From Nitrospirota bacterium (GTDB lineage Bacteria; Nitrospirota; Nitrospiria; Nitrospirales; Nitrospiraceae), in NCBI GenBank assembly GCA_028876065.1, contig JAGWTI010000007.1, positions 1 through 61,944 on the forward strand: a DNA stretch of 61,944 nt. Direction: 5' to 3'. Shown here one piece after another: positions 1-61,944 of the stretch (positions are counted from its first letter, which is position 1; each line of letters begins with the position of its first letter). A program made the position numbers and the translations under genes. Below the pieces are notes generated by a model, which made no database searches, was not told the origin of the DNA, and worked only from the letters and a program-made list of their open reading frames with translations.

Positions 1-879
1 GTCCTCTCGATACCCCAGCAACGCGACCAAGATACTGGTCATCAGGTAGTACGGCCGATAGTCTTCCTGCAGCAACCCGATCGATCGGACGACGTAGGCG
101 TCGATTCCTGGCCCTTCCTCTCGTCCCTGCAACAGACGGCGTACGGTTTCCAGGAACATCGTCTTGCCCATGCCCGCCGCGCCCTCAACCACGATGAACC
201 GGCCCTCGCCTTGATCGAATTGCTGGATCGCCGTCTTGACCTGGTTCAGTTCCTCTTGTCGTGCGCAGATGGCGCCACCGACCAACTGCCGCAGGACGAC
301 CTTGTCGGAGACGGCCTCCGGCTGCGTATCCGAGACATGCACGATGCGATCGCGTCCTGCCCGCTTGGCCTGGTAGAGAGCCGTATCGGCTTTCTGGGTC
401 AATTCTTTTCCGGTTTTCGCATTGTCCGGCGCGGTTGCGATGCCGATGCTGAGCGTCAGCGGCAGTTCCACCCCTCCCGCCAACCGCAGTGGTTCGGCAT
501 GAATACGCTCCACAAGCGTTTCCGCCAGCACCAGCGCCTCATCTTTCAACCCGCTCGTCAGAACGATGAACTCATCGCCGGCATATCGGATGGGGATACT
601 CTGCTCCCCCGACACATCCTTGAGCAGCCGGGCGACATACACCAAGGCTTGATCACCGGCATCGTGTCCATGGGTATCGTTGATCCGTTTGAAATAGTCT
701 ACGTCCATCATCAAGAGCGAGATCGGCGCGACATCGAGCAGATCCCAGCGGACCTGGTGCTCGAAGTAGTTGAGGAGAAAGCGGCGGTTCGGGATCGCGG
801 TCAGTTCATCCTCAAAAATGAGGCGCGCCGGGTCTTTCCCGAGCTGTTGGATCGAGGCGATGAGATCGTCGTACTGCAT
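1..879 (-). CDS. GGDEF diguanylate cyclase fused to an AAA-type ATPase (partial, C-terminus outside window)
   Basis: The reading frame opens with ATG at 879 and stays open to base 1, so only the first 293 residues are present. Residues about 20-185 form a GGDEF domain with the signature RYAGDEF; the catalytic motif is AGDEF at residues 100-104. From about residue 205 a second domain begins, with a Walker A motif GAAGMGKT at 233-240, followed by sequence typical of the large ATPase modules of signalling proteins. The family makes cyclic di-GMP from two GTP; AGDEF variants can be active, but activity here is not shown. No membrane segment or sensory domain precedes the GGDEF domain, so the protein is probably cytosolic and may be controlled by its ATPase part. 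The start has only a weak ribosome binding site. Confidence 0.85.
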   Translation of the reverse strand, partial: MQYDDLIASIQQLGKDPARLIFEDELTAIPNRRFLLNYFEHQVRWDLLDVAPISLLMMDVDYFKRINDTHGHDAGDQALVYVARLLKDVSGEQSIPIRYAGDEFIVLTSGLKDEALVLAETLVERIHAEPLRLAGGVELPLTLSIGIATAPDNAKTGKELTQKADTALYQAKRAGRDRIVHVSDTQPEAVSDKVVLRQLVGGAICARQEELNQVKTAIQQFDQGEGRFIVVEGAAGMGKTMFLETVRRLLQGREEGPGIDAYVVRSIGLLQEDYRPYYLMTSILVALLGYRED

Positions 880-1146
880 GATTCTGATTGTAGGGAGCGC
901 CCGCCACGTGAGCGGAATGCCGCGCACACGCATGATTCCAGCGCGACGGAATTCGCTTCATGCTATCGGCGTCGCGGCACGTTCGCTTCGAAGGTGTCAG
1001 TGTACTGTAACCGATGCGGCGTGGGAACTAAAAGATCTTTTCAAAAAAGGGACGCGGATGGCTCGCAACGCGGTCAAACCTCGGCACCTATTCATCGCAC
1101 CAGAATCCAGCCAACGCCGTGACTGCCGGCGGCCGGCGTCAAGGGC

Positions 1147-1398
1147 TCAGATTCTCATACAACCGGGGGGATTCAGCCGCAGCAGACTGCGCCTGACCGG
1201 CCCTGCCATGTCGACGGGGACCCTCCAGGCACGCACTACTGGGGCATCCGTTCGCCGCCGTGACACTCCGATTTGTGCGTCCAGCGTGACCCGATCCTGC
1301 GCCGACCGGAGGTCGCGCGTCTCGTACGGCAGCAGGAGCGCACCACCGAGACTCAACCAGACCGCGCAGCCACCCGCCGCGCAGGAGAACCAGCGCAT
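1147..1398 (-). CDS. Small hypothetical protein with hydrophobic N-terminus
   Basis: An 83-codon frame begins 6 bases after the stop of the upstream ABC ATPase gene. An AAGGA ribosome binding site overlaps that stop codon. Residues 1-24 are hydrophobic (MRWFSCAAGGCAVWLSLGGA and onward), which could be a signal peptide or membrane anchor; the rest is arginine-rich without a recognisable domain. The spacing and ribosome binding site favour translation, but the arginine-rich composition is also what a random frame looks like in GC-rich DNA. No function can be assigned. Confidence 0.3.
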   Translation of the reverse strand: MRWFSCAAGGCAVWLSLGGALLLPYETRDLRSAQDRVTLDAQIGVSRRRTDAPVVRAWRVPVDMAGPVRRSLLRLNPPGCMRI

Positions 1399-1404
1399 TC
1401 GTCC

Positions 1405-2196
1405 TTAGCGCGACCGGCCCGGCATGGCCTGATAGTAACCATTGGCCCGCACCAGCGTCACCGGCGTCTCGAACAGATCGGCGAGGTTGTCCCCGGTCAG
1501 AACCGTCCGCTTGTCTCCATCCCCGACGATCCGCCCGGCTTTCAAGAGCACGATGCGGCTCACCTCGGGCGGAATTTCATGGATGTGATGCGTCACCAGA
1601 ATAATCGTCTTCCCATCGCGTATCAAGCGTCGGACGATTTCGAGATACCGGAAACACGCGTTCAGATCCAGGCCGCCGGTCGGCTCGTCCAGGATCAGCA
1701 CGCCCGGATCGTGCACCAGAGCCCGGCCGAGGAGGAAACGCCGCTGCTCCCCGGCAGACAGTTCGGCGAACATCCGGTCTTTGTGGGACGTCACGCCCAG
1801 TTCGTCCATGACGTGATCGGCACGGTGCCGCTGCGCCGGCGTGAACCGTTGATGGTCGTATGTTCCAACGCTGGCATAGTAACCGGACAGCACGACGTCC
1901 GTGCCGCGCACCTCGTCCGAATAACGATGGTGAAGATCATGGGAGACGATCCCGAGCCGCGCGCGCAAATCCCAGACGTCCCATTGCTCCCGGCCGAACA
2001 GCCGGACGTACCCGTCCTCGCGAGGGACGGGGGAGAGCTCCCTGGAGAGCAGCTTCAGCAACGTGGATTTGCCGGCGCCGTTGGGGCCGAGAATAGCCGT
2101 ATGCTCGCCGACCGCAATGTCGAGCGACAGCTCCTCGAAGACTCTCGTTTCGCCCCGGTAGACCGTCGCACGCTTGATATCAAGGACTCCGGGCAT
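1405..2196 (-). CDS. ABC transporter ATP-binding protein
   Basis: A 263-residue ATPase subunit. It shows Walker A GPNGAGKST (residues 37-45), the signature LSAGEQRR, Walker B VLILDEPTGGLD and the switch histidine in LVTHH. The closest architecture I recognise is the stand-alone ModF/YlmA-like group. No permease or binding protein is encoded beside it, so the substrate cannot be inferred and a non-transport role is possible. The frame extends upstream to 2337, but ATG 2196 is chosen because the ATPase fold starts directly after it and the upstream 47 residues look like non-coding extension into the divergent promoter region. Confidence 0.88.
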   Translation of the reverse strand: MPGVLDIKRATVYRGETRVFEELSLDIAVGEHTAILGPNGAGKSTLLKLLSRELSPVPREDGYVRLFGREQWDVWDLRARLGIVSHDLHHRYSDEVRGTDVVLSGYYASVGTYDHQRFTPAQRHRADHVMDELGVTSHKDRMFAELSAGEQRRFLLGRALVHDPGVLILDEPTGGLDLNACFRYLEIVRRLIRDGKTIILVTHHIHEIPPEVSRIVLLKAGRIVGDGDKRTVLTGDNLADLFETPVTLVRANGYYQAMPGRSR

Positions 2197-2355
2197 GACG
2201 CCTCGCTGTATGTCGCCCGCATCAAACCCGAATGGCGGCCAAAATTCAACCGACCGTGGGCTGTGCTTTTTCTTCGAGCAAACCGCGCCGACCTTGGTTA
2301 TACTTTCGTCCATCGGCTTGCTCATCAACCCAGACAACCAGATCGAGGAAGCTCC

Positions 2356-3378
2356 ATGTCTGTTCAGCTCCGTGACCTACTCATCGTCGGCCTGACCATG
2401 GCGACATGGCTCGCCTCATCGCCCTCGTCGGCGACGGCCCAAACATCCGACGACCATCTCAAACAAGCGGTCGAACGGGCCAAACAAGCGACCGTCGGCA
2501 TCCTGAACGCCACCCCGGAAGCCCGCCAATCGGGCTACGATGCCCAGTTGTCCTTCCGCGGCACCGGCGTCCATCTCCGGAACGGCTACATCCTCACGGC
2601 CCGCCATGCGGTGGAACGCCAGAGCGGCAGCACCGCCAACGTCCCCCCAACCATTTTGATCCTCACGCAGCGGCTCGAGGAATTGCCCGCCAAGCTGGTG
2701 GGCGACAATCCCTACTTGGATCTTGTCTTGTACAAATTGGCCTACATGGTGGACTCGCTCGAGGGCGCGGACCTGTCGTTCAGCGCGCTGGACGCCACGA
2801 CGGGCCAGCAGGTCTTCACCGTCGGCTATCCCCTGGGCTGGGGCCCCACGATCGCCTACGGCCGGATCGGCAATCCCAACACCTTTTTGCAAACCGTGGA
2901 CACCAGACTCATCCAGTCCGACGTCCCCGTCTGCAGCGGCAACTCCGGCGGCGGGCTCTTCAACGCCGAGGGGGAACTGGTCGGCATCATGCACGCGATC
3001 ATCAAGACCGACGAAGCGCAAGGCGGCCATGGGTGCAGCCGGTTGGCCTTTGCCGTCCCCGGCGGGCTGGCCAAGAAGATCGTCACGGCATTGCTGGAGA
3101 ACAAACAACCGGGGTTTTCTCGGCTGGGCCTCCAGATGAAAGTCGTCAAAATCGACAACCGGTGGCGCGTCGCCGTCGGGGGTGTCTCCGAACCGGCCTC
3201 GTTGGGCGGCGTGCAAAAGGGCGACCTCCTGCTGGCCATCAACGATATGGAGATCACCGACGCGGCGCAACTGAAGAACTATCTGATGGAGCGCACGACT
3301 CCCGGCCAAAAAGTCGTCTTGCGCGTCCTGCGCGGGGACAAAGAACTGGCCCTCACCATTACGCTCGGCGGGGTGTAG
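2356..3378 (+). CDS. Trypsin-like serine protease with C-terminal PDZ domain (HtrA/Deg-like)
   Basis: A 340-residue exported protease. Residues 1-28 form a signal peptide ending near SATAQ. The catalytic triad is visible as H84 (TARHAVE), D122 (YLDLVLYKL) and S197 (CSGNSGGGLF). Residues about 250-340 are a PDZ domain (LGGVQKGDLLLAINDMEI). This is the standard HtrA layout with one PDZ domain, acting in periplasmic protein quality control or specific processing. A GAGGAA ribosome binding site sits 6 bases before ATG 2356. The open frame continues upstream to 1273, but that part is antisense to the ABC gene. The next gene starts 5 bases after the stop, so the two are probably cotranscribed. Confidence 0.9.
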   Translation: MSVQLRDLLIVGLTMATWLASSPSSATAQTSDDHLKQAVERAKQATVGILNATPEARQSGYDAQLSFRGTGVHLRNGYILTARHAVERQSGSTANVPPTILILTQRLEELPAKLVGDNPYLDLVLYKLAYMVDSLEGADLSFSALDATTGQQVFTVGYPLGWGPTIAYGRIGNPNTFLQTVDTRLIQSDVPVCSGNSGGGLFNAEGELVGIMHAIIKTDEAQGGHGCSRLAFAVPGGLAKKIVTALLENKQPGFSRLGLQMKVVKIDNRWRVAVGGVSEPASLGGVQKGDLLLAINDMEITDAAQLKNYLMERTTPGQKVVLRVLRGDKELALTITLGGV

Positions 3379-3383
3379 CGACC

Positions 3384-3737
3384 GTGCCGCTCCCGACACA
3401 CCAGCGGCCACGAGCCGGACGAAGCCTGCTCGCAAGCCTGGCGGGAGTACTGTTGCTGATCGGTACGGTCGAGGCGGGAAGCAGCCGGATCGCCTTGAGC
3501 GTCACCGGCGCAGGCTGCGATCGTCAGCGCAGCGCGATGGAAGCTGCCCTCAAACAGTTGCCGGGCGTCAGGGCCGTGGATTCCCGCACGGTCCCAGGCC
3601 ACGTCCTGATCGACGTCGAGGAGGGCCGCGTGACCGCCGCTGACCTGGCCGCAGCCGTCAACGAAATCGCCGGCCAAGGCAATTCCTGCCTGGCCGAGGC
3701 GATGCAATCCTGTATCACCGCGGAGCCGCCCCAATAG
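3384..3737 (+). CDS. Small exported protein with a degenerate heavy-metal-associated (HMA-like) fold
   Basis: A 117-residue protein starting at GTG 3384, five bases after the protease stop. Residues 13-31 (RSLLASLAGVLLLIGTVEA) form a signal peptide or anchor. The remainder has the beta-alpha-beta-beta-alpha-beta pattern of HMA domains: IALSVTGAGCDRQ, then ALKQLPGVRAVD, then GHVLIDVEEG, then TAADLAAAVNEI. The metal-binding CxxC is reduced to one cysteine (GCDRQ), so copper binding in the usual way is unlikely. Two further cysteines lie near the C-terminus. It probably works with the upstream protease; function unknown. Confidence 0.65.
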   Translation: MPLPTHQRPRAGRSLLASLAGVLLLIGTVEAGSSRIALSVTGAGCDRQRSAMEAALKQLPGVRAVDSRTVPGHVLIDVEEGRVTAADLAAAVNEIAGQGNSCLAEAMQSCITAEPPQ

Positions 3738-4034
3738 GCTCGCCCCTCGCCGCTCCCTACCCGGAAAATCCTGCCGAGTTCCCGGCACATTCTTCCTAGA
3801 CTCAGGCATTTCACGGACTCTGTGCCGTAACAACACTCCACAACGAGGTCTTCCTCAAACGAACGACGGGCCAATCGCAGGGTCCAGGAATTGCTCTGTG
3901 CCCCAAGGTCGCATTAGCCGCGGGGTCGCGCTCGTCGAGGAGGCCATGTCTCACTCACCCTCGTGACGCACGCCCCCTGACAAACAGATCGCAGTTGCAT
4001 GGAGGATCACCTTGCACGGGTGATTGAGTGATGT
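3738..4034. other. Intergenic region with a small hairpin before the next start
   Basis: No convincing gene was found here. A 6-bp hairpin (ATCACC at 4006-4011 with GGTGAT at 4019-4024) ends ten bases before the ATG at 4035 and could affect initiation of the next gene. GGAGG at 4001-4005 is followed by no usable frame. No clear promoter was recognised. Confidence 0.35.
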
Positions 4035-4475
4035 ATGAATATCTCAAACTCAGACCTGTCCAACGCCTTGCAGCAATTCATCCAGGATACGGCGGAGAAC
4101 TCGCAAAACCAGACCTCGCCATCCACCGACCTTGGGAGCCTGCTGGACGCCGTAGCACAACCTCCTGCCTCGGCACCGTACGGGGCAGGGTCAGGCTCCC
4201 CTTCCGATTCCGTGTCGATCTCGCTTGAAGCGCAGATGCTCCAGGCCGCTTCGCCAAGCGCGACCAACCCACTGTCGGCCGACTTATCTGGCGCCTCCTC
4301 GTCGCCTGACGACAGCGTATCGAGCCTCCTCTCCTTGGACCAACAGGTGATACCGGCGTTACCACCGGACCTCTTGGCCGCATTCGAACGGCAGCTCCAA
4401 TCGGCACAGACGCAGGATCAACCGACCGGCACGACGGCCGACAACCCACCGCCGTCGGTCAACACCACAGCGTAG
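4035..4475 (+). CDS. Low-complexity protein, paralogue of the next gene
   Basis: A 146-residue protein rich in Ser, Gln, Pro, Ala, Asp and Thr, with no signal peptide, membrane segment or known domain. The central motif DSVSISLEAQMLQ (about residues 56-68) recurs as DTVAISLQAQLLQ in the gene that follows, and both proteins start MN-S and carry NGQNQ/NSQNQ-type stretches, so the pair arose by duplication. Similar D-S/T-V-S/T-hydrophobic-S motifs occur in small flagellar or secretion-associated proteins such as FlgM-like factors; that resemblance is only suggestive. The ribosome binding site is weak (GAGTGA) and a small hairpin precedes the start. Confidence 0.6.
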   Translation: MNISNSDLSNALQQFIQDTAENSQNQTSPSTDLGSLLDAVAQPPASAPYGAGSGSPSDSVSISLEAQMLQAASPSATNPLSADLSGASSSPDDSVSSLLSLDQQVIPALPPDLLAAFERQLQSAQTQDQPTGTTADNPPPSVNTTA

Positions 4476-4494
4476 GACGCAAGGGAGGTATGGC

Positions 4495-5109
4495 ATGAAC
4501 GTATCGCAGACCGACTCGTCTTTATGGATACAGATGCTCTATCAGAACAATGCGGCCAATGGCCAGAATCAACCGGCCGGCACGCCTGACAACGGATCGA
4601 ATTCCGTGACGGATACCGTCGCGATCTCCCTCCAGGCACAGCTCCTCCAATGGGAAGGACAGACCAGCGACGGGGCGGGTCAACAGGCGTGCACCGGAAC
4701 CAACCCGCCATCGCCAGGAGCCGCCCCTGTGGCAGGGACGAATCCCGTGACGACACCTGGAACGAGCCCCGCATCAACCGGAGCGGCGCACACACACCAT
4801 CATCACCATCACCATGGCGGTGGCCAGGGAAGCGCGTCTGGGTCCGGGCAGAATTCCATGCAGGGTATCGCGGGGGAGCTTCTGGCGGCATTAGGCCAGG
4901 ACACCCCGTCGAACCAGACCGGTTCCGGACAGACAACGGATGCTGACGGCGACGGGGACGCACCTTCGTCCTTTATCCAGCAATTGGCCCAAGGCATTTC
5001 CCAAGACCTCATGGCTGCATTGGGACTCGGCACGTCGTCCACACAGTCCGGGCAAAACACCGGCACCTCGGCCGGGAACTCGACACAGACGACCAAAGTA
5101 ACCGCTTAA
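4495..5109 (+). CDS. Low-complexity protein with a histidine tract
   Basis: A 204-residue protein, second of a duplicated pair, starting 19 bases after its paralogue with a strong GGGAGGT ribosome binding site. Residues 43-55 hold the shared motif DTVAISLQAQLLQ. Near residue 101 lies an HTH7 run (HTHHHHHHH) followed by GGGQG, a plausible Ni, Zn or Co binding tract. Two similar segments follow: GIAGELLAALGQDTPSNQTG and GISQDLMAALGLGTSSTQSG, an internal repeat of about 20 residues. No signal peptide. Composition (Gly, Ser, Thr, Gln, Asn) suggests a disordered or secreted protein. Function unknown. Confidence 0.65.
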   Translation: MNVSQTDSSLWIQMLYQNNAANGQNQPAGTPDNGSNSVTDTVAISLQAQLLQWEGQTSDGAGQQACTGTNPPSPGAAPVAGTNPVTTPGTSPASTGAAHTHHHHHHHGGGQGSASGSGQNSMQGIAGELLAALGQDTPSNQTGSGQTTDADGDGDAPSSFIQQLAQGISQDLMAALGLGTSSTQSGQNTGTSAGNSTQTTKVTA

Positions 5110-5128
5110 TCTGCGATACCCATCCGAT

Positions 5129-5162
5129 GGTGACGCCACCGGCACAAAGCCGTGGCGTCACC
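5129..5162. terminator. Strong hairpin between convergent genes, possible bidirectional terminator
   Basis: GGTGACGCCAC at 5129-5139 pairs perfectly with GTGGCGTCACC at 5152-5162, and the stem can extend inward by CGGC/GCCG with one bulge. It lies 20 bases after the His-tract gene and within the tail of the convergent hydrolase transcript. There is no T tract on either side, so it may stop transcription only with help, or mainly protect 3' ends. Confidence 0.55.
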
Positions 5163-5319
5163 GCATCCCGAATGGTCGCACGGCTGGAGATTCCCGCGCA
5201 TCAGGGACTCCGCCCTCACGCTGCCCGCATGTCGGACGGACGGCTCGAAGGACTATATCGAGGCAGGTCGAGAGGTCGAACGGTCACAGCCAACGCCGGC
5301 GACTGCTTCGGGCAGCCCG

Positions 5320-6090
5320 CTACACAGACGCAGCGTCTTCGTCCGCCGGACGCTTCCGCGAGATTTGCGAGCAAAGGATCAGGATGTTCGCCAATTCTCC
5401 GGAGTGCGAGATCATCGGCGAGTGGTCGGACTCCAGCGTGAAGACGGCCTGGAAGGAGAAGGGCTTGCGCATCTGCCGTTGCCGGGTGAGGGAGATGCTG
5501 CGGTCCCTCGTACATTCGACATAAAACTTGGTGAGCCCTCCGAAGACGCCCTCATCGTACGTCACGGCTTCCACGGTGGGCCTCAGCGGATCGGGACGGA
5601 GTTTGGGCTGCACCCATTTGACCGTCCCGGGATCGCAGTCGCCGTAGAGCACCTCCGCCACGCCTTGGGGCGAGATCTGACGGCTCAACCCATCCTTGGA
5701 CGACGTCACAAAGAGATCGGCCCGCGCATCCACGTCGCCGCGCGACAAGTCGAGCAACGACTGCCCGCTCCTGGGCACATAGGCGGTCAGGTAGACCAGA
5801 CATTGCACCCGCGCAGGCAAGGCCGCCGCGACCGGGGTGATGACCATTCCGGCGAGGCTGTGCCCGACCAGCACCACCGGATCTTTGCAGGAGACCAGGA
5901 CCTGCTGGATGTCGTTGATATAGGTCATGAGGGTGATCGTGCTGAAGGACCGCCGGTCCGACCCATGGCCCGGCAAGTCCGGGGCAATCACGGTGTGGCC
6001 CTGTTCTTTCAGGAGCGGCGTCACCCGATCCCAGACCCAGCCCCCATGCCATGCACTGTGCAAGAGAACAAACGTGCTCACGACTGTCAC
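5320..6090 (-). CDS. Alpha/beta hydrolase (methylesterase / hydroxynitrile-lyase-like family)
   Basis: A 256-residue hydrolase. It begins FVLLHSAWHGGWVWDRV, the oxyanion region of the plant methylesterase/hydroxynitrile-lyase-like family, and carries the nucleophile elbow GHSLAG near residue 96. The catalytic histidine is probably in LESDHSPMIS near residue 222. Family members hydrolyse small esters, including salicylate and pyrethroid-type esters; the substrate here is unknown. Translation starts at GTG 6090, 21 bases after the stop of the phosphatase gene, so the two form an operon. The protein lacks a signal peptide and is probably cytosolic. Confidence 0.85.
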   Translation of the reverse strand: MTVVSTFVLLHSAWHGGWVWDRVTPLLKEQGHTVIAPDLPGHGSDRRSFSTITLMTYINDIQQVLVSCKDPVVLVGHSLAGMVITPVAAALPARVQCLVYLTAYVPRSGQSLLDLSRGDVDARADLFVTSSKDGLSRQISPQGVAEVLYGDCDPGTVKWVQPKLRPDPLRPTVEAVTYDEGVFGGLTKFYVECTRDRSISLTRQRQMRKPFSFQAVFTLESDHSPMISHSGELANILILCSQISRKRPADEDAASV

Positions 6091-6111
6091 CCGTCGAGTT
6101 TCATATGATGG

Positions 6112-6591
6112 CTATATGCGATTCACACGAGCCAGCAACGCCGGGATGGCCTCCCAAATATAGTCGATGACCCAGAGGGTATAGGCTTTCGCGGCCTCCT
6201 GGTTCTGCTCCCAATCCGGAATCGCCTCCTCCACGTCGAGCACCGGCTCATCCCGTTCATAACATATCTGATTGAACAGCGGCACCTCCCGGCCAAAGTG
6301 CCGGCGAATGAACTCCTGATGGTCGCGCCCCATGGCCACCACCAGACGCGCGCCGGTCAGCAGGTCCTCCGTGAGTTTCCGCTGCACGTGCCGGGAAGGG
6401 TCGGCGCCCTTCTCCAGCAAACGGCCACGGACCAACGGATGCACCGGTTGGGGCCTGGCCTCGATGCCGGCCGAGCCGACCAGGTAGCCGCTCCCCGTGC
6501 CCGCCCTGGCCCGCAACGCGTGCTCCGCGACCAAACTCCGAAAGACGTTGCCCGTGCAGACGAACAGGATGGACGTCACGTGGTTCCGCAT
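6112..6591 (-). CDS. Low-molecular-weight protein-tyrosine-phosphatase / arsenate-reductase-like protein
   Basis: A 159-residue protein with the P-loop CTGNVFR (C-x5-R) close to the N-terminus ([17 protein letters not shown]) and a late acidic loop ([10 protein letters not shown]) that supplies the general acid in this fold. The fold serves phosphotyrosine phosphatases and thioredoxin-linked arsenate reductases. The P-loop has Val-Phe where many phosphatases have Ile-Cys, so substrate preference is uncertain. No ars genes are nearby, which argues mildly against arsenate detoxification. It is the first gene of a two-gene operon with the hydrolase. Confidence 0.85.
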
Positions 6592-6717
6592 GCGCAGGTG
6601 ATGGTACCACAGCCGCGCGCTTTGCCAAATCCCCCGGCCGATCCGTTGCGCGGCCTTTTCTTTGATTGTCGGGAGGCCGGACGGTACAATGGCGGCGGTT
6701 CACTCGGGAACAGCGTG

Positions 6718-7599
6718 ATGCACGTCTCGCCGGCACAGAAGCAACGGTCCGACACACCACCGGGCAAGCCATCCCCGGAAGCGGCCAAGCTGCAGACCCG
6801 CTTGTGCCGGTTGGTCGGCGAAGCCATCGCCGACTACCGCATGATCGAAGACGGCGACAGGATCATGGTCTGCCTGTCCGGCGGGAAAGACAGTTACGGC
6901 CTCCTGGATGTGTTGCTCGCGCTGCAGCGCCGGGCTCCGGTCCGGTTCGACCTCGTCGCCGTCAACCTGGACCAGAAACAGCCGGGCTTCCCCGCCCACG
7001 TGCTCCCCGACTACCTCTCGCGGCTCGGCGTCCCCTTCCACATCGAAACGCGAGACACCTATTCCATCGTCAAACGCATGATTCCCGAAGGACACACCAC
7101 CTGCTCGCTCTGCTCGCGGCTGCGGCGGGGTGTGCTCTATCGCGTGGCCTCCGAGCTGGGGACGAACAAGATCGCGCTGGGGCACCATCGGGACGACATC
7201 CTCGAAACCCTCTTTCTGAACATGGTCTATGGCGGCAAGCTGAAAGGCATGGCGCCCATTTTCAGGGCCAAGGAACGGGGCCATGTCGTCATCCGGCCGC
7301 TGGCCTATGTCCCGGAGGCGGATCTGGCCCGGTATGCCGAACTCAAGGCCTTTCCGATCATCCCCTGCGACCTCTGCGGCTCACAGGAAAATCTGAAACG
7401 CAAGGCGGTCAAGACGTTGCTGCAAGACTGGGCTCATCGTTTTCCTGGAAGCCTGGAGAACATCTTCGCGGCCATGGCCCATGTCGTCCCGTCACGCCTC
7501 ATGGACCGCCGGCTCCATGACTTCGCCGCGCAAGCAGCCGCCGGTCAGGAGCTACGGATCGGGCATGAGGATGAAGAAGAGGATGACCTTCCCGCCTAA
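6718..7599 (+). CDS. ttcA: tRNA 2-thiocytidine biosynthesis protein TtcA
   Basis: A 293-residue PP-loop ATPase that thiolates cytidine 32 of certain tRNAs. The PP-loop SGGKDS lies at residues 54-59. The iron-sulfur cysteines are present as CSLC (C129, C132) and CDLC (C217, C220). [15 protein letters not shown] and the downstream PLAYVPE segment are typical of TtcA. The C-terminus adds a short acidic tail ([11 protein letters not shown]). The start at ATG 6718 leaves a normal-length N-terminus; the frame stays open upstream but overlaps the divergent phosphatase gene. The next gene is convergent, 23 bases away. Confidence 0.94.
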
Positions 7600-7622
7600 C
7601 AGACCGCCGCTCCCGCCACCCC

Positions 7623-8360
7623 CTACGTGGCCAGCCACGCCTTCAGGATCAGCACCGTCCCGGAGACGAACAGGAACAGCGCAAAGATCGCCCGATACCG
7701 GTCTTTGCTGAGCTTGGCATACACAAGCTGTTCCATCACCAGATAAGTCCCCACCCCGGCCAGCACGTAGAGGATCGCCTCCGAGAGTCGGACGGGAAAC
7801 CGCTCCAACGTCACGAGCAAGGTCACGAATTGAAAGAAGGCGAAGGTGCCGTAGGCCACCGCCATCGTCACCCGCTGGACGTCTTTCTCATAGTGCTTGC
7901 CGTGGACGAGCGCCGTCAGGAGGGAGCCGCCCAGGTTCGTCAACCCGTGAATGAGCCCCATCGCGACGAAGTACGTCCGTTCGTAGCGGACCAGGGATTC
8001 GGTCCACTGTTCGACCGGCTTGCAGATATCCTTCAACGCCACCACGATCAAAAACAGTCCGACGACGGGGCCGATATTGATCGGCGTGCGGGCCACCATG
8101 ACCAAACACCCGATGATGCCGGGCACCGACAGGGTCAGGAGCTTCGCATAGAACCGCCGATCGATGTGCGCATGGTGTTTGGTAATCTGCAGCAGATTGA
8201 TCGCCCAGGCGATGGGAAGCAGGATGGTCAGCGCCGCCACGAAAGGGTAGCCCAAGACCAGAAGAATGGGCGTGCCGAAGAGAAGGACTCCAACCCCGAA
8301 TAGAGACTGAATGGTCGCCGTCGCCACGACCGCTGCCAGGATGTCCAGCTGGATGGGCAT
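7623..8360 (-). CDS. TauE/SafE-family membrane permease
   Basis: A 245-residue integral membrane protein with about seven to eight hydrophobic segments. The first half (ATIQSLFGVGVLLFGTPILL) carries the conserved glycine-rich TauE signature, and the second half starts GLIHGLTNLGGSLLTALVHG, the repeated signature of this family. Members export sulfite, sulfoacetate or other organic anions; the substrate here cannot be told. Start ATG 8360 is preferred over an upstream TTG because GGGGGG lies just before it. The gene is divergent from fabI and not in an evident operon. Confidence 0.87.
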   Translation of the reverse strand: MPIQLDILAAVVATATIQSLFGVGVLLFGTPILLVLGYPFVAALTILLPIAWAINLLQITKHHAHIDRRFYAKLLTLSVPGIIGCLVMVARTPINIGPVVGLFLIVVALKDICKPVEQWTESLVRYERTYFVAMGLIHGLTNLGGSLLTALVHGKHYEKDVQRVTMAVAYGTFAFFQFVTLLVTLERFPVRLSEAILYVLAGVGTYLVMEQLVYAKLSKDRYRAIFALFLFVSGTVLILKAWLAT

Positions 8361-8559
8361 ACCCCCCAATCACGGATCCGACACAGCGGCCCCTCTGCAT
8401 CCGGCGTACGCAGACCGAGCCACGAAGCGGGCGCAGTCTAGCACGAGCGGGCATCGGGACCAACCCCTCCCTTCTCCATTTAGTGGGTTCACACCCGCGA
8501 CGATTCATGTTATCTTCGGGCACGTTCCAACCGGACGCAACGGAGGAGATGACGGAGCC

Positions 8560-9339
8560 ATGTTGCTACAAGGAAAAACCGGCCTGATCGTCGGGGTCGC
8601 CAACAAGCATAGTATCGCCTGGGCCATCGCCGAAGCGGCGGCCCGTGAAGGGGCGACGCTGGCCTTCACCTATCAAAACGAGCGGCTGAAGGACAATGTC
8701 GAGGAACTGGCCAAGACCCTGCCCGGCGCCAGCGCCTGTGCCTGCGACGCCAGCCATGACGACCAGATCGCCGCCTTGATGACCCATGTGGAAGGAACGC
8801 TCGGCCGCCTCGATTTTCTCGTCCACTCCATCGCGTTTGCGCCGCGAGAGGAATTGTCCGGCGAGTTCATCAACACCTCGCGCCAGGGCTTCGCCACCGC
8901 GCTGGACGTCAGCGCTTATTCCCTGGTCGCCCTGAGCCGGGCCGCGCTGCCGCTGATGCGGGACGGCGGGTCCATCGTGACTCTCACCTACCTCGGCAGC
9001 GAGCGGGTCGTGCCCCACTACAACGTCATGGGCGTGGCCAAGGCGGCGTTGGAAGCGACCGTCCGGTATCTGGCCAACGACCTCGGCCCGCGCGGCATTC
9101 GCGTCAACGCGATCTCCGCCGGCCCCATCAAGACCCTGGCCGCACGCGGCGTGTCCGGCATCAGCAAGATGGTGGACCACCACCGCGAAGTCGCCCCCTT
9201 GCGCCATGCCACGGAGCAGAGCGAGGTCGGCGACACGGGACTGTTCCTGATCAGCTCGTTGGGACGGGGGATTACGGGAGAAGTGATCTACGTGGACGGC
9301 GGCTACCACATCCTGGGTTCGCTCGCCCCGCTGGGATAG
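8560..9339 (+). CDS. fabI: Enoyl-[acyl-carrier-protein] reductase (NADH), FabI
   Basis: A 259-residue short-chain dehydrogenase catalysing the last step of each fatty acid elongation cycle. It has the FabI-type nucleotide loop GLIVGVANKHSIAWAIA, the segment LDFLVHSIAFA, and the catalytic Y-x6-K pair at Y154 and K161 (HYNVMGVAK). AGPIKTLAARGVSGISK is the substrate-binding loop typical of FabI. The start at ATG 8560 follows GGAGGAG. The gene stands alone; the convergent neighbour is aspS. It is the usual triclosan target, though sensitivity cannot be judged here. Confidence 0.95.
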   Translation: MLLQGKTGLIVGVANKHSIAWAIAEAAAREGATLAFTYQNERLKDNVEELAKTLPGASACACDASHDDQIAALMTHVEGTLGRLDFLVHSIAFAPREELSGEFINTSRQGFATALDVSAYSLVALSRAALPLMRDGGSIVTLTYLGSERVVPHYNVMGVAKAALEATVRYLANDLGPRGIRVNAISAGPIKTLAARGVSGISKMVDHHREVAPLRHATEQSEVGDTGLFLISSLGRGITGEVIYVDGGYHILGSLAPLG

Positions 9340-9364
9340 AACCGGCTCAATTCTCTGCGATCGC

Positions 9365-9383
9365 GGCGGCCTCAACGGCCGCC
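9365..9383. terminator. Hairpin between convergent fabI and aspS
   Basis: GGCGGCC (9365-9371) and GGCCGCC (9377-9383) form a perfect 7-bp stem with a TCAAC loop. It lies in the 49-base gap between the stops of two convergent genes, so a shared terminator is plausible. No T tract follows on either strand. Confidence 0.45.
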
Positions 9384-9388
9384 CGTCG

Positions 9389-11148
<1,760 letters not shown>

Positions 11149-11152
<4 letters not shown>

Positions 11153-11982
11153 GCCCTATGCCCCTTCTTGGCCTTGGCCCATCCCCTCGTCCCAGCCCGC
11201 CTTGTGCGAACCGATGCCTTCGGCGAGCCAGGCGCAACTCCTTCCTCGACATCCTTGGTGCGGCTGGTCACGACCGCCCGCAAGGCGTTGGCCTCACGAT
11301 CCGTCAAATACCGGTATTGGCCCAGGGATACATCCCCGAGCGTCAAGGGTCCGAAGCGGACGCGGGTCAGCTTGAGCACCGGGTGGCCCACGTGCTCCAG
11401 CATGCGCTTCACCTGATGGTTCCGCCCCTCATGAATCGTGACTTCCAGCCAGGAATTCTCCTCGGCCTTACGGACCTTGCGCACGACGGCCGGCTTCGTG
11501 CGGCCGTCTTCCAACTCCACCCCTTGCTCCAGGTCCGCAATTTGCTCGTCGTTCAGCACGCCTTTGACCTTGATGAGATAGGTCTTGGGCACATGGTAGC
11601 GCGGATGGAGCAGCGTCTGGGCCAAGGCGCCCTGGTTGGTCAGCAACATCAATCCTTCGCTGTCATAATCCAGGCGGCCGACGGGAAACACGCGGACCCC
11701 CACCCCGCCGAGGAGATCCGTGATCGTCGGGCGCCCCTCCGGGTCGCTCAGGGACGAGACGTAGCCTTTGGGCTTGTTGAGCAGGATAAAGACCTGCGGC
11801 GGAGCCGGCTTGAGATGCCGCCCATCCACTTTCACGTGGTCGCGCGCCGGATCGATCTTCGTGCCCAATTCCCGCACCACTTGGCCGTTCACCGTCACCC
11901 GCCCTTCGGCGATCAACGTTTCCGCCTTGCGACGCGAGGAGAGGCCCGAATCGGCGATCACTTTTTGCAGCCTGACTTCCAT
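11149..11982 (-). CDS. rRNA pseudouridine synthase, RsuA/RluB family
   Basis: A 277-residue enzyme with an N-terminal S4 RNA-binding domain ([21 protein letters not shown]) and a catalytic domain with the conserved aspartate motif [26 protein letters not shown] and LTRVRFGPL complete the family signature. RluB-type enzymes modify 23S rRNA and RsuA-type 16S rRNA; the sequence favours RluB but does not prove it. The basic C-terminal extension ([20 protein letters not shown]) may add RNA contact. ATG 11982 is chosen for its GGAAGAGAG ribosome binding site; an upstream ATG at 12030 would add 16 residues overlapping guaA. It overlaps aspS by four bases. Confidence 0.9.
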
Positions 11983-12020
11983 CTCTCTCTTCCCAGAAGG
12001 CCGGCCTGGCCGGCTCTCCT

Positions 12021-13577
12021 TCATTCCCATTCGATCGTGCCGGGCGGCTTGGAGCTCAGGTCATAGACCACCCGGTTCACCCCCCGCACTTCGTTGATGA
12101 TCCGGCTCGACATGCGGCCCAGGACCTCGTTCGGCAATTTGGCCCAGTCGGCGGTCATCCCGTCCACGCTGGTCACGGCCCGGATGGCGATCACGTGTTC
12201 ATAGGTCCGTTGGTCGCCCATCACCCCCACCGTCTTGATGGGCAAGAGCACGGCGAAGGCTTGCCAGATCTCCCGGTAGAGGCCGGCCTGGCGGATTTCC
12301 TGGTCCACGACCGCTTCGGCCTCCCGCAACATCGCCAGCCGTTCGCTCGTCACCGGACCCAACACGCGGATGGCGAGTCCCGGGCCGGGGAACGGTTGCC
12401 GCCAGATGATTTCGTCCGGCAGCCCCAATTCCTTGCCCAACACCCGCACTTCGTCCTTGAACAACTCGCGCAGGGGCTCGATCAAGCGGAACTTCATCTT
12501 GGTCGGCAGCCCGCCCACGTTATGATGGGTCTTGATCGTGGCGGACGGCCCCTTGAAGCTCACGCTTTCGATCACGTCCGGATAGAGCGTGCCTTGCACC
12601 AGGAACTTCACCGTCCCCTGACGTTTGGCTTCGGCCTCGAAGTTCCGGATGAAGAGGCGCCCGATGATCTTTCGCTTCCGCTCCGGATCGGTCACGTTGC
12701 GCAGTCCGGCCAGGAACTGCGCCGTACTGTCCAGAAACCGCAGGTTCAGCTTCAGGTGGGAGGCAAACGTCTTCTGAACCTGTTCGCCTTCCCCCTTGCG
12801 AAGCAGCCCGTTGTCGATGAACACGCAGGTGAGCTGTTTGCCGACGGCCCGATGGGCCAGGGCCGCCGCCACGGACGAGTCCACTCCGCCGCTCAAGGCG
12901 CAGATGACCTGGTCCTTGCCCACCTGGTCGCGGATCTGCCCCACGGCGGTGTCCACATAGGAGCTCATCGTCCAAGTCGGCTTGCAGCCGCAGATGTCGT
13001 AGACGAAGTTCCGCAGGATCTTGACGCCGTTGGGCGTGTGCGCGACTTCCGGATGGAACTGCAGGCAATAGATCCGGCGGGCCCCGCCGACGGACTTCAT
13101 GGCGGCCACCGGGGAATTGCCCGTATGGGCGATCGCCCGGAACCCTTTCGGCATCCGCTCGATCCGATCCCCGTGCGACATCCAGACCGGACAGGAGGCT
13201 CCGTCCGCCACCCCCTTGAACAGGTCCGAGGCGTCGTCCAGGATCAGATCGGCCCGGCCATATTCCCGCTGAGACGCCCTGGCCACCTCGCCGCCCAGCA
13301 GATTCGTCACCAACTGCATCCCATAGCAAATGCCCAGGATCGGAATGCCTTCGTCCAGCAACTGGGCCTGGATCTTGGGCGCCTTTTTGTCGTACACGCT
13401 GGCCGGCCCGCCGGACAGGACCAGCCCCTTGGGCCGATGGGCCAAGATCGTCGTCAGCGAGGTCGTGCAAGGAAGAATTTGGGAATAGACCTGAGCTTCG
13501 CGGATGCGGCGCGCGATCAGCTGGGTATACTGAGAGCCGAAATCAAGGATGAGGATTCTGTCGTGCCACAGTTCCAT
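12021..13577 (-). CDS. guaA: GMP synthase (glutamine-hydrolysing)
   Basis: A 518-residue two-domain enzyme converting XMP to GMP. The class I glutamine amidotransferase domain occupies residues 1-195, with nucleophile C84 (GICYGMQL) and the His-Glu pair in QFHPEVAHT. The ATP pyrophosphatase domain begins near 210 with the loop [11 protein letters not shown], and the C-terminus ends with the conserved dimerisation segment and PPGTIEWE. It lies just downstream of guaB in the same direction, so two consecutive steps from IMP to GMP are encoded side by side, separated by an 82-base repeat-rich gap. Confidence 0.97.
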
Positions 13578-13584
13578 CGTGAAC

Positions 13585-13650
13585 GTCCGAAAGTCTAAAA
13601 GTCGTCAAGTCTGAAAGTCGGTGACGGTCCGGACTTTGGGACTTTCGGAC
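13585..13650. repeat. AAAGTC-type short repeats between guaB and guaA
   Basis: GTCCGAAAGTC at 13585-13595 and GACTTTCGGAC at 13640-13650 are an exact 11-bp inverted repeat. Between them are further copies of AAAGTC/GACTTT (for example TCTAAAAGTC, CTGAAAGTC, GACTTTGGG). The array lies in the guaB-guaA gap and could fold in the mRNA. It looks like locally generated short repeats rather than a mobile element; no open frame is present. Confidence 0.7.
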
Positions 13651-13659
13651 TCTCGACGT

Positions 13660-15132
13660 TTAAGACTCACTCCAATCGGTCCGGTAGTTGGGCGCTTCCT
13701 TGGTGATGATCACGTCGTGGACGTGACCCTCCCGAAGGCCGGCCAGGGTTTGTCGGATGAAGGTGGCTTTTTGCTGGAGTTCCGGAATGGTCCGGCAGCC
13801 GCAATAGCCCATGCCGGACTTGACTCCCCCGACCAATTGATAGACGACGCCGGCCAGCGTGCCTTTGTAAGGCACCCGGCCTTCAATCCCCTCGGGCACC
13901 AGCTTGGAAGCGGGACGGTCGGCTTGAAAGTAACGGTCCCTTCCGCCTCGTTCCATGGCGCCGAGCGACCCCATGCCGCGGTACACCTTATAGGTCCGCC
14001 CTTGAAACAGCACCGTCTCGCCGGGGGACTCCTCGGTGCCGGCCAGGATGCCGCCGATCATGACGGCGGACGCACCGGCGGCCAGGGCTTTCGTGATGTC
14101 GCCCGAGTACTTGATCCCGCCGTCGGCAATGACCGGCACGCCGGTCCCGGCCAGCGCCGCCACACAGTCGGCCACGGCGGTGAGTTGGGGCATCCCGGCG
14201 CCGGAGACCATGCGGGTCGTGCAGATGGACCCGGGCCCGACCCCGACTTTGACGGCATCGGCTCCGGCTTTCACCAAATCCTTGGCCGCCGCCGCCGTCG
14301 CGATGTTGCCCCCCGCCACGTCCAGCGAGGGATGTTTGCGTTTCACGGCCTTGACCGTATCCAACACGCTTTGCGCATGACCGTGGGCCGTGTCCACGAC
14401 CACCATATCCACGCCGGCCTTGATCAGGAGCGGCACCCGCTGTTCCGCATCGGCGCCGACGCCGACGGCCGCCGCCACCCGCAGCCGCCCGTGCTCGTCC
14501 TTGCAGGCCTGCGGATACTTGATGCGCTTCTCGATGTCCTTGATCGTGATCAGGCCCTTGAGCTCACCGCGTTTGTTGACGACGGGCAGCTTTTCGATCC
14601 GGTACTCGTGCAGAATTTCCCGCGCCTTTTCCAGACTGGTCCCCTCCGGAGCGGTGACCAGTTTGTCCTTCGTCATCACCTGCGACACCTTCAAGTCCAT
14701 CCGGCTCTCGAACCGCAAATCGCGGTTCGTCAGGATGCCGACCAGCTTCCCCTGCTTGGTCACCGGGATGCCGGAAATCCGGTACTTCGCCATGATCTGG
14801 TGCGCGTCGCGGAGGGTCTGATCCGGCGCGATCGTAATCGGATCGATGATCATCCCGCTCTCGGATTTCTTGACCTTGTCCACTTCGGCCGCCTGATCGG
14901 TCGGCGACAGGACCCGGTGCAGGACGCCGATGCCGCCCTCCTGGGCCAGCGCGATGGCCAACCGCGCCTCGGTCACCGTATCCATGGCCGCGCTGACGAT
15001 GGGAATATTGATCGTGATGCGGCGCGACACCTTCGTCTGGGTGTGCACCTCGCTGGGGAGCACTTCCGACTTGCCGGGGACCAAGACGACATCGTCGTAG
15101 GTCAAGCCGATACGGACATCTTTATCCAGCAT
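13660..15132 (-). CDS. guaB: IMP dehydrogenase
   Basis: A 490-residue enzyme oxidising IMP to XMP with NAD, the committed step to GMP. The TIM barrel is interrupted near residues 95-210 by two CBS domains ([21 protein letters not shown] and [21 protein letters not shown]), which regulate activity by nucleotide binding. The catalytic cysteine is C304 in [11 protein letters not shown], followed by the phosphate-binding DGGIKYSGD and flap [10 protein letters not shown]. Length and motifs are normal for bacterial GuaB. It is the first gene of the leftward guaB-guaA-rluB-aspS block. Confidence 0.97.
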
Positions 15133-15281
15133 GGGGTTCTCGTGTGGCTGTCAGATCTGGCTTCGACATGCGTTCCAACGCGCGGAGTCGGCGGAATCTA
15201 GCACAGGCCCCCCGGAGATTCAACGAGCGCGCGAATGGCCCTCGTCCCCGACGCACCGTGGACCGCCGAGCCCGCGCCCGC

Positions 15282-18257
15282 TTAGCGATGCTGCGGCGTG
15301 GCGGCCTTGTCGGTGATTTCCGCAGCCGCTTCCGCTTCCTCCTGCAACCGTTCGCTGCCTTCGTCCGCCGGCATAAACTGCTGCACGCGGGTATTCCCGC
15401 TGTCCACGACGAACACGCCGCCTTTCGCATCCACCGCAATCCCGTAGGGGAAATTGAACTGCCCGTTGGCGTTCCCAAACCCGCCCCATTGGGTGATGAA
15501 ATTCCCTTCGCGATCGAACTTTTGCACGCGCTGGTTGCCGGTGTCCGAGATATACACATCTCCGTTGCCGTCCACCGCGATGCCCCAGGGCGACCGCAGC
15601 TGCCCGGCTTCCTGCGCCTGCGGGCTGCTGGCATGGCCCGGGCCGATCCCCCCGCCCCACTTGGTGATGAGCTGCGGCAGCACGTTGGTGCTGGTGTCGA
15701 ACTTCTGAATCCGGTGGTTACCCATGTCCACCACATACACGGCTCCGTCGGACTGGTCCACGGCGATGCCGCGGGCGAAATAGAACTGCCCGTCGTTGGT
15801 GCCGAAGCTGCCCCAGGACATGATGAACTCGCCGCCCATATCGAACTTCTGCACACGGAAGTTGGCGCTGTCCACCACGTAGATGTACCCCCGGACGCGA
15901 TCCACGGCGATGCCCCAGGGCGAGCTGAACTGCCCTTCCCCGTTGCCGCGCGACCCGAACTTCATCAGGTAGCCGCCCAACTTTCCGTCGAACTTCTGTA
16001 CACGATGGTTGTTCGTATCCACCACCCAGACATCCCCTTTGGCGTCGGTGGCGATGCCCGTCGGGTTGTGGAAGGCCGCGGGAGAGGAGCCGAAGCTGCC
16101 CCAGAGGATGATGAAGTTCCCGTTGTTGTCGAACTTCTGCACGCGATTGTTGCCGTTGTCCACCACGAACAGCGCCCCCTGCTGGTCGATCGCCAGCCCA
16201 TAGATCGGCGCGCTGAATTCGCCGCCGTGCAACAGCGAAGCGCCGCGGCCCGGCTTCCCCCAACAGGACACGCAGAGATAGCCCGAGGTATTGACCAGGA
16301 TGGAGGTGCTCGCCGGAACCGAGACGTTGTTCCCCACATCCTTGAACCAGACATAGACCGTCTTGTTGCCATCCCCCGTCGAGAGGGTGAAGGGGATCGT
16401 CGCGCCGAACTTTTGGGCCGGCGGGACATCCACCCAGCCGGGCACGGTGGCGGTCGGCGCCATGGGACTTTCCGACACGTAGTAGGCGGCCACGCCTGTG
16501 TCCACATCGATGGCCGAGACAGTCAGGACCACGTCCGGCGAACTGGTCATGAAGGCCCCATGGTTGATCACCACGTTCGGATTTTGCGGCGCGGTCATGT
16601 CGATAAGCACCGGCGTGGCCGTAATTTCCTCCGACAACGCACTTTCCTGCGCATCGCCATAGACGGCCGCCAAGGCAAAGTAGTAGGGCATGTCGTTGGT
16701 GAGCCCGCTGTGCGTATAGGGACTCGTCACCCCCTCCACCCGCGTGCCGCTTTGCTTCGTCACGCCCGGCGAGGTATGGAAATAGAGGTTGTAGGACTGG
16801 GCGCCGGGCATCTCGAGCCAACTCACCGTCACTTCCGTATCGCCCGGCTTGACGACCGCGTTCCGCGGCGCAGGCTGATCGGTCGCCTCCTTGGACTGGG
16901 CCGTCTGCTGGGTCCTGGAGATTTCCTCTTCGGTCGGGGCATACTTCAACACGCGGTTGTTGCCGCTGTCGACGACGTAGACATTGCCCTCTTTATCCAC
17001 CGCGACACCGGAGGGGAAGTTCAGCTGCCCTTCGGTCACCCCCCGATTGCCCCAGGAACAAATGAACGTGCCGTTGCCGTCGAATTTCTGAATCCGATGG
17101 TTGCCCTGGTCCGCCACGTACACGTTGCCCAGCGCATCGCAGGCCACGCCCCAGGGGGCCTTGAACTGGCCTGGCCCGGCGCCGTCTTTCCCCCATTTGG
17201 CCAGGAAACTGCCCCGGGCATCAAACTTTTGAATCCGGTTGTTGCCTTCGTCCGCCACGAAGATGTTGCCGACGAAATCCACGGCCATCCCGCGCGGGAA
17301 GAAAAAGGCTCCGTCGAAGCTCCCGTCCCGGCCCCACTTCAAGAGCGGCGTGCCGTCCGGCTGAAATTTCTGGATGCGGGCGTTGCTCGTATCCGAGACA
17401 TAGAGGCTGCCCTCCTTGTCCGTCGCCACGCCCCAGGGCACATCGAACTTGCCCATCCCCGCGCCGCGCCAGGCAAAGCCGAACTTGCCCCAGGCCTGCA
17501 TGACATTGCCCTCGGAATCGAACTTCTGGACCCGGTTGTTTCCGCTGTCGGCGACATAGACGTGCCCGTCCGGGCCGGTGGCCAACCCGCGCGGGTAATA
17601 GAACTGCCCTTCCTGATCGCCGGCTTCTCCGCCCCACCGAGCCAGGAATTTGCCGTCTTTGTCGAATTTCTGGACCGAGTGGTTATCCGTGTCGGCGACG
17701 TAGATGTTGCCGTCCTTGTCCAGCGCGAGACCGGTCGGGGAACTGAACTCTCCGTCGTCCACCCCCTCCTGCCCGATCTTCATCGCCAACAAATAGGGCG
17801 CCGGGATCGCCATCGCTTCGGCCGATTCCGGGCTCTCGCCCTTCGGCGTGACCACCGTCACCACATAGTGGTAGCACGTGCCGTTGGCCAGGTCGTCGTG
17901 CACATAGGGGGACGAGGGGCCTTCGATGAGGTTCCCCTTCTCCTTGGTGACACCGATCACCGGGTTGAAGTCGGCCGCGCTGGCGATCGGTCTGGTCAAT
18001 TCCGAAAACTTGATCTGGACGCCCTTGGAGGTCAGGAAGTACAGGTTGTAGTACATGGCCTCCGGCACGGGCTCCCAGGTGAGCGTGATCCGTCCGTTGC
18101 CGGGTTTGGCCGTCAGACCGGTGGGAGCCGGCGGGAGATCTTCTTGTTCCGTCGCTTCACCGGCGCCCCATTCGTCGGCGCTGCCTTCGATCGTGAGCCG
18201 ATGACGGAAAGAAGCGCGTTCGTCCCATTGCCACTCTTGCAAGAACCACTCGTTCAT
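15282..18257 (-). CDS. Large NHL-repeat protein with two six-bladed propellers and fibronectin type III domains
   Basis: A 991-residue protein. An FN3 domain near residues 40-140 is followed by six NHL repeats (each about 47 residues, of the form G-x-F-x-x-P-x-G-hydrophobic-A-x-D ending N-x-R-hydrophobic-Q-K-F), a second FN3 domain, an Ig-like segment (DMTAPQNPNVVIN onward), then six more NHL repeats to the C-terminus. Twelve repeats make two complete six-bladed propellers. No signal peptide is visible at the start MNEWFLQEWQW, so the location is unclear. A CVSC motif before the second propeller lacks the histidine needed for heme c. NHL propellers usually bind proteins, RNA or carbohydrates. 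ATG 18257 has a GAGGGA site. Function unknown. Confidence 0.88.
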   Translation of the reverse strand: MNEWFLQEWQWDERASFRHRLTIEGSADEWGAGEATEQEDLPPAPTGLTAKPGNGRITLTWEPVPEAMYYNLYFLTSKGVQIKFSELTRPIASAADFNPVIGVTKEKGNLIEGPSSPYVHDDLANGTCYHYVVTVVTPKGESPESAEAMAIPAPYLLAMKIGQEGVDDGEFSSPTGLALDKDGNIYVADTDNHSVQKFDKDGKFLARWGGEAGDQEGQFYYPRGLATGPDGHVYVADSGNNRVQKFDSEGNVMQAWGKFGFAWRGAGMGKFDVPWGVATDKEGSLYVSDTSNARIQKFQPDGTPLLKWGRDGSFDGAFFFPRGMAVDFVGNIFVADEGNNRIQKFDARGSFLAKWGKDGAGPGQFKAPWGVACDALGNVYVADQGNHRIQKFDGNGTFICSWGNRGVTEGQLNFPSGVAVDKEGNVYVVDSGNNRVLKYAPTEEEISRTQQTAQSKEATDQPAPRNAVVKPGDTEVTVSWLEMPGAQSYNLYFHTSPGVTKQSGTRVEGVTSPYTHSGLTNDMPYYFALAAVYGDAQESALSEEITATPVLIDMTAPQNPNVVINHGAFMTSSPDVVLTVSAIDVDTGVAAYYVSESPMAPTATVPGWVDVPPAQKFGATIPFTLSTGDGNKTVYVWFKDVGNNVSVPASTSILVNTSGYLCVSCWGKPGRGASLLHGGEFSAPIYGLAIDQQGALFVVDNGNNRVQKFDNNGNFIILWGSFGSSPAAFHNPTGIATDAKGDVWVVDTNNHRVQKFDGKLGGYLMKFGSRGNGEGQFSSPWGIAVDRVRGYIYVVDSANFRVQKFDMGGEFIMSWGSFGTNDGQFYFARGIAVDQSDGAVYVVDMGNHRIQKFDTSTNVLPQLITKWGGGIGPGHASSPQAQEAGQLRSPWGIAVDGNGDVYISDTGNQRVQKFDREGNFITQWGGFGNANGQFNFPYGIAVDAKGGVFVVDSGNTRVQQFMPADEGSERLQEEAEAAAEITDKAATPQHR

Positions 18258-18324
18258 GGTGTCCCTCGTTGTGACCAAACCTTGGAAAGAAGTTCGCGTG
18301 CTTTCAACGACTTAGAAGCGGTTA

Positions 18325-18353
18325 CCTTAACAGAGCCTCCTGAGCCAAGTCAA
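18325..18353 (-). promoter_or_regulatory. Possible sigma-70 promoter for the NHL gene
   Basis: On the minus strand TTGACT (18348-18353) is followed after 17 bases by TTAAGG (18325-18330). The -35 is a 5/6 match but the -10 is poor. It sits about 70 bases upstream of the NHL start codon in a divergent gap. Confidence 0.3.
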
Positions 18354-18479
18354 GGCAGCCGAAGCCCCTGTTACGATGCCTCACGCCCATGCAGCGGCGG
18401 GTCACGATGCCAGGTGCATCGTGGCGCGACCGGGGACATACCGTTGTGCCCATGTGGACGATCCGTTAAGATTCGGCCC

Positions 18480-19439
18480 ATGGCCAAGCCCGCCATCTAT
18501 GTCGCCAGACTCCTGGTCGCGCCGGTCATGGCGGCCATTCATGAACGGTTCGAGCTCACGCTCGAGCCGAATGCCTCGCCGCCCGCGCGGGACACCCTTG
18601 CGCAAGGACTCCGGCGCGCAGAGGCGATCATTCCCACGTTGACCGAACGGATTGACGCCACGCTCCTGCAGGAAGCCCCGCGCCTCAAGGTCATCGCTAA
18701 CCATGCCGTCGGCTACAACAATATCGATCTGCCGGCGGCCACCGCGCGAGGGATCGTCGTGACCAACACGCCGGATGTCTTGACGGATGCCACGGCGGAC
18801 CTGACCTGGGCCCTGCTCTTGGCCGTGGCCCGCCGCATCACCGAGGGCTATCGCCTTGTCCAGACCGGCGCCTGGACCGGTTGGGAGCCGACCCAATTGC
18901 TGGGGGCGGACGTGTCGGGGCAGACCTTGGGCATTGTCGGAATGGGCCGAATCGGGCAAGCCGTGGCGCGCCGCGCGATGGGCTTCGGCATGACGGTCCT
19001 CTACGCAAGCCGCACATCGGTGCCCTCGCCGGACTCCATGGCGCCGTGGCGACAGGTCACGCTTGAGACGCTGTTGCGGCAATCGGATTTCATCAGCCTC
19101 CATGTCCCGTTGACCCCGGACACTCACCATTTGATCGGGGGAAAGGCCTTCTCGTTGATGCGCCCGGCCGCCATCCTGCTCAATACCTCCCGCGGACCGG
19201 TCGTCGACGAAGCCGCGCTCGCCGCGGCGCTCAACGATGGACGGCTCGCGGGGGCCGGATTGGATGTGTACGAAGAAGAGCCCAAGATCCACCCCGGTCT
19301 CCTGGCCCTCCCGCAAGTCGTCACCTTGCCGCACCTGGGCTCGGCGACCCTGAACACGAGGGTCCGTATGGGGGTGCTGTGCGTCGAGAACGTCCTCGCC
19401 GTCCTGGAAGGACGACCGGCGCCCAACCGGGTCGTGTGA
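18480..19439 (+). CDS. D-isomer-specific 2-hydroxyacid dehydrogenase (glyoxylate/hydroxypyruvate reductase-like)
   Basis: A 319-residue NAD(P)-dependent dehydrogenase. The nucleotide-binding motif GIVGMGRIGQAVA lies near residue 148. The catalytic triad typical of the family is present: Arg in NTSRGPVVDE, Glu in DVYEEEPKIHP and His in LPHLGSAT. HAVGYNNIDLPAAT near residue 78 matches the glyoxylate/hydroxypyruvate reductase subgroup, which reduces glyoxylate to glycolate or hydroxypyruvate to glycerate. The start at ATG 18480 gives the normal length. The gene is flanked by unrelated convergent and divergent genes, so context does not refine the substrate. Confidence 0.88.
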   Translation: MAKPAIYVARLLVAPVMAAIHERFELTLEPNASPPARDTLAQGLRRAEAIIPTLTERIDATLLQEAPRLKVIANHAVGYNNIDLPAATARGIVVTNTPDVLTDATADLTWALLLAVARRITEGYRLVQTGAWTGWEPTQLLGADVSGQTLGIVGMGRIGQAVARRAMGFGMTVLYASRTSVPSPDSMAPWRQVTLETLLRQSDFISLHVPLTPDTHHLIGGKAFSLMRPAAILLNTSRGPVVDEAALAAALNDGRLAGAGLDVYEEEPKIHPGLLALPQVVTLPHLGSATLNTRVRMGVLCVENVLAVLEGRPAPNRVV

Positions 19440-19523
19440 ACGGAGATTGTGGGCAGAGATGATGCGCCGCGTGCGAGGATCGCCCGTCAGCCTCTCCCGC
19501 CTATGACCCGCCACCGATCGCCG

Positions 19524-20351
19524 TCACTCTTCACGCTTATGCGGCAAGTTCAAGTCGCGCGCGACTTCCGCGATCAGCTCCGCGCAGATTTGATCCCGTT
19601 TGCGGAGATAGGCTTCCAGCAGGGCATTGTCGCAGAGCGCGTTGATGAGGCGGGGTGTCCCTCTCGTAAACCGGCAGATGGCTTCGAAGGACTCGGGAGA
19701 AAACAGGGGCTTGTAGCAGCCGGCAATTTCCAGCCGGTGGGTGATATAGGCCTGGGTGCCGGACACGTCCAACTCGGTCAACCGGCAGCGGATCGCCACG
19801 CGCTGGTGCAGCGGCGGGTCCAAGGACAGGACCTGATCCAGATCCGAGAGGCCGAAGAGGACGAAGGTGACCGCTTTGTGCCCATCCACTTCGATGTTCA
19901 GCAGACCGCGGAAATCCTCCATGAGTTCCTGGCTGCGCAGCATCTGGGCTTCATCGATGAGCACGACGGCCTTCTTGCCGCTTTCGTGCACCTCGACCAA
20001 CCGTCGGGACAATTGCGTCAGCAGCTCGGTCTTGGCCTCAGCGGGATTCTCAATGCCCATCTGCAGCGCGATCTTGCGCAACATCCATTCCGATGTCACC
20101 GCCGCATGGATCACAATGAGCAAGGCGGCTTCGTAGGCCTCGCTCTCGAGCTCTTCCAAGAGCCGGGTGGCCAAGGTCGTCTTCCCCGCGCCGATTTCCC
20201 CGACGACGACGGCCAGGCCTTTCATGTTCTCGACCGCGTATTTCAACCGGACCAACGCGTCGGTATGCTGTTGCGTGTTGTAAAAGAAGCGGCTGTCGAT
20301 GGTGATGGAGAAGGGGCTTTCGCGTAGCCCAAAGTACTCAAGCAGACTCAT
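19524..20351 (-). CDS. ExeA/GspA-like AAA ATPase
   Basis: A 275-residue ATPase with the ExeA-type opening LLEYFGLRESPFSITIDSRF, Walker A GEIGAGKTT, Walker B AVVLIDEAQML and an arginine-rich sensor region (RFTRGTPRLINALCDNALL). ExeA-like proteins assist assembly of type II secretion or type IV pilus/MSHA machines. The peptidoglycan-binding domain of full-length ExeA is absent. It starts 18 bases after the TPR gene, so the pair is an operon; the C-terminal TPR protein may be its partner. No secretin or pilin genes lie within the window. Confidence 0.82.
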   Translation of the reverse strand: MSLLEYFGLRESPFSITIDSRFFYNTQQHTDALVRLKYAVENMKGLAVVVGEIGAGKTTLATRLLEELESEAYEAALLIVIHAAVTSEWMLRKIALQMGIENPAEAKTELLTQLSRRLVEVHESGKKAVVLIDEAQMLRSQELMEDFRGLLNIEVDGHKAVTFVLFGLSDLDQVLSLDPPLHQRVAIRCRLTELDVSGTQAYITHRLEIAGCYKPLFSPESFEAICRFTRGTPRLINALCDNALLEAYLRKRDQICAELIAEVARDLNLPHKREE

Positions 20352-20369
20352 GATATAGCTAGTCTAGTT

Positions 20370-22349
20370 CTACAGGTAGGAAATCCGTCGTTTTTTCTTT
20401 GGTATCCCAGGCGTCTCACCTGGCCCGGATGGATGCCCCACCGCCACCGGCGTGGCATCGGGCAATTCGCCCCTCGCGGCCGCCGGCATCGCTCGGTCCC
20501 CGGACTGACCGTCGCTGAGCCGAGCCAGGCGCTCATGGACATCGCGATACCCGGGCACCGTCGCATACGCTTGCACCGCCTGCTCCACTTTCCCGCACGC
20601 CTCATAAAGCAACCCCAGATCATAGCGTAGCGAGGCGGTCGATTCGCCATCCAGGGCACTGGGACTCGCCAGCCCCCGCTCGAGATAGGCGATGGCCTCT
20701 TGCACCTGGCCCTGTTCCTTGCAGCACAGGGCCAAGAGTCGGCAGCAATCGGCAAAGTGGGCGGCGCTGTTCATCGCGGTCAACAAGGCCTCCATCGCCG
20801 GCTCCGGAAGCCCCATCTGTTGATAAGCCAATCCAAGCTGATACTGTTCCGCGTAGTCCGGCTCGGCGACAGTCGCCCGGGCTTCGTCCGCTTGCGCCGA
20901 TTCGGTTGGCCCTTGGACCGAGTCCGGCACACCCTTGCCCGGCTCTTCGGAAATAACTGGTTTCTCTGTCTGTCCGGCAAACCGAAAGACCATTTTTGGA
21001 GACGCCGGTTCACGACTGCCCCGCGCCTCAACCGGTGGAACTTCTTCTTGAGCAACCTCACTCGCCGGCGACCCGGCAAACCTGAATGCCAGGGCGCCCT
21101 CCTTGGCCTCCTGGGGTTGTTCGACCGGCTCGGCCACCATGGCCCCGGCCCCTTCTTCCTGAGCCGAACCGGCGGAAGCAGCCTCATGGTCCGCTGGATG
21201 GGATGGGGCCACGGCATGGAACATGGACGCATATCGGCTGACAAGCGGGCTGGATGGGGCCAAGCCGAGGATTTTCTCGTAGAGTTCGAACGGAAGCGTG
21301 GTCAGCTCCGGGTCCGGCGCGGCGATCAACGTTTCCAGCGCTCGTCCATATTGGGCGACGGCCGCCGGGGCATCTCCGTTCTGCTCGTACAGGCGTCCGA
21401 GCAGTTCGCAAAGGGACACGCAAGTGGGGTCCGCCTTGAGATATTCCAGCAGCATGCTCTCGGCCAGCACGTAATCGTGCGCGCGCATCGCCGCTTCCGC
21501 CAGAAATTGGAACTCGGCCTCGGCGCAAGCCAGCTGGCCTCGTTTAAGATGGAGGGTTGCCAGTAGCCGGCATACTTCCGGATCCCCAGGCTCCCGGCTG
21601 AGCATCTCCATGAGGACCGTTTCGGCGTCAGCGAACTGGCCGGCTGTGGTGAGCTTGATGGCTTCGCTCAGAAACCCTTGCCGCGTATAGTCCTGCGGCA
21701 GCTTGTAGGAGCCGTCTGGGGCCGTTGGTTCCACCGCCTGACAGGCAGGGAAATTTCCTGCCTCTCCTCCCTGGCTGGCAGCAGACGGTCCCGTCGCTTG
21801 CCCTTGACTGGTCCGCACTCGTGGGTCGGGAGTCCCCCGTCCCAGCGCCGCCTGGCCCGCCCCGCGCTGTTCCGTGTCTCTTCCTCCTCCAAGACGCTGC
21901 AAGGCCTCGGCGTTGGTTGGGTCGAGCGCGACAATTTTACGGTAAGCGTCGAGGGCCTCCTCCTGCTTCCCCGACTTGAGGAGCATTTTTGCAAACACCG
22001 CATAATCCGCGACTGCGTTTCCGGTCAGCCCACGTTCGGCATTGAGGTCACCCATGCACTGGTAGGCGTCGGCGCGGGCAGGATCGACTTTCAGGATCTT
22101 CTTGTAGAGGGCAATGGCCTTCAGTGCCGCGTCTCCGGCTCGAAACGCCGCAGCCGCCTGAAAGAAGGCCTCGATCGCCTCCGTCAGGGCATTGCGCTTG
22201 AGGTACAAGTCACCGATTGTATTGAGGATTGTTCCGTCGGCAGGTGCCCCGGTGGTCAGCTTTTTCCATTCCGCAATGGCTTTGTCAAATTGCCCTTTGG
22301 ATGTATAGAGTTGGGCGCTCTCGAGTATGGCATGTTTGTCAATCGCCAC
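20370..22349 (-). CDS. TPR-repeat protein cotranscribed with the ExeA-like ATPase
   Basis: A protein of about 659 residues built mostly of tetratricopeptide repeats. The N-terminal block (about 1-150) has repeats such as GQFDKAIAEWKKL and DAYQCMGDLNAERGL; a middle block lies near 210-370, a Pro/Glu-rich spacer at 370-490, and a final TPR pair precedes a basic end KKKRRISYL. There is no signal peptide. The GTG at 22349 is preferred because GGAGGGG lies just upstream; a GTG at 22361 would add four residues. TPR scaffolds paired with ExeA-like ATPases suggest a role in envelope machine assembly, but this is inferred from context. Confidence 0.78.
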   Translation of the reverse strand: MAIDKHAILESAQLYTSKGQFDKAIAEWKKLTTGAPADGTILNTIGDLYLKRNALTEAIEAFFQAAAAFRAGDAALKAIALYKKILKVDPARADAYQCMGDLNAERGLTGNAVADYAVFAKMLLKSGKQEEALDAYRKIVALDPTNAEALQRLGGGRDTEQRGAGQAALGRGTPDPRVRTSQGQATGPSAASQGGEAGNFPACQAVEPTAPDGSYKLPQDYTRQGFLSEAIKLTTAGQFADAETVLMEMLSREPGDPEVCRLLATLHLKRGQLACAEAEFQFLAEAAMRAHDYVLAESMLLEYLKADPTCVSLCELLGRLYEQNGDAPAAVAQYGRALETLIAAPDPELTTLPFELYEKILGLAPSSPLVSRYASMFHAVAPSHPADHEAASAGSAQEEGAGAMVAEPVEQPQEAKEGALAFRFAGSPASEVAQEEVPPVEARGSREPASPKMVFRFAGQTEKPVISEEPGKGVPDSVQGPTESAQADEARATVAEPDYAEQYQLGLAYQQMGLPEPAMEALLTAMNSAAHFADCCRLLALCCKEQGQVQEAIAYLERGLASPSALDGESTASLRYDLGLLYEACGKVEQAVQAYATVPGYRDVHERLARLSDGQSGDRAMPAAARGELPDATPVAVGHPSGPGETPGIPKKKRRISYL

Positions 22350-22475
22350 AGCCCCCTCCACCCGGACAGTGAACCGTATCAGGTCACTGGGGGGTTGTCA
22401 AGAAATCGCAGAGAGGGCTCGCGCGCCCCTACGTTCAGCACCGTAGCCGCTATGCGTCCCCCTTGAAAACCCCTG

Positions 22476-22510
22476 AAACAAAAGGGCCCGCGGTGTTACA
22501 CCGCGGGCCC
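22476..22510 (-). terminator. Rho-independent terminator of the cold-shock gene
   Basis: On the minus strand a perfect 12-bp stem (GGGCCCGCGGTG/CACCGCGGGCCC, 22484-22495 with 22499-22510, 3-base loop) is followed by TTTTGTTT. It lies 50 bases after the csp stop and is the clearest intrinsic terminator in the window. Confidence 0.93.
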
Positions 22511-22559
22511 TCCCCGTTCTTGCACCACTCGCCCCGCCTACGGGGCGTTGTGTACGATA

Positions 22560-22766
22560 TCACACCATTTTCAGTACATTGGCGGCTTGCGGCCCCTTGG
22601 CTCCTTGCACAATATCGAACTCCACGTTTTCGCCTTCTTTGAGCGTCTTGAATCCTTCTCCCTGCAGCGCTGAGTAATGGACGAAGACATCTTCCCCGCT
22701 CTCGAGCCTGATGAACCCAAACCCCTTACGATCGTTGAACCATTTCACTGTGCCCTTACTTCTCAC
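22560..22766 (-). CDS. Cold-shock protein (CspA family)
   Basis: A 68-residue single cold-shock domain. It has the RNA-binding motifs RNP1 (KGFGFIRL) and RNP2 (DVFVHYSAL), opening with [12 protein letters not shown]. Such proteins bind single-stranded nucleic acid, melt RNA hairpins and can act as transcription antiterminators. The start is GTG 22766, preceded by a very strong AAAGGAGGAG site; upstream in-frame codons would add 13 residues outside the domain. The long leader (about 170 bases) contains an intrinsic-terminator-like hairpin, which suggests leader-based control. Confidence 0.95.
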
Positions 22767-22857
22767 ACGCTCCTCCTTTCCTGTACCGCCTCTCCGGGTT
22801 ATCACTACCCATGAGGCTGAACGATCCGGCCCGTGGTTCTCCCGCCAACTTGCGCGT

Positions 22858-22893
22858 AAAAAAAGACCGCAGAAGGTTCAAACCCCCTGCGGT
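22858..22893 (-). terminator. Terminator-like hairpin inside the csp leader (possible attenuator or sRNA end)
   Basis: Read on the minus strand, ACCGCAG (22887-22893) pairs with CTGCGGT (22866-22872), with GG-CC pairs inside, and is followed by C and seven T residues (22858-22864). This is a textbook intrinsic terminator about 90 bases upstream of the csp start codon and about 45 bases after the predicted promoter start, so it either attenuates csp or ends a short leader RNA. Confidence 0.75.
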
Positions 22894-22943
22894 GCCTAGA
22901 GACAAAGCATCAAATTCATCATCCGTCCCGCAAACGGCGCTGC

Positions 22944-22971
22944 ATTTAACATAGGCCCCCTGGCTTGTCAA
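22944..22971 (-). promoter_or_regulatory. Predicted sigma-70 promoter of the csp transcript
   Basis: On the minus strand a perfect -35 TTGACA (22966-22971) is followed after 16 bases by TTAAAT (22944-22949, 4/6 match to TATAAT). Transcription would start near 22937, giving a csp leader of about 170 bases, similar in length to known cspA leaders. Confidence 0.6.
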
Positions 22972-23112
22972 GCGATTCTTTCACGCGCAGCCCCGAAGAC
23001 GTCCTACGCAGGCCCAGGCGATTGGCTGCCTCCGCCAAGCCGCGATTTCTTTACAAGCTATTGGAAGTCCGCTATATTACGGGCTTCCGAGGGTGCGTCC
23101 GCAGAGGTTCGT

Positions 23113-24198
23113 TTGCCTAAGCTCCTGGATCGGTACATCTTCACAGAGCTGCTTCCTCCCTTTTGCATCAGCCTCCTCGCCCTCTGCTTTGTGATGCTGA
23201 CGAAGGAGTTGCTCCGCCTCGTCGAACTCCTGGTCTCAAAGGGGGTCGGCTTTTTCGCCGTCTTCAAAGTCTTTCTCCATCTTCTCCCCTCTTTCTTGGT
23301 CTTGACCCTTCCTATCGCCGGCATCATCGCCTCGATCACCGCCTTCAGCCGTTTGTCCTATGACAAGGAACTGGTGGCGATGCGGGCGGCTGGGCTGAGC
23401 TTGGTCCGCTTGTCGGCACCGGTCTTCGTCTTTTCTTGCCTCGTCTTCGCCATGACGCTCGTGCTGTCGCAATGGGGACAACCCTGGACCAGTATCTCGC
23501 TCAAAAAACTGGCCCTGAACCTGCTACGAGACCAACTGACTTTGGCCCTGGACAAGGGCGTTTTCAACGAGCCGGTGCCCAATATGGTGATGTACGTCTC
23601 CGATAGCCAAGGGGGCCCCTATGACCGAAGCATCTTCATCTCCGACGAGCGGAGTCCCGCCGAAGCCAAGATCATCGTTGCCAGCGACTACCTCCTCCTG
23701 AACGAGACCGGCAGCAATCAAGTGGGCATCCGACTGCTCAACGGCACCATTCACAGCCGACCCCACGAGTTGCAGCAATATCACCAGGTCTCCTTCTCGA
23801 CCTACGACCTCAAGGTAAGCCTGGACCAAAGCCTCTATACCTCGGCGGAGGAGCGGCCCTCCCGGGAATCCGTACTTCGGAAACTGGAGGAAACGCACTG
23901 GACCGACACGGGCGCCTTGCGCCGCCTGATGGAATATTACAAAGACCTCGCCTTTCCCACCGCCTCCTTGATCTTCGGGATGCTCGGGGTTCCCGTCGGT
24001 ATCGTCTCCAAACGGTCTGGGCGCGTAGGGGGCTTCGCCGTGGGGGTCATGATCGTCATCGTCTACTACGTCTTGAACGTGTTGTGCGAATTCTTCGTCA
24101 CCACGTTGACTCTTCCGCCATTCGCAGGGGCCTGGGTGCCCAACGGGGTGTTCCTTGTCCTCGGGCTCGTCCTGTTCCATCGCGTGAACCGACGCTAA
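23113..24198 (+). CDS. lptF: LPS export permease LptF
   Basis: A 361-residue inner-membrane subunit of the LptB2FG transporter that extracts LPS and passes it to LptC. Six membrane segments flank a periplasmic beta-jellyroll domain (about residues 130-265). The opening LDRYIFTELLPPFCISLL and the segment YDKELVAMRAAGLSLVRL (coupling helix) are typical. The C-terminal half continues with LAFPTASLIFGMLGVPVGIV. Translation starts at TTG 23113 with GAGG five bases upstream, an unusual start that may lower expression. lptG follows after 16 bases. The ATPase LptB is not in the window. Confidence 0.9.
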   Translation: MPKLLDRYIFTELLPPFCISLLALCFVMLTKELLRLVELLVSKGVGFFAVFKVFLHLLPSFLVLTLPIAGIIASITAFSRLSYDKELVAMRAAGLSLVRLSAPVFVFSCLVFAMTLVLSQWGQPWTSISLKKLALNLLRDQLTLALDKGVFNEPVPNMVMYVSDSQGGPYDRSIFISDERSPAEAKIIVASDYLLLNETGSNQVGIRLLNGTIHSRPHELQQYHQVSFSTYDLKVSLDQSLYTSAEERPSRESVLRKLEETHWTDTGALRRLMEYYKDLAFPTASLIFGMLGVPVGIVSKRSGRVGGFAVGVMIVIVYYVLNVLCEFFVTTLTLPPFAGAWVPNGVFLVLGLVLFHRVNRR

Positions 24199-24214
24199 CC
24201 GGTATGGCGCACCG

Positions 24215-25306
24215 ATGACGATTCTCTTTCGCTACATGGTTTCCGAGTACACCAAGGTCTTTGCCATGTGCTTCGCCGGCCTCATGACCGTGTATCTGGT
24301 CGTAGATTTTTTTGAAAAGGTGCGAAAGTTCATCCGTTACGACGCGGAACTGGGGGCGATTCTCTGGTATTTCCTCTGTCGAGCCCCGGCCATTGCCTTC
24401 CAAATCGCCCCTCTCGGCGTCTTGATGGCCACCTTGTTGGCGCTGGGCGTGCTGTCCCGCAGCCATGAAATCACGGCGATGCGCAGCTGCGGCATCAGCC
24501 TGTCCCGCATCGCCGCCCCGTTCGTCGCCGTCTCCTTCCTGCTCTCGCTCGCGCTGCTCACCCTCAGCGCCCTGATCATGCCGTTCGCGACCGCCAAGGC
24601 CGAGTACATCAAGACCGCATTGATCGAGAAAAAAAGCGGGCTGGCCACGTTCAAGGCGGACCGCCCTTGGATCCAGGCCGGCAACCGGACGCTCCTCAAC
24701 GTCGAGATGGTGGAGCCGGACGGCAATACCCTGCGCGGCGTCCGTCTCTATCGCCTGGCGCCGGACTTTCGGCTGACCGAGATGATCGAAGCCAAATCCG
24801 TTCGCTATGGGGAGCAGGGCTGGGTCCTGATCGGCGGCGTGCACCGGACGCTCTTGCCGGATGGCCGGCTGACCGCCGAGCCGTTTGCCACCGAGCCGAT
24901 CGAGATCTCCCAGACCCCGGAGGACTTCAGCACCTGGGCCAAAGTGGAATCGGAGGAAATGACCTTGCCGGCGCTCAGCGACTACGTCGACCGGCTGCGC
25001 CGGGACGGATACAGCTTCGCGCGTATGCTGACCGATTACCACGGACGCATCGCCTTTCCTTTTGTGTGTCTGATCATGGCTATCGTGGGCATCGCCTTGA
25101 GCCTCAGGCAGAGCGGCATGCGCGGCAGCGGGATGGCCGTGGGGATCGGGCAGGCCCTCGTCATCGGCTTTCTCTACTGGACGACGCATTCGGTCTCGAT
25201 CGCCCTGGGGCGCAGCGGCGTCATGGCCCCGATCATCGCCGGATGGATGGCCAACTTGCTGTTTCTCTCCTTCGGAGGCTATCTCCTGTTGAAGGTTCGC
25301 CAATGA
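24215..25306 (+). CDS. lptG: LPS export permease LptG
   Basis: A 363-residue partner of LptF, with the same fold: N-terminal helices (FRYMVSEYTKVFAMCFAGL), coupling segment SHEITAMRSCGISLSRIAAP, a periplasmic jellyroll at about 130-265 and C-terminal helices beginning RIAFPFVCLIMAIVGIALSL. Together the two permeases form the lateral gate through which LPS leaves the inner membrane. It is placed second in an operon with lptF; fabF follows after a gap of 106 bases that contains its own possible promoter. Confidence 0.91.
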   Translation: MTILFRYMVSEYTKVFAMCFAGLMTVYLVVDFFEKVRKFIRYDAELGAILWYFLCRAPAIAFQIAPLGVLMATLLALGVLSRSHEITAMRSCGISLSRIAAPFVAVSFLLSLALLTLSALIMPFATAKAEYIKTALIEKKSGLATFKADRPWIQAGNRTLLNVEMVEPDGNTLRGVRLYRLAPDFRLTEMIEAKSVRYGEQGWVLIGGVHRTLLPDGRLTAEPFATEPIEISQTPEDFSTWAKVESEEMTLPALSDYVDRLRRDGYSFARMLTDYHGRIAFPFVCLIMAIVGIALSLRQSGMRGSGMAVGIGQALVIGFLYWTTHSVSIALGRSGVMAPIIAGWMANLLFLSFGGYLLLKVRQ

Positions 25307-25340
25307 CGGCCAGGTCGTCAGTCGGCAACCGGACCGCCGG

Positions 25341-25369
25341 TTGACTGCGATAGGGCCATAGAGTAAAAG
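25341..25369 (+). promoter_or_regulatory. Possible sigma-70 promoter for fabF-acp-lpxD
   Basis: TTGACT (25341-25346) and TAAAAG (25364-25369) are separated by 17 bases, 44 bases before the fabF start. The -35 matches 5/6 and the -10 matches 4/6 positions. It would allow separate expression of the three acyl-chain genes from lptFG. Confidence 0.45.
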
Positions 25370-25412
25370 AAGCTACTGTGAACCTCTGCAGACTCTCCGA
25401 CATAGGGATCCG

Positions 25413-26666
25413 ATGAACACCAGGGTGGTCGTAACCGGGTTGGGCGTGGTGTCCCCGATCGGCATCGGGGTTCCCACCTTTTGGAAGGCGGCTTTGGCCG
25501 GGCGTTCGGGCATCGCCGCGGTCAAGGCATTCGGCGACTTGCCGCTGGACGCCTATCGCTGCCGAGTGGCCGGCCAAGTAACCGGCTTCGAATCCGTGCG
25601 GTTTCCGGAATCCATTAATCCGGACCGGGTGGACCGCTATGCGCAATTTGCGGTGGTGGCCACGCAGGAAGCGCTGGCCGACTCGGGACTCCGCATGGAC
25701 CGCGAACATCCGCACCGAGTCGGCGTGATCGTGGGCGCCGGAATGGGCGGCATGGTCATGGGCGAACGCGAGATCACCCAGCTCTACCAAAGCCAGAAGC
25801 CCAACCGCGTGCATCCCAACTTCATTCCGACGATCACCTTGAACTCGGCGTCCGGCATCGTGGCCATGGCGCACGGAGCCAAAGGCCCCAATCTGACCAT
25901 CTCGACCGCCTGCTCCTCCAGCGCCCACGCGCTCGGCCAAGCCCTGATCTGCATCCGATCGGGCCAGGCCGATGTGGTGATCGCCGCCGGGGCCGACGCC
26001 AGCATCACGCCGCTGGTCTTTGCCGGATTTTGCTCGTTGCGAGTCCTCTCCACCGGCTTCAATGAGACGCCGGAGCAGGCCTCGCGCCCATTCGACCGGG
26101 CACGCGACGGGTTTGTCATGGGGGAAGGGGCCGGCGCCCTCATCCTGGAAAGCCTGGCCCATGCCAAGAAACGCAAGGCCAGAATCTACGCGGAGGTGGC
26201 GGGCTACGCGGCGACCAGCGAGGCCTACCACATGGTTATCCCGCGTGAAGACGGAACCGACGTCGCCACGACGATGAAGCTGGCGTTGGACGATGCCGGG
26301 GTCACGCCGGCGCAGGTGGACTATATCAACGCCCATGCCACTTCCACCCCGATTGGAGACGCGGTCGAGGCGAAAGCCATCCGGCGTCTGTTTAAATCGC
26401 GCGCGGACCGGATTCTGGTCAACGCCTCCAAGTCCTTGATCGGCCACACGCTCGGCGCAGCCGGCGCCATGGGCGCCATCGCCTCCTCATTGGCTCTGGA
26501 AACGGGGCAGGTGCATCCGACCGCGAATTACCAGGAACCGGACCCGGCCTGCGACTTGGCGGGCATTTCTCGGGAGGTACAAGAGCGGCCGCTGAAGGTG
26601 GCCCTCCTCAACGCGTTCGGATTCGGCAGCAACAACGCCGCCCTGGTACTGAAACGTTTCGCCTGA
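25413..26666 (+). CDS. fabF: Beta-ketoacyl-ACP synthase II (FabF-type)
   Basis: A 417-residue condensing enzyme. The catalytic cysteine lies in STACSSSAHA, with the two histidines in NAHATSTPIGD and SLIGHTLGAAG, the Cys-His-His triad of elongating ketosynthases that use malonyl-ACP. Length and opening (VVVTGLGVVSPIG) are normal for FabF. It stands immediately before an acyl carrier protein and lpxD rather than in a main fab cluster, so it may build the acyl chain used for lipid A, though it could equally be the general FabF. An AGGGA site precedes ATG 25413. Confidence 0.92.
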   Translation: MNTRVVVTGLGVVSPIGIGVPTFWKAALAGRSGIAAVKAFGDLPLDAYRCRVAGQVTGFESVRFPESINPDRVDRYAQFAVVATQEALADSGLRMDREHPHRVGVIVGAGMGGMVMGEREITQLYQSQKPNRVHPNFIPTITLNSASGIVAMAHGAKGPNLTISTACSSSAHALGQALICIRSGQADVVIAAGADASITPLVFAGFCSLRVLSTGFNETPEQASRPFDRARDGFVMGEGAGALILESLAHAKKRKARIYAEVAGYAATSEAYHMVIPREDGTDVATTMKLALDDAGVTPAQVDYINAHATSTPIGDAVEAKAIRRLFKSRADRILVNASKSLIGHTLGAAGAMGAIASSLALETGQVHPTANYQEPDPACDLAGISREVQERPLKVALLNAFGFGSNNAALVLKRFA

Positions 26667-26709
26667 AGGAACGGTCTTCCCGTCAGGCCATACGCGAAAA
26701 GGACTCAGC

Positions 26710-27030
26710 ATGAACGCCTCTTCTGCTATCGCCCCTCGCATTCACCAAGCGTTGGCTGATTATTTGAAGCGCGACGTCCACACGATTACGCCAAGCCACG
26801 CCTTGCGCGACGATCTGGGGCTGGACTCCATGGCCACCATCGAGCTGCTGTTCCGGATCGAAGAAGCCTTCGACATCCAGATTCCCGACGGGGACCTGCA
26901 GAAACTGGTCACGGTTGCCGACGTGACCGCCTATGTCGAGCGCCGACTCTCGCCGGCCCCGGCAGAAGCGCCCCGCAAACCGGCCCCCGCACGAGCCGCC
27001 GCCAAGCCCGCGAAAAAGAAAAAATCCTAA
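26710..27030 (+). CDS. Acyl carrier protein with an unusual basic Ala/Pro/Lys tail
   Basis: A 106-residue protein. Residues 1-80 are a normal ACP with the phosphopantetheine serine in LGLDSMATIELLF. The last 25 residues are Pro/Ala-rich and end in KKKKS, which is not part of canonical acidic ACPs and could steer the carrier to membrane phospholipid or a partner enzyme. The gene lies between fabF and lpxD, with an AAGGA site. The arrangement recalls the specialised AcpXL carriers of rhizobia that serve lipid A, but the sequence does not carry their other marks, so a dedicated role is an inference. Confidence 0.88.
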   Translation: MNASSAIAPRIHQALADYLKRDVHTITPSHALRDDLGLDSMATIELLFRIEEAFDIQIPDGDLQKLVTVADVTAYVERRLSPAPAEAPRKPAPARAAAKPAKKKKS

Positions 27031-27048
27031 CCGAAAAGGACGCCCGTC

Positions 27049-28128
27049 ATGGCCAGCCCTCGCGTACAGCGGCTTCGTCTGGATGTCATCTGCGAGGCCG
27101 TCGGCGGCCACCTCTCAGGCCCGCCCGACCAACTCGTTACCGGCGCCTCCAGTTTGGAGTACGCAGGCCCCGGAGAGATCAGCTACGTCGAAAGCGAGAA
27201 GCACCTCAAGGCTGCGGCGGCCTCGAAGGCGGCCGTCCTTGTCGTAGCGCGCTTGTTCCCCGAGTTGGCCAGGCCCCAGGTCGTCGTCCCGCATCCGAAA
27301 TACGCCTTTGCCCGCATCCTTCAACAGTTTTTTGTGGCTCCCTATCAATCCCGCGGGGTCGCCGAACAGATCTGCCGCGGCCAGGACGTCCGGATCGGCC
27401 CCGACGCATCGATCTGGCCCTTTGTCACGCTGGGGCAGCGGGCACAGATCGGGGCCAGAGTCACCCTCTATCCAGGCGTGTTCGTGGGAGACGATTCCGT
27501 CGTGGGGGATGATTCGATCCTCTACCCCAACGTGACGGTACGGGAAGGTTGTACCATCGGCAAACGGGTCGTCATCCATAGCGGGACGGTGATCGGGAGC
27601 GACGGGTTCGGGTACGTGCTGCACGAAGGCCGCCACCGGAAAATTCCCCAACTCGGCGGCGTCACGATCGAAGACGATGTGGAACTCGGCGCCAATGTCA
27701 CGATCGATCGCGCCACGTTCGGCCAGACGCTGGTCAAACGCGGGGTCAAAATGGACAACCTCGTACAAATCGCCCACAACGTGACGATCGGCGAGGATAC
27801 CATCCTCGTCGCTCAGGTCGGCATCGCCGGCAGCACGACCCTGGGGCACCACGTCATCGTCGGAGGACAGGCGGGACTGGCGGACCACATCGAGATCGGA
27901 AACCAGGTCCTGATCGCCGCCCGTTCCGGAGTGAACCGCAGCCTGACCTCCAATCAGATCGTTTCCGGCGCCCCCGTCATGCCCCATGAAACGGCGATCA
28001 AGGCGCAGGCCGTCATTCCCCGTTTGCCGGAGTTGCGTCAGCAGATACGCGACCTGGAACAGCGGGTCCGGACGTTGGAAGCCGCCGGGGCCAAAAAGCA
28101 CAAAGCAAAAGGCAGCCGCGGCGACTAA
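27049..28128 (+). CDS. lpxD: UDP-3-O-acylglucosamine N-acyltransferase LpxD
   Basis: A 359-residue enzyme that transfers a 3-hydroxyacyl chain from ACP to UDP-3-O-acylglucosamine in lipid A synthesis. An N-terminal uridine-binding domain (about 1-100) is followed by a left-handed beta helix of hexapeptide repeats ([16 protein letters not shown] onward) with the catalytic histidine in [12 protein letters not shown], and a C-terminal coiled helix ([19 protein letters not shown]). The basic end [11 protein letters not shown] is an addition. It follows the acp gene after 18 bases, and its stop overlaps the convergent membrane-protein gene by four bases. Confidence 0.94.
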
Positions 28129-28679
28129 CGGCGCTTGCCTTCTTGCTGCGTACGGGCCCCTTGCGAGATCACGCCCCGCCAGCCGTACATTTTGGCCCAA
28201 AAGAATCCAGCCCAGGGCATCAGGAACGCCGCCACGGGATACACGTGGCCCCAAACCGCACTGACCGCGGAAGCGCTAAGCACGGCTCCAACGCCGGCCA
28301 GGTAAAACAGCGGGACATATGGCTGCCCGCGATGCTCTGGTGGCCGACTGAGCGACTCTTTCTTGGCCCGCTTCGGTCCGCTCTGTGAAAAGGTCTTCAG
28401 TCGGCCGGCAAAATACCCCGGATGCTCCCGAAGCAGATAGCGGTGATACCTCGTTTGTCCCCATCCGACCACCCCGCCCACCATCAGCAACCCGGTGCTT
28501 TCAAGAAACGTTTGCCAGCCGTACGTGTCCACCATGAACTGGTAGATCAGTCCGGCACTCCCGGCCAGCAACATGACGAAACCGAGGAGGACGGAAGGAA
28601 ACAGTATATGCGTTTTGACGTACTGTCGCGCCAATTCCGTTTCGTTTTCCACCCGTCTGGACGTTAGAAGTTTTGGCAT
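28125..28679 (-). CDS. Hypothetical membrane protein with four membrane segments
   Basis: A 184-residue protein. Hydrophobic segments lie at about 26-48, 58-74, 123-144 and 146-166, with a charged cytoplasmic loop ([20 protein letters not shown]) between the pairs. The two-plus-two arrangement suggests an internal duplication or a small channel-like fold, but I do not recognise the family. It is leftward and alone, converging on lpxD with a four-base overlap; its promoter should lie in the long gap to the right. Confidence 0.68.
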
Positions 28680-29253
28680 GGTCCTCGCCGTGACTTCACC
28701 CGGTCCGGTGCCAGCAGGATCTCTCAGACATCGGAAACTCCGTCATCGTCCTGCCATTCAATTCGGCCTCGAGAGGGCCGAGGGCTCCGGCCATTTATAC
28801 AAGCTGGGCGAGGAACTGACGCCCTCATGTATCGAAGCCCCGCATCAATGCAGCCGCTCCGCCGCCTTTCCATGCGGAAGACCTCGCACCGCCTGCGTTT
28901 GCGCCTTCTGAGGCGTAAAACACCGCGCCCAAGCTGCGATTGCGCATCCCCTCCGGAGAATCAACGCATCGTGACCGACGACCGAGAATCACCCCTTCCG
29001 CTGCGCTCATTTTCCTGTCCACAAAAATTGTGGACGACATGGGGATAAACTTGTGAATCATGCGTGTCCTTCGCCGTCACCAAGCCAAGCCAGCAGTCTG
29101 CACAATTTTTAGGCTCATGTTTGCGTATACTATCAATGAGTTGTGTCTCTAGTTGAGCGTTCTTTTATCCCCCCAAGATACGGGGGTTCTCTCCGGATTT
29201 GCGCGGGACGAAGAGAGACTCGGCAACCTGTGGGTGAAGGCCCTGCCAATGGG
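28680..29253. other. 574-base intergenic region with a perfect palindrome and AT-rich tract
   Basis: No gene is supported here. GTCCACAA (29017-29024), AAA, TTGTGGAC (29028-29035) is a perfect 8-3-8 palindrome, followed by GGGGATAAAC at 29041 and TTGTGAATCA. The stretch 29010-29170 is unusually AT-rich for this DNA. Elements resemble DnaA boxes with mismatches or an operator. A CCCCC/GGGGG stem at 29170-29186 may end the chemosensory transcript but lacks a T tract. The right half is downstream of that operon; the left half is upstream of the 184-residue membrane protein. Confidence 0.45.
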
Positions 29254-30276
29254 CTATCGGCACACCGCCTGCTGAATGGCCGCACGCTCGAGACGCCCGG
29301 ATTCGATCCACTGTTCAGCCCACTGGTGCACCTCGTTCAGACGCGCCTCGACCCGATCCACGCTCTGCGGGAGAATTGCAACGCGTCCGCGGCTGAGCAC
29401 TCGGACAAAGAGGTGTAGTCCGCCGCAAAACTGGGCGACAGGACCCGCCTTAACCGATGCAGCGGCCTCCTTCAAATCCTCCACGTCCTCGATCAGTTGC
29501 GCCACCTGTTTGTCCGACACCGACGCTCCATGGGACAAGGATTTCAATTCGGACAGTCCCTGGAGCAGGAGCGGCAGTCGTTGCCGCAGCTTGTCCAGGA
29601 ATGCTTGCTCCCGCCCCTCAAGCTCCTCGACCACCCGCAATACCGTCGCAGGGTCCGGATCGGCCCCCTCCCGACCGGCCTGGCTGCCCAGTCGCGCTAA
29701 AACGGACTCCACCACCCGTCCCTTGGCCCCTGGCTGCAGCCCCGTTGATGGTCGAAGCGCCTGCAGGACTTGCATGATACCGGAGGCATCGCCCGAGTCA
29801 GGCACCGACGCCGTGGCAGAATCGGCCGTGGGAAGTACGCCGGCTACGTCGGAGGTCGCTGGCTGCGCCAGCGCGTCCGCAAGCCGTTGGCGAACCGGTT
29901 CCAGATCAGTGGCGGCCGCTGAGCCGTGCGCGGCGAGCGCCTGCAACGCATGAGCCAGGGCGTCCAATCCCTCGCGGAACGCGCCCCAGCGGGGAGAGGC
30001 CTCCGGAGCTCCTTCGCCCCGCAAAGATTCGATCAGAGCCAAGAGCCCATGCGCAACCTGTTCGACCACCGTCAATTCGACGGTCGCCGCGGACCCGCCG
30101 AGATTGGTCAAGGCACGCCGGATCGTCTCGCAGAGCTTGTCGACCTTGTCACGAGGCGGATGCTGTTCGATCTCCGTTTGGGCTGCACGGATTTGGTCGA
30201 GCCATTCCTGTCCTTCGAGGGCAAAGAGCCCGACCACTTCTTCCAGAAACTGATCTTCCTGCGGATTCGGCGGCAT
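29254..30276 (-). CDS. Chemosensory-operon protein with a degenerate N-terminal Hpt-like domain
   Basis: A 340-residue helical protein, last of the chemosensory operon. Its N-terminus (FLEEVVGLFALEGQEWLDQI and RRALTNLGGSAATVEL) fits the Hpt four-helix bundle of ChpA/CheA proteins, but the histidine of the expected H-x-L-K-G motif is replaced by threonine, so it cannot accept phosphate in the usual way. The remainder is helical and partly coiled (LEGREQAFLDKLRQRLPLLL, AQLIEDVEDLKEAAASV). It may bind the kinase or the REC-coiled-coil protein encoded upstream as a scaffold or decoy. No exact family is recognised. Confidence 0.72.
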   Translation of the reverse strand: MPPNPQEDQFLEEVVGLFALEGQEWLDQIRAAQTEIEQHPPRDKVDKLCETIRRALTNLGGSAATVELTVVEQVAHGLLALIESLRGEGAPEASPRWGAFREGLDALAHALQALAAHGSAAATDLEPVRQRLADALAQPATSDVAGVLPTADSATASVPDSGDASGIMQVLQALRPSTGLQPGAKGRVVESVLARLGSQAGREGADPDPATVLRVVEELEGREQAFLDKLRQRLPLLLQGLSELKSLSHGASVSDKQVAQLIEDVEDLKEAAASVKAGPVAQFCGGLHLFVRVLSRGRVAILPQSVDRVEARLNEVHQWAEQWIESGRLERAAIQQAVCR

Positions 30277-30361
30277 GCAACTGCATCCCTATCATCGACT
30301 AGGATCGCGCCTCTCGGACGGTTCAGGCATCAGGAGCGGCAGCGTCTGTCCGGTGCCCTGT

Positions 30362-32026
30362 CTAATCCGCTCCGCCGAGGTCGGCCAACTGCTTCTCGAG
30401 CTCCGCCAGCCGCGCTTGCATCGTCGCGACAGCCTCTCCGGTTTCCAACACTCGTTGAAGCAAGCCGGCCGCCTCCCCTTGTTCTTGAACCAACAACGAG
30501 CGGAACTCGGCCATCTTCTGTTCGGCCGCCGCGCTCGACAAGGAGACGTCGGCCGAAGGTGGCGGAGGCGAACTTTGCAACCGTTGGAGGAGATAGGCAG
30601 ACCGGGTCTTTTCCTGCGCCAGCAACTGTTCCAGGTGGTCGATCCGCGTTTGGGCATCCCCCGTTACCGGCCCCGACGGAGTCTGCCCGGCCACCGGTTC
30701 CTGCCGCCCCGCCAACCTGGCTTCGAGCGTCTGGATGCGCTGCTGCGCCGCCTCCAACTGAGACGCTTGCTGGACCAACACGGCGGATCTGGCTCGTTCA
30801 TCCTCAAGGCAGCGGGTCAGCTCGGCAACCTGTCGCTCGCTCTTCTCCAACGCCTCGATGTGCGGCCCCAATTGGGCTGAGCGTGAAGATTCCTGAGCGA
30901 GGACTTGCTCCAATTCAACGATCCGTTGCTCCGCCTGCGCCAATTTGGCCGCCCGTTCGACCAACCGCGCGGACTGCCCTTGCTCGGCGTTCAGCGCGGC
31001 CTCCAGTTCCTTCACGCGAGCCTCGGCCTGGCCCGCACGCTTGGCTTGCTCTTCGCCAAACTGCAGCGCACGGGCCCGCTCGGCCTCGAGGTTGGCTTCC
31101 AGCTCTTTGATCCGACCTTCGCCTTGGGCGACTTGCTCCGTCAGAAGCGCAACCTGCACCGGCTGGCTTTGCCCGCTGGTCAGCAGGCTCTCCAATTCGT
31201 GAATTCTCGCCTCGGCGTCGAGGAGCTTCTTCGCCTGCTCGGCGGCGCCGGCGGCCCGAGCCTGCTCCTCGGCCAACCGCGTCTCCAACTCCACAATCCG
31301 GCTTCCCGCTTCGTCCGACAGCTCCGCTTGTTGAGCCGGCGGCGAAGATTTGGTTTGCGCCTCGGCAAGGGCGGCCTCCAATGCGGCGACGCGTCGCCGC
31401 GTCTCCTCGATCCCGAGAACCTGTTGAGCCAAGCCGGCCGACCGGTTCTGCTCATCCGCCAGCATGCCTTCCAATTCTTTGATCCGGGCAGCCGACTGGC
31501 GGAACGATTGCAGTTGTTCCTCCGTGATCTTGTAGACCTTGGCGGCAACCGGCTGGGCCGGCGCGGCCGGGGCTTCGGACGGCGCAGGGGCTTCACCCCT
31601 GGCGTGGATTGGGGCTTCAACCGGAGCGGGCGCAGCCGCCGGGGTGGCCGCCTGTTCGCCCCGTTTCCGCAGCAACTCGAGCACGCGATCCTGCAGCGAG
31701 GTCCCCTGGAACGGCTTTTTCAGCACCCCGTCGGCTCGGCATGATTCGGCCTGCTTGGTCACCTCATCATTGACGATCCCGGAAATCAACAACACGGGCG
31801 TGCCGGACAAAGCCGGCTGAAGCCGGACAAAATTGCACACGTCGTAGCCGCTTTTGTCCGGCATGATCACGTCGGTCACGACGACGTCCGGCTGCTCCTT
31901 GGCCAACCAGGCCAAGGCCTCCTCCGCATTGGCCGCGAGCGCCACATCCAGGCCGGCCCCCATCAACAGACGTTCGGCCACCTTCCGCACCGCAATGCTG
32001 TCATCCGCAACCAATATTCGTGCCAT
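30362..32026 (-). CDS. Response regulator receiver domain fused to a long repetitive coiled coil
   Basis: A 554-residue protein. Residues 1-120 are a receiver domain with acidic pair D8-D9, phosphoacceptor D52 (VVVTDVIMPD) and lysine in LKKPF. A Pro/Ala-rich linker (about 125-170) leads into some 380 residues of coiled coil made of about twelve imperfect 30-residue units with the pattern E-L-E-x-x-L-A-x-E-Q-x-R-S/A-A-x-L-x-x-Q. No DNA-binding, enzymatic or membrane domain follows. Phosphorylation by the operon's CheA could change coiled-coil assembly or partner binding, making this a candidate output of the pathway rather than a motor-binding CheY. Confidence 0.85.
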   Translation of the reverse strand: MARILVADDSIAVRKVAERLLMGAGLDVALAANAEEALAWLAKEQPDVVVTDVIMPDKSGYDVCNFVRLQPALSGTPVLLISGIVNDEVTKQAESCRADGVLKKPFQGTSLQDRVLELLRKRGEQAATPAAAPAPVEAPIHARGEAPAPSEAPAAPAQPVAAKVYKITEEQLQSFRQSAARIKELEGMLADEQNRSAGLAQQVLGIEETRRRVAALEAALAEAQTKSSPPAQQAELSDEAGSRIVELETRLAEEQARAAGAAEQAKKLLDAEARIHELESLLTSGQSQPVQVALLTEQVAQGEGRIKELEANLEAERARALQFGEEQAKRAGQAEARVKELEAALNAEQGQSARLVERAAKLAQAEQRIVELEQVLAQESSRSAQLGPHIEALEKSERQVAELTRCLEDERARSAVLVQQASQLEAAQQRIQTLEARLAGRQEPVAGQTPSGPVTGDAQTRIDHLEQLLAQEKTRSAYLLQRLQSSPPPPSADVSLSSAAAEQKMAEFRSLLVQEQGEAAGLLQRVLETGEAVATMQARLAELEKQLADLGGAD

Positions 32027-32065
32027 TCCATTATCGCGGACTCTCGTCCGTCCCTTCCCGTTGGC

Positions 32066-32530
32066 TCACCGATGTCTCGCCTGCTTGGCCTGGAGGCCAA
32101 GCAGGGCCAAGGAATACACCGGCACCTCTTCCCCCCCGATCACGCAAACCCCGATCATATCGGATTCCTGTCTCGCTGTCGTGCGAATCCCCGACGGGTC
32201 GAGAGTGTGCAACGTCGGAATGTCGGCATCGATGCACACCGCCATCAATCCATCACGGCGCTTGGCGACGAGGCACAGATGGTCGCCCGTGCCGCTTTGT
32301 ACACCGAGCCTGGCGGCCAGATCGTAGACCGGCAAGACCTCGTCCCCATGGCGGACCACCGCATGGACAAAAGGGGTTGTGCTTGGAATCGAGAGCGCCG
32401 GACTCCAGGGGCGCACGCCGCCGACCTCGTCCGCCCGTGCAGCCAGGCGACGCCCGCCCACCACGAAGGCCACCAACGACACCAGTGTGGCGGCGACTTT
32501 AGATGTCGGCCCACGGGGCGTCTTCAGCAT
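32066..32530 (-). CDS. CheW-like adaptor protein
   Basis: A 154-residue protein with a CheW fold: LVAFVVGGRRLAARADEVGG, then HAVVRHGDEVLPVYDLAARLG, then HLCLVAKRRDGLMAVCIDAD, and the last strands ESDMIGVCVIGGEEVPVYSL. CheW proteins link receptors to CheA. It is the second of two consecutive CheW-like genes, starting 32 bases inside the end of the preceding one, so translation is coupled. Having three CheW-type genes in the operon suggests that they serve different receptors or outputs. Confidence 0.83.
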   Translation of the reverse strand: MLKTPRGPTSKVAATLVSLVAFVVGGRRLAARADEVGGVRPWSPALSIPSTTPFVHAVVRHGDEVLPVYDLAARLGVQSGTGDHLCLVAKRRDGLMAVCIDADIPTLHTLDPSGIRTTARQESDMIGVCVIGGEEVPVYSLALLGLQAKQARHR

Positions 32531-33122
32531 CGCTCACTTCCTCGATGGGCTCCGCATCCAACTGGTCGGCAAGGTTCACTTCCTCGGCCTCCACCGCCTC
32601 CGAATCGTGGGGCATCGCTCGCAACGCCGGGCTCGGCACCGGCTCTGGGGGCTCGATCACGGCCGATGGCGCGGGCTCCTCCCGTTGCTGCCCGATCAAC
32701 CACGTGGAGTCGGGGACCAGGGCGACGCCCTCGCGAAACAGGAAGACCCCCGTGATCCATGTCCGTTCGGCCCCGGAAAAATGGGGCGGAAGCGGCTTGA
32801 TCCGACGCCGATCGAGGTCCGTGAGCCCCACGACCTGGTCCACATACAAGGCCAATATGCGATCGGCCGTTCCGCAGAGAACGGCTCGAGCGTCGGGGGT
32901 CCATGCCACGTGCGGCCAGCCAAAGCGGTCCGCCAAGTCGGTCACGGGATAGGTTGCGCCCAGCCAGACAATCGTCTGCCCGGGCTGAGCCGCTTCGGGC
33001 TGCACGATGCCGCGGACGAGATCCGAAGGAATCGCCACCGGCACCCCTCCTGAGATCACGACGAGAAACTGTGCCTCGGCCACCAGGACCGTCGCACCCG
33101 TCGTGCGGCCGCGGAGGCTCAC
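32499..33122 (-). CDS. CheW-like protein with acidic C-terminal extension
   Basis: A 207-residue protein. Residues about 12-150 form a divergent CheW domain (FLVVISGGVPVAIPSDLVRG, TIVWLGATYPVTDLADRFG, ALYVDQVVGLTDLDRRRI). Residues 150-207 are an acidic, proline-containing tail (EAVEAEEVNLADQLDAEPIE and onward) probably disordered. In Pil-Chp systems ChpC-type proteins are divergent CheW adaptors, which this may resemble. The start is GTG 33122. The end overlaps the next CheW gene by 32 bases. Confidence 0.78.
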   Translation of the reverse strand: MSLRGRTTGATVLVAEAQFLVVISGGVPVAIPSDLVRGIVQPEAAQPGQTIVWLGATYPVTDLADRFGWPHVAWTPDARAVLCGTADRILALYVDQVVGLTDLDRRRIKPLPPHFSGAERTWITGVFLFREGVALVPDSTWLIGQQREEPAPSAVIEPPEPVPSPALRAMPHDSEAVEAEEVNLADQLDAEPIEEVSDAEDAPWADI

Positions 33123-33186
33123 CGACCGCCATCCTTATGCTGCATACGCCGCCTCGCTGGGAAACAGAACGAACGGCCGGCAGGGT

Positions 33187-36057
33187 TCAGGCCCGCGCCC
33201 CCGTCGCCCCGATGCGTTGTTCGACCTCCAGAATCAAGGCTTTCTCTTCGACCGGCTTGGTAATGTAGCCCGTCGCCCCCATACTGAGCGCCATTTGGCG
33301 GTGCTTCTCCCCCGCTCTTGTGGTCATGACCAAGATCGGCGTGTGCTTGGTCTGCTGCCTGGCCCTCAGGGCCTGGATCACCTCATACCCGTTGAGTTTC
33401 GGCATTTCGAGATCCGTGATGATCAACTGGTACGATCGGGCCGACGCCTTGCGCAGACCGTCTTCTCCGTCCACCGCCGTGTCGACCTCATACCCGCCGC
33501 CTTCCAGCATCCGTCCGACAAACTTCCTCACGCTCAAGGAATCGTCGATGAGGAGAATGCCTGAAGCCGGGGGGCCGTGGTTCGGTTGGAGGGCCTCCGC
33601 TTCAACCTCCCCGCCCGGCAGCGCGACCGGCTGGGCCTCGGCGGCAGACAGCGCCTCGGCCGGACGGCCGCCGACCATGCGGCTGACGTCCACCACCAGC
33701 ACCACACGACCTTCGGGATCGATCGTCGCGCCGACATAGCAGGACTCCCGGAAGGGTTTGAGCGTCCCCAGGGATTTGATGACGATTTCCTGTCTGCCCA
33801 GCAACTCATCCACCGTCAAGCCGACCGGGCCCGTCGTGGTCCGGACGATGACCACCGGCAAGGGACCGTCCGACGGCTGCTGATCCTGCCCCAATAACAG
33901 GGCAAAGGACTTGACGTCGATCGCTTCGTCGCCGACCTGCAGAATCGCCCGCCCGCTCATCTCTTGGATCGCGCCCTTCGCCGGCAACACGACTTCCCGG
34001 ATACTGGCCAGCGGGATGGCATAGCGGTCCGTCCCCACGCGCACCAGCAGGGCGGTGGAGATCAACAGCGTAAGCGGCAGGCTCAGGGTGAACTTGGTGC
34101 CGACCCCTTTTTCCGTCTCGATGTCGATATGGCCGTTGATGGCCTCGATCGCCCGCTTCACCACATCCATCCCGACGCCGCGGCCCGCTTGGTCCCCGAC
34201 CGTCTCGGCGGTGGAGAAGCCGGGCAAGAAAATCAGCCGCATGGCCTCGGCATCGCTCATCCCCGCGGCCACCTCCGGACGGACGAGCCCCATGGCGATC
34301 GCCTTGGCCTTGATTCTCTCGACGTCGATGCCCCCGCCGTCGTCTTCGACTTCGATGACCGCCGCATTGCCCCGGTGGGCGGCGTGCAGATACACGGTTC
34401 CCGTCGCCGGTTTGCCGCGCGCCACGCGGACGGCCGTGGTTTCGATGCCGTGGTAGACCGCGTTCCGGACCAGATGTACGAGCGGGTCCACCAGCCGTTC
34501 CACCAGCACCGTGTCCACTTCGGTCTGCTCGCCCGACGTGATCAAATTGACGTCCTTCCCCGTCGCCCGCGCCATCTCTCTGACCGCCCGCCGGAATCGG
34601 GTAAAGGGGGTGCCGATGGGCACCATGCGGGCCCGCGCGATTTCATCCCGCATGCCGAGCGTCAGCCGCTGCAGATGTCCCATGTCCTCGCGCGCCTTGC
34701 GGATCGACCCGCTGAGCTGGGACATGGATTCGCCGACGTCGGCCGAAATCTCCGCCACGCGCCGCGCCAGGATGTTGAAGTCGTCGTACTTGTCGAATTC
34801 CAAGGCCCCGAAATCGCTGAGGGCATTGAACCCGGTCAATCCCGCTTCCCCCGTGCCGGTTGACGGCGCCGGCAACGTGAAGGCATGTTTCTCCTCGAAT
34901 GACCGGACCGATTCGAACAGCCTGTTTTTGTAGACCAGCACCTGACCGGACAGCTTCTCCAGCACCACAAGCCGCTGCTCCAACCGTCCGCGCCCGATGA
35001 CCAACTCGCCCACCAGATTGAGCAGCCGCTCCAACCGCTCCCGGCTGACGCGAATGACCGCGCCTTCTTCCACGTCCTTCGGAGCCGGCTTGGCCGCCTC
35101 GACCGTGGGGGCTTCCTGGGATTCGACCCGCGAGACCGGTTCGGTCGCGGCCGCCTGGGCGATGGAAACCGGTTCGGGTACATGGATCGTCACGGACACG
35201 GGTTCAGCCGGGGCTTCCACCATCAGCTGCAGCCGTTGCTTCACGGAGCCGAATTCGCCCCGCACCTGCGCAAGGAGTCGTGGGTCGCGCCTCAACAGCA
35301 AGCGCACGACGTCGATCGTCTTGAATATGGCGTCCGCCGTCCCCGGCGTGACCTGCATGCGCCCCTCCCGGACGGCCCCCATCAAATCCTCGACGTGATG
35401 GACCAGATCGCCGATGGCCGTGAACCCCACCGTGTAGGCGGAACCTTTGAGGGTATGGGCCGTGCGGAACAGCAGTTGGATCGTCTCCGGATTATGGGGA
35501 TCCTTGTCCAGTTTCAGCAGCGAGGCTTCGATCGCTTCCACATATTCCTGCGCCTCGGGAGCAAAATACGAAAACACCTCCGCGTCCAGCTCCGGCAACA
35601 AGTAGGTGTCCGACAGCGGCTCGCTCACGACGGGCGCCTCGGGCGAACTGGGCGCGGCCGTCGATGACGCAATGCGCCGGGCATGGCTGGTTTTCCAGTC
35701 CTCGCATGCCGCGTGATCTTCCATCCCCAGCCGACCGATCCGATCGATCTGGCTCCGCAAGAAGACAAGAAGGTCCCGCAAGACCGCCACGAGTCCCGCC
35801 CAGTCCTGGGAGGGACGCACGGAGGCTCCTTCGAGCGCCGTCTCCAACACTTCGGCCAAACCTGCGACCCCGGCAAATCCGTATAAGGAGGCCGCCCCCC
35901 TGAGTCGATGCGCCACAATGTATTCGGATTGAACGGATGCGGGCGCCGGCACGGAGCCGTCGGCCGGCTGCAAGACGGATTGCAGCCGATCCAGGCCTTC
36001 GACCGCCTCCGCCATGAAGACGCCGACCAACGAGTCGGACCGAGAGTCGCCGCTCAT
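33187..36057 (-). CDS. cheA: Hybrid chemotaxis histidine kinase CheA with two Hpt domains and a receiver domain
   Basis: A 956-residue kinase. Two Hpt domains precede the core: the first has H50 in AHRLRGAASLYGF, the second AHTLKGSAYTVGF near residue 205. Then come the dimerisation helices (RLERLLNLVGELVIGRGRLEQ), the HATPase domain with N box LVRNAVYHG and glycine boxes DDGGGID and GRGVGMDVV, a CheW-like regulatory domain (YAIPLASIREVV), and a C-terminal receiver with aspartate in LIITDLEMPKLNG. This is a shortened ChpA-type layout as used with type IV pili. ATG 36057 follows GAGGT; an upstream start at 36078 would add seven residues. Confidence 0.95.
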   Translation of the reverse strand: MSGDSRSDSLVGVFMAEAVEGLDRLQSVLQPADGSVPAPASVQSEYIVAHRLRGAASLYGFAGVAGLAEVLETALEGASVRPSQDWAGLVAVLRDLLVFLRSQIDRIGRLGMEDHAACEDWKTSHARRIASSTAAPSSPEAPVVSEPLSDTYLLPELDAEVFSYFAPEAQEYVEAIEASLLKLDKDPHNPETIQLLFRTAHTLKGSAYTVGFTAIGDLVHHVEDLMGAVREGRMQVTPGTADAIFKTIDVVRLLLRRDPRLLAQVRGEFGSVKQRLQLMVEAPAEPVSVTIHVPEPVSIAQAAATEPVSRVESQEAPTVEAAKPAPKDVEEGAVIRVSRERLERLLNLVGELVIGRGRLEQRLVVLEKLSGQVLVYKNRLFESVRSFEEKHAFTLPAPSTGTGEAGLTGFNALSDFGALEFDKYDDFNILARRVAEISADVGESMSQLSGSIRKAREDMGHLQRLTLGMRDEIARARMVPIGTPFTRFRRAVREMARATGKDVNLITSGEQTEVDTVLVERLVDPLVHLVRNAVYHGIETTAVRVARGKPATGTVYLHAAHRGNAAVIEVEDDGGGIDVERIKAKAIAMGLVRPEVAAGMSDAEAMRLIFLPGFSTAETVGDQAGRGVGMDVVKRAIEAINGHIDIETEKGVGTKFTLSLPLTLLISTALLVRVGTDRYAIPLASIREVVLPAKGAIQEMSGRAILQVGDEAIDVKSFALLLGQDQQPSDGPLPVVIVRTTTGPVGLTVDELLGRQEIVIKSLGTLKPFRESCYVGATIDPEGRVVLVVDVSRMVGGRPAEALSAAEAQPVALPGGEVEAEALQPNHGPPASGILLIDDSLSVRKFVGRMLEGGGYEVDTAVDGEDGLRKASARSYQLIITDLEMPKLNGYEVIQALRARQQTKHTPILVMTTRAGEKHRQMALSMGATGYITKPVEEKALILEVEQRIGATGARA

Positions 36058-36108
36058 CGAGACCTCATGCTCGCGCACCGCACCGGAGAGCCGGGATGAA
36101 TGGGGGGA

Positions 36109-37980
36109 CTAGGCTATTTTGAACTGCGCCACGGAGCTCGTCAGGCCCTCCGCCAGCTTGGCCACCTCTTCGACGGTTTGCCTGGTCTGGTCGGCCGATT
36201 GCAGCGTCGCCGTCGCGCCGCCGGTGATGTCCTTGATGGTGCGCGCCACTTCTTCCGTGGCCGCCGTTTGCTGGATCGACGATTCGGCGATGGCTTGGGC
36301 GATTTCCGCCGACCGCTGGGCGATCTGTGAAATTTCTTTGAACACGTCGCCCGTACGCAAGGCGGAGGCGGAGCCGGCTTCCACCGCCTGGGTTTCCTGC
36401 TCCATGGCCACCACGGCGTCCTGGGTTTCCGTCTGAATGACCTTCACCAGATCGGCGATTTCCTTTGTGGCTTGCGTCGAGCTCTCGGCCAACTTCCGGA
36501 CCTGATCGGCCACGACGGCGAATCGCGCACCGGCTTCGCCGGCGCCGGCGGCCTCGATCGCGGCATTCAACGCCAGCAGGTTGGTCTGCGATGCAATATC
36601 GCGAATCGTGGACACGATCTGCGAAATTTCCAGGGAGCGGTCGCCGAGGCCTTTGACCTGCTTGGACATCCGTTGCACCGCCGCCCGAATACTCTGCATG
36701 TCCTGCACGGTTTCCTGCACCGCGACGCGGCCCCGCTCCGTCGCCGTCAGGGCCTGCTTGGCGCTCTCGGAGGAAGCCCCGGCGGTGTCGGCCACCTGCC
36801 GCATGGACTGGGTCAACCCTTCGACCGCCTTCAGCGTCCGGGTCGATTCCTCCGCCTGGTGTTGCGCGGTCTGCGTCAGGCCGCCGGCGGTGTTGAGCAG
36901 GGCGCCGGCGGACTCGTTCACGCGTCCGGCCGCGTCGCGCACCTGATTCATGAGTTTGCCGAACCGATCCAACATGAGGTTGAACGCATCCGCGAGGTTG
37001 CCGAACATGTCGGCCGTCACCTGGCCGCGCTTGGATAAGTCTCCTTTACTGACCTCGGCCACCAAGACCAGGAACTCCATGAGGCGCCGCTGCAATTGGT
37101 CGCGTTCGTCTTCCGTTTGCACCAGCTTCGTGATCCGGTCCAGCATGGCGTTGAAGGAAGCGGCCATCTGGCCCAGCTCGTCTTTGCTGTCGACCTGCGC
37201 GCGGGCCTGCAGGTTGCCGGACGCCGCCTGCTGGGCGACCACGGCGATGTGGGTGACGCCCTCCGAGAAGAACCGGGCCAGGAGGAACCCGATGGCGCCG
37301 CCGACCAAAATGGCGATGCCGGCCCCGACGAGCACGACCTGCGTGCGCTGTTCGGCCACGGCCTGCCCGGCCTGATTCAGGTCTTTGGCCACGTCTTGCA
37401 CGGTGTTCAACAACTCGCGGACGCGGCCGGTCGCCGCGCTGTATTTGGTCGATACGTCCACGGACAAGGCCAGCAAGCCGAGATCCCGCATCATCGCCCG
37501 CTGATCGGGCGACATCGTCGCCGAGTAACTGTCCTCAAAGGCGCTGATCGCGCCCTCCGCGGCCGTAAAATACGCGGCCAACGCTTGCTCCAACGCCTGG
37601 TAGTCTTTGGCCTCGTCGCGACCGCTGGCCGACACGTGCATTTGCCCCGTCGCATAGGCCTGGAGCGGCGCCAGGGTCTTGGCCTTGAGGCCGGCCAACG
37701 GCTTCACCGCGTCATCGAAGTCGGTTTTTCTCGTGGCTCGACCGGCGGTCAGGACCGCGTCGTGATAGAGCCCCAGGTTCGAGCTGGTCGTGCCCAGATT
37801 GCCCAGCGCCACGGTGGAGCTCTCGTACACGACCCGGAGTTGCTGACGCAGTTGCTGAAGCCCGAGGAGCCCGACGATCCCGACCGCGACGATGACGACA
37901 CCGACGGCGGAGAAGCCGAGCATCAGCTTCGTCAGCGTCTTTTGATCTTTAAACCACGTCAGGAGTCCAAACGTCGCCAT
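36109..37980 (-). CDS. Methyl-accepting chemotaxis protein
   Basis: A 623-residue transmembrane receptor. Membrane segments lie at about 19-42 and 235-258. The periplasmic region between them (about 43-234) is helical, like a four-helix-bundle ligand domain. A HAMP domain follows ([20 protein letters not shown]), then a second HAMP-like stretch and the signalling hairpin with the conserved tip near residue 470 ([40 protein letters not shown]). The C-terminus has no CheR-tethering pentapeptide. It is encoded between CheA and CheW, like PilJ in Pil-Chp clusters, and may respond to the periplasmic heme protein encoded upstream. Confidence 0.94.
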
Positions 37981-38049
37981 GCCTCGCCTCCTTGTCGTCC
38001 GGGGGCGGGCCGGGGACCGGCCGTCAGGCCGCCCGCACCCGCGCCTCAG

Positions 38050-38562
38050 CTAGCTCTGTGGTTGTCCCGTTCCGCCTTCCACATAACTCAACAGTGTCGG
38101 AACTTCGACGACGCCGCCGATGCGATCGTCCATTTTCAGAATCGCATTCACGAAAGGGGTGGGGCCTTGCACGCCCCGTGACGGAGCCGGCAGGAAGTCC
38201 TCCTGGTGGACCGTCCGAATCTCCGGCACTTGTTCCACCATCACCCCGATCTGGTGAGGCCCATGCTTCAACACCACGGCGTAGGCCAGTTTGGCCCCGC
38301 CGGTGGGCAACCCAAGCAGACCGCGCAAATCCACGACCGGGATCACCACGCCGCGCAGGTTGGCTACCCCGGCCAAAGCCGCCGGCATCCCCGGGACCGT
38401 CGTCAAGTTTTCCACTTCGAAGACTTCCCGCACATGCCGCAAGTTGATGGCGAGCAGCTCTCCCCCGAGGCTGATGAGGCAGACCCGCAAGGGCGCCGCA
38501 GGTTTCGCGGCGACACCGCCGGCCTCCACGGTCTGTGGAACCGCGCTGTCAGGATTGCTCAT
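38050..38562 (-). CDS. cheW: CheW chemotaxis adaptor (PilI-like)
   Basis: A 170-residue CheW domain protein and the most canonical of the three in this operon: RVCLISLGGELLAINLRHVREVFEV, then LAGVANLRGVVIPVVDLRGLLGL, then VVLKHGPHQIGVMVEQVPEI, ending in FVNAILKMDDRIGGVVEVP. It lies between the response regulator and the MCP gene, so it probably couples this MCP to the CheA encoded downstream. GGGAAGGC precedes the ATG. Short N- and C-terminal extensions are not conserved features. Confidence 0.92.
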   Translation of the reverse strand: MSNPDSAVPQTVEAGGVAAKPAAPLRVCLISLGGELLAINLRHVREVFEVENLTTVPGMPAALAGVANLRGVVIPVVDLRGLLGLPTGGAKLAYAVVLKHGPHQIGVMVEQVPEIRTVHQEDFLPAPSRGVQGPTPFVNAILKMDDRIGGVVEVPTLLSYVEGGTGQPQS

Positions 38563-38595
38563 GCCTTCCCGCCATGCCGAAACGGACCGGAGACG

Positions 38596-38958
38596 TTACC
38601 CGAGCGCCTTCTTCACCGCCGCCAACAGCTCCTCCGCCTTGAACGGCTTGACGACATACCCGTTGGCGCCCTGCTGCTGCCCCCAGAACTTGTCGCTGTC
38701 CCCCCCCTTCGACGTGCAGAGCACCACCGGGATATTCTTGAACCGATCGTCGTTCTTCAAGTCCCGGCAAGTCTGAAATCCGTTCCGTCCCGGCATCACG
38801 ACATCCAGAATGATGAGTTCCGGGTGATCGATGACCAATCGGTCTTCCAGTTTTTCCGCGTTCGGATAGGACACGACGGTGTGGCCGGCGCCTCTCAAAT
38901 ATCCTTCGATCAGCTGCACCTCGGCGTTGGAATCGTCCACCACGACAATCTTGCTCAT
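38596..38958 (-). CDS. Single-domain response regulator (PilH/CheY-like)
   Basis: A 120-residue receiver domain with acidic pair D8-D9, phosphoacceptor D52 (IILDVVMPGRNGF), a conserved threonine (VVLCTSKGG) and lysine in VVKPF. The stretch GGDSDKFWGQQQGANGYVVKP is close to the PilH/PilG regulators of twitching-motility systems. It carries no output domain, so it works by protein contact or as a phosphate sink. It is the second gene of the chemosensory operon. GGAGG lies upstream of the start. Confidence 0.92.
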   Translation of the reverse strand: MSKIVVVDDSNAEVQLIEGYLRGAGHTVVSYPNAEKLEDRLVIDHPELIILDVVMPGRNGFQTCRDLKNDDRFKNIPVVLCTSKGGDSDKFWGQQQGANGYVVKPFKAEELLAAVKKALG

Positions 38959-38997
38959 GGAACCTTCGCCTCCCTTTCACTTCATGCTACCAGGATG

Positions 38998-39732
38998 TTA
39001 CCGGATCGGAATCGTCAGACTGATCGCCCCGGCCAAGTCCCCTTCTTTCATGCCTTCTTTTTTCATCCCCGTCTTGTCCCGCTCGCCCTTCGGTTCGCCA
39101 TGACATCCCAGGCAGAAATGGCCGAGATATTCGGGCTTCATCATGCGCAACACTTGCCGGCCATCCTGCACCAACACCCGGCTGAACTCCTTGCCCTTCG
39201 GATAGCTCGGGTCGGAGAACAGCTTCAAGGCCTCGGCCTCGAAATCGTCGGGCTTGTTGCCGGGAAACCGGTATTCCGTCGCGGTCAGCTTCAATTTCAC
39301 ACCGGTTTTTTTCGTGAACTTCTCGCCGGCTTTCCGTCCCCACGCAGCGGGAATAAAACCTTTGAAGGCCACCCCTTGCTTATTGAGCACCGGCTGCGCC
39401 TCCGCAACGACCTCTTTCCCTGACTCCAGGAGCGTGAGCAGCAAGCCGGTTTGCGGCGAGGGGGCGGCGCGGCTCAAATCGATCTTGGCCGTTTCCTTAT
39501 ATTTCTCGATGAGTTTGCCGGCGAAATAGTCGGCGGTGAATCCCTTGTCGCCCTTGGTCGGATCGTTGAGGAGCTCTTGATGTTCGGTCACGACGGTGCG
39601 GCCGGCCTGAATCAGCTTGATGAGCAGATCGGCGGTTTCGACTTCATTGGCTGCAGAGGCAGACAGGGGGAGACACATGAAGACAAGAAACAGACCGATC
39701 GCCAGGCTTCTCGAGGCAACCGCGACTCGCAT
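38998..39732 (-). CDS. Periplasmic monoheme protein with a Tll0287-like (DUF3365) domain
   Basis: A 244-residue exported protein. Residues 1-26 are a signal peptide ending PLSASAAN. The domain that follows matches DUF3365/Tll0287, a PAS-like heme-binding fold, and the single c-type heme site is CLGCH (HFCLGCHGEPKGE) near residue 205. It ends with GDLAGAISLTIPIR, typical of the family. It is the first gene of the chemosensory operon, so a redox or small-gas sensing role upstream of the MCP is likely but inferred. Start ATG 39732 has GGAGG; an upstream in-frame codon would add 13 residues. Confidence 0.87.
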   Translation of the reverse strand: MRVAVASRSLAIGLFLVFMCLPLSASAANEVETADLLIKLIQAGRTVVTEHQELLNDPTKGDKGFTADYFAGKLIEKYKETAKIDLSRAAPSPQTGLLLTLLESGKEVVAEAQPVLNKQGVAFKGFIPAAWGRKAGEKFTKKTGVKLKLTATEYRFPGNKPDDFEAEALKLFSDPSYPKGKEFSRVLVQDGRQVLRMMKPEYLGHFCLGCHGEPKGERDKTGMKKEGMKEGDLAGAISLTIPIR

Positions 39733-39862
39733 AATGCCCTCCTCAGTTGTACGGCCCAGGAATCGGACCATGCAAGATATCAGGCCTCACCCGTTCCGCA
39801 GAAACATGCAGCCATGCTCAGAAACGTATCCAGCCGATCAAAATCCCCAAAAATAACGGCTC

Positions 39863-39891
39863 ATCTTACAAAGATGTAGCTGGGGCTGCAA
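39863..39891 (-). promoter_or_regulatory. Possible promoter of the chemosensory operon
   Basis: On the minus strand TTGCAG (39886-39891) and TAAGAT (39863-39868) are 17 bases apart, directly after the cbiZ stop and about 130 bases before the heme-protein start. The same spot holds a small GGGCT-AGCCC stem, so it might instead belong to the end of the B12 transcript. Confidence 0.35.
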
Positions 39892-39906
39892 GCCCGAAGA
39901 CTCTTT

Positions 39907-40659
39907 TCAACAGGACCGCCGAGCGCGCTGAGCGGCCTTCCGCCGCGACCACCGTTCCGACCGTTGCAACCCAAGGCCTACCCCCCGTGTCACCAGCCGG
40001 CCGATCAGTTCGCCCACCTTGGTATGCGTTCCGCTGTAGCGGAGCCGCGGCCCATCCCGACCGGCTCCGCAGACCATGACCACGGCATCGGTGCCGGTCC
40101 CGGTGGCCCCTCGTCGGCCGGTCCAGCTCGGCACGTCCGCAGCCAACAACACCGACGCCTTGCTTTCCGTGATCACTTGCACGGCCCCGACCATGGCCGA
40201 GTCGGGCAGGCGTGCATTGGTCACCAGGATGATATTGATGGTCCCCGGCTTCCTGGACCGGCTGCCTTCCGCATGCGGCGACGGCTCCCCGGCCCGCACG
40301 GCATTGGTCACGCCCACGGTGATAAATCCCTCGACCCACAGGTCGCCGGCCGATTCCCGCAACGCGACAAGGTTGTTCAGCGGCACCGCGGTCATGAGCG
40401 CCACCGTCCGGCCCGCCACGCCCCGCTCACGGGCGACTTGCGTCAAATACCGCTGGGGATCGGTCCATCTGCACCGGGGCACGACCGCAGGCGCGGCGAC
40501 GGGGTTGGCGGGGACTTGATGGTTCATGATGTATCGGGTCTGGGACAGCCCTCCGTAACAGGGAGCGGACGACAGCACCTTGCGCCGTTTCTCGAGATCG
40601 ATCACCAACGTCCCGCCTTCCACATAAAAGCGTGTCTTCAGGGATTGGCTTCGTGTCAC
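39907..40659 (-). CDS. cbiZ: Adenosylcobinamide amidohydrolase CbiZ
   Basis: A 250-residue protein, last gene of the B12 operon. CbiZ removes aminopropanol from cobinamide, yielding cobyric acid that can re-enter synthesis with the cell's own lower ligand. The region VALMTAVPLNNLVALRES and the segments EGFITVGVTNAVRAGE and NIILVTNARL identify the family. The C-terminal stretch GTHTKVGELIGRLVTRGVG is also typical. GTG 40659 follows GGAGG and overlaps the cobD stop (GTGA). The frame remains open upstream, but that part lies antiparallel or out of frame within cobD. Confidence 0.87.
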   Translation of the reverse strand: MTRSQSLKTRFYVEGGTLVIDLEKRRKVLSSAPCYGGLSQTRYIMNHQVPANPVAAPAVVPRCRWTDPQRYLTQVARERGVAGRTVALMTAVPLNNLVALRESAGDLWVEGFITVGVTNAVRAGEPSPHAEGSRSRKPGTINIILVTNARLPDSAMVGAVQVITESKASVLLAADVPSWTGRRGATGTGTDAVVMVCGAGRDGPRLRYSGTHTKVGELIGRLVTRGVGLGLQRSERWSRRKAAQRARRSC

Positions 40660-41750
40660 CTGTACCCTCCAAGCAAGCGGTGTAGCGCGGCGACGAGGCG
40701 GCGATTCTGCGCCCGCCGGCGCACCGCCACCCGGATCGTCCGCCGATTCAACCCTGGCACCGAAGAGCAGTCTCGGATCAGCAGCCCTTGACGCGCCAAG
40801 GCTGCGGCGCAGGCACCGGCGGAAAGCGGCGTCGGCAGCTCCACCAGCAGAAAGTTGGCCTCCGCCGGAAACACGGTCACGCCCGGCAGGGCCGTCAGAC
40901 CCGCGACGAGAGCCGCCCGCTCCCGTTCCATGAAGACCAGGCTCCGATCGGCGTGGTCTCGATCGCTCAGCGCGGCAACGGCGAAGACTTGCGCCGGCGT
41001 GTTCACCGACCACGGAGGTTGGAGTTCGCGGGCCCGTCGGATGACCGGCGCCGCCCCGGCCAGATAGCCGAGGCGAAGGCCGGGCATGGCATAGAACTTC
41101 GTCAAACTGCGCAAGACCAGCAGATTGGCCCAGCGCGGAACGTCCCGCAACACCGACCGCCTCGGGCAATACTCGACGAACGTCTCATCGACGACGACCC
41201 GCAGGCGGCGGCTCGCCGCCGCCTGCACCAACGTCCTGACCGCCGTCGCGTCGACGCCCCGCCCGGTCGGACTGTTGGGGTTGCAGAGAAAGATCGTGTC
41301 GATCGTCTGTCGGCTGCGCCGCAGGACCGACAACACCCGATCGACGGGGGGCCGATAGTCTTCGCTGCGCCCGGCATGCAGATAGCTGACCCGCCCTCCT
41401 GCCAGAGCGACCGCTCGTTCATACTCCGAGAAAGTCGGGCCGATCAGCAGGGCATGACGAATCCCAAGGGCGCGCGGGAGCAAATGGATCAGCTCGCTTG
41501 ATCCGTTCCCGATCAGAATCCGGCCCGAGTTCAAGCGCCACCGTGCCGCCAACACGCGCCGGAGCGCCGCGCAATCGGGATCGGGATAGTGAATGAGCTG
41601 AGGCAACGCCTCCCGCACGGCCCGAACGGCGCGCGGAGAAGGGCCGAGCGGGTTGATGCTCGCGCTAAAATCCACCAGCCGGCTGATCGGGCGTCCGCTC
41701 GCGCGAGCGGCCTCGTGCACGTTGCCGCCATGGGTGGGGAACCGCTTCAT
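40656..41750 (-). CDS. cobD: Threonine-phosphate decarboxylase CobD
   Basis: A 364-residue PLP enzyme of the histidinol-phosphate aminotransferase fold. It opens HGGNVHEAARASGRPISRLVDFSASINPLGPSP, as CobD proteins do; the PLP lysine is in LRSLTKFYAMPGLRLGY, and the aspartate and tyrosine contacts lie in IFLCNPNSPTG and VVDETFVEY. It makes aminopropanol phosphate, which CbiB attaches to cobyric acid. The ATG overlaps the cbiB stop by four bases and the stop overlaps cbiZ by four, so the three are translationally coupled. Confidence 0.91.
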   Translation of the reverse strand: MKRFPTHGGNVHEAARASGRPISRLVDFSASINPLGPSPRAVRAVREALPQLIHYPDPDCAALRRVLAARWRLNSGRILIGNGSSELIHLLPRALGIRHALLIGPTFSEYERAVALAGGRVSYLHAGRSEDYRPPVDRVLSVLRRSRQTIDTIFLCNPNSPTGRGVDATAVRTLVQAAASRRLRVVVDETFVEYCPRRSVLRDVPRWANLLVLRSLTKFYAMPGLRLGYLAGAAPVIRRARELQPPWSVNTPAQVFAVAALSDRDHADRSLVFMERERAALVAGLTALPGVTVFPAEANFLLVELPTPLSAGACAAALARQGLLIRDCSSVPGLNRRTIRVAVRRRAQNRRLVAALHRLLGGYR

Positions 41751-42700
41751 GCGAGGCCCACCGCAACCGCCAACCCGACGGCCAGGATCGAGGCCGTCAC
41801 CATCAGGACCAAGGCCCGCCGGATGTGATCCGCCTCCAAGGGCAGCCCGGCCTCGCCGAGGCGAGGCCGCTCGATGACCGTCCCGTCATAGACGTTTCTG
41901 CCGCCGAGTTGGACGTGCAGCACCCCTGCCATGGCTGCCTCGGGCCAGCCGCTGTTCGGACTCTCATGCTTTCCCGCGTCACGCATCACCACATGCCACG
42001 CTCGTCTCACCACAGCGATCCGCCACGCGACCGCCCAGCCCGCCAACACCAGCAAGCCAGCCGTGAGCCTGGCCGGAACCCAATTGGCCAGATCGTCCAA
42101 ACGGGCCGAGGCCCAGCCGAAGTCGCGGTACCGTTCATCGCGATGGCCCACCATGGAATCCAGCGTGCTGACGGCTTTAAAGGCCAGCCCCAGCGGCGCC
42201 CCGCCCACGGCCAGAAAACACAGCGGCGCAATCACGCCGTCGGCGGCGCTTTCGGCGACGGTTTCCACCGTCGCCCTCACCACTTCGGCCTCCGACAGCG
42301 AACCGGTCTCACGCCCCACGATCTGCGAGACCGCCGCTCGCGCTTCTTCCAGCCTTCCGCCCCGCAACGCCCGCAAGACCGCCCCGGCATGATCGGCCAA
42401 ATCCCGCGCCGCCAGCGTCGTATAGGCCAACAGGACTTCCATACCGGTTCCAGCCATGGGATGGGCCAGCCCGGCCAGCGTGATCAGGCCCCACCCCACC
42501 GCCCACACGCCGATGGGCAAGCCGACGGCCAGCGCGACGCCGGCAGCCCGAAGCCAGGCCGGCTGCGTCATAACCCGCCGCACCGCCGCTTCATACCAGG
42601 CGATGCACCGGCCCATGAGCCGCACCGGGTGGGGAAACCAGCGGGGATCGCCCAACCAGACATCCAACAGGCAGGCGAACAGCAACGACGGTCCGGTCAT
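41747..42700 (-). CDS. cbiB: Adenosylcobinamide-phosphate synthase CbiB
   Basis: A 317-residue membrane protein that attaches aminopropanol (phosphate) to cobyric acid. The opening LLFACLLDVWLGDPRWFPHPVRLMG is the family hallmark. Four to five membrane helices are spread through the protein, with the conserved loops LRGGRLEEARAAVSQIVGRE, ESAADGVIAPLCF, KAVSTLDSMVGHRDERYRDFGWASARLDD and ESPNSGWPEAAMAG. It shares ATGA overlaps with cobS upstream and cobD downstream. Confidence 0.94.
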   Translation of the reverse strand: MTGPSLLFACLLDVWLGDPRWFPHPVRLMGRCIAWYEAAVRRVMTQPAWLRAAGVALAVGLPIGVWAVGWGLITLAGLAHPMAGTGMEVLLAYTTLAARDLADHAGAVLRALRGGRLEEARAAVSQIVGRETGSLSEAEVVRATVETVAESAADGVIAPLCFLAVGGAPLGLAFKAVSTLDSMVGHRDERYRDFGWASARLDDLANWVPARLTAGLLVLAGWAVAWRIAVVRRAWHVVMRDAGKHESPNSGWPEAAMAGVLHVQLGGRNVYDGTVIERPRLGEAGLPLEADHIRRALVLMVTASILAVGLAVAVGLA

Positions 42701-43464
42701 GGCAAGCCAAGGAATATCGGAACGACGATCAGGAACAACAGTTCCGCGATTTCATTCACTGCGCCCAACGTATCGCCGGTGATTCCGCCAAAAAGTCGGC
42801 GGGCAAAGCGCGTCATGCCATAGGTCGCGAGGCCCGGGACAGCCAGGCAGCCCACGGCGCCGAGCGGGCCGATCGCCCAGAGCAGCGCGAGGCTCAGCAG
42901 AGCCGTGGCGCCCAGCAGGTGGCGGCTCGAAAGGTGCGCGACAAACGGCTGGGCCAGCCCCCCTTCCGCTCGCGCATAGGGAGCCGAGACCGCACTGATC
43001 ACGATGGCCCATCGTCCGACTGCGGGCACACAGAGCAAGACGGCCATCCGTCCTTCGTCCGGCAGGTCCGTCAACCCCGCATACTTGAGCCCCAAAACCA
43101 GGATGAGCCCCGTGGCTCCGATGGCGCCGATTCGGCCGTCGCGCATGATCGCCAGCCGTTCGGCCGGACTCCGCCCGCCCGCCAATCCATCGAGAGTGTC
43201 GGCCAACCCGTCTTGGTGCAACCCTCTGGTCAAGACGATCAGGATGACCAGGAGCAGCCCGTTCACCACATGGTCGGAGAACCATTGACCGAGCAGAAGG
43301 TCGCTGAACGCAAGGATCAGGCCGAGGATCAGGCCGACGAGCGGATACCAGCCCATGGACGCGGCCAGCTCCCACGGTTCTGGGTCGTCGCACGAGCGGG
43401 CCACGGGAATCGCGGTGAGGAACTGCCAGGCGATCACGAACGGCCGCAGGAGCGACTGGGTCAC
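42697..43464 (-). CDS. cobS: Adenosylcobinamide-GDP ribazoletransferase CobS
   Basis: A 255-residue membrane enzyme that joins adenosylcobinamide-GDP and alpha-ribazole to give cobalamin. It has the conserved opening [10 protein letters not shown], and the metal-binding segment [18 protein letters not shown] near residue 80 with its paired aspartates. About six membrane helices follow. The start is GTG 43464, overlapping the cobT stop (GTGA). The protein has normal family length. Confidence 0.94.
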
Positions 43465-44519
43465 GGCGACCGCTCCGACACGCCGGCTTCGCCGAAGGTC
43501 GCCATTTGGGTGAGAATCTTGAGGCTGGCCTGTATCAGATCGATGCCCAAGCAGGCGCCGGTCCCCTCGCCGAGCCGCAGGTCCAAGTCCAGCAAGGGCG
43601 CGAGGCCGAGATGGCGGAGTGAAGCCCGATGGCCCTGCTCGACGGACAGATGGCTGGCCAGCATGAACTCCCGGCAGAGCGGCTGCAATGACGCCGCGAC
43701 CAGGGCGGCGGCGGCGGAAATGAACCCGTCCAACACGACCGGCATGCGATGGGCCGCAGCCCCGATCACCAGCCCGGCCAGCCCCGCGATTTCGAACCCG
43801 CCCACCTTGGCGAGCACATCCAACGGATCGTGCGGATCCGGCCGATGCAGCGCCAACGCCCGTTCGATGACCGCCACTTTCCGTCTGTACCCTTCGTCGT
43901 CGATGCCGGTCCCGCGACCGGTGACGATGTCCACCGACGAGCCGGTCAGCACGGCGGTGATGGCGGCGCTGGGCGTCGTGTTGCCGATGCCCATGTCGCC
44001 GGTCCCGACGAGGCCGATGCCCTCTTGCGCCGCTTGCCCGGCCAGCTCGATGCCGGCCAACAGGGCGCGCTCGGCTTCGGCTCGGCTCATGGCCGGCTCC
44101 ACGGCAAAGTTTTTCGTCCCGAACGCGATCTTGCGATCGATCAAACCGGGGACGGGGCCGAACTCATGGGCCACCCCGATGTCTACGACCCGCACCTCCG
44201 CTTCCACGTGACGGGCCAGCACGTTCACGGCCGCGCCCCCGCGCAGAAAGTTCAAGACCATTTGCGGCGTGACCGCGCTGGGATAGGCGCTGACCCCTTC
44301 GCGGGCAACCCCATGGTCGGCGGCAAAGGTATAGACCGCGGCCCGCGGCAAGGGGGGAGGAATTTTCCCCGTGATCGACACGTACCGAACCGCCAGCTCT
44401 TCCAGCCGCCCCAGGCTCCCGACCGGCTTCGTGAGCCGATCCAGACGGGCCTGCACGCGAGCCCGCGCTTCCTGATCCACCGGATGAACCGCCTTGATCG
44501 CTTCCCGTAGCGTCCGCAT
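43461..44519 (-). CDS. cobT: Nicotinate-nucleotide-dimethylbenzimidazole phosphoribosyltransferase CobT
   Basis: A 352-residue enzyme that activates the lower ligand base, forming alpha-ribazole phosphate. Typical segments are [19 protein letters not shown] at the N-terminus, [38 protein letters not shown] and the catalytic-glutamate region near the C-terminus ([20 protein letters not shown]). With bluB in the same operon the natural base is probably 5,6-dimethylbenzimidazole. AAGGAG precedes the ATG; cobU lies 23 bases upstream. Confidence 0.95.
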
Positions 44520-44542
44520 AGTACTCCTTACAACCAGCCCTA

Positions 44543-45100
44543 TTACTTGATCCGCACCGGCAGGCCGCTGACGACGACGTAGACCTCGTCCGCCTCGCGG
44601 GCGAACTGCTGATTGACGCGCCCCGCCAGGTCTCGAAACCGACGCGCCGCAGCCTCCGCCGGCACCAACCCCAAACCCAATTCATTGGTGACGACGACAA
44701 TCCGCGCCTTCGCCGCCTTCATCGTGCGCAACAGTTCCGACACCAGCAGAGGCACTTGCGCATCCGACACGCCTCGGCCTTGCAGATTACTCAGCCAGAG
44801 GGTCAGACAGTCGACCAGGATGGTCCGATACGTCCGTCCCTGCTTGTCGAACCAAGCGGCCAAGTCCACCGGCACTTCGTCGGTCCGCCAGTCTGCCTGA
44901 CGCGAGGCTTGGTGCCGGCGGATGCGCTCGGCCATCTCGTCGTCCAACGGTTGGCCGGTCGCCACAAAGGCTCTGGGGCCGGCCTGGCCGGCCATCTCAA
45001 GAGCCGCGTCGCTCTTTCCCGAAGCAGCCCCCCCCGTGACGAGAATCAGCCGCCCCCGCCTTCGAGAGGAGGGGCGCGGTTCCCGCGGCCGTCGTTTCAC
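44543..45100 (-). CDS. cobU: Adenosylcobinamide kinase / adenosylcobinamide-phosphate guanylyltransferase CobU
   Basis: A 185-residue bifunctional enzyme. The P-loop is [15 protein letters not shown], followed by [20 protein letters not shown] with the guanylylated-histidine region, and [11 protein letters not shown]. The end [20 protein letters not shown] is typical. It phosphorylates adenosylcobinamide and adds GMP before CobS acts. The start is GTG 45100 with AAAGGTG upstream; the first 15 residues are basic and lie outside the conserved domain, so a slightly later start is possible. Confidence 0.93.
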
Positions 45101-45117
45101 CAGTCACCTTTCACATT

Positions 45118-46620
45118 TCACCTCTGCACACCCCGTTCAACGATGGCGTCGAGCGCCGCCAGATCCACGTGCTTGGCCATGAAGTCGGCGAGCCGGTCGA
45201 TCCCTTCATCCAGAGAGGCTCCAGGCTGCACCGGCAAGGGAGCCCAGCCGCGCACCTCGCGGAGCCCGTTGAGAAAGAACCGCCGGAAATCCTGGGCATC
45301 GAAGAGGCCGTGCACATAGGTGCCGAACACCAACCCGTCTTGCGAGCTGGCCCCTTCAGGCCTCACCGTGGTTTCGCCTGCGGTCCGGACTTCCAACCAG
45401 GGCTGAGCTCCGGCTCCCAGGCTGGTTCGCCCCATGTGGATTTCATACCCTTCCACCGAACAGCCGCTTGCCCGATGGCGTCCGCTCACTCCCACCGTGA
45501 CCTTCTCCCGCGCAAAACTCGTCGTCACATCCAGCAGCCCCAGCCCCGCAAGCTCGACCTCCGACGACTCGACCTCGTCCTGGTCCACAATCTTGTTCCC
45601 CAACAGTTGAAATCCTCCGCAGAGCCCCACCACCGTGCCTCCGGCCGCCAACACCTGCCTGGCGACCAAATCGAGTTTTCGGGCCTTCACGAAGCGCAAA
45701 GCTTCGGCCGTGTTCTTGGTCCCGGGAAAGATCAGCGCATCGAGCGGGTGGGCGATCGGCCCGCTCACCCGGACCACGCGAACGTCCGGTTCCAACGCCA
45801 AGGCGTCGACATCGGTGAAGTTGGAAATGGCCGGCACGTCCGCAACCCCGAGCAGCAGGGTGTCCGCACGCCGCGGCGCCGCGTCATAACCCTCCGCCCA
45901 GCCCAGCGAGTCTTCCTGCGGCACCTGGAGGTCCTGCCAATGGGGCACCACGCCCAGGCAGGGAACCCCGCATCGGGCTTCGACCATTGTAACGCCGGGC
46001 GTCAGCAGGGTTGTATCGCCCCGAAACTTGTTGATCACGAACCCTTTGACGTGGGCCAACTCCTCCGGTTCGAGCAGAGCCAGCGTACCCACAAGAGAAG
46101 CAAAGACCCCGCCCCGATCGATGTCGCCCGCCAGGAGGACGGGAGCCCGCGCCTCCCGCGCCATGGCCATGTTCACGATGTCCCGATCACGCAGGTTGAT
46201 TTCCGCCGGGCTGCCCGCCCCCTCGAGAATCACGAGATCGAACTCGTCGGCCAGCCGGGCAAAGGCCTCGCGCACGGCAGGCCAATGTTCGCGCTTGATG
46301 CGCCCGAAATCGGCGGCCTCCAATCGACCGGCCACCCGCCCGTTCACCACCAACTGGGCGGTCCGGTCGCCGGAGGGCTTGATCAGCACGGGATTGAAGT
46401 CGGTGCGAGGCGCGAGCCGGCACGCCGCGGCTTGCACGGCCTGCGCCCGGCCGATTTCCCTCCCGTCCGGCGTGACGAAGGAATTGTTGGACATGTTCTG
46501 CGCCTTGAAAGGCGCCACCTTGACGCCGCGACGCAAAAACAGCCGGCAGAGGGCCGTCACCAGCACGGACTTGCCCACGTGCGACGCCGTGCCTTGGACC
46601 ATGAGGGTTTTCGCCGCCAT
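45118..46620 (-). CDS. cobQ: Cobyric acid synthase CobQ
   Basis: A 500-residue amidotransferase that amidates four side chains of adenosylcobyrinic acid a,c-diamide. The N-terminal ATPase domain starts LMVQGTASHVGKSVLVTALC and contains FKAQNMSNNSFVT and VILEGAGSPAEINLRD; the C-terminal glutamine amidotransferase domain has its cysteine in VVGLCGGFQLLG and histidine in YVHGLFD. ATG 46620 overlaps the stop of the adenosyltransferase gene upstream (TAATG). The frame is open further upstream, but that is within the neighbouring gene. Confidence 0.95.
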   Translation of the reverse strand: MAAKTLMVQGTASHVGKSVLVTALCRLFLRRGVKVAPFKAQNMSNNSFVTPDGREIGRAQAVQAAACRLAPRTDFNPVLIKPSGDRTAQLVVNGRVAGRLEAADFGRIKREHWPAVREAFARLADEFDLVILEGAGSPAEINLRDRDIVNMAMAREARAPVLLAGDIDRGGVFASLVGTLALLEPEELAHVKGFVINKFRGDTTLLTPGVTMVEARCGVPCLGVVPHWQDLQVPQEDSLGWAEGYDAAPRRADTLLLGVADVPAISNFTDVDALALEPDVRVVRVSGPIAHPLDALIFPGTKNTAEALRFVKARKLDLVARQVLAAGGTVVGLCGGFQLLGNKIVDQDEVESSEVELAGLGLLDVTTSFAREKVTVGVSGRHRASGCSVEGYEIHMGRTSLGAGAQPWLEVRTAGETTVRPEGASSQDGLVFGTYVHGLFDAQDFRRFFLNGLREVRGWAPLPVQPGASLDEGIDRLADFMAKHVDLAALDAIVERGVQR

Positions 46621-47203
46621 TACTTTTTGAGGTCCCGCTGCCAGAGAAACTCCGGCTCCCCGTGCATTTTGGCGGACCAGCGGGCCAGCACAAAGAGGGC
46701 GTCGCTGAGGCGGTTCAAAAACTTCCCGATGACCGCGTCCACCGGCTCCTCCTTGGCCAGCTTCACGCAGAGCCGTTCGGCCCGGCGGCAGATGGTCCTG
46801 GCTTGATGCAACTGGCCGGACACCTTGCCGCCACCCGGCAGAATGAACTCCTTGAGCGGGGCCAGGTCTTTCTGGCAGGCGTCGATCATCCGTTCCAGTT
46901 TCGTCACGTCCTGCGGGGTCACCTGCGGCATGTTGGGAAACGTCTGGCCGGGAGCCGTGGCCAACAGGCCTCCGGCGTCGAAGAGCTTGTTCTGCACCCA
47001 CCGGAGGTACTCCTCAAGAACCGCGCCGGTCTTGGGCTCGGCGGCCTCGGCATTGAAGACCCGCACGAGGCCGATGGAGGCGTTGACTTCGTCCACCGTG
47101 CCGTACGCTTCCACTCGCAGACTGTCCTTCCAGACTGGTTGCCCGCCAGCCAGACGGGTCTTCCCCGCATCGCCGGTCCTGGTGTAGACCTTGGTGATCC
47201 GCA

Positions 47204-47204
<1 letters not shown>
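46620..47204 (-). CDS. PduO-type ATP:cob(I)alamin adenosyltransferase
   Basis: A 194-residue trimeric-type adenosyltransferase. It begins KVYTRTGDAGKTRLAGGQPV, the PduO/MMAB ATP-binding motif, and carries RICRRAER-type segment TICRRAERLCVKLAKEE and FLNRLSDALFVLARW near the C-terminus. It adds the upper adenosyl ligand to reduced corrinoid. A structurally unrelated enzyme for the same reaction (CobO) is encoded three genes upstream. The ATG overlaps the bluB stop by one base (TGATG). Confidence 0.94.
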
Positions 47205-48093
<889 letters not shown>

Positions 48094-48095
48094 GG

Positions 48096-48695
48096 CTAGA
48101 ACTCGACTCCCTTTTGCGCCTTAATGCCTTTACGAAACGGGTGCTTCGTCTGCCCCATCTCCGTGACCAAATCGGCGGCCTCGATCAGTTCCTTGGGAGC
48201 GCCGCGGCCGGTGATGACCACGTGCTGCATGGGCGGACGGGCTTGCAGCACCGGCAGCACCTCCGCAAGGGACACGTACCCGTGCTGGAGCGCAATGTTG
48301 AACTCGTCGAGAATGACCATCGCGAAGGCCGGGTCACGAAGAAACGTCGCCGCCTCCGTCCAGGCCTTCTGCGCGCATTCCGTGTCGCGGGCTCGGTCTT
48401 GCGTCTCCCAGGTATAGCCTTCGCCCATCCGCAAGAACACGACCTGCTCGCCGAAGCTTTTCAACACCCGCTCTTCCGCCGTATCGATCGCGCCTTTGAT
48501 GAACTGGACGATCGCCACCTTCATCCCGTGCCCGATACAGCGGATGGCCATCCCCATGGCCGCGGTGGTTTTCCCCTTCCCCGCGCCGGTATAGACGATC
48601 AGCAGCCCCCGCTCCTCTTGCGCCGCCTCGATGCGCCGATCCACCGACGCCTTGAGGCGCTGCATCCTGGCTTGATGGTCGGTTTCGTCCGTCAT
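48096..48695 (-). CDS. cobO: Corrinoid adenosyltransferase CobO/BtuR (CobA type)
   Basis: A 199-residue P-loop enzyme: GLLIVYTGAGKGKTTAAMGMA, then VAIVQFIKGAIDTAEE, then FAMVILDEFNIALQHGYV and HVVITGRGAPKELIEAADL. It adenosylates Co(I) corrinoids, usually before or after side-chain amidation. The reaction duplicates that of the PduO-type enzyme in the same operon, so one may act in synthesis and the other in salvage. The ATG overlaps the end of the cobyrinate diamide synthase gene (ATGA). Confidence 0.94.
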   Translation of the reverse strand: MTDETDHQARMQRLKASVDRRIEAAQEERGLLIVYTGAGKGKTTAAMGMAIRCIGHGMKVAIVQFIKGAIDTAEERVLKSFGEQVVFLRMGEGYTWETQDRARDTECAQKAWTEAATFLRDPAFAMVILDEFNIALQHGYVSLAEVLPVLQARPPMQHVVITGRGAPKELIEAADLVTEMGQTKHPFRKGIKAQKGVEF

Positions 48696-50101
48696 GACGC
48701 CGCCGTCCTTTCGGCCTTGTGCCGTTCGCGCCAGACCCGAGCCGCAGCCACCAGTGACGCAGCGACAGCCGGCTGGCTGGAAAAATGGAGGTGGGCATAG
48801 AGGGCCACCGTGTTGCCGCGCACCAGCCCATCCGGCGACCGTGACTGTCCCTTCGCGTCCGTCACGGCGCAGGCATAGTCAAGCGTTCCCCGCGGAACGA
48901 GCGTGGAGTAATGAAACTCATGGCCTCGCGTCTTCAGGCCCGGCGGGCCGATGACACAGGGTTTCGTGAGTTCGATCTCGCGGTACCCCAGCGTCAAGCC
49001 CGGCTTACGCATCGCCGCCTCGGCGGGAAAGAGCCCGACCATGTCGTGAAGGCGTCCCTCGAAGTCGCGAATCGCCTGCGTCAGGTACATCAACCCGCCG
49101 CACTCGGCATAGATGGCCCCTCCCCGTTCGGCAAAGTCCCGGATCGCGCTTCGCATGGCCCCGTTTCCGGCAAGCGCCTCGCCATGGAGCTCCGGATACC
49201 CCCCGCCCAGGTACAGCAAGTCCACGTCGGGCAACGCCCGGTCCCGGATCGGCGAGAATCTGACCAGTTCCGCCCCTTCCGCCTCCAACAGCTCCAGATT
49301 CTCCGGATAGTAAAAACAGAAGGCCGCATCGTAGGCGATGCCCACCCGAACCGGCCGATCCACGTGTTGCCGCGAGACTCCCGGGCTCTCGACCGTCATG
49401 GGGCTCGGATCGACGGCCGTTCCGGCCAGCGACTCCACGAGAGCCAGATCCACCGTCTCGGAGATCGCCCGTCCCAGCTTCGCATAGAGGTCGCGTGATC
49501 CCTGTTCCATCGCGGTGACGAGGCCCAGGTGGCGATCGCCGATCGCCAGGGTCCGATCGGGACGGAGATACCCGACCGCCGCCACCTCGGTTTCCGCCTC
49601 CACCGCCTCTTTCAGCAGTTGAAAATGGCCTTCGCTGCCGACCCGGTTGAACAGGACAGCGGCCACCCTCAGGGCCGGATCGAACCGGGCATAGCCGGAG
49701 ACCATGGCCGCCGCCGATCGGGCCATGGCGCTCCCGTCGACCACGAGCAGGACCGGCGCCCCGAGCTGCTTGGCCATCTCCGCCGTGCTGCCGGCCTCGC
49801 TGACCGGCGAACTGCCGTCGAACAACCCCATCATGCCCTCGACGATGGCCAGGTCCGCATCGGCGGTCGCGCGGGCAAAGATCCGACGATTCGCCTCGGC
49901 GCTCAACATCCAGCCGTCCAGGTTGCGGGAAGGCCGGCCGGTCGCCGCCTGGTGGTGCCCCGGATCGATGTAGTCCGGCCCCACCTTGAAGGGTTGGACC
50001 CGGCGGCCCCTTGCTGTGAGGGCCGCCAGGAGCGCCAGCGTGACGGTGGTCTTGCCGACGTTGCTCTGGGTACCGGCAACGACAAGCCGAGGCACACCCA
50101 T
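48692..50101 (-). CDS. cbiA: Cobyrinate a,c-diamide synthase (CbiA/CobB)
   Basis: A 469-residue amidotransferase acting on cobyrinate (or hydrogenobyrinate). The ATPase domain begins RLVVAGTQSNVGKTTVTLALL with FKVGPDYIDPGHH, EGMMGLFDG and the second half carries the glutaminase domain with cysteine in YAECGGLMYL and the ending HFSSQPAVAASLV. It is the earliest step of corrin modification in the window; the ring-building genes must lie elsewhere if the pathway is complete. It starts 12 bases after btuB. Confidence 0.94.
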   Translation of the reverse strand: MGVPRLVVAGTQSNVGKTTVTLALLAALTARGRRVQPFKVGPDYIDPGHHQAATGRPSRNLDGWMLSAEANRRIFARATADADLAIVEGMMGLFDGSSPVSEAGSTAEMAKQLGAPVLLVVDGSAMARSAAAMVSGYARFDPALRVAAVLFNRVGSEGHFQLLKEAVEAETEVAAVGYLRPDRTLAIGDRHLGLVTAMEQGSRDLYAKLGRAISETVDLALVESLAGTAVDPSPMTVESPGVSRQHVDRPVRVGIAYDAAFCFYYPENLELLEAEGAELVRFSPIRDRALPDVDLLYLGGGYPELHGEALAGNGAMRSAIRDFAERGGAIYAECGGLMYLTQAIRDFEGRLHDMVGLFPAEAAMRKPGLTLGYREIELTKPCVIGPPGLKTRGHEFHYSTLVPRGTLDYACAVTDAKGQSRSPDGLVRGNTVALYAHLHFSSQPAVAASLVAAARVWRERHKAERTAAS

Positions 50102-50113
50102 CAGCCGCTCCTC

Positions 50114-52066
50114 TTACGAGAACAAATCATGGTTCACGCGCACGCCGAAATAGATCGAGCGGATCGGCGCTCCCGCATTCAGAATTTCCTGATACCGCTG
50201 ATTGAACAGGTTGTCCGCCCGCATATACGCCTGAACCGTCTTGTTCACATCATAGGTCGTCGCCAAGTTCCACACATCGAAGGCCTGCATGCCTTGGCGG
50301 TCTCCCGTCGTGTTGAAACGCGAGCCTACGAAGCGCCCCGTCAGCGTCATGCGGACCGGCTCGACCGGCTGGTATCCCACCGTCAGGCTCCACTGATCCG
50401 TGGGCCAGCGCGGCAACCGCTTACCCGTGCTGAGATCCCTCGTCATCGTATTGGTATACTGCCCGTGAATGTCGAACGCCTTGAGGAAGGCATAGTCCAA
50501 CGTCTTGGCGTACGTCACCCCGGCCTCCCATCCCTTCGCGGACGCACTGCCGATATTGATCGGGCAAAAGCCGAACGTGCTGAATGGCGCGCAGGCGACC
50601 GGGTCGAATGTGGTGACAATGAGGTCCCGATACCGATTCCAGAAATAACCGCCGCTCAGCTTCAGAGTCTTTCCGAAGAACTCCTGGTCCACCCCCGCAT
50701 CGAAGCTCTGACTTTTCTCCGGCCCGAGACTGGAATTGCCGAAGTTCGGAAAGTACAACTCGTTGATGCTGGGCGCACGAAATCCTGTGGAGTAGCTCGT
50801 CCGCAACTTCGTGTCCGTTTCTTTGTGCAGGTAGCCGCCCGTCAACCGATAGGTGGTCGCGTTCCCGAACACATTGTAATTGTCCTGCCTGATGCCGGCC
50901 GTGCCGAACACCCGGTCCCAGAGATTCAACTGGGCCTGCGCAAACCCCGCATTCGACGAGACGATCCGATTGGTCAGCCCCGTGTCGTTTTGCCCTTGTT
51001 GCTCCCGAAACTGATAGCCGAACGTCAGCAGCAAGGGGTCCCAGACTTGCATGTTGTGCTGCCACTCAAGCCGGTTGGAAAGCACTTGGATGGTGCTGGG
51101 CGTTCCGAAGGGCGTGCTGAGCGCCCCGGTCGTCAGATCGCGTTGGAGAGAGCCGGGCAGAAAGAGCGACGACTCCTGGGCCCGCGACATCGTCAGCTTC
51201 TGGGACCACCAGTTTGTGACGGGTTGTTCGTAGTTTCCGGCGAACACGAAGTTTTGGCTCTTCTGCTTGGACGCATAGACATCCTGGGGCGGATTCGAGA
51301 TGTTATCCAGTCCGACCGAGTTGTTCATCCACCGAAAAGTAAACTCGAGGCGGCCGTCTTTCGGCAACTCCACCCCCATGCGGGAGGACGCCGTCCAATT
51401 TCTGTAGGCGTCCCGCTCCGAAGCCCCGAGCCGGTAATCCGTCGTGGAAAAGCCGGTAAAGTCCCATCTCGACAGAGCCATCGAAAAGTCCACCGGTCCC
51501 TTCTTGCCGGCGAGTTGCGTGCCCTCGCGAATGGAGTTGAAGGAGCCGTACTCGACAAAGGCGTTCGCCGTCGTCGGCCCGGCGCCTTTCTTCGTGACGA
51601 TGTTGATCACCCCGCCCATCGCATCGGAACCCCACAGCATACTCTGGGCCCCGCGAAGAATCTCAATCCGCTCGATGTTGTCCGTCGTTAAATTGGCAAA
51701 ATCGTAACTGCCGAGCGTCGCGCTGTTGACGATCGCCCCGTCGATGAGCACCAGCGTCTGCGTATCGCTCCCGCCCCTGATACGGACCGTCGCCGTCGTC
51801 CCGGGGCCTCCGTTCGAGAAGACCGCCAGCCCCTGAGCCTGCCGCAGAGCGTCCACCACCATCTTGTACTTCTGCCGCTGCAGCTCTTCTCCGGTAATCA
51901 CTTCCACCGCGCTGGTCAGATGGCTGACCGGCACCGGCGTCTTGGTGGCGCTGGTCACGACATCGTCGGTCTGCACGACCGGCACCTCGTCGCCTGCATG
52001 GCCACCCCCGACTCCCCACAACAACGCGAACAGAATCCCCAATCCAAGGATAAAATTCCGCACCAC
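50114..52066 (-). CDS. btuB: TonB-dependent cobalamin receptor BtuB
   Basis: A 650-residue outer-membrane receptor. A signal peptide (FILGLGILFALLWGVGGGHA) is followed by the TonB-box region (DDVVTSATKTPVPV), the plug domain (VEVITGEELQRQKYKMVVDA, TVRIRGGSDTQTLVLIDG) and a 22-strand barrel ending in VNHDLFS with a terminal aromatic-type strand. The cobalamin riboswitch directly upstream and the B12 genes directly downstream identify the substrate. Translation starts at one of two adjacent GTG codons (52066 or 52063) after GGGGAGG; the ribosome binding site is part of a hairpin (see below). Confidence 0.94.
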   Translation of the reverse strand: MVRNFILGLGILFALLWGVGGGHAGDEVPVVQTDDVVTSATKTPVPVSHLTSAVEVITGEELQRQKYKMVVDALRQAQGLAVFSNGGPGTTATVRIRGGSDTQTLVLIDGAIVNSATLGSYDFANLTTDNIERIEILRGAQSMLWGSDAMGGVINIVTKKGAGPTTANAFVEYGSFNSIREGTQLAGKKGPVDFSMALSRWDFTGFSTTDYRLGASERDAYRNWTASSRMGVELPKDGRLEFTFRWMNNSVGLDNISNPPQDVYASKQKSQNFVFAGNYEQPVTNWWSQKLTMSRAQESSLFLPGSLQRDLTTGALSTPFGTPSTIQVLSNRLEWQHNMQVWDPLLLTFGYQFREQQGQNDTGLTNRIVSSNAGFAQAQLNLWDRVFGTAGIRQDNYNVFGNATTYRLTGGYLHKETDTKLRTSYSTGFRAPSINELYFPNFGNSSLGPEKSQSFDAGVDQEFFGKTLKLSGGYFWNRYRDLIVTTFDPVACAPFSTFGFCPINIGSASAKGWEAGVTYAKTLDYAFLKAFDIHGQYTNTMTRDLSTGKRLPRWPTDQWSLTVGYQPVEPVRMTLTGRFVGSRFNTTGDRQGMQAFDVWNLATTYDVNKTVQAYMRADNLFNQRYQEILNAGAPIRSIYFGVRVNHDLFS

Positions 52067-52072
52067 CCACCT

Positions 52073-52090
52073 CCCCTTTGACTCGAAGGG
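52073..52090 (-). promoter_or_regulatory. Likely sequestor hairpin over the btuB ribosome binding site
   Basis: On the minus strand CCCTT (52086-52090) can pair with AAGGG (52074-52078), the latter being the first part of AAGGGGAGG, the btuB ribosome binding site. It lies between the B12 box and the start codon, so a translational on/off switch is likely. No intrinsic terminator is visible in this leader. Confidence 0.55.
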
Positions 52091-52094
52091 TAGA

Positions 52095-52250
52095 GTGAAC
52101 TGGCCCGACAGCCGGGTATCCTGACTCGCGAATCGTCGCTCTCCCGCGCCTTCCCATCCTCAGACAGTGGCGTTCGTGCGGAATCGCTCCTCGCTTACAG
52201 TGGCGGTACCGTGATGGTCTTGCACCATCTTCCCCGTTCTGCCTGCCTCT
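52095..52250 (-). ncRNA. Cobalamin riboswitch upstream of btuB
   Basis: Read on the minus strand, the leader holds GGTGCAAGACCATC with ACGGTACCGCCACTGTAA, a second GCCACTGTCTG, GGGAAGGCGCGGG and the B12 box GAGTCAGGATACC, in the order expected for the AdoCbl riboswitch class. The variable arm between the second GCCACTG and GGGAAGG is only a few bases, the compact form. It should repress btuB and the downstream cob genes when adenosylcobalamin is plentiful. Confidence 0.94.
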
Positions 52251-52393
52251 CCTCTCGACCTGTCCCTCTCCGTGTTGCATGCCCCCATCCGCCCCCAACG
52301 AGGAATGGGCACATCTTCCTCGTCGTTCATCCACAGAAAACGTATCTCGTATTTCGTCGTTCGTATCTCGTTATCGCTAGAGAGGACGTCTTT

Positions 52394-52463
52394 CTTCACG
52401 CTTCACGCTTCACGCTTCACGCTTCACGCTTCACGCTTCACGCTTCACGCTTCACGCTTCACG
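52394..52463. repeat. Ten perfect copies of a 7-bp tandem repeat (CTTCACG)
   Basis: CTTCACG is repeated ten times without interruption. The array begins in the gap upstream of btuB and runs into the last codons of the btuD gene, so the end of BtuD (GREA) and its TGA stop are encoded by the repeat. Because the stop falls within the first copies read on the minus strand, copy-number change would lengthen the gap rather than the protein. Nearby, CGTATCTCGT occurs twice (around 52341 and 52362). Confidence 0.95.
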
Positions 52464-53300
52464 CCCCGGCAGCGTCACGCGCGGCAAACCGGACTGCGGA
52501 TGCCGATCGACCAACACCCGGCATCGATAGACCTCCTCCAGGACCTCCGGCGTCATCACGTCCTCGGGAGCCCCCAGGCGAACGGCCCGCCCCTTGTCCA
52601 AGAGGAGCAGGCGATCGCAATACTGGCTGGCCAGATTCAAGTCGTGGGACACGAGGATGACCGTCAAGCCCCGCTCCTCGTTGAGCCGGCGCAGGATCGC
52701 ACAGATATCCAACTGGTGATGCAGGTCCAAAAAGGCGGTCGGCTCGTCCAACAGCAGGACTTTCGGTTCCTGCGTCAACGCGCGGGCGATGACCGCCCGT
52801 TGGCGCTCCCCGCCCGACACATCCGCGACGGACCGGTGGGCCAGATGCAGCACGTCGGTCTCCCGCATCGCCTCCTCCGCCACCCGCATGTCGTCCGGTC
52901 CTTCCCAGCCAAGACCGCTCAGGCCGAGCATCCGGCGATGGTGCGGAAACCGCCCCATCAACACCAGCTCGGTGATCGAGAACGGAAACGCGAGGTGGCT
53001 TTCCTGCGGGACCAAGGCCACCGATCTGGCCACATCACGTTGCGGCATGCCGGCCAGCTCGGAGTCGAACAACCGCACCAGCCCCTCCTGGGGAGACAGC
53101 ACCTTCGCCAGGATTTTCAACAGAGAACTCTTGCCGGACCCGTTCGGGCCGAGAATGCCGATAATCTCCCCGGGACGTACGGCGAAAGTCAGCCCATCGA
53201 GAACCCACCCGTTTGGGCTATCGGCCTCGGCCCGGTCATATCTGAACCGCAGCCGCTCCACCGCATAGGCAAGAGGCCCTGTCGTGCTTGCGCCGTTCAT
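52452..53300 (-). CDS. btuD: Cobalamin ABC transporter ATP-binding protein BtuD
   Basis: A 282-residue ATPase of the FecE/BtuD group: Walker A GPNGSGKSS, signature VSGGERQRA, Walker B VLLLDEPTAFLD and switch LVSHDLN. It powers uptake of cobalamin through the BtuC permease encoded immediately upstream, with an ATGA overlap at the start. The C-terminal residues are encoded within the 7-bp tandem repeat. An open frame upstream of ATG 53300 belongs to non-coding reading of btuC. Confidence 0.92.
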   Translation of the reverse strand: MNGASTTGPLAYAVERLRFRYDRAEADSPNGWVLDGLTFAVRPGEIIGILGPNGSGKSSLLKILAKVLSPQEGLVRLFDSELAGMPQRDVARSVALVPQESHLAFPFSITELVLMGRFPHHRRMLGLSGLGWEGPDDMRVAEEAMRETDVLHLAHRSVADVSGGERQRAVIARALTQEPKVLLLDEPTAFLDLHHQLDICAILRRLNEERGLTVILVSHDLNLASQYCDRLLLLDKGRAVRLGAPEDVMTPEVLEEVYRCRVLVDRHPQSGLPRVTLPGREA

Positions 53301-54451
53301 GCCAGCCGGCCCTTCCGCGATGCCAGGAGATAGATGAAGAACGGCCCGCCCGCCAAGGCGGTCACGACGCCGACCGGGATTTCCGTGGGAGCCAGCAGCG
53401 TGCGCGCGATCGTATCCGCCGCCATGAGGTACATCCCCCCCACCAACGCCGACGCGGGCAAGAGCAACCGATGGTCCGCCCCGGTGAGCAGGCGCATGGC
53501 ATGGGGGATCACCATGCCGACAAACCCGATCATGCCGCTGACCGAGACCACGGCGCCCGTCAGCAGCGCCGACGTGAAAAAGACGGTTTGTTTGACGGAC
53601 TCCACTTCCACGCCCAAGGCGAGAGCCGACTCTTCGCCGAGCGTCATAAGGTTGAGCGCGGCCGCCTGACGAAACAGCAGGAGGAGGCCGGCGAGGAGAT
53701 AGCCGGCCAACACGAGCATCGCCGGATAGTCCGGCGCGGTCAGCGTGCCCATCAGCCAGGACATCATGCCGAAGGAGCGATTCGGCTCCATAATCGACGT
53801 GACGAACATCACCAGCGCGGAACATACCGCATTGAGAATCACCCCGGCCAACAACAACGTATGGATGGGCAAATACCCGTAGGACGTGGCGATGCGATAG
53901 ACCACGAGCACGGAGAGCAACCCGCCGGCCATCGCACAGAGAGGAAGCGCCGAAAAGGCGAGGGCGGTGCCCGTCAACCCGAACAGGATCGCCAGCCCGG
54001 CCCCCAGCGCCGCACCGCTCGAAATCCCGAGCACGTAGGGATCGGCCAGCGGATTCCGGAGCAGGGCCTGCAGCCCCACGCCGACGGCCGCGAGACAACC
54101 CCCGACCATGAAGGCCAGCAAGACCCGCGGCAACCGCACCTGTAGCAGGATCACACCGTCCGCGCCGGCCGCTTCAAGGCCGGCCTGCCCGTCTCGTAGC
54201 GCCAGGCTCACGATCTGAAGTTCCTCGGCCAATCCGATCGGTGTTGCGCCGAACCGCAGACAGATCGCCAACACGAGGACGGCGGCCACCGCCAAGGCCG
54301 ACAGCATGAGCAGCCACCGCATGGGCGACAGCCTGGATGACCCGACCGTCACGACGCGTCGCGATTCCCGGCCCTCCGTTGCCGACGCCGCAGGACTCGC
54401 GGCAACGGCTTTCCGCCCGTCCGATTGGGTGCGTCCGGCCATCAGTCCCAT
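53297..54451 (-). CDS. btuC: Cobalamin ABC transporter permease BtuC (FecCD family)
   Basis: A 384-residue permease with about ten membrane helices. RLPRVLLAFMVGGCLAAVGVGLQALLRNPLADPYVLGISSGAALGA is split over two helices and is the family hallmark, and the cytoplasmic coupling loop is LGEESALALGVEVE, followed by GFVGMVIPHAMRLLTG. The first 45 residues are a hydrophilic extension (TQSDGRKAVAASPAASATEG) that is longer than usual; a later start is possible. The ATG overlaps the btuF stop (TAATG). Confidence 0.91.
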   Translation of the reverse strand: MGLMAGRTQSDGRKAVAASPAASATEGRESRRVVTVGSSRLSPMRWLLMLSALAVAAVLVLAICLRFGATPIGLAEELQIVSLALRDGQAGLEAAGADGVILLQVRLPRVLLAFMVGGCLAAVGVGLQALLRNPLADPYVLGISSGAALGAGLAILFGLTGTALAFSALPLCAMAGGLLSVLVVYRIATSYGYLPIHTLLLAGVILNAVCSALVMFVTSIMEPNRSFGMMSWLMGTLTAPDYPAMLVLAGYLLAGLLLLFRQAAALNLMTLGEESALALGVEVESVKQTVFFTSALLTGAVVSVSGMIGFVGMVIPHAMRLLTGADHRLLLPASALVGGMYLMAADTIARTLLAPTEIPVGVVTALAGGPFFIYLLASRKGRLA

Positions 54452-55425
54452 TACGGCCTCTGCTGCCGGCTGAAGGCTTCCGGATGGATGCTCCTGGCCA
54501 GCACCTCCAAGCCCTGGGTGATTCTCGGGCCTGGCCGGTTCAACAGGTCGGCGGGAACCTGATGGAAGCGCTGATGCTTGACCGCCGACAAGGTGGTCCA
54601 TCGCCGCCACTGTTGCTGCTCGCTTTCTGAAATCGATTCGGCCGTGCCGACGGGAAAGAGCAACAACTCCGGATCCTCCTTCAGCACTTCCTCCATGCTG
54701 AGGCGCGGATAGGGCGTCTGCGCGCGGCCGGCCACGTTGACGCCGCCGGCCAGTTCGATCATTTGATGGATGAAACTCCCCGGCCCGACCGTGATCAGCG
54801 GCTGACTGTTCAGGACGTACAGCACCCGCGGGCGCGGGAGCGCCTGCACGGCGGCCCGAATCACCGCAACCTGCTGCCGCATCTCGGTGGCCACCCGACC
54901 GGCCGCCTGTGCGCGATCCAGCATGCGTCCGATGGTCTGGACATGGGACGGAATGTCCTCGATCGTCTTGGCGTCCAGGACAAACGTCGCAATCTTCAAT
55001 TGTTCGAGCTTGGCCAGGGTATCGGCCCGGAGGAACGCGCTCGGCGCCAGAATCAGGTCGGGCTTCAGCGCAACGATGGACTCCACGTTCGGGTTCGAGT
55101 ACCCGACCTTGGGTTTGGCCAGAGCCTGCGGCGGATAGTCGCAAAATTCGGTCACGCCGACGATTTCCTCGTCCAGCCCGAGGCTGTAGAGGATTTCCGT
55201 CATGCTCGGCGCCAACGACACGATCCGCACGGGGGGCTTGGCCAGATACAGTTTGCGGCCCAGGTCGTCCACAAAGGTGCGCGACGCCAGATTGGCCATG
55301 AACGGCATGCCGGTGAGGATGCCTTGCTGTCGCCGCTTCATCGACACGTCGTCACGCTCGCCGGCCAGAGCAAGACCGGACGCCCATAGCACCGCCAGGC
55401 AGAGACACACGACCCCGCTCCGCAC
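54451..55425 (-). CDS. btuF: Cobalamin-binding periplasmic protein BtuF
   Basis: A 324-residue class III substrate-binding protein. A signal sequence (SGVVCLCLAVLWASGLALAG) leads to the two lobes joined by a long helix: RIVSLAPSMTEILYSLGLDEEIVGVTEFCDYP opens lobe one, KPDLILAPSAF follows, and GGVNVAGRAQTPYPRLSMEEV begins lobe two. These are B12-type features. GTG 55425 is chosen because the predicted riboswitch terminator ends at 55451, just upstream; codons further upstream lie within it. First gene of the btuFCD operon. Confidence 0.9.
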   Translation of the reverse strand: MRSGVVCLCLAVLWASGLALAGERDDVSMKRRQQGILTGMPFMANLASRTFVDDLGRKLYLAKPPVRIVSLAPSMTEILYSLGLDEEIVGVTEFCDYPPQALAKPKVGYSNPNVESIVALKPDLILAPSAFLRADTLAKLEQLKIATFVLDAKTIEDIPSHVQTIGRMLDRAQAAGRVATEMRQQVAVIRAAVQALPRPRVLYVLNSQPLITVGPGSFIHQMIELAGGVNVAGRAQTPYPRLSMEEVLKEDPELLLFPVGTAESISESEQQQWRRWTTLSAVKHQRFHQVPADLLNRPGPRITQGLEVLARSIHPEAFSRQQRP

Positions 55426-55450
55426 GCCGCCCTGCCGTTGACGATTCCGC

Positions 55451-55489
55451 AAACAAAAAATCCCCAAGGCCTGAGAGACCCTGAGGATT
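55451..55489 (-). terminator. Intrinsic terminator in the btuF leader (riboswitch expression platform)
   Basis: On the minus strand an imperfect stem of about ten pairs (AATCC at the base pairing with GGATT, 55485-55489 with 55459-55463) is followed by TTTTTTGTTT (55451-55460). It lies between the B12 box and the btuF start, so ligand binding probably favours termination. Confidence 0.72.
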
Positions 55490-55544
55490 GCACCCGCTTC
55501 TTCACCCTCACCCTTTCCCCAGCCCACGAGGGAAAGACGGTCAT

Positions 55545-55775
55545 GCTCCGGGGAGGTCTTCTGGCTCAGGGTTCGACTCTACTCCCCGCGCCTTCCCATC
55601 TTCTAAAAGCTCTCAGCGTTCAGCTTGGAGCCTTCAGCTTCCAAATTCAAGCTGACGGCTGATCGCTGACGGCTGACTGCTTCGTGCAGACAGTGGCTCG
55701 TGCGGGTTTCGTCCCCATTACAGCGGCGGGACCGCGAGGGACTTGCACCCTCTTCCCTTGACCCGGAGGTCTGAA
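55545..55775 (-). ncRNA. Cobalamin riboswitch upstream of btuFCD, with an enlarged arm
   Basis: On the minus strand the core elements appear in order: GGGAAGAGGGTGCAAGTCCC, CGGTCCCGCCGCTGTAA, GCCACTGTCTG, GGGAAGGCGCGGGG and the B12 box AGCCAGAAGACC. Between GCCACTGTCTG and GGGAAGG about 85 bases are inserted (55601-55688), containing repeats of GCTGACGGCTGA and a pairing of 55613-55626 with 55649-55662 (12 of 14 positions). The insert extends a peripheral variable arm and leaves the core intact. Confidence 0.94.
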
Positions 55776-56005
55776 TATGTGGGGCCCACTCTAGGGGAGG
55801 CCTTGGACCCCTGTCAAGGTCAATCTCCGCCGTCACGCCTTCCATCGCCGGCAGCCGGACAGTTCCGCCGTGACCCGCCGCAGAAAATCGTTCGTTCATT
55901 GGACTCGCAGCCGCAAGCGCAGTACAATGCGCCCATCTACACATGGGGCGATCACGGCAGCGGCCCCAGGCAACCGCCTAGACATCCAAGACCGATACCT
56001 CGACC
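55776..56005. other. Divergent intergenic region between the btuFCD leader and the 471-residue protein gene
   Basis: About 230 bases without a supported gene. It should hold the promoter of the btuFCD transcript and that of the rightward gene at 56006, but no convincing -35/-10 pair could be picked out. Confidence 0.4.
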
Positions 56006-57421
56006 ATGAAAAGACCGTTCTTCCTCATCGTCATGATCGCCCTTTTCTTGCTGGGCCTCGACCTGGTGCGGAATATCTGGTTCGGCAAAGGCGAGGCGCC
56101 AAGCGACAGCTACACCGCACTGCTGACATTCCAGCCACGCACCGCAAAAGACGCGCAAAGCAATGCGTACCTGTTCCTGTTGGGATTTTCCGCAAGCCCT
56201 TCGGCGGACCCATTGCGCGTCGGCCACGACATATGGCTCGAAGTCGAAAGCGACCGCGGGCACCGGTTATTCGACTATGGCAAGGAATCCCGATTGGAAT
56301 TGCAGGTGCCGGACGAGACCAGAGAGATCCTGCAAGCCAAGGGGACGGCTGGCGCGCTCAACCAGCTCCGTGCCTTGGCCGACCCGGCCAAGAACCTGTT
56401 GACGCCCCATACCCTCCTCATCGACCGCTATCGTCAATGGTTGACGCTCCCGTTCGATGATTGGGGCGACGGGCACCCGGGGACCCCCAGGCTGGCCGAT
56501 CTGTATGCCGCACACCGATTGTACCTGGCAGAAGCCTGGTCGCAGGACACGTCGACCGCCCTCGACCGACTCGGCAAAGACCTTGCGGCCTGGCGCAGCG
56601 TCCTGGCCAACGCCAAGACTCTGGAACTGAAGATTGTCGCCGCCACGGTCGTCGATGAGGATGCGGCCCTCGTGTCGGACGCGCTCAATCTGCCCGACTT
56701 CGATGTCGGGTGGCTCCCGCGCCTCGATCCGTTGGTGCGTCCCCTGACGACTGCGGAACGGTCCCTGCGTCACCCCATCCAAAACGAATTCGTGATCGCC
56801 CTGGCGCTCTTCGAACATCCCTTGACCAGCGCGACGGCCCAGTCTCAATCGGAATCGGACGCCCAGGAACACTGGGTTGCCACGCTGGCGGGCATGAACG
56901 CCAACGCCTTTCAGATGGTCGAGCAGCCCATTCCCGCCAATCTGCTCTCCCATTCTCCCATGCAGAGGCAGCGGACGCTGAATATCTATGCCGCCTTCTG
57001 CGAAGCCACGATCAAGGCGGCCGACCAACCGAACAGCCCGTTTCCCAAACTGCCCGACATGGCCCGCTCAACCCATTTTCGGTTCCTGGATCACTTCGTA
57101 AATCCGATCGACAATTTCTTCGCGTCCGGCCCGGAGCCGGACTGGGAGCCCTTCGCGGACCGGTTGTTACGCACCGACGCACGGCTGAAGCTGGCAGCCT
57201 TGCACGCCAGATTGCACCGCCCGGCTCGCGACCAGGCGATTACGTCCCGTGTCGTCCAGGCCGGGCCTTCGTTCTACGATCCGTTCTCCGGCTTGCCCAT
57301 GCTCTGGTCCGCCGCCTCGGGCAAGCTGTACAGCGTCGGCGAAAACCGCGCCGACGACAGCGGCGACGAACAGCGCGACATCTCGATCGCAATCCTCCCC
57401 GTCCTGCCGCCGACGCGATGA
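56006..57421 (+). CDS. Membrane-anchored or exported protein of unknown function
   Basis: A 471-residue protein. A single hydrophobic N-terminal segment (PFFLIVMIALFLLGLDLV) acts as anchor or uncleaved signal, leaving a large periplasmic part of mixed helix content with no cysteine-heme, protease or transport motif that I recognise. Regions such as RLADLYAAHRLYLAEAW and RQRTLNIYAAFCEATIKAAD are helical and could be TPR-like. It ends DISIAILPVLPPTR. It stands alone, divergent from the B12 genes, with no operon partner. Coding is supported by length and composition. Confidence 0.75.
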   Translation: MKRPFFLIVMIALFLLGLDLVRNIWFGKGEAPSDSYTALLTFQPRTAKDAQSNAYLFLLGFSASPSADPLRVGHDIWLEVESDRGHRLFDYGKESRLELQVPDETREILQAKGTAGALNQLRALADPAKNLLTPHTLLIDRYRQWLTLPFDDWGDGHPGTPRLADLYAAHRLYLAEAWSQDTSTALDRLGKDLAAWRSVLANAKTLELKIVAATVVDEDAALVSDALNLPDFDVGWLPRLDPLVRPLTTAERSLRHPIQNEFVIALALFEHPLTSATAQSQSESDAQEHWVATLAGMNANAFQMVEQPIPANLLSHSPMQRQRTLNIYAAFCEATIKAADQPNSPFPKLPDMARSTHFRFLDHFVNPIDNFFASGPEPDWEPFADRLLRTDARLKLAALHARLHRPARDQAITSRVVQAGPSFYDPFSGLPMLWSAASGKLYSVGENRADDSGDEQRDISIAILPVLPPTR

Positions 57422-57504
57422 CGCCGCGACCTACGCCGGCCCAAGCCAGGTAGCCGACCCGACCGGTTTTGCGGAAGCCCCGCGCCCTGCACTCCGTTAC
57501 CGCC

Positions 57505-57759
57505 TTATCCGTATTTGATTTTGAGCGCCAGAATGGCCCCGGCCAGAAGCAGCGTCACCGCGTTCGCCACGATGACCGGAATGGAATGGATGAACAGGCC
57601 GTACACAAGCCACAGCAACACACCGGTGCAGAACGTCGCCAACATGCCGAACGACATGTCCCGCGCCGACTTGGTTTTCCACGTCTTGATCAGTTGCGGG
57701 CAGAACGCGATGGTGGTCAGGGTGCCGGCCGCCAAGCCAAGAATCGTGATCGGGTCCAT
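57505..57759 (-). CDS. SemiSWEET-family transporter
   Basis: An 84-residue protein with three membrane helices and the PQ-loop motif FCPQLIKTWKTKSARDMSFG, the hallmark of bacterial SemiSWEETs. These dimerise to make a small sugar uniporter. The later helix pair (GVLLWLVYGLFIHSIPVIVANAVTLL) has the conserved Trp and Asn that line the substrate site. Length is normal. The gene is single; the substrate is unknown. Confidence 0.92.
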   Translation of the reverse strand: MDPITILGLAAGTLTTIAFCPQLIKTWKTKSARDMSFGMLATFCTGVLLWLVYGLFIHSIPVIVANAVTLLLAGAILALKIKYG

Positions 57760-57838
57760 AATTTCCTTTTTCCGCTTCTATGCGTGAAGATGCCTCGTGA
57801 GAAAGCAGCGGGTTTCCGATCCGTGTGCAAGCGCAAGA

Positions 57839-58240
57839 CTAGGCCGACGGGATGTCCGTGGAAGAGGCCTGACCGAAGATCCGGTAACGGTGGCGAGCGA
57901 TCAGCTGGTAGACGCGATAGGCCAAAGGCCGCATCAGCGGAACCTGCAAGAGGGCCAACCAGAAGCGCCCGCCGGAGATTCCCGGCAGGAGCGGCAAGAA
58001 GGCGTCCAACCCCCGACTGGTCCGACCGTCCCGCTCGATCAGAAAGGCCACATCCGGGCGACCCGGCCTGTAGTCGGCGCCGAGACGGCAGGCCGCCTCC
58101 TCGCTCTGATAGGGGATGAAGCGAACCGTTTGCACGCCGCCCAACCGTTCCAGCCCGGCTTTCGCCGTCACGCAGAGGCGGCAGTTCCCGTCATAGATCA
58201 GCGTACGCTCCGGCTGGCTCATCCCATCCTGCTGATCCAT
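57839..58240 (-). CDS. DCC-family thiol-disulfide oxidoreductase-like protein (DUF393)
   Basis: A 133-residue protein with the DCC signature YDGNCRLCVTAK (D-x-x-C-x-x-C) and the rest of the family pattern VRFIPYQSEEAACRLG, RSRGLDAFLPLL-like stretch and a C-terminal hydrophobic helix region with YRVYQLIARHRYRIFG. Family members have a thioredoxin-like fold of uncertain redox role. ATG 58240 is chosen because GGGGAGGG lies just upstream; an ATG four codons earlier is possible. Confidence 0.87.
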   Translation of the reverse strand: MDQQDGMSQPERTLIYDGNCRLCVTAKAGLERLGGVQTVRFIPYQSEEAACRLGADYRPGRPDVAFLIERDGRTSRGLDAFLPLLPGISGGRFWLALLQVPLMRPLAYRVYQLIARHRYRIFGQASSTDIPSA

Positions 58241-58335
58241 AACCCTCCCCATCCAGAGGCATTCACGCTAACACCAAGGCCCCCCCAAGGCAAGCTCGCT
58301 TGTCTGCCTTGCGTCTCTCCGCTATAGTCAGCGGC

Positions 58336-58734
58336 ATGTCCATCTCCCGAATCATGGCGGGATTACTCGCCATCTCGATCGCGCTGGCCGCCCTCTCGCA
58401 TGCAGGATCGGGAACCGACGGGCACGTCATCAGGGCGGTCTTCCTCTATGGCCTGCCGCTGCTCTTGATCGGTTTTCTGTTGACGCAAGCCCGCTGGGCC
58501 TTGATGGCCGGAGTGATGTACGGAACCGTGGGGCTGGCGCTGGATATCTCCACGGCGGTGCAAGACCTGACCAAGACCGGCGCGGAGGCAGAAGCGTTGC
58601 TGATGAGCGGGGTCAGCGGGCTGGTGAATTTCTTGCTGATCGTCCTCGGCGGGCGCGGCTTCCTGGACGTGCAGACGGCAACGACGCCTCCAATATCCCC
58701 CCATCCCAATCCCCCGTCCCGGCCCGAAGCGTAA
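58336..58734 (+). CDS. Small hypothetical membrane protein
   Basis: A 132-residue protein with about four hydrophobic segments: IMAGLLAISIALAALSHAG, AVFLYGLPLLLIGFLL, ALMAGVMYGTVGLALDI and GVSGLVNFLLIVLGG. The C-terminal tail is Pro/Thr-rich. I do not recognise the family. Its last 122 bases overlap the end of the opposite methyltransferase gene, so one of the two 3' ends may be shorter than annotated in function, although both frames look sound. Confidence 0.65.
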   Translation: MSISRIMAGLLAISIALAALSHAGSGTDGHVIRAVFLYGLPLLLIGFLLTQARWALMAGVMYGTVGLALDISTAVQDLTKTGAEAEALLMSGVSGLVNFLLIVLGGRGFLDVQTATTPPISPHPNPPSRPEA

Positions 58735-59701
58735 CCGGCTTGACCCGGCCAAACCCGGCCCGGCGCAGCCAGGCCTCTGTCTCGCGCACCGTATAGGTGT
58801 TCCCGCGACGCGTAAACAGAAGCATGGTGACCGCGAACAAGTTGGCTTCCTGGGGATGGAGTCCGTCGACATCCTGCAGAAACGCATCCTGGATCAACAG
58901 ACGCCCGCCGGGATTCAACGCGGCGGCGGCCCGGTGAAAGACTCGCTGGTTCTCGGCCGGCGAATAGATATGCAGTACGTTGGAGTACCAGATCACGTCG
59001 TATCGGCCCGGGATCGGCCGTTTCACGAAATCCACCGCGACATACGACAGCCGCTTCCCTGCTGGGTGCGTCTCCGCGATCTCCCGCGCCACCTCCAAGG
59101 CCGGCGCCCGATCGGCGACCGTGGCCTGCAGCCGAGGATGCTTCGCCAAAAATGCCAGGGCATAGGTTCCCGGTCCGCCGCCCAAATCCAAGAAGGTCTT
59201 GGCTCCCTCGAGGCCGACTTGGGCCGCCACCCTGGGAGCGATGTCCATCGAACGGTGATGCATGGCCCAGGTAAAGGCCTTCCGATAGGCCGCATCGTCC
59301 GGCTTATCGTCCTCCAGCGGCTTGCCGGACCTCACGTGCTCGGTCAACTGCGACCAGTCGGCCCAATGGTCTTTCAAGAGGTTGAGGTAGGCGCCCCGGT
59401 ACGCGGGACTGTGGGCGTTGAGCTCGCCCAGGCCGAGCGGCCCATTACGGTAGGTGACACCTTGCTTCCGAAGCAGCCCGACGCTGGCCAGGTTCCGGCA
59501 GAGGATGTCGAGTCCCCGCCGGCTGGCGCGAACCCGCTTGGCCAGGGTCGGAATCGTCCAGCCTCGCCCCCCCATCGCCGTGAACAGGTCGAGCTCCAGG
59601 GCGGCAATCAGAATCCGAGGCAGCCGATAGGCGGCCACGGCGTCGCGAAATTCTTCGAAGCTCCGGATCGGCTGAACGCTGAGGTCTTCTGTCGGCGGCA
59701 C
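58613..59701 (-). CDS. SAM-dependent O-methyltransferase-like protein
   Basis: A 362-residue enzyme. An N-terminal winged-helix dimerisation domain (ALELDLFTAMGGRGWTIPTLAKRV) precedes a Rossmann methyltransferase domain with motif I FLDLGGGPGTYALAF, an acidic residue in VADRAPALEVARE, and DVIWYSNVLHIYSP with GGRLLIQDAFLQD. This is the layout of plant-type O-methyltransferases and bacterial CrtF or hydroxyneurosporene-type enzymes. Substrate unknown. GTG 59701 has an excellent GAGGGG site; an ATG at 59725 would add eight residues. It ends the small terminal operon, with a basic tail RARRGRSARNSPAR overlapping the opposite gene. Confidence 0.86.
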   Translation of the reverse strand: MPPTEDLSVQPIRSFEEFRDAVAAYRLPRILIAALELDLFTAMGGRGWTIPTLAKRVRASRRGLDILCRNLASVGLLRKQGVTYRNGPLGLGELNAHSPAYRGAYLNLLKDHWADWSQLTEHVRSGKPLEDDKPDDAAYRKAFTWAMHHRSMDIAPRVAAQVGLEGAKTFLDLGGGPGTYALAFLAKHPRLQATVADRAPALEVAREIAETHPAGKRLSYVAVDFVKRPIPGRYDVIWYSNVLHIYSPAENQRVFHRAAAALNPGGRLLIQDAFLQDVDGLHPQEANLFAVTMLLFTRRGNTYTVRETEAWLRRAGFGRVKPVTLRAGTGDWDGGILEASLPSARPGSRARRGRSARNSPAR

Positions 59702-59751
59702 GTGGTTCCCCTCGACATAAGGCATGCATCGGCAGCCATGTATGCGCCGAC

Positions 59752-60171
59752 CTACTTGCCGAACTGTTGCTTGCACCAGCGGATCGCGTTCGTCACGTCC
59801 TCCAGATTGGCCAGATCCACCGGCCGCTGAAACGTGACCGCCACATATTCGTCCGTCATCTCGGTCGCTTCTTCGAAGCCGGCGCCCAAAAAGGCCTTGC
59901 GTACCTTGGCCACCGACGGCTGCAAGTAGTACTTGGCCTGCTTCGCCAACTCGTCGGTGCCCAAATCCTCGGCCGTCCCGTCGGACAAGAGGCTTTTGAC
60001 GTCGTCCATATCGATGCCGGTTTGGCAGATCATGCGGCCGTCCGGCGTCAACTCCAGCATCCAGCTTTCGTCGTCCAACGCCAAGGCCAAGGCCCCGCCC
60101 GGCTCCAACTCGTACAACGACGGTTCGCGCCGACGCAATTGCGCCCCCGTCTCCGCCCACCCCTCGCTCAT
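59752..60171 (-). CDS. Conserved-looking hypothetical protein
   Basis: A 139-residue acidic protein without signal peptide or membrane segment. The pattern of strands and helices (GGALALALDDESWMLELTPDG, then helices, then EYVAVTFQRPVDLANLEDVT) suggests a small alpha/beta fold, but no family is recognised. Its ATG overlaps the stop of the TPR gene (ATGA), so it is coupled to that gene and may form a complex with the TPR protein. Confidence 0.72.
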   Translation of the reverse strand: MSEGWAETGAQLRRREPSLYELEPGGALALALDDESWMLELTPDGRMICQTGIDMDDVKSLLSDGTAEDLGTDELAKQAKYYLQPSVAKVRKAFLGAGFEEATEMTDEYVAVTFQRPVDLANLEDVTNAIRWCKQQFGK

Positions 60172-60989
60172 GTCCGCCTCTCACCGGGAAGCGCCCGGCT
60201 GAACCCGCTGTCGGCCAGCCTGGCCCGCAACTGCTCCAAGCGTTTCGTATTCTCTTCCAGCTTGGGCAACCGATACTTACGGTCCATCTGCACCACCAAC
60301 GTCAACAGCTCCACCGCTTCGTCCAGCCGTCCCGTTTCTTCGCAGCACTGGGCCATCACGTAGCGCGCGCCGCCGGCCCGCAACTCATCGCCCCCCCGCT
60401 CCGCCACCGCCTGGCTGGTTTGGCAACAGGCCATCGCCTCCTCGTAGCGTTGCTGGACCAGATAGGTCCGCGCCATCATCCGCCAGGCATCGGCAATGCC
60501 GCCCTCGTTTCCCAGCCGGCGCATCAAGGCCAGCGACTGTTCGTAAAAGCTCATCGCCTCGTCGTATCGGCCCGCTTCACGGGCCACCAACCCCAAGTCC
60601 GAAAACAGCACCGCGAGGCCCTGTTCATCGCGGGATTGCCGCATGATGTCCAGCGCCTCCAGGTAATAGGCGCTGGCCCGGTCCCACTCGCCGGCATCGG
60701 CGCGGAGGTTGCCCAGGTTGGCGAGAGTGGTCCCGATGCCCCGGGTGTCTCCCAGAATCTTCTGCAGCTCGAGCACCTCCTGGTAGTAAGCCTGGGCCTG
60801 ATCCCGCCGCCCGCTGACCGCGCAAATATTCCCCAAATTCCCGAGCGTGGCCGCCAACGCACGCCGGTCTCCCGTGATCCGGTCATAGTCCAGGGCCTTG
60901 ACGTAACAGACATAGGCCTCGGTGTAATGACCGCGCGAGAAAAAGTCGTTGCCCTGGTGATTGAGCTGTTCGGAATGGGTGGACTGCAT
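60168..60989 (-). CDS. Tetratricopeptide-repeat protein
   Basis: A 273-residue protein made of about six TPR or Kinesin-light-chain-like repeats: GNDFFSRGHYTEAYVCYVKA, LGNLGNICAVSGRRDQAQAY, LANLGNLRADAGEWDRASAY, FSDLGLVAREAGRYDEAMSF, then two more degenerate repeats and a final helix (RLEQLRARLADSGF). No signal peptide. It starts 2 bases after the metallo-beta-lactamase-fold gene and overlaps the next gene by four bases, so it probably scaffolds the proteins of this operon. Confidence 0.86.
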   Translation of the reverse strand: MQSTHSEQLNHQGNDFFSRGHYTEAYVCYVKALDYDRITGDRRALAATLGNLGNICAVSGRRDQAQAYYQEVLELQKILGDTRGIGTTLANLGNLRADAGEWDRASAYYLEALDIMRQSRDEQGLAVLFSDLGLVAREAGRYDEAMSFYEQSLALMRRLGNEGGIADAWRMMARTYLVQQRYEEAMACCQTSQAVAERGGDELRAGGARYVMAQCCEETGRLDEAVELLTLVVQMDRKYRLPKLEENTKRLEQLRARLADSGFSRALPGERRT

Positions 60990-60991
60990 GG

Positions 60992-61588
60992 TCAGCCTAG
61001 CAGGGTCCGTTCGACGACCTGTTTGGCGCCGGTGAGGATGGAAGCCCCGTCTCCCGCGAGCAAGCTGTCGAAGTGATATTTAAGCAGCCGCTTAAGCCCT
61101 TCTCGGGCCTTGGCGGGATCGGCATATTTGTCGGCCGGCAACATGGCGAGGGACCCGGGCGGCTTCCCGATGAGCGCGTCACCCAGGATCATGATGCCTT
61201 TGCCTTGCTGCAAGAAGAGCGCGGATTCGCCGGGCGATTTTTGGTCCTGAAGATTGATGGCCCAGATCCCGCCGGGAAGAAGCTCTCCGTCCTTGTAGGT
61301 CTTGTTGGCCTTGACGGCCATCTGCGGCGCATCGGCCTCCGGCACCATGACCTGGCAGCCGAATTCGGCCTGACAGGCGGCGGCTTCCCGCTCATGGTCC
61401 CGATTGGTGAGCAGGATGTAATCCACCTGGCCGCTTTTTCTGATCTGGAGTTTGTCCTCCGACGCCATGGGCGGCGGGTCCACCAGCACCCGGTGTTCCC
61501 CGACGAGCAGAAACAGGCCGTTGAAATCCAGTTGCTTCTCCTGCGAGAACCAGGACCATTGCCAGATGCCAGGGAGCAGTTGTTTCAT
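60992..61588 (-). CDS. Metallo-beta-lactamase-fold protein with degenerate metal site
   Basis: A 198-residue protein with the MBL topology: GLFLLVGEHRVLVDPPP, then YILLTNRDHEREAAACQAEF, FGCQVMVPEADAP, GKGIMILGDALIG and LLAGDGASILTG. The motif expected to read H-x-H-x-D-H is L60-x-N62-x-D64-H65, so two of the metal-binding histidines are missing, and the later GDG replaces a GHG-type site. Only the aspartates and one histidine remain. It may bind one metal, or act as a non-catalytic sensor. Confidence 0.78.
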   Translation of the reverse strand: MKQLLPGIWQWSWFSQEKQLDFNGLFLLVGEHRVLVDPPPMASEDKLQIRKSGQVDYILLTNRDHEREAAACQAEFGCQVMVPEADAPQMAVKANKTYKDGELLPGGIWAINLQDQKSPGESALFLQQGKGIMILGDALIGKPPGSLAMLPADKYADPAKAREGLKRLLKYHFDSLLAGDGASILTGAKQVVERTLLG

Positions 61589-61609
61589 GTAGCGCCGCCC
61601 TTCAAAAAC

Positions 61610-61849
61610 CTATAACGCGGCAATCGCGTCCCTGAGGACTTTCGTCACCTTCGCCAGAATGTCGGCTTCGTTCGGCAGGTCCAGGATGTCGTCTTCGGGC
61701 ACGGTGATGAACTTCCGGTTGGCTCCCTTGGTGAGCGAGATCAGGAACATGCTGTTCGACGGCGTCACCGGGATCACCACCTGAACGGCCCCGTCGATCT
61801 CCTTCACCATCCCCAGAAACTTTTGTTTCCCCGCCTCGAGCTCATCCAT
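61610..61849 (-). CDS. Small hypothetical protein
   Basis: A 79-residue protein with no signal peptide. A mixed beta and helix pattern (AVQVVIPVTPSNSMFLISL, then KFITVPEDDILDLPNEADIL) suggests a compact domain. It lies 21 bases before the MBL-fold gene and 35 bases after the partial frame at the right edge, in the same direction, so it belongs to this operon. Function unknown. Confidence 0.6.
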   Translation of the reverse strand: MDELEAGKQKFLGMVKEIDGAVQVVIPVTPSNSMFLISLTKGANRKFITVPEDDILDLPNEADILAKVTKVLRDAIAAL

Positions 61850-61884
61850 CGAACGATACCCCTTCCTATAGACGAACCGGACGT

Positions 61885-61944
61885 CTATAGACCGCCCTTG
61901 CCGCCACCGCCGGCCAGCAGCTTATTCACTTCCTGCAGGATCAG
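61885..61944 (-). CDS. C-terminal end of a gene running off the right edge
   Basis: Reading leftward from the edge, 19 codons give LILQEVNKLLAGGGGKGGL followed by TAG at 61885-61887. The amphipathic helix and glycine-rich tail look like the natural end of a protein. The upstream part lies outside the window, so the product is unknown. Confidence 0.45.
   Translation of the reverse strand: MILQEVNKLLAGGGGKGGL

Follow-up and report, generated by a model that had tools for sequence, protein, structure and literature searches.

The last two genes of a compact chemosensory operon in a nitrifier-like Nitrospirota bacterium (Nitrospiraceae; GCA_028876065.1, contig JAGWTI010000007.1) encode two proteins that appear to belong together. 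One, here called pseudo-Hpt, is a tandem of two histidine-free CheA-P1/Hpt-like bundles, as judged from sequence profiles and structure prediction. The other, here called REC-coil, joins an intact receiver to a coiled coil with a 31-residue repeat. We favour, with moderate confidence, the reading of this pair as a FimL-like non-phosphorylatable receiver dock combined with a receiver-coil output protein that resembles FrzS but can be phosphorylated, because both FimL and FrzS are published precedents. The window, i.e. the whole stretch of DNA that was analysed, comprises positions 1 to 61,944 of the contig (61,944 nucleotides), and its features are collected in Table 1.

Table 1. Features of the chemosensory operon and of related loci (positions refer to the window, except in the last line, where they follow the locus name).
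Feature	Position	Strand	Evidence
Pseudo-Hpt gene, last of the operon, 340 aa	29254..30276	-	ORF; Pfam Hpt; AlphaFold2; fold comparison
C-terminal bundle of pseudo-Hpt (residues 187-339), second pseudo-Hpt; acceptor-equivalent E266, not conserved	29260..29718	-	Hpt HMM; fold comparison
N-terminal bundle of pseudo-Hpt (residues 5-137); motif ALTNLGGSAATV; acceptor position T57	29866..30264	-	profile; AlphaFold2; fold comparison
REC-coil gene, 554 aa: receiver, linker and 31-residue-repeat coiled coil	30362..32026	-	ORF; Pfam; AlphaFold2
Coiled coil of REC-coil (residues 169-549), 31-residue units starting RIxELE	30380..31522	-	periodicity; AlphaFold2
Receiver domain of REC-coil (residues 1-125); D8, D9, D52, S82, K104; D52 codon 31871-31873	31652..32026	-	Response_reg E 3e-21
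CheW-like adaptor b	32066..32530	-	CheW E 4.6e-12
CheW-like adaptor a	32499..33122	-	CheW E 2.8e-14
ChpA-like CheA: two Hpt, kinase, CheW domain, C-terminal REC	33187..36078	-	Pfam
Methyl-accepting receptor (4HB-HAMP-MCP), PilJ position	36109..37980	-	Pfam
CheW-like adaptor c, PilI position	38050..38562	-	Pfam
Stand-alone receiver, 120 aa, PilG/CheY position	38596..38958	-	Response_reg E 1.1e-22
Tll0287-like exported protein with haem motif CLGCH, first of the conserved genes	38998..39771	-	PF11845 E 5.6e-23
HD-GYP-fused pseudo-Hpt paralogues, examples	L023:5906-8149, L031:9402-11654, L035:9477-11555, L036:7713-9998, others		

The operon runs on the minus strand from 39771 to 29254 and encodes, in this order, a Tll0287-like protein, a receiver, a CheW, a 4HB-HAMP-MCP receptor, a CheA, two further CheW proteins, REC-coil and pseudo-Hpt. 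The pair singled out by the sequence-only reading is real, both open reading frames lying exactly at 32026-30362 and 30276-29254 on the minus strand. The next notable minus-strand frame (28125-28679), about 570 bp beyond pseudo-Hpt, has no Pfam match. The operon contains three receivers (PilG-like, CheA-REC and REC-coil). The order receiver-CheW-receptor-CheA is common to this operon and Pil-Chp (PilGHIJ-ChpA), as are a CheA that carries several Hpt domains and ends in a receiver, and the presence of PilT alongside. With respect to Pil-Chp, the operon contains in addition two CheW genes, the receiver-coil, pseudo-Hpt and the Tll0287 haem protein, whereas no methyltransferase or methylesterase gene (cheR, cheB) was seen within the conserved operon stretch (32066-39771 of the window); the adaptation enzymes must be encoded elsewhere or be absent. 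The Tll0287-like protein, kept in several relatives, seems to have a signal peptide, carries the haem motif CLGCH (CxxCH), and is a candidate periplasmic haem/redox sensor feeding the receptor. In several Nitrospira-type operons (L031, L035-L041) CheA has three Hpt domains, not two.

This chp/pil-like operon is conserved across Nitrospiraceae and one sister family. PilT was found in 21 of the 22 genomes with the operon, as compared to 9 of the 19 without it, and PilB/PilT/PilU-type ATPases are encoded in the window's own genome. A search for FimV_core gave no match, but was equally silent in the controls, and a literature search on chemosensory and type IV pilus systems of Nitrospira returned nothing relevant in the collection searched.

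The N-terminal bundle of pseudo-Hpt had been aligned with Hpt domains on the basis of a short motif. Pfam supported this assignment, PF01627 (Hpt) matching residues 14-113 with an E value of 2.1e-11, and so did a profile of 22 homologues, which matched the P1 domain of Thermotoga CheA (2ld6 and 1tqg, at 9.6e-9 and 7.8e-8) and placed LTNLGGSA of pseudo-Hpt on LHTLKGMA of that domain. The whole-genome Hpt scan gave a second match above the curated Pfam cut-off in the C-terminal half (29320-29607), and both halves of the protein exceed that cut-off. The AlphaFold2 model (71 aligned sequences, mean pLDDT 86) places a helical bundle at the N-terminus, as had been expected, and a second one in the C-terminal half, with a disordered linker around residues 138-166 between them. 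When superposed on CheA P1 domains, the N-terminal bundle gave a Z of 15.8 and an rmsd of 2.8 over 125 residues with 1i5n_A, and a Z of 15.7 with 3kyi_A, the CheA3 P1 crystallised with CheY6; the C-terminal bundle gave a Z of 13.8 and an rmsd of 2.2 over 105 residues with 1tqg. These Z values exceed the tool's warning level for helical bundles, that of the C-terminal bundle only just, and the Hpt sequence matches are independent of them. A chance resemblance to Hpt is ruled out by the Pfam, profile and fold matches, and a lone pseudo-Hpt followed by an unrelated C-terminus by the Pfam and fold assignment of the second bundle.

Pseudo-Hpt has fold and sequence profile in common with CheA P1/Hpt (PF01627; 1i5n, 1tqg, 3kyi) but differs from it at the acceptor position, where, when the motif is aligned to HTLKGSA, T57 (codon ACC, 30108-30106) is found. 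The claim that the phosphorylatable histidine is missing holds well beyond this genome: in 124 distinct homologues the N-terminal site is Thr in 99, Ser in 11, Ala in 4, Met in 4, Asn in 3, Gly in 2 and Ile in 1, and none has His, which rules out a sequencing error or a local loss. L59, S62 and A63 are invariant in the same homologues, and the Lys of HxxKG is mostly lost. The C-terminal site is mostly Glu or Ala, with a non-conserved His in 2 of the 124. Both Hpt domains of the operon CheA carry the histidine (AHRLRGAA and AHTLKGSA), thus the loss is specific to the pseudo-Hpt family. Considering how often Thr or Ser occupies the N-terminal site, and that Thr and Ser versions of the so-called Xpt domains are present in ChpA (PMC12632253), Thr57 might itself be the phosphoacceptor, as has been proposed for those domains. 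We consider this very improbable, since the site is A, M, N, I or G in 14 of the 124 homologues, the HxxKG lysine is mostly gone, and only five of the nine Xpt domains of ChpA, all of them Hpt, proved capable of phosphotransfer (PMC12632253).

The receiver of REC-coil had been described as intact at D52, and this is confirmed by the GAC codon (31873-31871) and by the orthologues: D8, D9, D52, S82, K104 and P105 are invariant in 76 out of 76 distinct sequences. Many receivers have an aromatic switch residue at the position corresponding to 101, which is V101 here and Val or Ile in all 76 orthologues. The PilG-like receiver, unlike that of REC-coil, has Tyr at this position. In the AlphaFold2 model an alpha/beta receiver fold is followed by a linker predicted to be disordered (127-168) and by helices of up to 153 residues (169-226, 230-284, 289-441, 457-484, 498-529 and 531-549).

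The C-terminal part had been proposed to be a regular coiled coil built from units of about 30 residues. At both 3.4 and 3.5 residues per turn, its hydrophobic power was higher than in all 200 shuffles, and autocorrelation at lags 31 (z 9.2) and 62 (z 6.9) refined the repeat to exactly 31 residues. Of 14 orthologues tested, 12 had lag 31 in first or second place, and the best period fell between 3.42 and 3.46 in all but one of the 14. A ratio of 31/9 = 3.44, i.e. four heptads plus three residues, would correspond to a regular stammer; a literature search on 31-residue coiled coils with periodic stammers found nothing relevant in the collection searched. Genuine orthologues range from 225 to 574 residues in total length, and close relatives repeatedly differ by indels of 31 or 62 residues in the coil, and also by ones of 25 and 56, although the pairs compared are not independent. 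The coil can thus change in length during evolution, the receiver staying constant, which suggests that the coil is a spacer or rod. In Nitrospira orthologues (L067-L115 loci) the variable-length coil is followed by a nearly invariant C-terminal tail, FE(D/E)MARKLGEIAGLASQLG, that is missing from the window's REC-coil and from that of a genus-mate (L021).

Wherever both genes could be read, which was the case in 53 loci, the REC-coil gene lies directly upstream of pseudo-Hpt, with a gap of 20-146 bp. Of 41 relatives, the 22 that have full-length pseudo-Hpt are precisely those with the orthologous operon CheA, with no exception (Fisher p 4e-12, a nominal value that is too small because the genomes are related). 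Across 296 Nitrospirota genomes, full-length pseudo-Hpt is confined to Nitrospiraceae and one sister family, and outside these two families only CheA-type frames match, over the N-terminal bundle. When 84,980 species genomes were scanned, nearly all of the matching records were from Nitrospira/Nitrospirota, the search pattern being biased to close relatives. No natural fusion between a receiver and pseudo-Hpt was found.

Taken with its operon context, the pairing of pseudo-Hpt and REC-coil has the appearance of the Pseudomonas FimL scaffold in a new form. FimL of Pseudomonas and Acinetobacter, compared here by its published description, shares the Hpt fold with pseudo-Hpt: it has two Hpt-like domains related to the CheA N-terminus, with Gln and no His at both acceptor sites (PMC3019171), and is tied to a Chp-type system and to type IV pili. 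FimL acts together with ChpA in recruiting PilG to the pole, where FimL keeps at least the unphosphorylated form (PMC10519157), and FimL and PilG of Acinetobacter baylyi share their location with FimV (PMC9596432). The differences are that pseudo-Hpt is encoded inside the chemosensory operon, while fimL lies outside it in both genera (PMC9596432), that its N-terminal site is Thr instead of Gln, and that it is paired with a receiver-coil, whereas FimL acts on PilG. The counterpart of REC-coil is FrzS/AglZ of Myxococcus, with an N-terminal receiver and a large C-terminal coiled coil (PMC1974792, PMC11580455). Type IV pili at a pole are under the control of FrzS (PMC1974792, PMC11580455), its receiver binding a pilus activator and its coil targeting the pole (PMC11580455); it has, however, a pseudo-receiver without the Asp, while REC-coil keeps all phosphorylation residues (76/76) and, unlike FrzS/AglZ, has a strict 31-residue repeat.

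We infer receiver binding, a scaffold role and a link to pili. Pseudo-Hpt would serve a chemosensory system of the type IV pilus (Chp/Pil) kind as its FimL-like scaffold, and in this system, judging from domain content, the receptor would drive CheA, and the His-bearing Hpt domains of CheA would phosphorylate the receivers of the system. P1/Hpt is a receiver- and kinase-binding fold, and having lost the acceptor it could bind but not transfer. The tandem bundles would thus retain the P1 fold recognised by receivers, neither donating nor accepting phosphate, and may hold a receiver in place, concentrating it near its site of action. REC-coil would be the output or structural protein, with phosphorylation of D52 turning docking on or off, and its rod of 31-residue units may, as a spacer or in oligomeric form, bring the complex into position, akin to the FrzS coil in Myxococcus.

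The docked partner could be any of the three operon receivers. The neighbouring REC-coil is the favoured candidate, with the PilG-like receiver as the alternative. REC-coil gave weak partial distance correlations with the two bundles (0.22 and 0.25) and was the only one of the three receivers to correlate positively with both, the values being -0.17 and -0.20 for the PilG-like receiver and about 0 for CheA-REC. CheW_b and CheA-Hpt2 correlated with the C-terminal bundle at least as highly as REC-coil did, as might be expected if the bundles were an adaptor that binds CheA, CheW, the coil or the pilus motor, the adjacency of REC-coil reflecting operon order; docking might also take place at the conserved tail that REC-coil has in Nitrospira. 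We consider such a non-receiver partner unlikely, given that receivers are the typical binding partners of Hpt/P1 folds, 3kyi being one example, and that the adjacency is strict in 53 of 53 loci. The sequence-only reading had suggested docking without phosphotransfer, which stands as a well-motivated hypothesis: acceptor loss, the P1 fold, the 53/53 pairing, the 22/22 co-occurrence with CheA and the FimL precedent (PMC3019171, PMC10519157) argue for it, while the presence of three receivers, any of which could be the partner, and the weak REC-coil correlation (0.22-0.25) speak against regarding it as established.

The operon context, the second bundle and the FimL precedent go beyond that reading, and so does a set of paralogues. 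A second pseudo-Hpt match, in a frame of about 620-780 aa, was found in 40 of the 296 Nitrospirota genomes searched. In the loci read, this copy lies just downstream of the stand-alone pseudo-Hpt and is fused behind an HD-GYP domain (HD_5 E 1e-30), a further difference from FimL, and 33 distinct fusions have the HD(I/V)G and HE..xGxGYPN motifs. The genome scan showed a single pseudo-Hpt and no such fusion in the window's genome. The HD-GYP-fused paralogue hints at a c-di-GMP branch: in the many Nitrospira that have it, the same dock may bring a c-di-GMP phosphodiesterase to the receiver.

These paralogues also bear on the possibility that pseudo-Hpt is a decoy or antagonist, competing with CheA P1/Hpt for binding to receivers or to the CheA kinase domain and damping phosphotransfer. 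The P1 fold common to pseudo-Hpt and CheA is compatible with this, as are its permanence inside a kinase operon and the fact that its nearest relative in the window is Hpt2 of the operon CheA (E 2.8e-4 to 1.5e-8). Nevertheless, we hold it to be improbable, because the second bundle and the HD-GYP fusions suit recruitment better than mere competition, and because FimL promotes the Chp-linked output instead of blocking it (PMC3019171). Returning to the docking reading, a more speculative extension, which we put forward as doubtful, is that the dock is exchangeable: the stand-alone copy would park a phospho-switchable receiver-coil, the HD-GYP-fused copy would deliver a c-di-GMP phosphodiesterase to the same receiver, and the coil, growing in 31-residue steps, would be an evolvable ruler between the receiver and a C-terminal anchor. 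If this were true, chemosensory phosphorylation would directly gate where c-di-GMP is destroyed.

To our knowledge, FimL has been described in gammaproteobacteria, with its gene apart from the chp operon and no mechanism to account for how a dead Hpt recognises a receiver. The deeply conserved, operon-linked pair of pseudo-Hpt and receiver in Nitrospirota, the phylum of major nitrite oxidisers, would offer a natural minimal system for phosphotransfer-free docking, and possibly a direct route by which chemosensory signalling reaches c-di-GMP turnover and life on surfaces in organisms relevant to nitrification.
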